From a virus, in the IMG/VR virus record IMGVR_UViG_3300031653_000005, positions 1 to 32,016 of that record: 32,016 nt of DNA; one strand, written 5' to 3'. The stretch's first letter is position 1. Each line of letters starts with the position of its first letter. Positions 1 through 32,016 of the stretch are shown here, piece after piece. The notes below the pieces were generated by a model, which saw only the letters and a list, made by a program, of their open reading frames with translations, was not told the DNA's origin and did not search any database. The position numbers were made by a program, and so were the translations under genes.

Positions 1-315
1 ACCGATCAGCGGATAGCATTTGCCATCTATTGCGCGCTGGGTGTTTACGACGCACCAGGTTTTGCTGAATGGGCCGAGGGTTGGTTATCCGGCAGGGATC
101 GTAGCCGCGCGTCTGCCGCCGCCGACGCCGCCGCCGCCTACGCCTACGCCGCCGCCTACGCCGCCGCCTACGCTGCCGCCGCAGCCGCCGCCGACGCCGC
201 CGCCTACGCCGCCGCCGACGCCTACGCCGCCGCCGACGCCGCCGCCGACGCCGACGCCGCTAATGTTGCCCCCATGTTCCTACAGCTTTGCGCCCTCGCG
301 GCGGATGTCGCGTAG
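1..315 (+). CDS. Alanine-rich repeat phage protein, 3' part (partial)
   Basis: The reading frame is open from base 1 and ends at TAG 313-315, so the start lies outside the window. The visible part begins TDQRIAFAIYCALGVYD, continues with a WAEGWLSGRDRSR segment, and then enters a long Ala/Tyr/Asp array (about residues 39-87). It ends ANVAPMFLQLCALAADVA. It is a paralogue of the intact gene at 1281-1982, and the DNA before and after the array is almost identical between the two. Tyr or Asp recurs every 2-4 residues on an alanine background, which predicts long helices with a polar/aromatic stripe. Related alanine-array proteins are common in phages; some resemble the Imm-5-like immunity domain, but that link is from memory and unconfirmed. 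The biochemical function is unknown. A Pro-Thr-rich frame over the same DNA is a shadow of the GCC repeats. Confidence 0.8.
   Translation, partial: TDQRIAFAIYCALGVYDAPGFAEWAEGWLSGRDRSRASAAADAAAAYAYAAAYAAAYAAAAAAADAAAYAAADAYAAADAAADADAANVAPMFLQLCALAADVA
115..261 (+). repeat. GCC-based codon repeat array (copy 1)
   Basis: An in-frame array of GCC codons punctuated by TAC (Tyr) and GAC (Asp), encoding A/Y/D stretches. Nearly every Ala codon is GCC, which makes the tract a triplet microsatellite. Its length differs from the homologous array at 1701-1923, while both flanks are nearly identical. Slippage or unequal recombination is the simple explanation. Confidence 0.85.
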
Positions 316-317
316 CC

Positions 318-623
318 ATGCAACCACAACCGACCCCCTGCATCATATGCAGGACCCCAACCACTGGCTCTGTAGGTGCAGCTGGCATCGTCTGGCCGTC
401 TGTTTGTCAGCCATGCAAGGACCGCGAGGATCGCGCGGCGCTCGAGTCGCTTATCGGCATGGCGAGGACGGTGCGCGTGATCGGGCGGCTAACCGCCGAC
501 CTCTGCTCATGCGAGGAGCCCTGTCTCAACGAACCCATGTGCAGCTTCTGTGGCAAGTGGCCCCACGAGGGCTGCCGATGTGCGCAGTACGACGCCGAGG
601 GGTGGACCGATGATAACCGCTAA
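318..623 (+). CDS. Small Cys-rich, zinc-ribbon-like protein
   Basis: This 101-residue protein starts at ATG 318, two bases after the previous stop. A longer frame from 288 would overlap the upstream gene and is less likely. It carries a CIIC and CQPC pair near the N-terminus and a second cluster (CSCEEPC, CSFCG, CRC) near the C-terminus. The spacing suggests two zinc knuckles or ribbons. Its last 14 bases overlap the next gene. It sits in a run of four small genes between the two alanine-repeat paralogues, three of them rich in paired cysteines. No specific family was recognised. A nucleic-acid or protein-binding accessory role is inference from the zinc-ribbon pattern only. Confidence 0.65.
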   Translation: MQPQPTPCIICRTPTTGSVGAAGIVWPSVCQPCKDREDRAALESLIGMARTVRVIGRLTADLCSCEEPCLNEPMCSFCGKWPHEGCRCAQYDAEGWTDDNR

Positions 624-840
624 GCCCGAATTCGTCAGGCGGCCTCCAGTGACCACCACCCCGAGCACCGACCCCCCGTCCTGCGAGATCTGCCACGGCC
701 CTGGCCTCTGGCGTTATGACGGTGTGGACCACACGGGGCAGGTAGACGGCGGTTGCTGCTACGACAGCTGGACGTGTGTCGTATGTGGCGGGACGCGATA
801 TCAGGACTACTCGTGCCCAGAGCACACGGAGGACAAATGA
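610..840 (+). CDS. Small zinc-finger-like hypothetical protein
   Basis: A 76-residue protein that starts with ATG 610 inside the end of the previous gene (14-nt overlap) and stops at TGA 838-840. It has a CEICHGPGLWRYDG segment, a later CVVCGG and a terminal SCPEHTEDK. These form a C-x2-C ... C-x2-C pattern typical of small treble-clef or ribbon folds. The first 25 residues are Pro/Thr-rich and probably unstructured. The stop overlaps the next start as ATGA, so translation is probably coupled. No family was recognised. The function is unknown. Confidence 0.65.
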   Translation: MITAKPEFVRRPPVTTTPSTDPPSCEICHGPGLWRYDGVDHTGQVDGGCCYDSWTCVVCGGTRYQDYSCPEHTEDK

Positions 841-1124
841 GCAACCCAGACATCGAGGCACTCAAGCGACAAAGCGAGTCTTGGCGCCTGGCATGCGCTC
901 GTTGGCATGACTGGGCCAACGCATTGCTGAGCGAGCATGGCCGGCAGCTATTTCACGGCCTGCGTAGCGATGAACAGGCACGGGAGATCATTGGCCAGCT
1001 AGTCGGTATGGCACCAGGAGTACCTAGATGCTCTAGGTGCGGATGTTTTTGCTCCCGTCATGCAGTCGACGATGAGGAGCTGCGTAACTGTGCAGACTGT
1101 GAATGCACTCAATTCGAGGTATGA
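837..1124 (+). CDS. Hypothetical protein with C-terminal Cys cluster
   Basis: A 95-residue protein with ATG 837 overlapping the previous TGA. Residues 1-60 look helical (for example IEALKRQSESWRLACARWHD), and the rest holds CSRCGCFC followed by CADCEC, a compact zinc-binding pattern. Its helical front and Cys-rich end differ from the two preceding genes, so it is probably not a simple duplicate of them. It ends five bases before the next start. The function is unknown. A metal-stabilised accessory protein expressed early is the most that can be inferred. Confidence 0.65.
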   Translation: MSNPDIEALKRQSESWRLACARWHDWANALLSEHGRQLFHGLRSDEQAREIIGQLVGMAPGVPRCSRCGCFCSRHAVDDEELRNCADCECTQFEV

Positions 1125-1128
1125 ACAC

Positions 1129-1284
1129 ATGAGCCGCAACCTTTACATCCTGGGCCGTCAGTCCCCACAAACAGACCCCCTCGACTATCTCCGAGCCGAG
1201 CAACGACGGCGCAAGCTGTTGTGGGTCGGGCTCGTGCTGGCGTGTGCAGCGTCCATGGGGCTCGGATGGGTGCTCGGGCAATGA
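1129..1284 (+). CDS. Small single-pass membrane protein
   Basis: A 51-residue protein from ATG 1129 to TGA 1282-1284. Residues 1-28 are polar and rich in Arg/Lys near their end (RAEQRRRK). Residues 29-49 form one hydrophobic segment (LLWVGLVLACAASMGLGWVL). Charge placement predicts the N-terminus in the cytoplasm. The stop overlaps the start of the alanine-repeat gene as ATGA. No family was recognised. Small membrane proteins in phage early regions often modify host envelope functions, but nothing here shows which one. Confidence 0.6.
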   Translation: MSRNLYILGRQSPQTDPLDYLRAEQRRRKLLWVGLVLACAASMGLGWVLGQ

Positions 1285-1982
1285 GACTCTACAAGCTCAC
1301 GGACCAGAACCTCCGCACCTACGGCGGCTACCAGTGGGTCGTCGGCGAATGGCGCACGGCAAGCGGCGAAGGCGGACTTTGCGATCCGGGATGGCTTCAT
1401 GCTTACGAGACCCCAGAGCTGGCCATGCTGCTCAATCCGATCCATGCCAAGATCGGGAACCCGCGCCTATGGGAGGCGAGGGGCCGCGGCAAGGGCCTAG
1501 ACGATCGCGGTATGAAATGCGGGGTGGCTGAATTGCGCCTGGTGCGCGAGCTACCACTGCCTCAGATCACGACCGATCAGCGGATAGCATTTGCCATCTA
1601 TTGTGCGCTGGGTGTTTGCGATTGGCATGATTTTGTGCGGTGGGCCGAGGATTGGCTGTCTGGCAGGGATCGGAGCCGCGTGTCTGCCATCTCCGTCGCC
1701 ACCTACGCCGACGCCGCCTACGCCGCCACCGCCGACGCCACCTACGCCGCCTACGCCGCCGCCTACGCCGCCGCCTACGCCGCCGCCACCTACGCCGCCT
1801 ACGCCGACGCCGCCGCCTACGCCGCCAACGCCGCCGCCGCTGCCGACGCCTCCGCCGCCGCCGACGCCGCCTACGCCGCCTACGCCGCCGCCACCTACGC
1901 CGCCTACGCCGCCGCCGAAGCTTCTAATGTTGCCCCCATGTTCCTACAGCTTTGCGCCCTCGCGGCGATGAGCATCAAATAA
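1281..1982 (+). CDS. Alanine-repeat phage protein, full-length paralogue
   Basis: A 233-residue protein starting at ATG 1281 (ATGA overlap). Residues 1-95 form a globular domain beginning MRLYKLTDQNLRTYGGYQW, with GLCDPGWLHAYETPELAMLL and an LWEARGRG segment. This start pattern recurs in many uncultured and cultured phage proteins. Residues 97-135 (TDQRIAFAIYCALGVCDWHD through WLSGRDRSR) match the partial copy at the window start. Residues 141-214 are the Ala/Tyr/Asp/Thr array, and the tail is SNVAPMFLQLCALAAMSIK. The array should be one or more long helices. The family is widespread in phages and its function is unknown to me; similarity to Imm-5-like repeats is possible. The 3' flank equals copy 1 for over 40 bases, then shifts by one base, giving different C-terminal residues. 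Confidence 0.85.
   Translation: MRLYKLTDQNLRTYGGYQWVVGEWRTASGEGGLCDPGWLHAYETPELAMLLNPIHAKIGNPRLWEARGRGKGLDDRGMKCGVAELRLVRELPLPQITTDQRIAFAIYCALGVCDWHDFVRWAEDWLSGRDRSRVSAISVATYADAAYAATADATYAAYAAAYAAAYAAATYAAYADAAAYAANAAAAADASAAADAAYAAYAAATYAAYAAAEASNVAPMFLQLCALAAMSIK
1701..1923 (+). repeat. GCC-based codon repeat array (copy 2)
   Basis: An in-frame Ala array with Tyr, Asp, Thr, Asn and Ser interruptions, about 76 bases longer than copy 1. It includes an internal near-repeat of the type ACCTACGCCGCCTACGCCG (around 1738-1756, 1788-1806 and 1890-1908). Perfect local repeats point to recent expansion. Confidence 0.85.
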
Positions 1983-1994
1983 CAGGAGACAAAA

Positions 1995-2189
1995 GTGCGC
2001 GACAACGACGAATCCGTAAAGGTTATCTACGACGACTTGAAAGCCGAAACACCTAAGGCACTATTGTTGTCTGTAGACGATGAAGAAGTATGGATCCCCA
2101 AATCCCAAATCGAATATGAAGATCGTGAGAAGCGGGAACTCTGGATCCCCCGCTGGCTCGCGGCGAAAAAAGAACTCGATGCAATTTAA
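1995..2189 (+). CDS. Small conserved phage protein (VWIPKSQIE family)
   Basis: A 64-residue acidic protein. The start is GTG 1995, chosen because a good ribosome binding site (CAGGAG, 1982-1987) lies upstream and no in-frame ATG fits. It contains ALLLSVDDEEVWIPKSQIEY followed by a short linker and LWIPRWLAAKKELD. I recognise this layout (ligand-strand, VWIPKSQI, then PxWLAxKKGL) as a small protein frequently found in phage recombination and replication operons. Its function is not established as far as I know. It is the last gene before the structured gap that precedes the nuclease and ERF genes. Confidence 0.75.
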   Translation: MRDNDESVKVIYDDLKAETPKALLLSVDDEEVWIPKSQIEYEDREKRELWIPRWLAAKKELDAI

Positions 2190-2294
2190 ATTGCCTGCGT
2201 TTGCAGGCTACCGCGCCGAGCGGATCTCGGCGGGCTGGCCCCCCTGCGTCTCTCTCCCCAACCACCGGGAGGCCAGCCACACACGAGGCAAACA
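2190..2294 (+). promoter_or_regulatory. Structured 105-nt intergenic leader upstream of recombination genes
   Basis: This is the only sizeable non-coding gap in the + operon at 1-5689. It holds three successive inverted repeats: GCCTGC/GCAGGC (2193-2208, loop GTTT), CCGAG/CTCGG (2216-2230) and GGCTGGCC/GGCCAGCC (2233-2240 with 2271-2278). No U-tract follows the first hairpin, so it is not a textbook terminator. The region could be an attenuator, an mRNA processing site or a 5' UTR that controls translation of the nuclease gene. A weak GAGG at 2285-2288 is the ribosome binding site for 2295. No clear -35/-10 promoter was seen. Confidence 0.45.
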
Positions 2295-3080
2295 ATGACT
2301 GACTACGCAAGCATCAAAGCCGTCAACTGGAGCACGCTAAAGTGGATGGCCGTGTCCCCGAAACACTATCGCTGGCATCTGGAGCACCCGGAGCCACGCA
2401 AGCCCGCCTACGTATTCGGCGGGGCCGTCCACTGTCTGCTGTTCGAGCCCGATAAGTTTGACTCGCGCTACGCAGGGTATGATGGCATTCGTCGTGGTTG
2501 GCAGTGGGACGAGTGGCAGGCGCAGCACCCGGGCATCGAGTCGCTAAAACCCAACGAGCTCGACGAGGTCCAGGCGGTCGTCAAGTCCATCCGCGAGCAT
2601 CCACGGGCAGCAGCACTGCTCGATGGCTGCCGTGTAGAAGAGCCCATCCAATGGACTGACCAGGCAACCGGCCTCGCGATGAAAGGGCGCATCGATGCCA
2701 TCAAGCCGCAATACCTGCTCGACCTCAAGACGGGGCGCGATGTCATTCCCGGGCGCTTTCTGCGGGCATCGGCCAGCTACCTGGTGCATGGCCAACTCGC
2801 ACTGTACCAGGACGGGGCCTTGCGACTGGGCAAGATCCAGGACGACACACCGCCCTATGTGATCTCCGTCGAGAAATCACCGCCCTATGATGTGGTGATC
2901 TACCAGCTGACGCACGACGCGCTGGTTCTCGGTCGTGCGGTTTACAGGTCGCTACTCAACAAGCTGATGCAGTGCCAGGCCGCCGACTGGTGGCCGGGAA
3001 TCTCGCCGGACGTCGTGCCCTACACGATCCCCGCATACCTAGAAGGACCAACCAATACCGACGAAGGAGAGGACTTTTAA
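2295..3080 (+). CDS. RecE/exonuclease VIII-like PD-(D/E)XK nuclease
   Basis: A 261-residue protein resembling the phage exodeoxyribonuclease VIII PDDEXK-like family. It would resect double-stranded DNA ends to leave single strands for the annealing protein encoded next. The family start is visible (NWSTLKWMAVSPKHYRWHLE, where a substrate-side helix is expected), then FGGAVHCLLFEP with His46, Glu115/Glu116, GRIDAI with Asp134, and LLDLKTG with Asp143 and Lys145. These are the expected metal-binding and catalytic positions. It is followed two bases later by the ERF-like gene, the classic exonuclease/annealase pair of phage recombination. It lacks the large N-terminal extension of E. coli RecE, as is usual in phages. 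Confidence 0.85.
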   Translation: MTDYASIKAVNWSTLKWMAVSPKHYRWHLEHPEPRKPAYVFGGAVHCLLFEPDKFDSRYAGYDGIRRGWQWDEWQAQHPGIESLKPNELDEVQAVVKSIREHPRAAALLDGCRVEEPIQWTDQATGLAMKGRIDAIKPQYLLDLKTGRDVIPGRFLRASASYLVHGQLALYQDGALRLGKIQDDTPPYVISVEKSPPYDVVIYQLTHDALVLGRAVYRSLLNKLMQCQAADWWPGISPDVVPYTIPAYLEGPTNTDEGEDF

Positions 3081-3082
3081 CC

Positions 3083-3796
3083 ATGACCGACCCACACAAG
3101 CCCATTGCCATCATCGAGCGCACGGACTCCATGAGCCCGGTGGTCAAGGCCGGCCTCGAGATCCTACGCAACAGCCCAAGCCCCGAGACCCTCGCCAAGC
3201 TGCTGGACGTGCAGCGTGCGTGGGATGCCGACCAAGCACGCAAGCAGTATGCGCTGGCCATGGTCGAGCTCAAGGCCGAGCTCCCCGCGGTGCTCGCCAG
3301 GGACAAGGAGGTAAAATTCCTCCAGACCAATTACCGGCACACGACGCTGGGGGCGGCCACCGGCGAGATCACTCCATACCTGACACGGCACGGGTTCTCG
3401 CTGTCCTGGGAGCAAGACTCGGATCGCCCAGATAACAAGATCGCGGTTACCGCAATTCTCTTGCATGCTGGTGGCCACTCGGAGCGCAATACACTGATCA
3501 GTGCCCTCTACACCCCCAAGACATCAATGGATATCGTGCAGCGTGTAGGCGCAACGGTCACGATGTTGCAAAGGTACACAGCGCTCTCCCTCCTCGGCAT
3601 CGCGACGGCCGACGCCCTGGAGCCAGGCGACCCACCATCACCACAGGCCATCGACTCCGCGCGCAACCTCAAGGCAGTTGCGTACGCAGTGAAGCGTGGC
3701 AAGACCAAGGACCAGGCCGAGGAATTCCTAGGGCGTCCTGTGCCAGAGTGGACCAGCGACGACCTGGACAAGCTGAAGGAGTGGCTAGCGAAATGA
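3083..3796 (+). CDS. erf: ERF-family single-strand DNA annealing protein
   Basis: A 237-residue protein that looks like the ERF (essential recombination function) superfamily of P22-type phages, which anneals single strands and acts with a partner exonuclease. Supporting segments are a helical N-terminus, VKFLQTNYRHTTLGAATGEI, TPYLTRHGFSLSWEQD, TAILLHAGGHSERNTL, and the family core VGATVTMLQRYTALSLLGIA. The C-terminal 60 residues (PSPQAIDSARNLKAVAYAVK onward) are more variable and charged, as in relatives. The start at ATG 3083 was chosen over an earlier in-frame codon inside the nuclease gene. The stop overlaps the next start (ATGA). RecT/Beta families are less likely given the ARRY-like core (LQRYTALSLLGIA). 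Confidence 0.8.
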   Translation: MTDPHKPIAIIERTDSMSPVVKAGLEILRNSPSPETLAKLLDVQRAWDADQARKQYALAMVELKAELPAVLARDKEVKFLQTNYRHTTLGAATGEITPYLTRHGFSLSWEQDSDRPDNKIAVTAILLHAGGHSERNTLISALYTPKTSMDIVQRVGATVTMLQRYTALSLLGIATADALEPGDPPSPQAIDSARNLKAVAYAVKRGKTKDQAEEFLGRPVPEWTSDDLDKLKEWLAK

Positions 3797-3963
3797 CGAT
3801 CATGGTTGAGCCGAGCGGGAATGGCTTATTCTACGCTACGACAGATGTTGATGAGATGGGCGGCGGCTATTTCGGTGTCTACACGCTGAAAGAGATCCGG
3901 CGCGTTGTGACGACAACAGAGGTTGTCAGCCCCAAGCCACCCAAAAAAGCAAAGCGAGGGTGA
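3793..3963 (+). CDS. Small hypothetical protein with basic tail
   Basis: A 56-residue protein from ATG 3793 (ATGA overlap with the ERF gene) to TGA 3961-3963. It reads as a short beta-rich segment (GLFYATTDVDEMGGGYFGVY), then a helix and a Lys/Pro-rich tail (PKPPKKAKRG) that could contact nucleic acid. No family was recognised. Its place between the ERF and DUF3310 genes suggests a recombination or replication accessory, which is inference from context only. Confidence 0.6.
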   Translation: MTIMVEPSGNGLFYATTDVDEMGGGYFGVYTLKEIRRVVTTTEVVSPKPPKKAKRG

Positions 3964-3966
3964 GTG

Positions 3967-4173
3967 ATGCGTGATCCACTGGTCGACCATCCACCCCACT
4001 ACTCCCACAGTGGCATCGAGGCGATCGACGTCATAGAAGCCTGGGGGTTGGGCTTCAACCTGGGCAATGTCATCAAATACGTCGCCCGGGCCGGCCACAA
4101 GGGAGATACGCTTGAGGACCTCCGCAAGGCACGATGGTATCTGGATCGCGAGATCGGGAGGCTGGACCGGTGA
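3967..4173 (+). CDS. DUF3310 family phage protein
   Basis: A 68-residue protein. The start ATG 3967 was chosen; a GTG three bases earlier (3964) is an alternative. The DUF3310 hallmarks are clear: HPPHYSHSGIEAIDVIEAWG, then FNLGNVIKYVARAGHKG and a helix DLRKARWYLDREIGRL. Members are widespread in phages, often annotated as SaV-like or nucleotide-kinase-like, and are found with nucleotide metabolism or recombination genes. The real activity is not settled. Length fits the single-domain form. The stop overlaps the next GTG start as GTGA. Confidence 0.9.
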   Translation: MRDPLVDHPPHYSHSGIEAIDVIEAWGLGFNLGNVIKYVARAGHKGDTLEDLRKARWYLDREIGRLDR

Positions 4174-4925
4174 ATGCCGCAGACATCAGCCGGATACTAC
4201 AGGCCAGGCACGCAGATGCCGTGTGCATTCCGGAATGCAAAATGGGGCCGAGCGGTAGTCGCGTGCTCGACCTTTGGGTGATGGCCAAGAGCTGGAGCCC
4301 ATGGCGGACAATTGGCTATGAGATCAAGGTCACGCGCAGCGACTTCCTGCGTGACACGAAGTGGCCAGAATATCTCGACGTGTGCCATGAGCTCTATTTC
4401 GCAGCGCCGCCCAAGGTCATAGACCCAGGCGAGCTACAGGAAGGTGTTGGGCTGATGGTGATCGGCGCCAACCGAGGAATTATCAAGCGCAAGGCAGCCC
4501 GCAGAGAGATCAACGAACGCAAGCTTCTCAAGCTCATGTCCTACGTGCTGATGTCTCGGCATCGGACGGTGGCCGACATGTGGCAGGCGGCGGGCACCAC
4601 GTCGGTCGTCGACCGCTGGCGGCAATGGCTTACCGAAAAAGAAGAGAAACAGACGCTTGGCTACGAGGTGAGAGCGGCCATCGCCAGTCACGTGCGCGCC
4701 CACTGCTCCAAGATCAAGGCCGATGTCGAGCAGCAGTCGGCGGAGGTGCACGCGGCGAAAGAGGCAATTGCCCAACTACGGGAGCTGGGCATCCCACTGG
4801 AAACGGCGTGGGAGGCAAGGGCCAAAGTCAGGCAAATATTCGGTCATGAGCTTGCTCAACAGGCGCGGGAGACAGAAAAGATGCTTATGAGATTGGCGCA
4901 GCAGGTCGAGGACATAGGCAAGTGA
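4170..4925 (+). CDS. MmcB-like PD-(D/E)XK nuclease-fold protein
   Basis: A 251-residue protein starting at GTG 4170, which overlaps the previous stop (GTGA). An upstream in-frame start at 4134 lies inside the DUF3310 gene and is unlikely. Residues 1-110 carry a restriction-endonuclease-like core: Glu22 (VCIPECKMG), Asp34 (RVLDLWVM), and Glu51-Ile-Lys53 (IGYEIKVTRSDFLRD). This matches the MmcB/DUF family of DNA-repair-associated proteins. Residues 130-251 are helical and charged, probably a coiled coil, with KEEKQTLGYEVRAA and LAQQARETEKMLMRLAQQVE. The nuclease activity is predicted from the motif. In Caulobacter, MmcB acts with error-prone repair, and a role in phage recombination or repair fits the neighbours. 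Confidence 0.75.
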   Translation: MNAADISRILQARHADAVCIPECKMGPSGSRVLDLWVMAKSWSPWRTIGYEIKVTRSDFLRDTKWPEYLDVCHELYFAAPPKVIDPGELQEGVGLMVIGANRGIIKRKAARREINERKLLKLMSYVLMSRHRTVADMWQAAGTTSVVDRWRQWLTEKEEKQTLGYEVRAAIASHVRAHCSKIKADVEQQSAEVHAAKEAIAQLRELGIPLETAWEARAKVRQIFGHELAQQARETEKMLMRLAQQVEDIGK

Positions 4926-5074
4926 CTCCAAACCCCATCCACCCGCTTGACGTCACCTGCCCCAAGTGCCGAGCACGCAAGGGGCACAAGTGCTGGACGG
5001 CGAGCAAGGGGCTGCGAGACACACCGCACGTGGAGCGACAGCAGGAAGCAGAAAGGATATGGAGACAACCATGA
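4922..5074 (+). CDS. Short zinc-finger phage protein
   Basis: A 50-residue protein starting at GTG 4922 (overlap with the previous stop) and ending TGA 5072-5074, which overlaps the next ATG. It reads CPKCRARKGHKCWTASKG, then RDTPHVERQQEAERIW. The pattern C-x2-C-x7-C, followed by a His and an Arg-rich helix, is a recurring short phage zinc-finger protein (CPxCxAxxGxxC...HxxR). Both junctions are overlaps, and the reading frame is too short to be noticed by length cut-offs. Nucleic-acid binding is the likely role, inferred from the fold. Confidence 0.75.
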   Translation: MTPNPIHPLDVTCPKCRARKGHKCWTASKGLRDTPHVERQQEAERIWRQP

Positions 5075-5607
5075 CAAGAGAAGAGATCCTGGCGATGCCG
5101 TTAGCCGAGCCACAGCCTTCGGCCCAGCGCATCGCGACGCCTGAAGAGGCCGCGCGGATCATGGCGCTGCCGGTGGCCAATTTTAACGCTGGCAATAAGG
5201 TCCATTGCGGATGGAACATGAAATGCACTGGCCTCCCGATAGGATGGGTGCGTGGTCAAGTAATCGATGATCGCTTTCTTGCATGCGCCGCCCACCTCAA
5301 AGGCCGTCCCTACGTCCCGCTGGATGCCAAGGAGCAGCCTGGATGGGATCCTGAAGTCATCAAGGATGCAGCCAAGGCCGCACGTAGAATTATTGACAAG
5401 TACAGCACGCCAACTGACGCGTCGAACAAAGAGCATCTCTTGGACAGGATCAGAGCCAGAACCACAGGCAGGCTCTTCACTGAGCGCGGCCCGAATCGAT
5501 CCTGGCCCCTCACCGCCCGCCCCGGGCAAGTAACCGCCCTGCGCGAGCTGCCTGAGCTGACGCCCGTGGGCTGGGATCCTGAGGAGGTGCTGGGCGATGG
5601 CTATTGA
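5071..5607 (+). CDS. Hypothetical early-region protein
   Basis: A 178-residue protein from ATG 5071 (ATGA overlap). Residues 1-40 are a helical leader (EEILAMPLAEPQPSAQRIAT). Residues 41-75 contain CGWNMKCTGLPIGWVRGQV and FLACAAHLKGRP with three Cys and a His, a possible zinc site. A central helix (VIKDAAKAARRIIDKY) and a Pro-rich C-terminus follow. No family was recognised. The C-terminus holds a strong Shine-Dalgarno sequence (GAGGAGGT, 5581-5588) that serves the overlapping small gene at 5597. Confidence 0.6.
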   Translation: MTREEILAMPLAEPQPSAQRIATPEEAARIMALPVANFNAGNKVHCGWNMKCTGLPIGWVRGQVIDDRFLACAAHLKGRPYVPLDAKEQPGWDPEVIKDAAKAARRIIDKYSTPTDASNKEHLLDRIRARTTGRLFTERGPNRSWPLTARPGQVTALRELPELTPVGWDPEEVLGDGY

Positions 5608-5689
5608 TCCATTAGGAAGCGATGGGCGAATACGTTGTTACACATTGCCACTGGGCAGCGATGGCCGCGTCCGTTTAGCGCCGCCTTAG
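5597..5689 (+). CDS. 30-residue protein with a duplicated PLGSDGR motif
   Basis: A short frame from ATG 5597 to TAG 5687-5689, overlapping the end of the previous gene by 11 bases. It is preceded at 8-nt spacing by a strong ribosome binding site (GAGGAGGT, 5581-5588), much better than those of its neighbours. The protein is MAIDPLGSDGRIRCYTLPLG and then SDGRVRLAPP, so the unit PLGSDGR(I/V)R occurs twice. The exact function is unknown. Similar short beta-hairpin-like repeats occur in phage small proteins. It is the last gene before the convergent amidase gene, 12 bases away. Confidence 0.6.
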   Translation: MAIDPLGSDGRIRCYTLPLGSDGRVRLAPP

Positions 5690-5701
5690 ACGGACCGCAC
5701 C

Positions 5702-6430
5702 TCAGCTCCGAATCGAACCCCCACCCTCCGGGTGCGAAGGGTCGATAGCCAGCCCCAGACGCCCGAGCGCAGCCAGCGGATCTTGAAGGTTGAGGCCCTG
5801 GGCCTGCAGCGTGAGCACGGCCTCTCGTCGCTGTGCGGCCTGCACATCGAACCGCACCACGTCCATTTTCAGCATGTCGCCCGGGCAGGCCTCGAACGCC
5901 CCGGGCTTTTTGTTGCCACTGTCATCAGCTCCCGGCGCCTCGCCGTGACCCATCAGCGCCGGCAGGATCTGGCCCTTGTGGTTGACCTCTAGCCTCTGGC
6001 AGTAGGCGAGGACCAGCCACTTGAGCAAGTTGATCAGAGCGCTGTACTGCGTGAGCGGGGGCGGCTGGTGTCGGAAGTCCCCGACCATCACCACGCCTAT
6101 CGCCCGGCTGTTCCAAACTCTCGCGTGTGGACTCGCGAGCTCCAGCGGCACCACGTAATCAATCCGCCCATCCGGCCAGACCATAAGCGGGTAGGGGTGT
6201 TTCCAGCCAGTCCCTAGGTCGTGCTCGCAAAACATCCGCGCGAACTCGACCGCTGTAATAGTCGGCAGGGTCGGCAGGCCTAGGTTCGTACGCATCTTCC
6301 ACGGGTCGCAACGGTGGACCAGAATGCTGTCGATCGCAGCCAGCCCGGTTTGCTCGCCTTGCCGCCGCTCTTGGTAGGGTTTTACCCCTGGCCTCACCAG
6401 GGCCAACACTTCCTTCGTCAGGTCCCGCAT
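5702..6430 (-). CDS. N-acetylmuramoyl-L-alanine amidase endolysin
   Basis: A 242-residue protein of the zinc amidase (Amidase_2/PGRP) type, which cleaves the bond between muramic acid and the first L-alanine of peptidoglycan. Likely zinc ligands are His39 (SILVHRCD), His162 (LMGHGEAPG) and Cys182 (EACPGDML), in the order used by T7-type lysozyme. The core strands IDYVVPLEL and AIGVVMVGDF also fit. The start at 6430 has an SD (GGGAG, about 8 nt upstream). It is the last gene of the late operon and follows a holin gene. No signal peptide is present, so release depends on the holin. The C-terminal 40 residues are extra relative to minimal amidases. Confidence 0.88.
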   Translation of the reverse strand: MRDLTKEVLALVRPGVKPYQERRQGEQTGLAAIDSILVHRCDPWKMRTNLGLPTLPTITAVEFARMFCEHDLGTGWKHPYPLMVWPDGRIDYVVPLELASPHARVWNSRAIGVVMVGDFRHQPPPLTQYSALINLLKWLVLAYCQRLEVNHKGQILPALMGHGEAPGADDSGNKKPGAFEACPGDMLKMDVVRFDVQAAQRREAVLTLQAQGLNLQDPLAALGRLGLAIDPSHPEGGGSIRS

Positions 6431-6472
6431 CGAGCAACTCCCATAGCGATATGTGCAACGGGGCCCAGACCC

Positions 6473-6667
6473 TTACCATTTGAGCCTGAGCCCTGCCTCG
6501 CCGCCATACTCCCAGGCACGCTGATACTGTGCCCAGCCTGCGGCGTAGGCCGATGTGTATTGGTTGAGTCGGGCCATGAGCTCAGCGCGCATACCGGCAA
6601 CAGGATCGCCGTCTGCTGCCTTCACCGCATAGGCGCCCAGGTCAAAGGCGCCGTGCCCAGGATCCAA
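6473..6667 (-). CDS. Small hypothetical protein between holin and endolysin
   Basis: A frame of 64 residues if it starts at TTG 6667. The frame is open further upstream into the holin gene and has no clear ribosome binding site, so the true start is uncertain; an internal ATG (MRAELMARL) is another option. The sequence is Gly/Ala/Tyr-rich, for example FDLGAYAVKAADGDPVAGMR and NQYTSAYAAGWAQYQRAW. There is no hydrophobic segment. It lies between the holin and amidase stops in the same strand order. No family was recognised. Confidence 0.45.
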   Translation of the reverse strand: MDPGHGAFDLGAYAVKAADGDPVAGMRAELMARLNQYTSAYAAGWAQYQRAWEYGGEAGLRLKW

Positions 6668-6699
6668 GCCGCTGGCGCTGTCGAGCCCAGCGGTAAGTG

Positions 6700-6948
6700 C
6701 TAAGCGGGCGGCTTGGAAGGGTCCGCAACGGCGCTCGCCGCAGCCGTCAGCGCGCTGGCCTTGGAGTTTGCAGACTTGACGATGGCACGCGACGCCGTAT
6801 AGCCGAGCGCCCCGAGCAACGAAGCCGCGAGCCCGAGCACGCGCTCCCAGGTCGAGCCCGCCGCAATGAGGCCGCTACTCATCGCAAAGCCGATCAACAC
6901 GGCGACCAACGAAAGCCAGAACTCTGATGTAGAATACCCTTTAGTCAT
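6700..6948 (-). CDS. Two-pass holin
   Basis: An 82-residue protein starting at ATG 6948 with a strong SD (AAAGGAGA). It has two hydrophobic helices, about residues 10-31 (FWLSLVAVLIGFAMSSGLIA) and 36-57 (RVLGLAASLLGALGYTASRA), with a short loop and a basic/Ala-rich C-terminus. The start MTKGYSTSEFWL and the GYTASRA end of the second helix are typical of a common phage holin type. It would form lesions in the inner membrane at a set time and release the amidase, whose gene is next but one downstream. Confidence 0.82.
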   Translation of the reverse strand: MTKGYSTSEFWLSLVAVLIGFAMSSGLIAAGSTWERVLGLAASLLGALGYTASRAIVKSANSKASALTAAASAVADPSKPPA

Positions 6949-6963
6949 AGCCCATCTCCTTTG

Positions 6964-7137
6964 TCAGAGAAAAAAATGCCCCATCAGGCACCCGAATGCA
7001 AACGGCACAACCGGCCAGCGCTTGGACCACTCCCAGATGCGCTGGCTGATAGTCGACCTACGGGCAAGCACCAGACCGAGGTCCACGGCCAGCGTGCCAC
7101 CGACGACCACGACGATCACCCAGGTCGTCACGTCCAT
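6964..7137 (-). CDS. Small membrane protein with GHFF end
   Basis: A 57-residue protein from ATG 7137. A GTG at 7161 would extend it by eight residues but has no ribosome binding site, so I chose the ATG. Residues 2-22 form a hydrophobic segment (DVTTWVIVVVVGGTLAVDLG), then a basic helix (RRSTISQRIWEWSKRW) and a second weakly hydrophobic end (PVVPFAFGCLMGHFFL). I recognise the SxRxWxWxxxWPVxPFAxGxLxGHFF end as recurring in phage lysis regions. It may be a second holin or an antiholin, which is inference. It precedes the main holin and overlaps the 22-residue gene. Confidence 0.6.
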   Translation of the reverse strand: MDVTTWVIVVVVGGTLAVDLGLVLARRSTISQRIWEWSKRWPVVPFAFGCLMGHFFL

Positions 7138-7196
7138 CGTTCCACCATGGGCAGTGCCCACACCAGCAGCAAGACTACCGCGATCCCGAAGATCAT
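7128..7196 (-). CDS. 22-residue hydrophobic peptide, coupled to the receiver gene
   Basis: A very short frame: ATG at 7196-7194 overlaps the TGA of the receiver-domain gene as TGATG, and the stop is TGA at 7130-7128. An SD-like run (AAAGGGGG) sits upstream. The peptide is MIFGIAVVLLLVWALPMVER plus WT, with a hydrophobic core of about 15 residues and a basic end. Its size and position suggest a membrane peptide in the lysis cassette. It could also be only a translational bridge to the next gene, with which it overlaps by 10 bases. Confidence 0.5.
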   Translation of the reverse strand: MIFGIAVVLLLVWALPMVERWT

Positions 7197-7951
7197 CACC
7201 TGCCCCCTTTGTCGCGCCGATAGTCTACTTTTCGGTCGATCCGGTCAACGGTTTTGGCGATCGTCTCCAGCTGCTTCAGGATGATCTGGTGGATGGCTGT
7301 AGCGTCTTCCTTCGTCACATAGCGGCGCTCGTCCTCCAGCTCGTGGTCTTTGATCTCTTGGGCGTTGGCCGAGACCTCATTTTTGTTCGCGTGGTTGGGA
7401 AAAAACCCCACCCACCCCTGCGACGTCAAGAAGGTCATGACGGCAACCGTCGCCATCACCGCTCCCACGATCCCCGCCCCTACTCTCTTGGCCGAACCAC
7501 CGACCGCAAAGATCCTGTTGCTCGATGTCCTGTTGGCTGTTCGACGTTCGATCCACTCGCTATCCCGATGCTGGGCTAATGCCTTGCCGATGGCCTGGTC
7601 TAGCCTGTCGAAGTCACCACGCGCCAGCACCTCTTGCTTGACGAGATACTCGACGGCCCCCGCCCGGATGGCGTCAAGCTCCCCGTTCTGTGGCTCGGTA
7701 GCCGTCAGCACCACGATCGGCTTGTTGTCGCCGAACGCCTGCCTAGCCAGGCGCACGGTGCGTGCCCCACCAGAATCCTGCAGCCCAAGATCCAAGAGCA
7801 CCACGTCAAAGCCCCCGGCGTAGCGCACGGCCTCCTGTAGCGTCTCGAAGGTCTCCAGGTGGTAGGTGCCGCGCTTGTCGTTAGAGTGAAACAGGCGACG
7901 GACGGCGCTCAAATGCTGCGTATTGTCGTCGATGTAGATGACGTGGATCAC
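7196..7951 (-). CDS. Response-regulator receiver domain fused to membrane anchor and coiled coil
   Basis: A 251-residue protein starting at GTG 7951, overlapping the upstream lipoprotein stop (GTGA). Residues 1-125 are a complete receiver (CheY-like) domain: acidic pair Asp8/Asp9 (VIYIDDN), phospho-acceptor Asp54 (VVLLDLGL), Thr83 (IVVLTAT) and Lys105 (EYLVKQE). Residues 126-156 are basic, residues 157-176 form one membrane helix (VGAGIVGAVMATVAVMTFLT), and residues 187-251 are helical with heptad-like spacing (ETIAKTVDRIDRKVDY). The basic side before the helix predicts receiver in the cytoplasm and coiled coil in the periplasm. There is no DNA-binding output domain. It lies inside the lysis cassette. 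A phosphorylation-sensing lysis or spanin-like role is inference; the domain calls are firm. Confidence 0.85.
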   Translation of the reverse strand: MIHVIYIDDNTQHLSAVRRLFHSNDKRGTYHLETFETLQEAVRYAGGFDVVLLDLGLQDSGGARTVRLARQAFGDNKPIVVLTATEPQNGELDAIRAGAVEYLVKQEVLARGDFDRLDQAIGKALAQHRDSEWIERRTANRTSSNRIFAVGGSAKRVGAGIVGAVMATVAVMTFLTSQGWVGFFPNHANKNEVSANAQEIKDHELEDERRYVTKEDATAIHQIILKQLETIAKTVDRIDRKVDYRRDKGGR

Positions 7952-8184
7952 AACGTGACCTCACAGTCGTTCTCGTCGACCGCGTAGCATTCCTCGGCCA
8001 TCCGTTCGCAGCAGTAGAACACCTCGTGCCCGGTGTAGATCCTGGTCACAAACAGCGATCGGTTGCGGTCGTGACATTGCTTACGTGCACACTCGCGCTT
8101 GTAGGCAAGCTGGGCGTCCCACCTGGCGATCGTCGCGCATGACGCCATGGCGAGGGCCGCTACTGCAAGTCCGAGTCGTCCCAT
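7948..8184 (-). CDS. Small Cys-rich lipoprotein (o-spanin candidate)
   Basis: A 78-residue protein with an N-terminal lipobox: hydrophobic LGLAVAALAMASC, with the acceptor Cys at residue 16, so it should be lipidated and anchored in a membrane. The mature part has six further cysteines (for example CARKQC and CCERMAEEC), suited to disulfides outside the cytoplasm. It overlaps the 3' end of the gene upstream, and its stop overlaps the GTG of the receiver-membrane protein. Outer-membrane spanin subunits are small lipoproteins in exactly this context, so a spanin role is plausible. The Cys content and gene order are unlike typical Rz1. Confidence 0.65.
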   Translation of the reverse strand: MGRLGLAVAALAMASCATIARWDAQLAYKRECARKQCHDRNRSLFVTRIYTGHEVFYCCERMAEECYAVDENDCEVTL

Positions 8185-8846
8185 ACCCGTTCAAAGTCCG
8201 CTTGGGCGCCTTGCGGGCCGCGCGTTGTCTCGCATGGGTAAGGTCGGCTTCCGTTCACCGGTTGGCACGCGCCATCACCCGGTTGCCCCGGGCCGTCAAT
8301 GCGTGTGGTGATGCCGTACCGACAGAGCGTGCCGTCGGGCTGTAGCCAGCAGTCGCTTAGCGGCGCAATGAGCTGTCGACAGTTGCTGGCGGTAGTCAGC
8401 GTCAAGCACGTCTCCACGAGCTGGCCGAACGAGCCGAGCCATTTCGCGGATGTCGGGTTGTCATCGGCAAACGCCTTGAGCCTACCAGCCACCAGCGGGT
8501 GGGCCTCGATCTGCACCACCTGCCAGTTGTTGCCGCCGACCGTCACAAATGGCCCGGTCTTGATCTGATACTGCACAGAGTCAGAGCAGCCCTCCGGGGT
8601 AATCGAACAGATCCCACCCTGGCACATGCCCAGGGTATCGGGCAGCGCCAAGCCCTGTTTGCGGGCAGCGTAATAGGTGTACTGGCCCTGGACGTCGTTC
8701 GCATGCTGGGCAACGGTCGCCCACTGTCCGCAGTCGACGCCTTGCTCTTGCATCGCCACGTACAGTGCCGTCGCGAAGGTGCCCCCGATGCCGACGATGA
8801 CCACAGCCCGGCGCCAAACCGACTTGAAGGTGTCGAGTAGGCTCAT
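8160..8846 (-). CDS. Cys-rich membrane-anchored protein
   Basis: A 228-residue protein from ATG 8846, one base after the stop of the adhesin gene. Residues 13-32 are hydrophobic after a basic stretch (KSVWRR), giving an N-in signal anchor (AVVIVGIGGTFATALYVAM). The remaining part is extracytoplasmic by this topology and has ten cysteines in close pairs (MCQGGICSITPEGC, CLTLTTASNC, CWLQPDGTLC), consistent with disulfides. No family was recognised. It sits at the border between tail and lysis genes. It could be an envelope-exposed exclusion or lysis factor, or part of the adsorption apparatus. The sequence does not decide. Confidence 0.65.
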   Translation of the reverse strand: MSLLDTFKSVWRRAVVIVGIGGTFATALYVAMQEQGVDCGQWATVAQHANDVQGQYTYYAARKQGLALPDTLGMCQGGICSITPEGCSDSVQYQIKTGPFVTVGGNNWQVVQIEAHPLVAGRLKAFADDNPTSAKWLGSFGQLVETCLTLTTASNCRQLIAPLSDCWLQPDGTLCRYGITTRIDGPGQPGDGACQPVNGSRPYPCETTRGPQGAQADFERVWDDSDLQ

Positions 8847-8847
8847 A

Positions 8848-10764
8848 CTATGGCCTCACAATTTTAACGTCTTGGAGACACGCATTCGGGACATAGGCGA
8901 GGTTCGGTGTGGAATCCGCCCCTATGCGGATCGTCGTCTGCCCCGATGGGTTTGACCTGGCGGTCGTCGATGTCCCCTGCGATACGTTGTCAACAAGCAA
9001 CTGGTATTTGTCGGAGTCATAATTGAGATCCCATCGTGCCCGGTATGACGTTCCTGGGGTCAACGCAAAAACGCCTCCGGCGATATCCGTGGCCCCTCCC
9101 GGCACAGTGAAGAAGGACCACTTCTCCGACGCATCAATGTAGGCCAAGGTTCTTTGGTTCGCTGTCCCATTGTCCATCTGCAAAAGAGTTTGCAAGTTTA
9201 CGTAGTCGGCAATGAATGGCATGTAGGTCATGTCAATAAAATACCTACCGCTCAGATAGCCGCCGGTAACAATTCCGGTTGCCGCATAGCTCAACAGATC
9301 CGCCCCAGCCGTCACCCCGGCCGTGGTCGTCGGTACGTCAATGGACGGGATCCAGGTCTGCGCCTTGAACACCTCGGCGGTCATCGCCGCGTGACCCTGG
9401 GATGCCCCAACGGCGTCAGTCGGATAGAGCTTGATGACAACGTTCGTGCAGTTGGCATCAGCGTACGTCACTCCCGCACACCCGCACTTGGCCGCGGTGC
9501 TCGTCGCAAACGACAAGGCGGCAGGGAACACCTCGGCAGGAGAGCTGCATCCGCCGCCTGTCGTCTCCTGGTAGCTCATCGCCACGTTGCCCGTGCTGCT
9601 CTCGGTCGCCGCGCAGACACAGAGGGCCGATGTCGTGCCGGTTGCAGTCTTGGCCAAGGTCTGTGTGATGTACCCGGCGTTCGTCCCGTCTGCGTCCACC
9701 GCCTTGTACTGTTGGCGACCATCTCCATACCAGCTTGCCGTCGACGTGGCGACCGTCGCGTTGCTGGTGGTCCACGTGGTGTGTAGATCGATGCTTTGGA
9801 TGATGCTGTTCGTCACGCTCGGCTGCGCATGGTAGGCACAGGTAGCAGGCGACCCGCCGCCAGTGAGCCCCGGGGGGATCTCGCAACCCTTGCGTGGGAA
9901 GTCGTCTGAGAAGCACTCGATCTGGCCGTCAACCCAGCAACAAGTCGGGCCAGTATTGCTAAAGGTTGGGGTGGCGCCCTTCTCGTCGTGGATGCCCTCA
10001 ACCCATGCGGCAAGCGTGGCCATCTGTGCATCGGTCAATGCACTGGACCACAGCCACACGCCAACAAGGTCGCCCGTCCACAAACTAGCATGAGTCTCAA
10101 ATTGCCCGCCTACCATCCACGCGCGCGAAACATTGACCGTACCTACGGTCCCAGCGGTTGTACCACACGAACCATTCATGCACGCCTGGACGGCTGCCCC
10201 GCTTGCCGTGATCCGTCCACAGCAAAGACCCCATGCATTAGATGAAATGGTCGCCGTAGAGCTCGCCAAGCGCGACACAGATCCGTCATCAGCCAAGAAC
10301 GAGCAGACGGTAGAGTTAGGAAACAGCGCCCACCCATCACCACTCGCACTGTCACGCTTTGCGGTATAGACCCCCGATGTTCCTCCTCTGGTGATGGCGC
10401 ACACCGTGAAGTCACCGGTTCCCGGATCTCCGATATCGTCCCACGAGTCGTAATAGGTTCCTGACCCGGTAAACCGATTTGCCACCATGCCGTTGGTGAT
10501 GTCGTCCCACCCACCGTCAGAGGCGAGAGGCGAGTAGATCGATGCCGGGGAGCCGTTCGACGTGAACTCAGTCGTGCCCGTTACGCTGTCGTTTGTGGGA
10601 GCACTCCCCAGCCATACATGCGCTGGCGTCGGGAAATTCGCCGGTAAGTCATCCCACGCGCCCATGCCGTTACGGGGGAGGGCAGCGTGGAAGACGGTGC
10701 GGCCTCCTATTCCATATTGTTGGATTTGCCCAACAGTCAACGCAAATATTATTTGTATTATCAT
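8848..10764 (-). CDS. LamG/concanavalin-like adhesin or tail protein
   Basis: A 638-residue protein. The start ATG 10764 overlaps the previous TGA (ATGA); a TTG at 10785 would add seven residues. The first 16 residues are hydrophobic, but a classic basic n-region is missing, so secretion is uncertain. Residues about 60-270 form a jelly-roll-like domain, with WDDIGDPGTGDFTVCAITRG and a typical LamG end, VWLWSSALTDAQMATLAAWV. The middle is Cys-rich (CCWVDGQIECFSDD), and about residues 500-638 look like a second carbohydrate-binding-type domain ending CLQDVKIVRP. Such domains bind glycans. It is probably a receptor-binding or decoration protein next to the tailspike. Confidence 0.7.
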   Translation of the reverse strand: MIIQIIFALTVGQIQQYGIGGRTVFHAALPRNGMGAWDDLPANFPTPAHVWLGSAPTNDSVTGTTEFTSNGSPASIYSPLASDGGWDDITNGMVANRFTGSGTYYDSWDDIGDPGTGDFTVCAITRGGTSGVYTAKRDSASGDGWALFPNSTVCSFLADDGSVSRLASSTATISSNAWGLCCGRITASGAAVQACMNGSCGTTAGTVGTVNVSRAWMVGGQFETHASLWTGDLVGVWLWSSALTDAQMATLAAWVEGIHDEKGATPTFSNTGPTCCWVDGQIECFSDDFPRKGCEIPPGLTGGGSPATCAYHAQPSVTNSIIQSIDLHTTWTTSNATVATSTASWYGDGRQQYKAVDADGTNAGYITQTLAKTATGTTSALCVCAATESSTGNVAMSYQETTGGGCSSPAEVFPAALSFATSTAAKCGCAGVTYADANCTNVVIKLYPTDAVGASQGHAAMTAEVFKAQTWIPSIDVPTTTAGVTAGADLLSYAATGIVTGGYLSGRYFIDMTYMPFIADYVNLQTLLQMDNGTANQRTLAYIDASEKWSFFTVPGGATDIAGGVFALTPGTSYRARWDLNYDSDKYQLLVDNVSQGTSTTARSNPSGQTTIRIGADSTPNLAYVPNACLQDVKIVRP

Positions 10765-11150
10765 TGGCAAACAAGCAATCGCCAATCGCCGTTAACTGCA
10801 ACACTCAGCAATGATAAATATTGCACAGCAGTTAGCCCATGTGTGCAAAACACGTACAAGTTATCAGCCCTTAGCTTTATTTGGTCACCTGCGCTCGCCG
10901 TAACCGCAGACGTTCCCCATTTTGCCCATGCATCGGAGTCGCCCTCTAGCATGTAGCACGTATCTACGCCAATTGCCCCACTATCAGCATCTGTTCCAGT
11001 GGTGGCCTGCAGTACGGTCGATGACGCAGTTGACGGAACGCAAATACCGCCACGCATAATGGCAGGATACCTTGCGCTGTCCCTTGTTGGTTGCGCATCC
11101 GCAACCAGCGGGAAAAGCAGTACAGAAAAAATACTAATAAGTTTTCTCAT
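10761..11150 (-). CDS. Small secreted protein with signal peptide
   Basis: A 129-residue protein starting at ATG 11150 (ATGA overlap with the tailspike). Residues 1-19 form a good Sec signal peptide (MRKLISIFSVLLFPLVADAQ) with a probable cut after ADA. The mature part is beta-rich with three cysteines (ICVPS, TCYMLEGDSDAWAKWG, FCTHG). No family was recognised. A Sec signal on a protein within a tail operon is unusual, because virions normally assemble in the cytoplasm. The N-terminus resembles that of the protein at 23176 (MRKxLxI), and both could belong to one export strategy. Confidence 0.7.
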   Translation of the reverse strand: MRKLISIFSVLLFPLVADAQPTRDSARYPAIMRGGICVPSTASSTVLQATTGTDADSGAIGVDTCYMLEGDSDAWAKWGTSAVTASAGDQIKLRADNLYVFCTHGLTAVQYLSLLSVAVNGDWRLLVCQ

Positions 11151-13564
11151 GACGCAGAGTCTCCCGCCGTTGTGAATGTCCCAGTTGTGTTAGACGTAGA
11201 TATACTCAGAAACACATTACCATCGTTTATAGACTTCCCAGTGGCTGCAACTTCTATTCCGTAGGTACCATTAGTGATCACATTTCCTATCGCAGCAAAG
11301 CCGCCGGTGATCGTACCACCATGACAAATATTGCTATCACTATCGTTGCCACGAATGAGTGAGTTGCCGATAATAATGATATCCGCAGGGTTTCCTACGC
11401 TGCCGGCGGCATACATGTTGATAATAAACGAATCAGCCGGTGGACTGCTGCAATACACAACATTACCGGAGATAACAGCAACGCCAGAGGCAACACCGGT
11501 CGTAAACTTGATGCCATTTCCAGAAACCGTATAAATTTGATTTCCAGAGATCGTCGCATATTTGCAGCTACTGAGCAGTATACCATCGGCATCGCTTGTC
11601 CCGCCGCCTGCGTATAGGACGTTTCCAAAGATACCAAGCCGTGTAACACCGGATACGCTGATCATCGCGGTTACCGATGTATTATCGTCGAGCTTAATGC
11701 TGTTCCCGTTAATCACCACATCAAGGGCCGATGCCGCATAGATCCCGATCCCAGGGCCAGCCGTCCCAGAGTGCTGATTTATTACGTTGTCGTGGATAAC
11801 CACGGCGCCCACGCCACCAAGCGTATCGGCATAGATAGCTGTCTGCGTTCCTGCGGCCTGGCACCAAATGTTGTTGTTGCCTATATTTATGCTGTAACAC
11901 GACGATGCAAACTTAATACCATGCGTATACGTCCCCCCGCCTAGCTCTATGTGGTTTCCGCTGATGTTGACGGCGTCAACACCATCTTCATTTGATAGAT
12001 TAATGGCGATGTCAGATCCGGTCCCCGACTTGCATGTGTTGTTAGTGACCTCGAGCAGCACCATTGGGCTGCCTTCAACGATCACATAGTCACCGGCCGG
12101 CGCGCTTATCGTATTCTCTGCGATGACAACGTGATTTATGTAGAGCGATGTATTAGTGACGTGAATCGCGTGAGTCTCCCCGCCAATGATCGTATTGCCC
12201 TTGATCTCAATAAGCGGATTGTCGTCGACAAGCTGCGTAACCTTGATTGCCACACCTTCAGGATTGCGTATCGTGTTATTCACGACCCGCGTAACAAAAC
12301 CACCAAGAAGGATGGCCGCAGTTGATGCTACAGACGGGTTTATGTCGCATATAATACTATTGTTTTGGATGATGGTGTAGGCAGCACCCTCTGCAACCTC
12401 TATCTGCCCACACCATACTAGCTTGCAGTTTTCTACGGTTACATCCCTGGTGATGCCGTCGTAGGTTCCGTAGTCATCGCCGATCTCTATGGCCTGCAGT
12501 GCCCTTTCTATATTGCATCCATCGATGCGCACATCACGCGACGCATCGGCAACAATGATACCGCCGGCCTCAGCCGATGTTTTTTGGTAAAAAAAGCAGT
12601 CAACAATGTCCACGCCGTAGCAATCGGCAACCACCAGGCCTTCATTGGCGCTAGTGGACTGCACCTTTACGTTTCTTATTGTTAGCCTTTCGGCGTATTG
12701 AAAATAGCACGCATAGCCACCGTCAGGAGAAATGATTGTTAGGTCTTCAATGGTGATGTCGGTTGCTGGGGCGAGTATCTCTTCCACGAATGGCAAAGTA
12801 GAATAGGTTCCTAATATCACCCCATCGACGATTAGATCGCCACCGGATATTTGTTCGATTCTAAATAACTCGGCATACTTGTGGCCCGATGCCAAGGTAT
12901 CTGAGCTACGCACCCTAATCAGATCGCCAACGGAATACCCAGAAACACTTGTCGGAGTTATGGTTTGCGTTCCGGCTGTAGCCGTACATGATAGGGCTGT
13001 GCTTGTGGTTGCGCTGGTACTCAGGCCAAATGTCGACGCAGCCTGTGAAAAGTCAAGAACTCCGTTTCTTATCTTGATCTTCGAGGATAGGGTAATGGGG
13101 CTATCAACACGGTATGTTTTACCCTCCAGGTCCAATATCCCAGGAGCCTCTCCATCTGATTCCATGGCGGTTATCGCTGCGGCTATTGCCGTGTAATCGT
13201 CCGTTGCTCCATCACCAGCCGCCCCATAATCCATAGGGGATCTCGCGATTTCTTTTCGCCTGGTGAGTTCATCTACAGAAAGTGACTTAGCGAATTGCTC
13301 TTCCTTCGTATAGATGACGTTGTCATCTGCATCGGTAAGCTTCAGCCGATAGCCCTCATCCTCAAGACCGAAAATAGCGCCAAAACGCCCAGCCGCATCC
13401 GCAACAACTGGATTGGCATTGACGTTTGGGTCAGTCATTGCCTTGTCGGAATACGTGTCCTTAGGCGTGCTTGTCCCTGTGGTATACCAATAGGCCTTGG
13501 CTCCGGCCATAATGGCGCCGCTATCGTCGAGTGGCTGCCACCCATTGTCACGAAGAGCGCCCAT
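11147..13564 (-). CDS. Right-handed beta-helix tailspike
   Basis: An 805-residue protein. Residues 1-90 form the attachment module common to phage tailspikes, with AYWYTTGTSTPKDTYSD and NPVVADAAGRFGAIF. Residues about 109-131 have the pectate-lyase-like entry MDYGAAGDGATDDYTAIAAA. A long series of beta-helix coils follows, with NxI, NxIxG and GNxI repeats (for example VVIHDNVINQHSG, VVINGNSIKL, IISGNQIY), continuing to about residue 780. The protein should trimerise and bind or degrade host polysaccharide; the enzymatic class is not visible. The start ATG 13564 overlaps the previous stop as TAATG. It has no S74 end of its own. Confidence 0.88.
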   Translation of the reverse strand: MGALRDNGWQPLDDSGAIMAGAKAYWYTTGTSTPKDTYSDKAMTDPNVNANPVVADAAGRFGAIFGLEDEGYRLKLTDADDNVIYTKEEQFAKSLSVDELTRRKEIARSPMDYGAAGDGATDDYTAIAAAITAMESDGEAPGILDLEGKTYRVDSPITLSSKIKIRNGVLDFSQAASTFGLSTSATTSTALSCTATAGTQTITPTSVSGYSVGDLIRVRSSDTLASGHKYAELFRIEQISGGDLIVDGVILGTYSTLPFVEEILAPATDITIEDLTIISPDGGYACYFQYAERLTIRNVKVQSTSANEGLVVADCYGVDIVDCFFYQKTSAEAGGIIVADASRDVRIDGCNIERALQAIEIGDDYGTYDGITRDVTVENCKLVWCGQIEVAEGAAYTIIQNNSIICDINPSVASTAAILLGGFVTRVVNNTIRNPEGVAIKVTQLVDDNPLIEIKGNTIIGGETHAIHVTNTSLYINHVVIAENTISAPAGDYVIVEGSPMVLLEVTNNTCKSGTGSDIAINLSNEDGVDAVNISGNHIELGGGTYTHGIKFASSCYSINIGNNNIWCQAAGTQTAIYADTLGGVGAVVIHDNVINQHSGTAGPGIGIYAASALDVVINGNSIKLDDNTSVTAMISVSGVTRLGIFGNVLYAGGGTSDADGILLSSCKYATISGNQIYTVSGNGIKFTTGVASGVAVISGNVVYCSSPPADSFIINMYAAGSVGNPADIIIIGNSLIRGNDSDSNICHGGTITGGFAAIGNVITNGTYGIEVAATGKSINDGNVFLSISTSNTTGTFTTAGDSAS

Positions 13565-13968
13565 TATCTTCCCCGGCCACGCATGAGCATCTCATACATG
13601 CGCGGATTCAAGTGCTGTATATTGGCAATGGCGTTCGACTCATTATAAACATCTGATCCGGTGGATGGAGCTGGGGCAATTCCAGTTGGCGTCATCATCG
13701 GCGCGCGGCCAGCGTTAGGCGTTTCGGGAAATCCCATATAGCCATGACCTTGCTGCATAGCCATATCGCCAAGCGGCGAACCGCTGACCTGTGCTGCAGA
13801 AATAGGAGAAGACCTTCCAGGGATGCTCACCGACATTCTCCCAGGCTGCATCATTGCCTGTTGTTGTTCAGCTGCCTGCTTTTGGAGTCTACGGTTTCTG
13901 ACCTCCATGGCAATTGACGCCAAGCTTGGCATCTGCATCTGCTGCACAATGTCTTGATAGCCAGCCAT
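13564..13968 (-). CDS. Gln/Met-rich small virion protein, ejection-protein paralogue
   Basis: A 134-residue protein from ATG 13968 (TGATG overlap); GTG 13971 is an alternative. The N-terminus (MAGYQDIVQQMQMPSLASIA) resembles MAGFYALLNQQPSLGQLVGS of the gene at 16163. The later GSDVYNESNAIANIQ nearly equals GSDVYNENNAIANIQ there. The middle is Met/Pro/Gln-rich and probably disordered. The DNA around both motifs is also similar (about 13625-13660 and 16950-16985). It is probably a shortened duplicate of that ejection-type protein, kept as a small structural component. No known family was recognised. Confidence 0.65.
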   Translation of the reverse strand: MAGYQDIVQQMQMPSLASIAMEVRNRRLQKQAAEQQQAMMQPGRMSVSIPGRSSPISAAQVSGSPLGDMAMQQGHGYMGFPETPNAGRAPMMTPTGIAPAPSTGSDVYNESNAIANIQHLNPRMYEMLMRGRGR

Positions 13969-16166
13969 CACTCACCACCTTTTGGAACTTGCCCGATACC
14001 GAGCTTGGTCAAGGACGCCATAATTGCACGCGCCATTGTATCAGATACTTTTTCTTTGCCTACACCAACCCGCATAGCCTTGTTCACCAATTCTATGCCC
14101 TCTGGCGTTGACACGGCCCGCAAAACAGCGGCCTCGTTATTGGTGAACGACTGCAACCAATTAAGGAGCACACCGTGGAAGCCGCCACCAATTCCGGCTG
14201 CCTTGCTGACGTCTTGCAGGCTTTGCGCCATTAACGGAGCGGTCTGCGATCCCCTGACCCCGCTCCCCTGTGCCAAGCGCTGCATCAACTCCATGATCTC
14301 CCGTAGCTTGAGCAGTGACTTACCATCTCCAGCATATGCCGCCTGGAGCTTGGGCTCCGCATCACTCAACAAGCTAAGCGCCCTACCCGGTTGCAGCTTG
14401 TCGATGCCGAGGCTTCCGGATATCGGAGATCCTATTGACGGCTTACCGCCTTTCACTAGTAGGTTTTCCAACATCTGCGCTCTAAGTTGGGAAGCAACTG
14501 CCGGATCTTGTTTATTGAGGACATTGAACACACCTGCAATTTGGCGCGGTGACCCTGCCGTTATCTTTTGGACAAGCGTATCACCACCATCCTGTCCGCT
14601 AATCTTCAGGATCTTGTTGATGGTGTTTGTGGCTGTGTTCTCGATCTCCGCCGAATATGCGCGCCAAGCGTCCCTAGCTGCCTTAAGCGTAGCAGCATCA
14701 CCGGCCGAAGTTGGCAATGGTGGGGGTTGTCCAGCGATCGACTTTTGAAGTATCTGCGATGTGGCACCCCTTACATTGTTTGCTACCTGAGACACGCTTT
14801 GATCCAGGTCCTGCGCCAGTGCCGCTGATACTTTTCCGGCTATCATGCGCTGCTCTGCTGTTTGCAGCCCCTCGATGATTGTTTTATTGCTGTACGATGC
14901 CTTCCCCCAAATAGACATCAGCCTGCTCATGGTCTTAGCGCTTATTTCGCTGGCGTTCCCGCTTTCGTTGGTTATCGCCTTTAGCGTGGACTCGAGCTGG
15001 CGAGAAATGTTGTTCCCTGGCACAATCGAATACTCATCTATGAGCGCTTTGAGTGTTTGGGCTGTATTTTCCAGGTTGACCACTTTTTTATTGCCGAGGG
15101 ACTGGAACAACGGCCCAACATCAGCAGACCGCTTATTGACCAGGCTTTCTATGTGCCGCTCAACGGTTGATGCCACCATATCGCTGACTTCTGCGTTATC
15201 GAGCCTGCTCGGATTTGATGAAACCTTGGCCACAACGCCATCGAGCCATTTTGCACTCTGCCTAATTTGTTTCGTGGCCTCATCCTGGGCTTTGGTCATG
15301 ATCCCAGGGAATTGCATGGCCTTGCTTTCAGCCAAGGCCAATGAAGGATCGCCTGTGAGTTGACTTGGACGCAGTCTGAATTTCTCGCCTATATCCTGTG
15401 ACACCATCTGCTCTAGCTGGCGCCCACGTTCGGCGAATGTGGATTGTGGTGTCGCTCTGTCGATGGTCGACACCTCGTTCCCGGTGGACGCTATGTCCCT
15501 GGCTACCTGCTCGGCTCCAGCACTGGTTCCCCGTAATCTGTTGATAATTGCTCCAGCTCCATTTGCCAGACCATACCCAACACCACCAGCAGCGCCACCA
15601 ATGAGCGTACTGATCCCAGCATCCTTTAGCGCGCCAACAACATCGCCCTTGGTCATATCGGCACCAGACGACCCAAGACCGGCAACCCCACCATACGCAG
15701 CACCCGTACCTATGGCTGCTGGTAGGCTTGCGGTAGCTGCAGCAGGCAACGCCAATGCAGCGGCCCCAACACCACCCGCTATTTCACCGGCACCATATGT
15801 TTTCGGATTTTCTACCTTTGCAGCCACATCAAGGGCACGCTGAGCATCACGCATGTTGCGATAGCCTTCAACACCACCGACACCCATACCCGGACCTTCT
15901 GGGGATGCTGGCCACACGGCATTAAGTGCACCCATTATCTCATCCATGAACCCACCGGTGGCGCCCTGACTTAGGCCGGCAGCTGCCGACTCAATTGCGC
16001 TTGGCTTGTATTCTGGTTGTTGGCCAAGAGCTGCGAGTAGCTCTTTGTCGCTCATCTCTGATGGTTTTTTTTGATGCGCCTGCACGGACCGACGCCCGCC
16101 GCCTGCGCGCTGGCGCTTGAGCTCGTCAAGCAACTCTTGGTCGCTCATCTGCGAGACGTCGGTCAT
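13968..16166 (-). CDS. Large DNA-ejection / internal virion protein
   Basis: A 732-residue protein beginning MTDVSQMSDQELLDELKRQR, followed by a near-repeat MSDKELLAALGQQ. Residues about 125-215 are very Ala/Gly-rich (GAGEIAGGVGAAALALPAAA, GAAGGVGYGLANGAG), like the membrane-active segments of P22 gp16/gp20-type ejection proteins. The rest is a long helical region (for example KEKVSDTMARAIMASLTKLG). Ejection proteins leave the capsid and form a trans-envelope channel for DNA. It lies downstream of two other ejection-type genes, as in P22. No lytic transglycosylase Glu motif was identified. The overlap with the next gene is TGATG. Confidence 0.75.
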   Translation of the reverse strand: MTDVSQMSDQELLDELKRQRAGGGRRSVQAHQKKPSEMSDKELLAALGQQPEYKPSAIESAAAGLSQGATGGFMDEIMGALNAVWPASPEGPGMGVGGVEGYRNMRDAQRALDVAAKVENPKTYGAGEIAGGVGAAALALPAAATASLPAAIGTGAAYGGVAGLGSSGADMTKGDVVGALKDAGISTLIGGAAGGVGYGLANGAGAIINRLRGTSAGAEQVARDIASTGNEVSTIDRATPQSTFAERGRQLEQMVSQDIGEKFRLRPSQLTGDPSLALAESKAMQFPGIMTKAQDEATKQIRQSAKWLDGVVAKVSSNPSRLDNAEVSDMVASTVERHIESLVNKRSADVGPLFQSLGNKKVVNLENTAQTLKALIDEYSIVPGNNISRQLESTLKAITNESGNASEISAKTMSRLMSIWGKASYSNKTIIEGLQTAEQRMIAGKVSAALAQDLDQSVSQVANNVRGATSQILQKSIAGQPPPLPTSAGDAATLKAARDAWRAYSAEIENTATNTINKILKISGQDGGDTLVQKITAGSPRQIAGVFNVLNKQDPAVASQLRAQMLENLLVKGGKPSIGSPISGSLGIDKLQPGRALSLLSDAEPKLQAAYAGDGKSLLKLREIMELMQRLAQGSGVRGSQTAPLMAQSLQDVSKAAGIGGGFHGVLLNWLQSFTNNEAAVLRAVSTPEGIELVNKAMRVGVGKEKVSDTMARAIMASLTKLGIGQVPKGGE

Positions 16167-17326
16167 TGCGCTATTAGTCCTCGTCGCCTGGCTTCTGCCT
16201 CGATATCACTAACCGTGGTTTTCCTGGGCTGCTTATTGTTCTGGATGGCCTTGTCGTAGCCAAGATCCAGCACAACGTTTTGCGGATCAAAACCAGCACG
16301 TTGCGCAAGGCCTCGGTATTGCTGGGCTACCGCCTCATATCTACCGAGCTGCGCCTTAAACAAGCCATTGGCTTCACGCATAAACCCGGACCTCTGTTCT
16401 GGCGTCAATATCTTGCCCTTCACTGCGCTATTGTACATGTTGATGATCTGCCCAGGGATTCCCGTGGTGTTCTTGGCGCTTGCATATTCCCCTTCTCTCA
16501 CAACCGACGTCGGATCCATCAACTTCATATAGGCAAACACCAACGCCATATCGCCTTGAGCGCTGGCGCTTGTGGCCTTGGCCCTAGCCAAGGCCTCGGC
16601 AATAAGCGATGTATTTTTGTATGTTGCTAGATTCTGGAATTCCTGGCGTAGCTTTAGCTCTGTAGGCGCATTTCTGCCGCCCTGTGCCTTAAGTGCTTCC
16701 TCGGCAGCCAGGCGATCGTTATATGCCTGCGAGAATTCCACTGTTCCTGGCTGTAGTCTTTGGCCGAGAATTACCTGCTTCGCGATGTCATCAAGCGGCA
16801 GCTGCTTTTGGTCCTCGGGCTTCGGGGCACCAAGCACACCAGACGCAGATCCCTGGAGTTGCATAGCAAGTTGGTCTGGATTTTGCTGCTCTGTTGGCAG
16901 CCCATGTGGCTGATCATTTTGGTGCGGGTTCAATGAGCTCTGTATGTTGGCAATAGCATTATTCTCGTTATAAACATCCGACCCCTGGGCGTTGGCCTGC
17001 GGCGCCTGCTGCTGTTCACCCATGAGCCCCTGAGACTGCAACCACTGCATTACCATAGGCGCCTGTGATGGATTGGCCTGAATGAGCTGAGCAGCATAGC
17101 GCTTTTTATTTGCCATCTGCTGCTCGATCATCGCCTGCTGCTTGGCTAGGTCTTCCTCAGCCGTCTTTCGTTGCTGCGCCTCTGCCTGGGCCTTGGCAAA
17201 TGCCATGCGCTCTTGTTCATTGGCCTGCTGTTGTCGAGATGACCCAGTAAGGCCGCCAGCCTGCAACGAACCAACAAGCTGCCCAAGGCTTGGCTGCTGA
17301 TTCAGCAATGCATAAAAGCCAGCCAT
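16163..17326 (-). CDS. Ejection-type internal virion protein, Gln-rich
   Basis: A 387-residue protein from ATG 17326 (TGATG); GTG 17329 is an alternative. Residues 28-85 form a coiled coil rich in Gln/Ala/Lys (QANEQERMAFAKAQAEAQQR). Residues about 118-133 hold GSDVYNENNAIANIQ, and a helical C-terminus follows (YEAVAQQYRGLAQRAGFDPQ), ending DIEAEARRRGLIAQ. Low-complexity Gln-rich helices and the position between the gp7-like and large ejection genes support a role in DNA injection. Exact homology to P22 gp20 cannot be shown by eye. Confidence 0.7.
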   Translation of the reverse strand: MAGFYALLNQQPSLGQLVGSLQAGGLTGSSRQQQANEQERMAFAKAQAEAQQRKTAEEDLAKQQAMIEQQMANKKRYAAQLIQANPSQAPMVMQWLQSQGLMGEQQQAPQANAQGSDVYNENNAIANIQSSLNPHQNDQPHGLPTEQQNPDQLAMQLQGSASGVLGAPKPEDQKQLPLDDIAKQVILGQRLQPGTVEFSQAYNDRLAAEEALKAQGGRNAPTELKLRQEFQNLATYKNTSLIAEALARAKATSASAQGDMALVFAYMKLMDPTSVVREGEYASAKNTTGIPGQIINMYNSAVKGKILTPEQRSGFMREANGLFKAQLGRYEAVAQQYRGLAQRAGFDPQNVVLDLGYDKAIQNNKQPRKTTVSDIEAEARRRGLIAQ

Positions 17327-18297
17327 CACGCAGCCTTTCGCACAATGTTTTCGAGCATCTCATAATTCACCATCATATACCCGTGGGCAACGGTGATAAC
17401 CTCCGGGTATTTCTCGGCGACCTCCTGGGCAATTACCCCATTGGACCTGCCCTCGAGGCCAAACCGAGTTTTGGCCTTATCGTTCCACGCGAAGCTCACA
17501 CCTCGTAGGCCAATACGTTCATACCTAGATCCTTTGATCGTGCGAATATCTGTTTTCAGTCTCTCATCGGAGAATGCAGCCATACCAAGCCCGGCCAAAT
17601 TCATCATTGCATTGGTTTGCGCTTGCTGCCCCATGCCGGCGGCACCTGCGTATTGGTTGTTTGCATTCATCTGCGATTGCGCTGATTGCATGCCGACCTG
17701 GCCAACACCGCCCATCAATCCAGCTGCATTTGCCCCAAGTCCAGAATAAAGATTGGCCAAACTTTGCCCGGTTCCACCGTAAATTCCAGCCTGAGCCTGG
17801 GCTAGGTTGTTTTGCATGCCGGATTGCACCTGCTGGCGGTTGGCAAAGTTTCCGAACTCCTGCGATGCAAGACCCTGATTGAAATTCGCTAGCGCTTTTA
17901 GCTGTGCCCCGCCAAGCCTTCCACCCTGGGCCGCCGCAGATCTGTTGAGCGCCTGCTCCCCCTGCTGCAGCCTAAACTGATACCCAGGATCCTGTTGGAA
18001 TCCTGAATACATATTTCCTAATTGTCCTTGAGCTCCCTGTAGAACACCAAGCGCCCCCTGCTGCCCAGACTGCAAGGCGCCAACCCCTTGCTGGCCATAG
18101 TCCTGCAGATAACCAAGGCCCTTCTGTGCTTGATCCTGATAAAACTGCTGGGCCTGCTGTGCAAGTAGCCGATTCTGCTCTGCGGCATATTGCTGCGCCG
18201 CCTGTTGTTGTTGTGCGCCGCTCGTGAGGCCAAGGCCACTAGTGATATCACCAATTACACTGCCAACTCCGCTTGCGATGTCTCCCAAGAAACTCAT
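17326..18297 (-). CDS. DNA-transfer protein with C-terminal S74-type chaperone domain
   Basis: A 323-residue protein. Residues 1-240 are Gln/Gly/Ala-rich, beginning MSFLGDIASGVGSVIGDITS, with QQQQAAQQYAAEQNRLLAQQ and NQGLASQEFGNFANRQQVQS. This resembles DNA-transfer (gp7-like) proteins of P22-type phages. Residues 242-323 are a peptidase S74 / intramolecular chaperone-like end: FSDERLKTDIRTIKG, then YERIGLRGVSFAWN, GVIAQEVAEKYPEVI and a final helix. S74 domains assist trimer folding of fibres and often cleave themselves just before the conserved Ser of (F/L)SDxRLK. Here the domain sits on an ejection protein, not on the beta-helix spike. Autocleavage would fall near residue 242-243. Confidence 0.8.
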   Translation of the reverse strand: MSFLGDIASGVGSVIGDITSGLGLTSGAQQQQAAQQYAAEQNRLLAQQAQQFYQDQAQKGLGYLQDYGQQGVGALQSGQQGALGVLQGAQGQLGNMYSGFQQDPGYQFRLQQGEQALNRSAAAQGGRLGGAQLKALANFNQGLASQEFGNFANRQQVQSGMQNNLAQAQAGIYGGTGQSLANLYSGLGANAAGLMGGVGQVGMQSAQSQMNANNQYAGAAGMGQQAQTNAMMNLAGLGMAAFSDERLKTDIRTIKGSRYERIGLRGVSFAWNDKAKTRFGLEGRSNGVIAQEVAEKYPEVITVAHGYMMVNYEMLENIVRKAA

Positions 18298-18298
18298 C

Positions 18299-18670
18299 TT
18301 AGATCCCCAACCGCATAAGCGGCACTAGCTCCTGGTATGCTTGCCCTGCTCCGGAGGAAATTTCACCAGATCCACCTGCCCCTGCCACATCGGCCCTTAC
18401 CATGGAATCTGTCAAATCAGGTGTTCCATTATTGCCATTGCAGATAGCCCATCCATCGTATGGGCCACGCTCATCCCCCAACCCATTAGCATCAAAATAC
18501 GCACTGACATTTGCAGCAGATAAACTGGCAAACACAATGCCATTTTCAGGAACCGCCGCCTTGTTTACGGCTGACGCCAGCGACTGTAGCCATCTAAGTA
18601 AATCCGGATGGATCTTACCAAATGCGTCGGATACATCCTGACTTGGGTTTATGGCGTGAACAAGGCTCAT
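18299..18670 (-). CDS. Tail-collar-like small structural protein
   Basis: A 123-residue protein. Residues 1-40 are helical (LLRWLQSLASAVNKAAVPEN). The segment GPYDGWAICNGNNGTPDLTD matches the heart of phage tail-collar domains (GWxxCDGxNGTPDLxxR), with the Cys and Asn-Gly in place. Only the short core is present, so it is a minimal version. It lies between the gp10-like and ejection genes, where P22 has its tail needle. A plug or needle-like role is possible by position only. The start ATG 18670 overlaps the previous stop. Confidence 0.65.
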   Translation of the reverse strand: MSLVHAINPSQDVSDAFGKIHPDLLRWLQSLASAVNKAAVPENGIVFASLSAANVSAYFDANGLGDERGPYDGWAICNGNNGTPDLTDSMVRADVAGAGGSGEISSGAGQAYQELVPLMRLGI

Positions 18671-20055
18671 GCGATACCCACATCAAAACGAGCCCATGCG
18701 CCGAGAATGGCGATCTTTACCGGGTCGGATATCCTGGCCCTGAATGTTCTATTTCGCGATCTTCCAAGTCTGGTGAATGTTGCTCGCCATCTCCGGACGC
18801 CAATTGCGCCGAGGCTTGCCTCGATGTCACTCGACCACGTTGAGCCGTCATCATCCGAATAGGACAACAACACGGTCGGATCGCTGCCCTGTCCAGACGT
18901 TAGGCCTACGCCTGCCTCCACATCAAGGTAGAGCTCATGGATAAATACCGGTCTTGGATCTCCGGCCAGCGGCGGAAAATGAATAATACGCTCAATAGTA
19001 TCCCCATCTTCGTCATACACGTCAGGGTCAAGCTGATAGATCTTGCCATTGGAATAGTCGCCCACTAAATGGGTGGTCTTGTTTATCCGCGCATACCCAC
19101 TTGCGCGCCATCTATCGAGGCCGAATGATCTTCTCTCGATCCATTCACCGCGATCGATGTCGTACATGAGAGTGAGATCAGAGAAGCTCACCCAAATGTA
19201 ATGATGTCCTCCATACTCAAAAGCGAACATCTCGACGGATTGTGGGGCGTATGATTCCTTTATTAGTCGGCTTATGTCTGGGGTCGATATCGGCTCAGCC
19301 GTGTAACCAGCAGCACGATAGATCGTGAGATCGTCTCCAACCCAATAGACGTAGCCGCCCATTTTTGTCATGGCACCAGGCCCGACTACGCCACGCTCAA
19401 TATAACCAGAAGGTATGCGAACAAATGGGAAGGCAGCGTTACCTGAATTGTAAAATATCTCGATCGTTTTTTCTTTACCGACAAACACCTCGCGCTTATT
19501 CGAGATGCATGTAAGGCAGTTATCCGGCTGAACATCAGCCGTCGTAAAGTCGAGTGCGTCTATTGACGTAAAGTCATCAAGACCAGTGATAAAGAGATTT
19601 TGCGTGCGGGCCTGCGTCAGAAGCCCATAACCATCTTGATAGTCGACACCATTGAACATATCCAGTGAATGGGTATAGACGTCTGACTTGTCCGCATAAT
19701 AAAGCTCATGGCTTGTGGCAATGAGCACATGTGTCCCATTGCCCACCATGCGCACGCGACCGGCCCCCTTTATCTCTCCGACGTAGTTGAGGATTGCTGT
19801 TGAATCAGTCCAGTAGAGGTTTATGCCGCTGACTATCCATATTGTCCCATTAGTATCAACATACAGGCCTCTGTTAGGACCATCCCCGGCAGTAGCCCAT
19901 AGAGAAAGGCCCGGGAGACCATAAATAGTAATTGGTTCCTTGGCATTTGGCTTACTCTGCTCTGGATAGAGGTTGATGATCCGCTCTATGCTGGTTGTAC
20001 CAGACCTTGGGCGATAGCACTTTGTGCCTATCGGTATGGGCTGCCAGTCGGACAT
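18667..20055 (-). CDS. P22 gp10-like packaged DNA stabilisation protein
   Basis: A 462-residue protein beginning MSDWQPIPIGTKCYRPRSGT, then INLYPEQSKPNAKEPITIYG and LPGLSLWATAGDGPNRGLYV, a start characteristic of the phage_stabilise (P22 gp10) family. Repeated beta blades follow (MVGNGTHVLIATSHELYYAD; GYVYWVGDDLTIYRAAGYTA; GHHYIWVSFSDLTLMYDIDR), as expected for a tail-hub propeller. In P22, gp10 forms the hexameric hub that binds gp4 and tailspikes and keeps DNA inside. Length matches the family (about 470). It follows directly after the gp4-like gene (TGATG). Confidence 0.88.
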   Translation of the reverse strand: MSDWQPIPIGTKCYRPRSGTTSIERIINLYPEQSKPNAKEPITIYGLPGLSLWATAGDGPNRGLYVDTNGTIWIVSGINLYWTDSTAILNYVGEIKGAGRVRMVGNGTHVLIATSHELYYADKSDVYTHSLDMFNGVDYQDGYGLLTQARTQNLFITGLDDFTSIDALDFTTADVQPDNCLTCISNKREVFVGKEKTIEIFYNSGNAAFPFVRIPSGYIERGVVGPGAMTKMGGYVYWVGDDLTIYRAAGYTAEPISTPDISRLIKESYAPQSVEMFAFEYGGHHYIWVSFSDLTLMYDIDRGEWIERRSFGLDRWRASGYARINKTTHLVGDYSNGKIYQLDPDVYDEDGDTIERIIHFPPLAGDPRPVFIHELYLDVEAGVGLTSGQGSDPTVLLSYSDDDGSTWSSDIEASLGAIGVRRWRATFTRLGRSRNRTFRARISDPVKIAILGAWARFDVGIA

Positions 20056-20408
20056 CAGAAGTAATCCGCCTTAATGGAGATTGGATGTCTGTACCCTGCT
20101 ATCTGCCTGGCTAACTCCCGCTCCGCTTTTTCTGCCATTGACTTGAATTCTCCAAGCCTGGCACCACCAAGACCAAATGCCTGCGCCACATCGCCAGCCA
20201 CATAATCACGGAGCTGAATTTGTGCCCACGGGGGGATGGCGCTCGTTGCAAACGGCACGAGGCCAAACTTCCGCAGGCGCTCGTGTGCCGCGTCGATAGC
20301 CTCTTGCACGAAGCTATCATCATTGGCATTAGCCGCCTGCTGCCCGGCTTTCACACCAAGATGCTCGAGCACCCTGGATGAGAGCTCGGCCTTGGTCAAG
20401 TCGGCCAT
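20055..20408 (-). CDS. gp4-like head-tail adaptor
   Basis: A 117-residue helical protein with KAELSSRVLEHLGVKAGQQA, then DDSFVQEAIDAAHERLRKFG and FKSMAEKAERELARQIAGYR. It is the right size and position (just before gp10-like) for the P22 gp4-type portal adaptor that completes the head. The characteristic AxDxVxxAIDxAYxxLRxxGLVPFxTSAIP layout is visible. P22 gp4 also has a muramidase-like activity; no catalytic residues for that are evident here. The start ATG 20408 has GGAG upstream. Confidence 0.75.
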   Translation of the reverse strand: MADLTKAELSSRVLEHLGVKAGQQAANANDDSFVQEAIDAAHERLRKFGLVPFATSAIPPWAQIQLRDYVAGDVAQAFGLGGARLGEFKSMAEKAERELARQIAGYRHPISIKADYF

Positions 20409-20412
20409 GGAC

Positions 20413-20919
20413 TTACTCCGCGGCTTCCGCCTCGTGATCCTCTACGGCCTTGACCACGTCCCTGTCAGAAGCGGCACGCTTTCTGTACTTGCGGCGCTTG
20501 ATCTTGCCGGCCCCCTGCGGGGGCTCAGGGATCTCCTCGTATGCGCCTTCAATCTCATCAAACAGCTCGGATCTCGCACGAAGCTTCAAGGCCAGGGCCT
20601 CGTTGCTTACGCCGACTTTTTCGCCCTTAGGGAATTCAACTCCCCACATACTAAAAACCTTGACCTCGATCCGCTTCTTTTCGGGGATGCCACCCATAAT
20701 GGGCTGACCTGAGTCGTCTCTCTGAATTTCTCCAGCCGGCTTGTAGATTTGGCGCCCTGAGCGGTCCATTACCGGCATACCTTCTGCGGTAAGCAGTGGC
20801 TCCTTCTTGCCGCTGAGCTTTGGCGTTGGCTTCCACTCGTGGTCATACGCCCCGCCAAGATAAACGAACACACCAGGCCCCTTGGCCAACTTCGCAAGCT
20901 TTTCCTTATGGGTTTCCAT
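20413..20919 (-). CDS. Hypothetical structural protein downstream of capsid
   Basis: A 168-residue charged protein (METHKEKLAKLAKGPGVFVY) with a central beta segment (KKRIEVKVFSMWGVEFPKGE) and a helical, very charged end (KIKRRKYRKRAASDRDVVKA). Located between capsid and adaptor genes and behind a hairpin. An AGGA SD lies at suitable distance. No family was recognised. A minor head or completion protein is the reasonable guess from position. Confidence 0.6.
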   Translation of the reverse strand: METHKEKLAKLAKGPGVFVYLGGAYDHEWKPTPKLSGKKEPLLTAEGMPVMDRSGRQIYKPAGEIQRDDSGQPIMGGIPEKKRIEVKVFSMWGVEFPKGEKVGVSNEALALKLRARSELFDEIEGAYEEIPEPPQGAGKIKRRKYRKRAASDRDVVKAVEDHEAEAAE

Positions 20920-20935
20920 TTGCCGATCCTATGGC

Positions 20936-20960
20936 AGGCGGGGCCCGAAAGCCCCGCCTT
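20936..20960 (-). terminator. Hairpin after the major capsid gene
   Basis: A strong GC hairpin between the capsid gene and the next gene: AGGCGGGGC (20936-20944), loop of six (CCGAAA), and GCCCCGCCT (20951-20959), a 9-bp stem. On the transcribed - strand no U-tract follows, so it may be a partial terminator or a 3' end stabiliser that sets a high capsid-to-downstream ratio. Confidence 0.65.
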
Positions 20961-20973
20961 GCCGCATCAAATG

Positions 20974-22083
20974 TTAGTCGCCAACCGCCGAAACGTATCC
21001 AGTCACAACACCGTGCTGGAACGAATTGTAGGTTGCTTTTTCACAACCGCGGATTTCGCTTACCGCTACGCCGCGCTTGTTTTTGTAGTCAAACTCGTCC
21101 ATCACCACGTCCATGCGCTGCGCCCATGCGAGAAGCAACGCCTGGGCACCACAGAGGAACGATGCTTCCACCTCGGTCGTGCCGCTATCGCCGACGTCAG
21201 TCAGCAGCACACCGGCACTCGAGCTGGCTCGATCCATCTCCGGTACCTCGTGGATGATCACGTTTCCGATCTTGAGATCGCCAGCCTTGAAGATGCTATT
21301 GCCATCACCACGAACACCGGCGTTGGACCGCAGCGTATCAAAGTTGGCCTCGAGATCACGGAACGGGAGCGAACCACAGAACAGCACAAAACGCTCGGCG
21401 CCTGCCTCCGACCCGCTACCAGGCACAACCGGCCTGATGTTAGGATCGCACGACTGAGCCAAACGACGCATCAGGCGCACAATATCCTGATGCAGGTCGT
21501 CATTTGTCCCATCAACGTTGGTCAAGCCCGCGCTGTGGTCACCAGACGAATTCGACTTGGCCGTTCCAAACAAAACGCGCTGATTCGCGGTAGACGGATT
21601 GTTTGCCGCCTCCCACGCATCCTTCTGCGTTTCGCTGGCCGAGTCGTAGGCCGTAAGGCCGTCGGTAACCGGAGAGAACAGGCGTGCAATAAACAGATCA
21701 CGCAGCTGCTCCATGTTCCAGACACGCAGCATGATCTTGGCCGCGTTGAGAAGATCGATCTTCGTCTTGATCTTCTCATAGCGACCAACCACCACGCCGT
21801 TACGCAGCTGGTTGACGGTCACCTGGTGGCCGTAGTTGCCTAGGGCTTCTTCATTGCCCTCTAGGGTGGCGTCATTGGTCACGCCTGCCCCGCTGAGCTT
21901 GGTCACCAGCGAAAAAGTGATCTTGTCGCCGGATTCTTTGGTCAGTTCCTCTTTGACCTGAATGATCGAATTTTCGCTCTTGCCCATGTACGGCTTGAAC
22001 AAATTGCCGCGGACATAGGTATAGAACTCATCATCTGCCCACCGCTGAACGCTGTTTGCACTTGCAACTGTAGTATCGGACAT
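20974..22083 (-). CDS. N4-gp56 family major capsid protein
   Basis: A 369-residue protein, the likely capsid subunit. Diagnostic segments of the N4-gp56/DUF4043 family are present: an early FKPYMGKSENSIIQVKEELT, then GDKITFSLVTKLSGAGVTND, LEGNEEALGNYGHQVTVNQL, and a late NVIIHEVPEMDRASSSAGVL followed by ALLLAWAQRMDVVMDEFDYK. An HK97-type fold is expected. The start ATG 22083 has an AAGGTG ribosome binding site. It is preceded by a scaffold gene and followed by a strong hairpin. The combination with P22-like portal and tail proteins is a mosaic arrangement. Confidence 0.9.
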   Translation of the reverse strand: MSDTTVASANSVQRWADDEFYTYVRGNLFKPYMGKSENSIIQVKEELTKESGDKITFSLVTKLSGAGVTNDATLEGNEEALGNYGHQVTVNQLRNGVVVGRYEKIKTKIDLLNAAKIMLRVWNMEQLRDLFIARLFSPVTDGLTAYDSASETQKDAWEAANNPSTANQRVLFGTAKSNSSGDHSAGLTNVDGTNDDLHQDIVRLMRRLAQSCDPNIRPVVPGSGSEAGAERFVLFCGSLPFRDLEANFDTLRSNAGVRGDGNSIFKAGDLKIGNVIIHEVPEMDRASSSAGVLLTDVGDSGTTEVEASFLCGAQALLLAWAQRMDVVMDEFDYKNKRGVAVSEIRGCEKATYNSFQHGVVTGYVSAVGD

Positions 22084-22107
22084 TGCCGCACCTTAAGCTG
22101 GCGTGCA

Positions 22108-22950
22108 TCAGGATAAGATCTCATCCATCGAATGAGGCCCTGACCACTCCCGCTGTGAGCCAATGCCGCTACCGCGTGCACCGGCTGTTGATCTTGGGGG
22201 TATGGTTTTGGCAGGTGCCTGGCTATTACCACCAGAGATCTCTGAGATTTTCGCCTCGAGCTCTGCGATCTTCGCCTGTAATTGAGATTCAACCTCGCTC
22301 GCTCCGCCGCCGAGTAGCCGCTTTCCTTCGCGGTAAACGACTTCAGCCGACACATCAGGATCAGCGAACACCGGCTGCCACATCCATGCATTCTCTGGCT
22401 GCGATGCCACTTGCATAAACGCGGCTTTGGCTTCCTCATAGTCCTGATATTTGGTCTTAGCGTTACGTTCGCTTCGGTTCGCGGCATTCTTCACGTGCTC
22501 TGTGCGGATCTCATTTTTTGCTGCTTCGATCTCGGCCTTCAACGCTGCATCACGCTTGTTGAGGTATTCGATCGGCTTGCCGTAAAAATCCGTCTCGATG
22601 TCCGTCGCATCTGGCACCTTGGCCGCCGTGGTTTCCGGTGGCCGCGATCCCATCTGCTGCAATGCCGCGAGCTGACCTTGAACCATGGCCAGCTGTTTCT
22701 CAGTTTCCTGCCATCTCTTCCGCGCTTTCCGCTTGTCTCCACGAGCAGCGGCAAGCGCTCTCTTGAGGCCATCGAGACTTTGATCAACTTGCTCAACATC
22801 TTCCTCGGAGTCGTCGTCGGCCTTCGGATCTACCTTTTTTGCTTCGACCGGGGCCGGTGTCTCACTGGCCGCGACCTTGGGCTCTTCTGGCCCTTCTGGC
22901 AGATTCTCGAGCTTGGGCTCGTCCGCTAAAATGTCGTCCATTGATTTCAT
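22108..22950 (-). CDS. Scaffolding protein
   Basis: A 280-residue highly charged, helical protein directly before the capsid gene, the standard place for a scaffold. Residues 1-60 are acidic and Pro-rich; residues 61-150 form coiled coils (LKRALAAARGDKRKARKRWQ; LNKRDAALKAEIEAAKNEIR); residues 220-245 form another (VESQLQAKIAELEAKISEIS). The end is Ser/Gly-rich. The N-terminal MKSMDDILA recurs at the C-terminus as HSMDEILS, a possible capsid-binding motif placed at both ends. The start ATG 22950 has GAGG at a good distance. Confidence 0.82.
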   Translation of the reverse strand: MKSMDDILADEPKLENLPEGPEEPKVAASETPAPVEAKKVDPKADDDSEEDVEQVDQSLDGLKRALAAARGDKRKARKRWQETEKQLAMVQGQLAALQQMGSRPPETTAAKVPDATDIETDFYGKPIEYLNKRDAALKAEIEAAKNEIRTEHVKNAANRSERNAKTKYQDYEEAKAAFMQVASQPENAWMWQPVFADPDVSAEVVYREGKRLLGGGASEVESQLQAKIAELEAKISEISGGNSQAPAKTIPPRSTAGARGSGIGSQREWSGPHSMDEILS

Positions 22951-23041
22951 CCCTAAACCTCATCCACGCCCGACAGCCGGCGGCGCTTAGCGGTGCAACG
23001 TCACGTTACACGGCATATATGTGGCTGATGGTTGCCCTGTT

Positions 23042-23056
23042 TTGACAAATTGTCAA
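23042..23056. promoter_or_regulatory. Palindromic operator candidate, left
   Basis: TTGACAAATTGTCAA is a 6+3+6 inverted repeat with perfect arms. It recurs with one changed centre base at 23104-23118; the centres are 62 bp apart, close to six helical turns. Each arm reads TTGACA outward, so it can also act as a -35 element in either direction. This suggests a dimeric repressor that bridges or masks the promoters. Confidence 0.65.
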
Positions 23057-23064
23057 GAACTAGG

Positions 23065-23086
23065 TGTTTCACATGAAACATGTTTC
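23065..23086. promoter_or_regulatory. parS-like site with extra GTTTC half-site
   Basis: Bases 23065-23080 read TGTTTCACATGAAACA, which differs at one central base from the bacterial parS consensus TGTTTCACGTGAAACA bound by chromosomal ParB/Spo0J. It overlaps a second perfect palindrome GAAACATGTTTC (23075-23086), giving three alternating GTTTC/GAAAC half-sites. It may be a ParB-binding site or an operator for a phage regulator. Binding has not been shown. Confidence 0.5.
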
Positions 23087-23103
23087 CTATTAAACAGTTC
23101 ATG

Positions 23104-23118
23104 TTGACAAAATGTCAA
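23104..23118. promoter_or_regulatory. Palindromic operator candidate, right
   Basis: TTGACAAAATGTCAA has the same 6-bp arms as the site at 23042. It overlaps the best -35 for the rightward operon, so binding here would block transcription of the portal module. Confidence 0.65.
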
Positions 23119-23130
23119 AATGGCTACAAA
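23104..23130 (+). promoter_or_regulatory. Candidate promoter for the portal operon
   Basis: A perfect -35 (TTGACA, 23104-23109) is followed at 15-bp spacing by a weak -10 (TACAAA, 23125-23130). The gene starts 46 bp further on with a good SD (AGGAGAT, 23161-23167). The -35 lies within the right palindrome. Confidence 0.45.
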
Positions 23131-23175
23131 GTTTGCGAATTGGGGCCAGGTCGGCCACCTAGGAGATCTAAAAAC

Positions 23176-24105
23176 ATGCGTAAGTTTCTCTTGATTTTGG
23201 CGGCCACCTTGGCGCCGTCGTTCGTCTATGCTGGGAACACCCAAGTAAGCTCTGGCTATAAAGCAGCTGGTCGCACCGGCTATGTGTATGGCCGTTCTGA
23301 TGGTATCTTCCAGAATTCTACCACCTACTCCCCCACCGTCATTGAAAACGGAACGGCAGTGAGCCCGCTTGGCAAGGGCTTCTATGAGACCTTTGGTTAC
23401 GGGGCAAGCAAGGGGATTACCTGTGAAGATAGCGGCGGCCTCGGCGCATGCGGGGGCAATACCTCGTTGGTCCCTTGCACGTGCACCGTTGGCAGCGGCC
23501 TGCGTTTCGTGTGGATGCCTCTGACCACCGAAGATCTAACCCCGGTGATGGTTGCTGGCGGCCTTGATATCGGAGCCGACCAAACCAACAACGACGGAGC
23601 CGAAGTAATTTTCGGTATCGGAGAAGCCTCTGGCCGCCCGTTCATTGTTGGAGATGACCCTGCGTTCTACTTCTGTGCCACCATGACAGTAGCCGATGCC
23701 AGCGGCATCGATGCAAACCAGATCGGATTCGTTGAAGTTGGGGTCAGTGAAGCATGGAATGCCGACTTTGAAGCGCGCAATAGCTATGCCGGTGTCGGTC
23801 TTACCGGAACCGCATCATCGGGCAACGCATATGCCGCAGTCTATACGCGGACGGAGGATGACGGGGCCGGGGTTGTAGCAACTGACACCACTGACACTGC
23901 AAGTGAGGCGGTTGCCCACAAATACTGCACTTACGTAAGCGCAACTGGTGCCGTGACCTACAAGGTCGATAACGCAACGCCAACAACAACCGTAGCCTTT
24001 ACGTTTGATGATGGGATCGCGGTAGTGCCGTACACCACCTATCTCCATACTGCCGATGTGGCTGGGACGATTACCTTTTCGCTAATGGAAGCCGGTTACC
24101 AATAG
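23176..24105 (+). CDS. Signal-peptide-bearing virion-like protein
   Basis: A 309-residue protein from ATG 23176 with a strong SD. Residues 1-19 are a clear Sec signal peptide (MRKFLLILAATLAPSFVYAG), with a cut after VYA. The mature part is beta-rich and Gly/Thr-rich with two Cys-containing loops (GITCEDSGGLGACGGNTSLV and PCTCTVGSGLRFVWM), then TEDDGAGVVATDTTDTASEA and a beta-sandwich-like end (FDDGIAVVPYTTYLHTADVA). No family was recognised. Being first in the portal operon suggests a virion component, yet it should be exported. Moron-like envelope protein or periplasmic capsid-decoration precursor are alternatives. Confidence 0.75.
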   Translation: MRKFLLILAATLAPSFVYAGNTQVSSGYKAAGRTGYVYGRSDGIFQNSTTYSPTVIENGTAVSPLGKGFYETFGYGASKGITCEDSGGLGACGGNTSLVPCTCTVGSGLRFVWMPLTTEDLTPVMVAGGLDIGADQTNNDGAEVIFGIGEASGRPFIVGDDPAFYFCATMTVADASGIDANQIGFVEVGVSEAWNADFEARNSYAGVGLTGTASSGNAYAAVYTRTEDDGAGVVATDTTDTASEAVAHKYCTYVSATGAVTYKVDNATPTTTVAFTFDDGIAVVPYTTYLHTADVAGTITFSLMEAGYQ

Positions 24106-24152
24106 CCTAGACTGCGCCAAGGCCGACCACCCCAAAACCACGAGGTGCAGTA

Positions 24153-25427
24153 ATGTCCCAGCTCAACCCAGATCAATACGCAAAGCTCAGCACGCATAGC
24201 CCAACCTATGGCGTGTCCTATGGCCTGTATTGGGATAAAACAAACAGCCAACTTTGCCTTGCACTCAATGACGCGATCGTGGCGCGCATTGATGCAAGCG
24301 GGATCACGGCGGACCTGGAATTCTCTGGCGAAGCGCTGAACGACATCCTAGTTCGCGGTGCTTCGTCCTGGGATAGCGTGCCGATGGGAGGAGACGCCAC
24401 AATTGCCTCCACCGGCGATGTAACTGTGACTGATGTTACTGTCGGAAGTGATGCCCAGGGTGATATTCTCTACAAGTCCAGCGCTGCTGCCTTGGCTAGA
24501 TTGGCCAAGGGTACAGTTGGGCAGTTCCTCAAACAAAACTCTGGGGCTACAGCGCCGGAATGGGTTAGCCATAAAACTAAGTGGCCATTTCGCGTCCCCG
24601 CAGCCAGTGGCATTGATACCGATGGCTACAACGGTGCGCTTGCTGGATGTGATCAGGCGCTCGACGTAACAAACACAGACCCGGGCGCAACTTACTGCCA
24701 GGTGTATGACGATAGCGTTACTGCATATGCTGCACTCGAGACGGCGTCAGCCGATGACTTCGTCCAATGGCAGTTGTTCCCTACGACCGGCGACAACGCA
24801 AACGCCGTGTTCTTTGGCTACACGATTCCATTCTGCCAGCTTTACTTCGACATGTCGGCAACCGTCCAAACATACACCGGAGACGGTACGACGTGGAAAT
24901 ACTGGGACGGTAACGCGTGGTCGGCGCTCACCGTAGTTGATTATACCGATGCCACGGCACAGGACGGCAAGCGCAGCTTTGGGCGTGATGGCTCGATTAG
25001 TTTCCTGCCTCCTGCCGATTGGGCGCAGACGACCGTCAACGGCGTAACCGGCTATTTCATTCAATGTGTATCGAGTGGCGCGGCCAACATTTCACAGGTG
25101 GGCATCACCAACAGCGTCAGGCACAAGGTTGCGTCACCGACCAAGGGCTTTGTGGTTCCGTTCCAAGGGACGATCACCACGGTCTCTATCCGCGATGAAG
25201 CTGGTACCGTACACAGCGCAGCTGACGTCAAGCTCATTCTCGTAAACTTTACCACGGGCGAGGTAAGCGACGAGCTCACATTCCCGCAAGACCAACGCAA
25301 TGAGACGTGGACAGGATTGACGTTGGCCGTTACGGCCAACGATATCCTTGGTGTGCTGATCACACAAGAGGACGGCACAAACGAGATTGGGCCATTTACC
25401 CTCGAACTCGGCGTGACGCTGGCCTAA
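24153..25427 (+). CDS. Fibre-like structural protein
   Basis: A 424-residue protein preceded by a GAGGTG ribosome binding site. The N-terminus has YAKLSTHSPTYGVSYGLYWD and ARIDASGITADLEFSGEALN. The segment GDILYKSSAAALARLAKGTV then GQFLKQNSGATAPEWVSHKT is typical of phage fibre shafts (GxxGQxLxxxxGxAPxW). Residues about 200-290 resemble a beta-sandwich found in tail proteins (FFGYTIPFCQLYFDMSATVQ), and the C-terminus is another beta domain (SIRDEAGTVHSAADVKLILV). No signal peptide is present. Probably a minor fibre or capsid decoration. It ends four bases before the portal start. Confidence 0.68.
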   Translation: MSQLNPDQYAKLSTHSPTYGVSYGLYWDKTNSQLCLALNDAIVARIDASGITADLEFSGEALNDILVRGASSWDSVPMGGDATIASTGDVTVTDVTVGSDAQGDILYKSSAAALARLAKGTVGQFLKQNSGATAPEWVSHKTKWPFRVPAASGIDTDGYNGALAGCDQALDVTNTDPGATYCQVYDDSVTAYAALETASADDFVQWQLFPTTGDNANAVFFGYTIPFCQLYFDMSATVQTYTGDGTTWKYWDGNAWSALTVVDYTDATAQDGKRSFGRDGSISFLPPADWAQTTVNGVTGYFIQCVSSGAANISQVGITNSVRHKVASPTKGFVVPFQGTITTVSIRDEAGTVHSAADVKLILVNFTTGEVSDELTFPQDQRNETWTGLTLAVTANDILGVLITQEDGTNEIGPFTLELGVTLA

Positions 25428-25431
25428 GCCA

Positions 25432-27588
25432 ATGGCTGATGCTGGCGCCCCACCGACTGGCAAGGGCGATGTGGTCGCCGTTGAGGTCACTGCCGTAGCC
25501 ATAGAGCTTCCGTCGCTCGCTACTCGTATTGAGTGGTTTGATGACTGGGAGCAGCAGACACGTAGCGCCCGCAAGCTGGCTATTCGCGATAGGGAATATT
25601 ACGACTGCATCCAATGGACCCGCGAGGAGATAGATACGCTTAGGGAGCGCGGGCAGCCTGTCATCACCAAGAACCGCATTGCCAAGAAGATCAATTTCAT
25701 TCTAGGCGAGGAGATCAAGAAGCGCATTGACCCTGCAGGCAGGCCACGCACACCGGCACACGAAGATGCAGCAAGGTCGGCAACTGATGCCTTGCGCTAC
25801 GTAAAGGACGCCCAGAAGTTCGATCAAGCGCGGAGTGCCGTGCTAAAGGATATGCTGATTGAAGGATACGGCGGCGCCATTAAGCAGATCAATGAAGACG
25901 GAGATCCGGAACTAACACACGTCCATTGGGACAGGCTTGGTTATGACCCAAAAAGCCGCGCACCAGATTTTAGTGATGCAAAATATGTGTTCATCGTCAA
26001 TTGGTTCGATCTCGACGATGCTATCGCAGAATACCCTGACGCAGCAGAGGACATCGAGGAAGCCGTAAACGGCGCTCCGGTTGTCTCCTACGACGACACG
26101 ACAGAAGACGTCCCGCGCCTATGGCTAGATGGCAGGCGAAAGCGTGTAAAAATCGTTGAGATGTATTCACGGGTTGGGGGCAATTGGTTTCGCTTTGACT
26201 TTACCAAGGGACATGATCTCAGGCCACCTGCGCCCACCGGTTACCTCAATGAAAAGCGCACCAAGCATGTGCGCCCTCTGCTTATGGCGAGCTGCTACGT
26301 AGATCGCAATGGAATGAGATACGGCGTTGTGCGCAATCTCATCAGCTCACAGGACGAGGTCAACAAGCGCACAAGCAAGGCACTTCACCTGCTAAGCGTC
26401 CGCCAGGTGATAGCTGAACGTGATGCAGTGCTTGACCCGCAGAAGTTTCAAGCCGAACTCGCCAAGCCCGATGGGTACGCAGAAACGGAGCCAGGCGCCC
26501 TTACCGATCGCAGAGTGCAGACAAAAGAGACCGGAGACCTCGCACAAGGACAGGTCATCCTGCTGCAGGAGGCAAAGCAAGACATTGACACTATCGGCCC
26601 TAGCTCATCGCAATTGGCGCAAGGTCCGGCCACAGCCACGAGTGGTCGCGAGTTTATCGCTCGCCAGCAGGCAGGCAGCCAGGAGATCGGCCCGGTATTT
26701 GACTCACTCAGGGAATGGGATCACGCGGTATTCCTGCTTGACTGGCTATGTATTCGTCAGACGTGGACCGAAGAAAAATGGTTGCGCGTGACAGACGACC
26801 TTGAGCTGTCGGGCTATCGGTTTACTGCCTTGAACAGACGAATGACACGCGCACAACGGTTGCAGGAGATACTCAACAAGCAACCGCCGCCGCCGATGGA
26901 CAAGGCAATGGGCATTGCTGCCGGGGTCATGGCCCCAATGATCATGGCCCAAGCACAATATCAGCTGCAGCAGCTGCAACAGCAAGCACAGCAAGCGGCA
27001 CAACAGGCGACGCAGGCGACGCAAATGGGCGCAGCCCCACCGGAACTCGCACAACAGGCACAACAACAGCTTGCGGCGCTTGGCCAACCACAGACATTGG
27101 TCGGCATCATCATGCGTAACCCGCTGATGTCCGAGGAGATCACGGCCAACCAAGTAGAACAGATGCTTATCGATATTGTGATCGACGAGGCACCGGAAAC
27201 TGCGGTTATCCAGCAGGAAGAGTTTGAGAAGCTTGCGGAGATCACGCCAACCATCGTTCAGGGTCGACCGGACATGGCACCACTCATGGCCAAGCTCTTG
27301 ATCCGATCATCGCAGCTGCGAGACAAACGAGAGATGCTCCAGGAACTCGAAAAGCCGCCAGATCCACAGCAAGTCCAATTGCAGCAGCAGATGCAGCAAC
27401 TAGCACAGGAGCAGGCAAAGGCGTCTGTCCATGTGTCGCAATCACACGCCATACTCAACCAGGCGAAGGCCGCGGAGGCCACGGTAACAGCCAAGGCCAA
27501 GGAAGCTATCTTGCCGAGTGAAGACCTCAAGAACCGCGGGGCCGCAATGCATGACGCGGCTATCGTCGGGGAGAAAATGTCACCATGA
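25432..27588 (+). CDS. P22-like portal protein
   Basis: A 718-residue protein matching the P22-type portal family, the dodecameric DNA entry port. Early segments include WFDDWEQQTRSARKLAIRDR, YYDCIQWTREEIDTLRERGQ and PVITKNRIAKKINFILGEEI, then the stem/wing parts EVNKRTSKALHLLSVRQVIA and a core FIARQQAGSQEIGPVFDSLR. The C-terminal 200 residues are Gln/Ala-rich helices (for example AQYQLQQLQQQAQQAAQQAT), like the long C-terminal barrel of P22 gp1. Length matches P22 gp1 (about 725). It is encoded on the opposite strand to terminase, scaffold and capsid. Its stop overlaps the next start. Confidence 0.9.
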   Translation: MADAGAPPTGKGDVVAVEVTAVAIELPSLATRIEWFDDWEQQTRSARKLAIRDREYYDCIQWTREEIDTLRERGQPVITKNRIAKKINFILGEEIKKRIDPAGRPRTPAHEDAARSATDALRYVKDAQKFDQARSAVLKDMLIEGYGGAIKQINEDGDPELTHVHWDRLGYDPKSRAPDFSDAKYVFIVNWFDLDDAIAEYPDAAEDIEEAVNGAPVVSYDDTTEDVPRLWLDGRRKRVKIVEMYSRVGGNWFRFDFTKGHDLRPPAPTGYLNEKRTKHVRPLLMASCYVDRNGMRYGVVRNLISSQDEVNKRTSKALHLLSVRQVIAERDAVLDPQKFQAELAKPDGYAETEPGALTDRRVQTKETGDLAQGQVILLQEAKQDIDTIGPSSSQLAQGPATATSGREFIARQQAGSQEIGPVFDSLREWDHAVFLLDWLCIRQTWTEEKWLRVTDDLELSGYRFTALNRRMTRAQRLQEILNKQPPPPMDKAMGIAAGVMAPMIMAQAQYQLQQLQQQAQQAAQQATQATQMGAAPPELAQQAQQQLAALGQPQTLVGIIMRNPLMSEEITANQVEQMLIDIVIDEAPETAVIQQEEFEKLAEITPTIVQGRPDMAPLMAKLLIRSSQLRDKREMLQELEKPPDPQQVQLQQQMQQLAQEQAKASVHVSQSHAILNQAKAAEATVTAKAKEAILPSEDLKNRGAAMHDAAIVGEKMSP

Positions 27589-27998
27589 TCCCAATGAAAC
27601 TAATCAAACCAGGTCGAGCCAAGCGACGCACCTACAAGCCAGAGCGCAAACCGGCACGCAAGAAGGGGGTGTTTTCATTCGAGAAGCAGGCACCCGTCGA
27701 CTGCCCAGATGCAAACCACTATGAAATCGCAATGGCCCTATACTCTATTTGTAGATCAACCTGGGCCATCAGCGACACCGGAGACAACAACAGCGAAACC
27801 GATGCGAGGCTCGAGATCGGGCAAGGTGGTGACTACGACCCGATCAAAGACCAATACACGGTGATCGGCAAAGTAAACGGCAAGGCCCAGGAGCTCATGA
27901 TCCCTGGCATTGCGGTAGCCGCACTGATCAACACACTGCGAATGTGGAACGGCGTTGAGCAGTTCGACAAGAATGCGTTGGTCAAGGCTATCGGTTAA
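27585..27998 (+). CDS. Hypothetical protein after portal
   Basis: A 137-residue protein starting in the portal stop (ATGA). Residues 1-35 are very basic (KLIKPGRAKRRTYKPERKPA). The rest mixes acidic helix and beta segments (YEIAMALYSICRSTWAISDT; PGIAVAALINTLRMWNGVEQ). No family was recognised. It is the last gene of the + block and its stop overlaps by four bases the end of a remnant gene on the other strand. A DNA-binding head accessory is possible from its charge. Confidence 0.6.
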   Translation: MIPMKLIKPGRAKRRTYKPERKPARKKGVFSFEKQAPVDCPDANHYEIAMALYSICRSTWAISDTGDNNSETDARLEIGQGGDYDPIKDQYTVIGKVNGKAQELMIPGIAVAALINTLRMWNGVEQFDKNALVKAIG

Positions 27999-28093
27999 GG
28001 CAACAGCAAGCCCCATTTGCGGTACTGCTCAATGTGCACCGCTTCGTGCGCAAGCTCCGGTGCTCGATCTCCAGCCGATCGGTATGATCTCAC
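27995..28093 (-). pseudogene. Short HExxH-type remnant downstream of terminase
   Basis: A 32-residue frame from GTG 28093 (overlapping the terminase stop as GTGA) to TAA 27997-27995. It ends with PELAHEAVHIEQYRKWGLLL plus P. The HEAVHxEQYRxxG signature is the zinc-peptidase-like helix of a small phage protein often near terminase genes; longer relatives as I recall them continue with a downstream glutamate region (NPxExEA). Here the frame stops straight after the helix, at the point where the inverted portal block ends. I call it a truncated remnant; a functional micro-protein is possible. Confidence 0.5.
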
Positions 28094-29349
28094 GCCACTT
28101 TCCACCCTTCCGGCTTATTTGTGTGACCAGTGTAGTCATGCCGTTTCTTCTTGGCCGGAGGCTCGCGCTTCCTTGGCTTCCCTGCCCTGATGATCGGCTC
28201 TAGGCCATATCGGGCAGCATCCCAGCAATGGTTGTGTTTGTCCATGAGCACTGGCAGCACATCACCAGATAGCTTGTCGATCTTGTAGGACCACAGCCTG
28301 GCCTCCTCGGCAGCGTGCGGACAGTTGGGGTGGATAACGATCTGCTCATAGCTGCGCAGGTGCTCAACCCCGTCCTCGACGCTCCCCTTCCACTTATAGC
28401 TAGGCAGGATCTTTGTATATCCGTGACGTCGCATGTGGGAGATGGTTTCTGGCCGCGAGTTATCAGCCCGGATGATATGCTTTCGAGCATCCTTTACCGT
28501 GTCAAACAACGCAGGCGTATCATCCAAGTCCACACCGATACCATACGCCTCGGCCTCTATGTACAGCGTGCGTCCATTCACCCACATCCGAACCAACGCC
28601 GTTGGGTCTGTCGAGAACCCCCAGTCAGCGCCGTAATATGGGCCGTTCCAGTCTGCACCATGGATAAATGACTCAACCACATACCTGCCACGTAATACCT
28701 GCGCGATAGAGTTGCGGCGCGTTTTGCCTCCCCATACATACTCAGCTGCCTCCGGGTCAGTGCGGTAGAGATAGTCCTTCTCGTTCCGAAGGACCTCGGG
28801 CAGCCACGGATTATCCTGCCATCCTATCTCGACGGCCATCGCATCAGGTGGCGGATCTTTCACGAAGCGTTGATAGGTGGGATCCTCGTCTTGATCCGGA
28901 TTGAAGCTCACCCATATTTCGCTGCCATCTTTGCGTATCGTTGGGATGAGCACAGACCATGAGTCTTCACTCACTGTCTGTGCCTCCTCAACCCAACAGA
29001 TATCCACGCCCTCCATACTCTTGATGCGAGTGATATTGCTCCGCAGGCCACTGAATATAAATTCGCTGCCATTCGCGCCGAGGATCGTCGACTGTTGGAT
29101 CTCGTAGAATGATCCAAGCCCAAGCTCTTGGATCTGCTCACCGAGCAGCTTGTGCACGGAGTCTTGAATAGAATTCTGCAGCTCGCGAGCGCAGAGCACA
29201 CGGAGCTTGGCGTTAGCCGCCAGAATGAGAAGCGCACGAGCGAAACCCCAGCTCTTTGCGCCGCCGCGGCCACCATAGGCTACTTTGTATCTGTGCTTAG
29301 CAAAAAGAAACCGGAGCTTCTCCGGAAACTCTGCCGTTTGATCAGCCAC
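28090..29349 (-). CDS. terL: Terminase large subunit
   Basis: A 419-residue packaging motor. The start GTG 29349 is chosen because it overlaps the previous stop and gives the usual 20-residue lead; ATG 29385 or GTG 29400 are longer options. Residues 26-33 are Walker A (GGRGGAKS), 116-123 Walker B (DICWVEEA, with the catalytic Glu pair), and 149-151 the FNP coupling motif. The RNase H-like nuclease has Asp242 (YYGADWGFSTDPTAL), an acidic site near IRADNSRPE, and a final Asp in HNHCWDAARYGLEP. This is the PBSX/Terminase_3 type. It pumps DNA through the portal and cuts it. The small subunit candidate lies just upstream. Confidence 0.93.
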   Translation of the reverse strand: MADQTAEFPEKLRFLFAKHRYKVAYGGRGGAKSWGFARALLILAANAKLRVLCARELQNSIQDSVHKLLGEQIQELGLGSFYEIQQSTILGANGSEFIFSGLRSNITRIKSMEGVDICWVEEAQTVSEDSWSVLIPTIRKDGSEIWVSFNPDQDEDPTYQRFVKDPPPDAMAVEIGWQDNPWLPEVLRNEKDYLYRTDPEAAEYVWGGKTRRNSIAQVLRGRYVVESFIHGADWNGPYYGADWGFSTDPTALVRMWVNGRTLYIEAEAYGIGVDLDDTPALFDTVKDARKHIIRADNSRPETISHMRRHGYTKILPSYKWKGSVEDGVEHLRSYEQIVIHPNCPHAAEEARLWSYKIDKLSGDVLPVLMDKHNHCWDAARYGLEPIIRAGKPRKREPPAKKKRHDYTGHTNKPEGWKVA

Positions 29350-29668
29350 CGACAAACTTGATGGCAATGGCGATAGGCGGATCATCTTCGTCGCTACCAC
29401 TTACGGGCTGCGTAGGTTTGCCCATGCCATAATTAGCTAGGAGCTCAGAGCATCGCACCCAGTTTGGGCCACGCTCACGCACAACAAGTTCACGCCCGGC
29501 AATAGTAACAACACGCTCCCTAACTTCGAGCTCCTCTATCCACGCCTTGAATACATATTCATCAACAGCCTTGAGTGCACGTGCCTTGAGCTCTTTGACG
29601 ATCTTAGGCCTGCCAGCGGGGTTGCCGCTTACACCCTTGACCCAATTCGGATTACCTTTGCCAGCCAT
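29342..29668 (-). CDS. Terminase small-subunit candidate (GNPAGRP family)
   Basis: A 108-residue protein beginning MAGKGNPNWVKGVSGNPAGR, the hallmark of DUF5681/small-terminase-like phage proteins (KGxSGNPxGRP). A central helix region (KARALKAVDEYVFKAWIEEL) and an acidic end (SGSDEDDPPIAIAI) follow. It overlaps the terminase gene by a few bases and precedes it, as a small subunit should. DNA recognition is inferred. It shares 17 bases with the end of the upstream gene. Confidence 0.72.
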   Translation of the reverse strand: MAGKGNPNWVKGVSGNPAGRPKIVKELKARALKAVDEYVFKAWIEELEVRERVVTIAGRELVVRERGPNWVRCSELLANYGMGKPTQPVSGSDEDDPPIAIAIKFVGG

Positions 29669-29957
29669 CTAGAATCTCGCTTGTTCTCTTTTCCGTTATC
29701 CTCTGTGCCTCTTGCGTTATTTTACGTTTATACGCATCTTTTGCAACCTCTGGCTTATAGCCAGAAGCACGCATCTCACGCAGCAGCCTAGAACACTTGA
29801 CGGCGATAGCAAACTCATCGCTGGTAATTGTTTCATCATGGCCTGGATTCGATCGTGGGTTCCTTGCTAGCTCAACACCGATCTTGGCAACCACATCGCA
29901 ACGTACGCCGTTGACAACCAAGCCACGCACATCACTTACCGCGATCTCCTCTACCAT
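29652..29957 (-). CDS. Hypothetical protein upstream of terminase genes
   Basis: A 101-residue protein with a beta start (EEIAVSDVRGLVVNGVRCDV) and a helical rest (ITSDEFAIAVKCSRLLREMR; AYKRKITQEAQRITEKRTSE). It overlaps both neighbours (7 and 17 bases). No family was recognised. A second small-terminase-type DNA-binding subunit is possible, because the genes before TerL in many phages are of this size and helical. Confidence 0.6.
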   Translation of the reverse strand: MVEEIAVSDVRGLVVNGVRCDVVAKIGVELARNPRSNPGHDETITSDEFAIAVKCSRLLREMRASGYKPEVAKDAYKRKITQEAQRITEKRTSEILDGWQR

Positions 29958-30139
29958 CGACCGCTGCCCCTGGGTTGGGCCTTTGGCTTAGATGGACGCG
30001 CTGATCTGGAGCTCACGCGCTCCGGGAGCTTCTTTCCCTTGCTCGCCTTGTCGAACTCGGCGACCGTCGCCTGGCTAATATCGCCACGAGTAGCTGCCGC
30101 ATGCATATAACGCCTTTGAGCATCAGACTTGTATGGCAT
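29951..30139 (-). CDS. Small conserved phage protein (MPYKSDAQRRYM family)
   Basis: A 62-residue basic protein from ATG 30139 (TGATG overlap). It begins MPYKSDAQRRYMHAAATRGD and continues AEFDKASKGKKLPERVSSRS. This pattern (MPxKSxAQxRYMxA...EFDKxTKGKKLPERV) recurs in phages near terminase and portal genes. The function is unknown; basic charge suggests contact with nucleic acid or assembly intermediates. The C-terminal 20 residues are Ser/Arg/Pro-rich. Confidence 0.75.
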   Translation of the reverse strand: MPYKSDAQRRYMHAAATRGDISQATVAEFDKASKGKKLPERVSSRSARPSKPKAQPRGSGRW

Positions 30140-30480
30140 CAAATATCCCCTGTGTAGTCAGCCTGCTTATGGCCTTCTGCGTCGTAGAACCGGACCACGC
30201 GCTGAAGCGACCTCCCGCTTGCCAGAGTGGCGGTGATCTCCGTCTCCCCTACGCCAGTAACGTTACAGGTGGACTTGGTTGTAGTTGTGCTCTTGCTGCT
30301 GGTAGTCACGCCGCTGTCGACATAGGCCACCGACGATATCGTGTCGCTGCCCAGCTGATCTGTCCAGTCCAGAATGAGCTGCATGATCTCATCCTCCCGC
30401 TTGGACGTCGACAACACCCCATCCCTATCCACAAAATACCGACTGCGCTCGAGTGGCAGGACGACTGTTGAGCTGCTCAT
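30139..30480 (-). CDS. Ig-like small structural protein (fibre/tail adaptor candidate)
   Basis: A 113-residue protein from ATG 30480; TTG 30486 is also possible. The segment ILDWTDQLGSDTISSVAYVD, then TTSSKSTTTTKSTCNVTGVG and ETEITATLASGRSLQRVVRF, is the layout of a common phage Ig-like protein (WxxxLGxDTIxxSxW...Sxxxxxxxxxxxxx.G...R.F), sometimes named fibre-tail adaptor. The beta-strand pattern is clear. It stops within the next gene start. A virion accessory role is inferred from the family. Confidence 0.72.
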   Translation of the reverse strand: MSSSTVVLPLERSRYFVDRDGVLSTSKREDEIMQLILDWTDQLGSDTISSVAYVDSGVTTSSKSTTTTKSTCNVTGVGETEITATLASGRSLQRVVRFYDAEGHKQADYTGDI

Positions 30481-30489
30481 TGCCAAACC

Positions 30490-30696
30490 CTAAGCGATAT
30501 CACGCCGATCGGCAAGCATCCGCCGAATACCGTCAAGCGCCTCTGTCTTGCTGTCGTATATGCCCACAACCCGCGGAAAGCCCGAGAGGCCCACGTGCAT
30601 GACACGCCACCAGCCGACGACCGACCCACGCCAGACGGGGACCGCCGAGAAGTCGCCAACCCTCACACGGCGTGGGCCTGGGTGGTGCCTAGGCAT
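30490..30696 (-). CDS. Hypothetical basic protein
   Basis: A 68-residue protein from ATG 30696; an in-frame TTG at 30714 is less likely. It starts MPRHHPGPRRVRVGDFSAVP, continues WRGSVVGWWRVMHVGLSGFP and RVVGIYDSKTEALDGIRRML, and ends ADRRDIA. It is basic and Trp-rich. The first bases overlap the end of the HNH gene by 8 nt. No family was recognised, although the strand-helix end GIYDSKTEALDGIRRML resembles small nucleic-acid-binding folds such as DUF2188. That resemblance is weak. Confidence 0.55.
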   Translation of the reverse strand: MPRHHPGPRRVRVGDFSAVPVWRGSVVGWWRVMHVGLSGFPRVVGIYDSKTEALDGIRRMLADRRDIA

Positions 30697-31294
30697 CGTC
30701 CTGCACTCCGGCAAGCTGCCTCAAGCTCCACGATAACCTACCAACAACAAACCTTTTGCAGACCTGACTTCCTTCGACATAAAGCCTGAGTCTGCCTTTT
30801 AGCTCATCGAGCTCGGTTTGGTCCCATTCTGGCATGGCCAACAATTTGGAGTAACGCTTTCTAATTTTCTTGTGGATGAAGTCCTGCTTCTCGAACACAC
30901 CACCCCCATAAAATTTGTTGGCCAACAAATTACACTCAGCGCAGGAGGGTACCGTATAGGTTGGCATGCCCATATCGCGCGGAATGACGTGCTCCACATG
31001 CCTTGCTATATCACCGCAATAAATACAGGAATTGGTTTCCCTGGCCCATGTGATAACCGAGTCTAGCGTCCTCATTTCAATTTTGACCTGCATGTCGAAC
31101 GCACACGACGGACACAGAGACTGGTCATCCAAGTAGATCAGCCTCACAACAGCCAACCCACAGCATGGGCACAAGTGCTGCCCACGCAGATTGAATTGTC
31201 TGCATGAGGCACTACAGAATTTCCCATCCTTCCTTATCCATGACGGTAAGCTATTTCCGCACCATTCGCATTTTTTCTTGATGATCATACCCAT
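30689..31294 (-). CDS. HNH endonuclease-like protein with multiple zinc clusters
   Basis: A 201-residue protein. The start ATG 31294 gives MGMIIKKKCEWCG; ATG 31330 and 31351 are earlier options without a better SD. Three Cys4 clusters are visible: Cys9/12 with Cys27/31, Cys42/45 with Cys61/64, and Cys90/93 with Cys118/121. The last cluster surrounds an HNH core: Glu101-His102 (HVEHVIPRD) and Asn122 (CAECNLLANKFY). HNH proteins before terminase genes often act with TerL in cos cleavage or as homing enzymes. Which applies here is not known. The C-terminus is helical and charged. Confidence 0.8.
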   Translation of the reverse strand: MGMIIKKKCEWCGNSLPSWIRKDGKFCSASCRQFNLRGQHLCPCCGLAVVRLIYLDDQSLCPSCAFDMQVKIEMRTLDSVITWARETNSCIYCGDIARHVEHVIPRDMGMPTYTVPSCAECNLLANKFYGGGVFEKQDFIHKKIRKRYSKLLAMPEWDQTELDELKGRLRLYVEGSQVCKRFVVGRLSWSLRQLAGVQDDA

Positions 31295-31355
31295 GCATAT
31301 AGACCCGTAACTCACACCTTGTAAAGCCATTTGCGCGCCGCTGGCCGGCATTTTT

Positions 31356-31367
31356 ACGGCATGCCGT
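31356..31367. promoter_or_regulatory. 12-bp palindrome between VRR-NUC and HNH genes
   Basis: ACGGCATGCCGT is a perfect 12-bp palindrome in the 72-base gap upstream of the HNH gene, and CGGCA/TGCCG arms extend the symmetry around an A/T run. No clear promoter is present. It may be an operator or a short RNA hairpin. Confidence 0.4.
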
Positions 31368-31807
31368 TAGTACCCCAACGCCGCCAGCTGCTCTATGCAG
31401 TCGTCGGCCCCAAACGCCAGCACCACGTGCCACCCCTCCCGCTCGAGGGTCGCGTGCGTCTCGAGCTGGGTGGTGGACACGCGGCCGCCGACAGCCTTCA
31501 TCTCGATGGCCACAGGCCTGTGGTCAGCAGCCAGCCGCCACAGGACGAGGTCAGGAGCCCCAGCCCGAAGTCCACTTGCCTTGAGCCTTGCCGCCAGCCG
31601 GTAGCTACGGCGGGCCTCGTTGGGGATCGAGGCAAACGGGATGCCCCTGGACTCCAGCCACAGCACAACAGCCCGCTGCTCTGTGGCCTCCAGCTGTCGT
31701 CCCCTGGCACGCGGCTTTGACCTAGCCGCCTGCCGCTCAACGATCCGCACAATGCGCTGGGCGTTAGCCGCCTGCGGCTTGGCAGGGTCACGGAAGCCTG
31801 GGGTCAT
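31367..31807 (-). CDS. VRR-NUC domain nuclease
   Basis: A 146-residue protein starting at ATG 31807 (ATGA overlap with the upstream gene). Residues 1-38 are basic and probably flexible. Residues 39-146 form a VRR-NUC-type PD-(D/E)XK domain: Glu43 (EATEQRAVVLWLESRG), Asp86 (LRAGAPDLVLW), Glu102-Met-Lys104 (VAIEMKAVGG) and a Gln in VSTTQLETHATLEREGW. Standalone phage VRR-NUC proteins are predicted to resolve or cut branched DNA. It would act in replication or packaging. Confidence 0.88.
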   Translation of the reverse strand: MTPGFRDPAKPQAANAQRIVRIVERQAARSKPRARGRQLEATEQRAVVLWLESRGIPFASIPNEARRSYRLAARLKASGLRAGAPDLVLWRLAADHRPVAIEMKAVGGRVSTTQLETHATLEREGWHVVLAFGADDCIEQLAALGY

Positions 31808-32016
31808 GGGCTGACCCCGTTGGCCTTCAGGAAGTCCTCACACGCCAGCCGCACGAGCTCCAGATCACGCTTCCGCCAGGCCTTGCCCAGGTCCTCGTCG
31901 AACCGGGCGAAGGCCTGGTGGTTGTAGGTCCCTGCCATGTGCCGGGCAGCCACTCGCCTGATGGCGAGGTCCACCATGCGCCTGGCTGGGGTGTCCACAG
32001 GTATGTCGGTGGTAGG
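31804..32016 (-). CDS. Hypothetical protein, 3' part (5' end beyond the window)
   Basis: The frame is open to the right edge (PTTDIPVDTP... at its start), so the 71 visible residues are probably the end of a longer protein; GTG 31998 would be an internal or alternative start. The visible part is helical and basic: RRMVDLAIRRVAARHMAGTY, FARFDEDLGKAWRKRDLELV, CEDFLKANGVSP. No family was recognised. Its stop overlaps the VRR-NUC start. Confidence 0.55.
   Translation of the reverse strand, partial: PTTDIPVDTPARRMVDLAIRRVAARHMAGTYNHQAFARFDEDLGKAWRKRDLELVRLACEDFLKANGVSP

Follow-up and report, generated by a model that had tools for sequence, protein, structure and literature searches.

Timing of lysis is a central decision in the life of a phage, and the timers that have been described are holin/antiholin clocks, sensors of superinfection and transcription. 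The locus studied here raises the question of whether this decision may also be entrusted to a phosphorylation switch at the membrane. It lies in a 32-kb virus record (IMGVR_UViG_3300031653_000005, positions 1 to 32,016; this whole stretch is called the window below), in which a gene for a receiver domain joined to a membrane helix stands within the lysis region. The original prediction read this arrangement as a phospho-switch wired to the lysis machinery, a reading that we continue to hold in conditional form.

The receiver/membrane protein and its neighbourhood

The window carries P22-like structural genes (head closure, coat, portal and terminase), and its late genes on the minus strand lead from the head and tail genes into the lysis region, where a gene for a 228-aa protein, a lipoprotein-like ORF, the receiver gene, ORFs of 22, 57 and 82 aa and the gene for an Amidase_2 protein follow one another in the order of transcription (Table 1). 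The end of the gene for the 228-aa protein, for which no phage relative was found, overlaps the start of the lipoprotein-like ORF by 25 nt. The latter, located upstream of the receiver gene and transcribed before it, overlaps it at GTGA, and the receiver gene in turn overlaps the 22-aa hydrophobic ORF at TGATG, both junctions being as originally described; a Shine-Dalgarno candidate, AAAGGGGG, precedes the 22-aa ORF. In addition, the codon-position GC of the receiver gene is coding-like, and its GC3 (0.78) is the same as that of the flanking genes. Together, the overlaps and the shared GC mark it as a real operon gene and not an assembly accident. No family match was obtained for the lipoprotein-like ORF in Pfam or PHROG, and it did not pass a stricter lipobox scan. 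Of the holin and amidase expected downstream, the amidase was recovered by family, with a further match to the phrog_822 amidase (E=2e-4), whereas the 82-aa ORF had no PHROG or other family match and bears its holin label by inspection; the 57-aa ORF likewise had no family match.

Table 1. Features of the lysis region of the window, in the order of transcription
Feature	Position	Strand	Basis or remark
228-aa protein, N-terminal membrane helix and Cys-rich exported part	8160..8846	-	hydropathy peak at residue 14
Cys-rich lipoprotein-like ORF, 78 aa	7948..8184	-	lipobox-like MASC, by inspection
Receiver / membrane helix / helical tail protein	7196..7951	-	GTG start, 251 aa
Receiver domain, about residues 1-128	7568..7951	-	Pfam, residue columns, model, PDB matches
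Phospho-acceptor Asp54 codon	7790-7792	-	
Single predicted membrane helix, residues 157-177	7421..7483	-	hydropathy and model
C-terminal helical tail, residues 190-247	7211..7384	-	two helices in model
22-aa hydrophobic ORF	7128..7196	-	TGATG overlap with receiver gene
Small membrane ORF, 57 aa from ATG; 65 aa from GTG 7161	6964..7137	-	hydropathy
Two-helix membrane ORF, 82 aa, holin candidate	6700..6948	-	hydropathy, position, by eye
Endolysin, N-acetylmuramoyl-L-alanine amidase (Amidase_2)	5702..6430	-	PF01510, E=9.9e-11

The product of the receiver gene matched PF00072 (Response_reg) over residues 4-106 in a Pfam profile search (E=5.9e-11; 43 bits against a curated cut-off of 30.2 bits), and Asp8, Asp9, Asp54, Thr83 and Lys105 all occupy the canonical receiver columns in the alignment, so that the complete set of receiver residues first reported for this protein is in place. 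In the AlphaFold2 model, for which the alignment took in 25 viral receivers, a receiver fold (pLDDT mostly above 90) is followed by a long linker helix (114-149), a helix at 157-177 and two C-terminal helices (190-208 and 214-247) of lower confidence (pLDDT about 56-81); the best structural matches of the model in the PDB were receivers, for example KdpE and PmrA. Hydropathy gave one peak only, at residues 157-176 (value 2.13), and the claim of a single membrane helix with a C-terminal helical part was thereby borne out. The receiver side of this helix is rich in Arg and Lys, and the receiver is therefore predicted, by the positive-inside rule, to be cytoplasmic. Judged from its sequence, the protein has no DNA-binding domain, again as first proposed, with phrog_731 aligning to it only at positions 3-103 of 227 and the match ending at the receiver; the CtrA-like protein of the contig L088 spans positions 2-226 of the same family. 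We had also considered phrog_731 as a phage family of receiver/membrane proteins and rejected it, as it is a family of OmpR/CtrA-type regulators. Searches with holin families gave no match to the membrane tails of the window protein or its L107 counterpart (see below), comparison of the window tail with holin or spanin PHROGs gave weak unnamed matches only, and a phmmer comparison with 32 sequences gave this tail a weak match, the membrane/coiled-coil protein of L154 (E=8.8e-5).

Apart from the receiver gene, the tail/lysis interval of the window encodes Cys-containing, seemingly exported or fibre-like proteins without close relatives (8160-8846, 8848-10785 and 10761-11150). In its C-terminal part, the protein encoded at 16163-17329 shares 44% identity with a virion structural protein of Myxococcus phage Mx8, a possible hint of the host group.

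Recurrence of receivers with membrane helices

Direct searches found no full-length homologue of the whole window protein among INPHARED phages or in IMG/VR, and the receiver was absent from 48 of 48 P22-like records related to the window through the head-closure protein Hc3, which indicates that the gene is lineage-specific here. Patterns derived from alignments were used to search IMG/VR for further receivers of this sequence type, and every locus was inspected, which gave a set that consists of the window and 31 non-DNA-binding receivers in viral contigs. Across these 32 receivers, the acid pair and the Lys are present in all and the Thr/Ser in 31; Asp54 is also kept in 32 of 32, a conservation that is not independent evidence because this column belonged to the search pattern. 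Loss of Asp54, which would have spoken against a phospho-switch, was thus seen in none of them, and the phosphorylation residues are also intact in the receivers of the cultured phages V22 and A5 described below. A receiver census of INPHARED was dropped from the statistics, since most matches were unannotated short contigs or bacterial-looking and likely to be contamination; short 'phage' records without annotation (Listeria, Salmonella, Staphylococcus and Acinetobacter), with DNA of bacterial appearance, made up most of them. A prophage search in bacterial genome contigs returned generic cellular receivers only, and these were used as a control.

Receivers and membrane helices are combined in several ways. 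Fusion to membrane helices was found in the window protein and in L107 (209 aa, two helices), and L097, L100, L124 and L141 carry receiver, coiled coil and C-terminal helix in one protein. Elsewhere the receiver adjoins a gene for a one-helix, usually coiled-coil, protein (L110, L094, L095, L123, L153, L140, L144, L145, L147 and others), or is separated from the one-helix gene by one gene (L133, L151 and L154). A further group (L092, L093, L101, L108, L243, L247 and L256) shows a row of kinase, Rcp1-like receiver, receiver and coiled-coil/membrane gene, and histidine-kinase ATPase domains were confirmed in the kinase-bearing viral contigs. In L087, L098, L113, L245 and L248, the receiver is fused to PAS domains and is followed by a membrane gene. 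The topology differs among these cases, as the coiled coil is predicted to be cytoplasmic in many of them and the corresponding part is predicted to be exported in the window.

We then asked how specific this association is, by one automatic rule based on a simple ORF caller and a hydropathy cut-off. Non-DNA-binding viral receivers had either a membrane helix of their own (5) or a directly adjacent one-helix gene on the same strand (18) in 23 of 31 cases. The corresponding count was 0 of 10 for OmpR-type viral regulators from the same collection (Fisher p=4e-5), and for small receivers that belong to the same subfamily but come from bacterial genomes it was 2 of 13 (p=6e-4). The 31 loci are not all independent but form 25 clusters at 40% identity, so that relatedness should inflate the test only mildly.

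Some of these loci have features of their own. The kinase-row contigs listed above are 38-196 kb long and appear to encode a phage phosphorelay that ends at the membrane. In L087, L113, L245, L248 and L249, the receiver carries PAS or other additional domains and precedes a coiled-coil/one-helix gene, behind which L245 has a DUF1353 gene. The gene directly after the receiver in L140 (5495-7543) matches a papain-family protease together with an intein/Hint domain, and genes resembling alpha/beta-hydrolases adjoin the receiver in L141 (4279-4869) and L152 (5339-6013), the call being a weak Abhydrolase_6 match in L152 and a resemblance only in L141.

Receivers at lysis genes in contigs and cultured phages

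Besides the window, receiver/membrane arrangements near lysis genes were found in at least five unrelated phages, namely L107, L110 and L153 and the cultured phages V22 and A5. In L107, 12 bp separate the end of the receiver/two-helix gene from a Phage_lysozyme gene that follows it (PF00959, E=5e-12), the receiver/two-helix product is the sole predicted membrane protein immediately around the lysozyme, and a secreted-type ORF and tail genes lie upstream. The order in L110 is tail, receiver, coiled-coil/membrane gene and Phage_lysozyme (E=9e-7), and that in L153 is tail, receiver, membrane gene and holin (phrog_1129, E=4e-5; sub-threshold against PF16079, E=1e-3). When endolysin families were searched over the whole non-OmpR receiver records, the window aside, an endolysin was adjacent in two (L107 and L110) and about 8 kb from the receiver in two more (L087 and L124); PF08291, PF13539 and PF01520 had no significant match at any non-OmpR receiver locus, and a regex search for lysozymes was set aside as too insensitive. 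Most of the kinase-bearing contigs had no endolysin among the six families tested, and for them a role in lysis is no more than possible. Homologues outside recognised lysis regions, a finding that the original prediction had named as speaking against it, do exist, namely in the large kinase-bearing contigs and in L087 and L124.

A structure search led to the cultured Alteromonas phage V22. Its gp30 (ORF30) and gp11 of Alteromonas phage A5 have been published as 'CheY-like', as a class II auxiliary gene and as part of a 'host recognition module' (PMC7289586, PMC10579305). The two belong to different phage families (V22, Myoalterovirus; A5, schitovirus), and in view of the published synteny over this module we count them as one exchanged module. 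Like the window protein, V22 gp30 and A5 gp11 are single receivers without a DNA-binding output and are encoded in the late region, between a tail-fibre chaperone and small membrane genes; unlike it, they are separate genes and not fusions. In both phages, the end of the receiver gene overlaps a gene for an Rz-like i-spanin (V22 ORF31 and A5 gp12; phrog_4297, E=7e-6 and 3e-8, respectively), and an unannotated gene for an o-spanin-like lipoprotein lies inside or after the i-spanin gene (phrog_456, E=1e-3 in V22 and 4e-3 in A5). A two-helix holin-like protein follows the o-spanin in both, and in A5 the annotated endolysin comes next. The published work draws no link to lysis, and the neighbouring spanins were recognised in the present analysis only.

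The V22 lipoprotein gene (MLKKSAILFLLILTGC...; L257 6493-6792, MN877442 record 26492-26791) overlaps ORF31, has the lipobox LTGC and very likely encodes the o-spanin of an Rz-like pair. Its counterpart in A5 (L258 3844-4176, OP481051 record 11343-11675) is unannotated and overlaps gp12. In both phages, the receiver gene is preceded by a short ORF that is weakly hydrophobic at its N-terminus and resembles a coiled coil over the rest of its length.

A possible signalling route to lysis and its rivals

The presence of a receiver at the membrane among lysis genes suggests that the time of lysis is, in some viruses, set by a cell-signalling pathway. For the window protein, we consider the case evenly poised that it is a membrane-tethered response regulator of the lysis cassette, acting as a phosphorylation switch on lysis control at the level of the membrane. 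In this model, a histidine kinase or a small phosphodonor would phosphorylate Asp54, the change in the receiver would alter the coupled membrane helix and coiled-coil segment, and that segment would act on the neighbouring holin or on other membrane lysis proteins, whereby the condition of the cell would decide whether lysis is advanced or delayed. Phosphorylation during infection, the responsible kinase, and the direction and target of the effect are all presumed here. No kinase gene was found in the 32-kb window record or in the small phages; the kinase would therefore be that of the host in the window, and a host kinase or acetyl phosphate would have to serve in the small phages, whereas the kinase encoded next door in the large contigs would be a ready-made phosphodonor for the module. 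The wider proposal, that a class of tailed phages controls lysis post-translationally by phosphorelay, with a phage receiver that is fused or coupled to a membrane/coiled-coil effector in the lysis cassette and is driven by a host kinase in small phages and a phage kinase in large ones, is in our view plausible but falls somewhat short of probable.

The tail-to-lysis stretch is a common site of accessory genes, so that adjacency alone is weak evidence and a late signalling decoy is a serious rival. Under such an explanation, a late-expressed accessory gene (a moron or class II auxiliary gene) would encode a receiver tethered to the membrane, which by competing for phosphoryl groups or docking on host kinases would alter host physiology, the envelope-stress response or chemotaxis, and the adjacency of the gene to lysis genes would be incidental. 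Single receivers can indeed serve as phosphate sinks, and the kinase-bearing large contigs have no visible tie to lysis; however, the constant pairing of the receiver with a membrane-helix gene, fused or adjacent, the translational overlap with the spanin gene in V22 and A5, and the placement of the L107 receiver/two-helix protein where a holin would be expected all argue against an incidental neighbour. We therefore regard the accessory role as a genuine though rather doubtful alternative, with the authors of the V22 and A5 studies having placed their CheY-like gene in the auxiliary class (PMC7289586, PMC10579305).

The original prediction also paired the window protein with the 78-aa lipoprotein as spanins, the former being an i-spanin with a cytoplasmic receiver and the latter the o-spanin. 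As in Rz/Rz1, an inner-membrane protein with a helical part (here a single membrane helix followed by a helical tail that is predicted to be exported) and a small lipoprotein are encoded in the cassette, and in the window the overlapping lipoprotein-like ORF is the only lipoprotein candidate that stands out. In known two-component spanins, however, the i-spanin gene precedes the o-spanin gene, whether the two are embedded, overlapped or separated, whereas the window has the lipoprotein gene before the receiver gene, and Rz/Rz1 have no receiver (PMC6139136). The predicted exported part of the window protein is, moreover, short (only about 70 aa), the lipoprotein-like product is rich in Cys and not in Pro, and neither has a spanin PHROG match, which is weak on its own given the diversity of spanins. 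The usual order of i-spanin and then o-spanin would instead be provided by the 228-aa protein encoded before the lipoprotein, whose N-terminus likewise carries a membrane helix. In addition, V22 and A5 encode their spanins separately, beside the receiver gene. We accordingly regard the pairing of the window protein with the lipoprotein as unlikely. Receivers can work without phosphorylation, and the small phages have no kinase that we could find, but a phosphorylation-independent receiver that serves as a docking module, for example in superinfection exclusion or in localising a membrane protein, is very improbable, since even highly divergent receivers retain all the phosphorylation residues, which would be unexpected for pure docking.

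The phosphorylation switch on lysis has partial counterparts in known systems. Within the open-access literature, our search found nothing that joins a receiver to a lysis cassette, in line with the earlier statement that no phage system of this form had been described; absence there is not proof of absence elsewhere. The CtrA-dependent 'lytic deferment' of Alphaproteobacteria phages is similar in that a two-component pathway is proposed to time phage lysis, but there a host DNA-binding regulator acts on phage promoters, whereas the window encodes a phage receiver that is bound to the membrane and does not bind DNA (PMC9437464). Antiholins and lysis inhibitors such as T4 RI/RIII and N4 gp62 with the gp63 pinholin are likewise cassette membrane proteins that make lysis timing responsive to a signal (PMC12642591 for N4), but they have no receiver fold; the 'Receiver domain' named in N4 is a short pinholin segment, not CheY-like, and is unrelated (PMC12642591). 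XhlA of PBSX, a small one-helix protein of a lysis operon that is required together with the XhlB holin and the XlyA endolysin, resembles the partner genes of the receivers, although its system has no receiver (PMC5589764); the partner genes tested had no Pfam match, and so no XhlA was recognised among them. Receivers of jumbo phages have been tied to NAD systems (PMC7824862).

V22 and A5 are in culture and have the gene within an identifiable lysis cassette, so the idea can be tested at once, in a marine host that is harmless. If it is correct, a phosphorylated receiver in the cassette would connect bacterial signalling directly, at the post-translational level, with the bursting of the cell, and it would explain why some viral contigs encode a histidine kinase of their own and receivers beside a small membrane protein.
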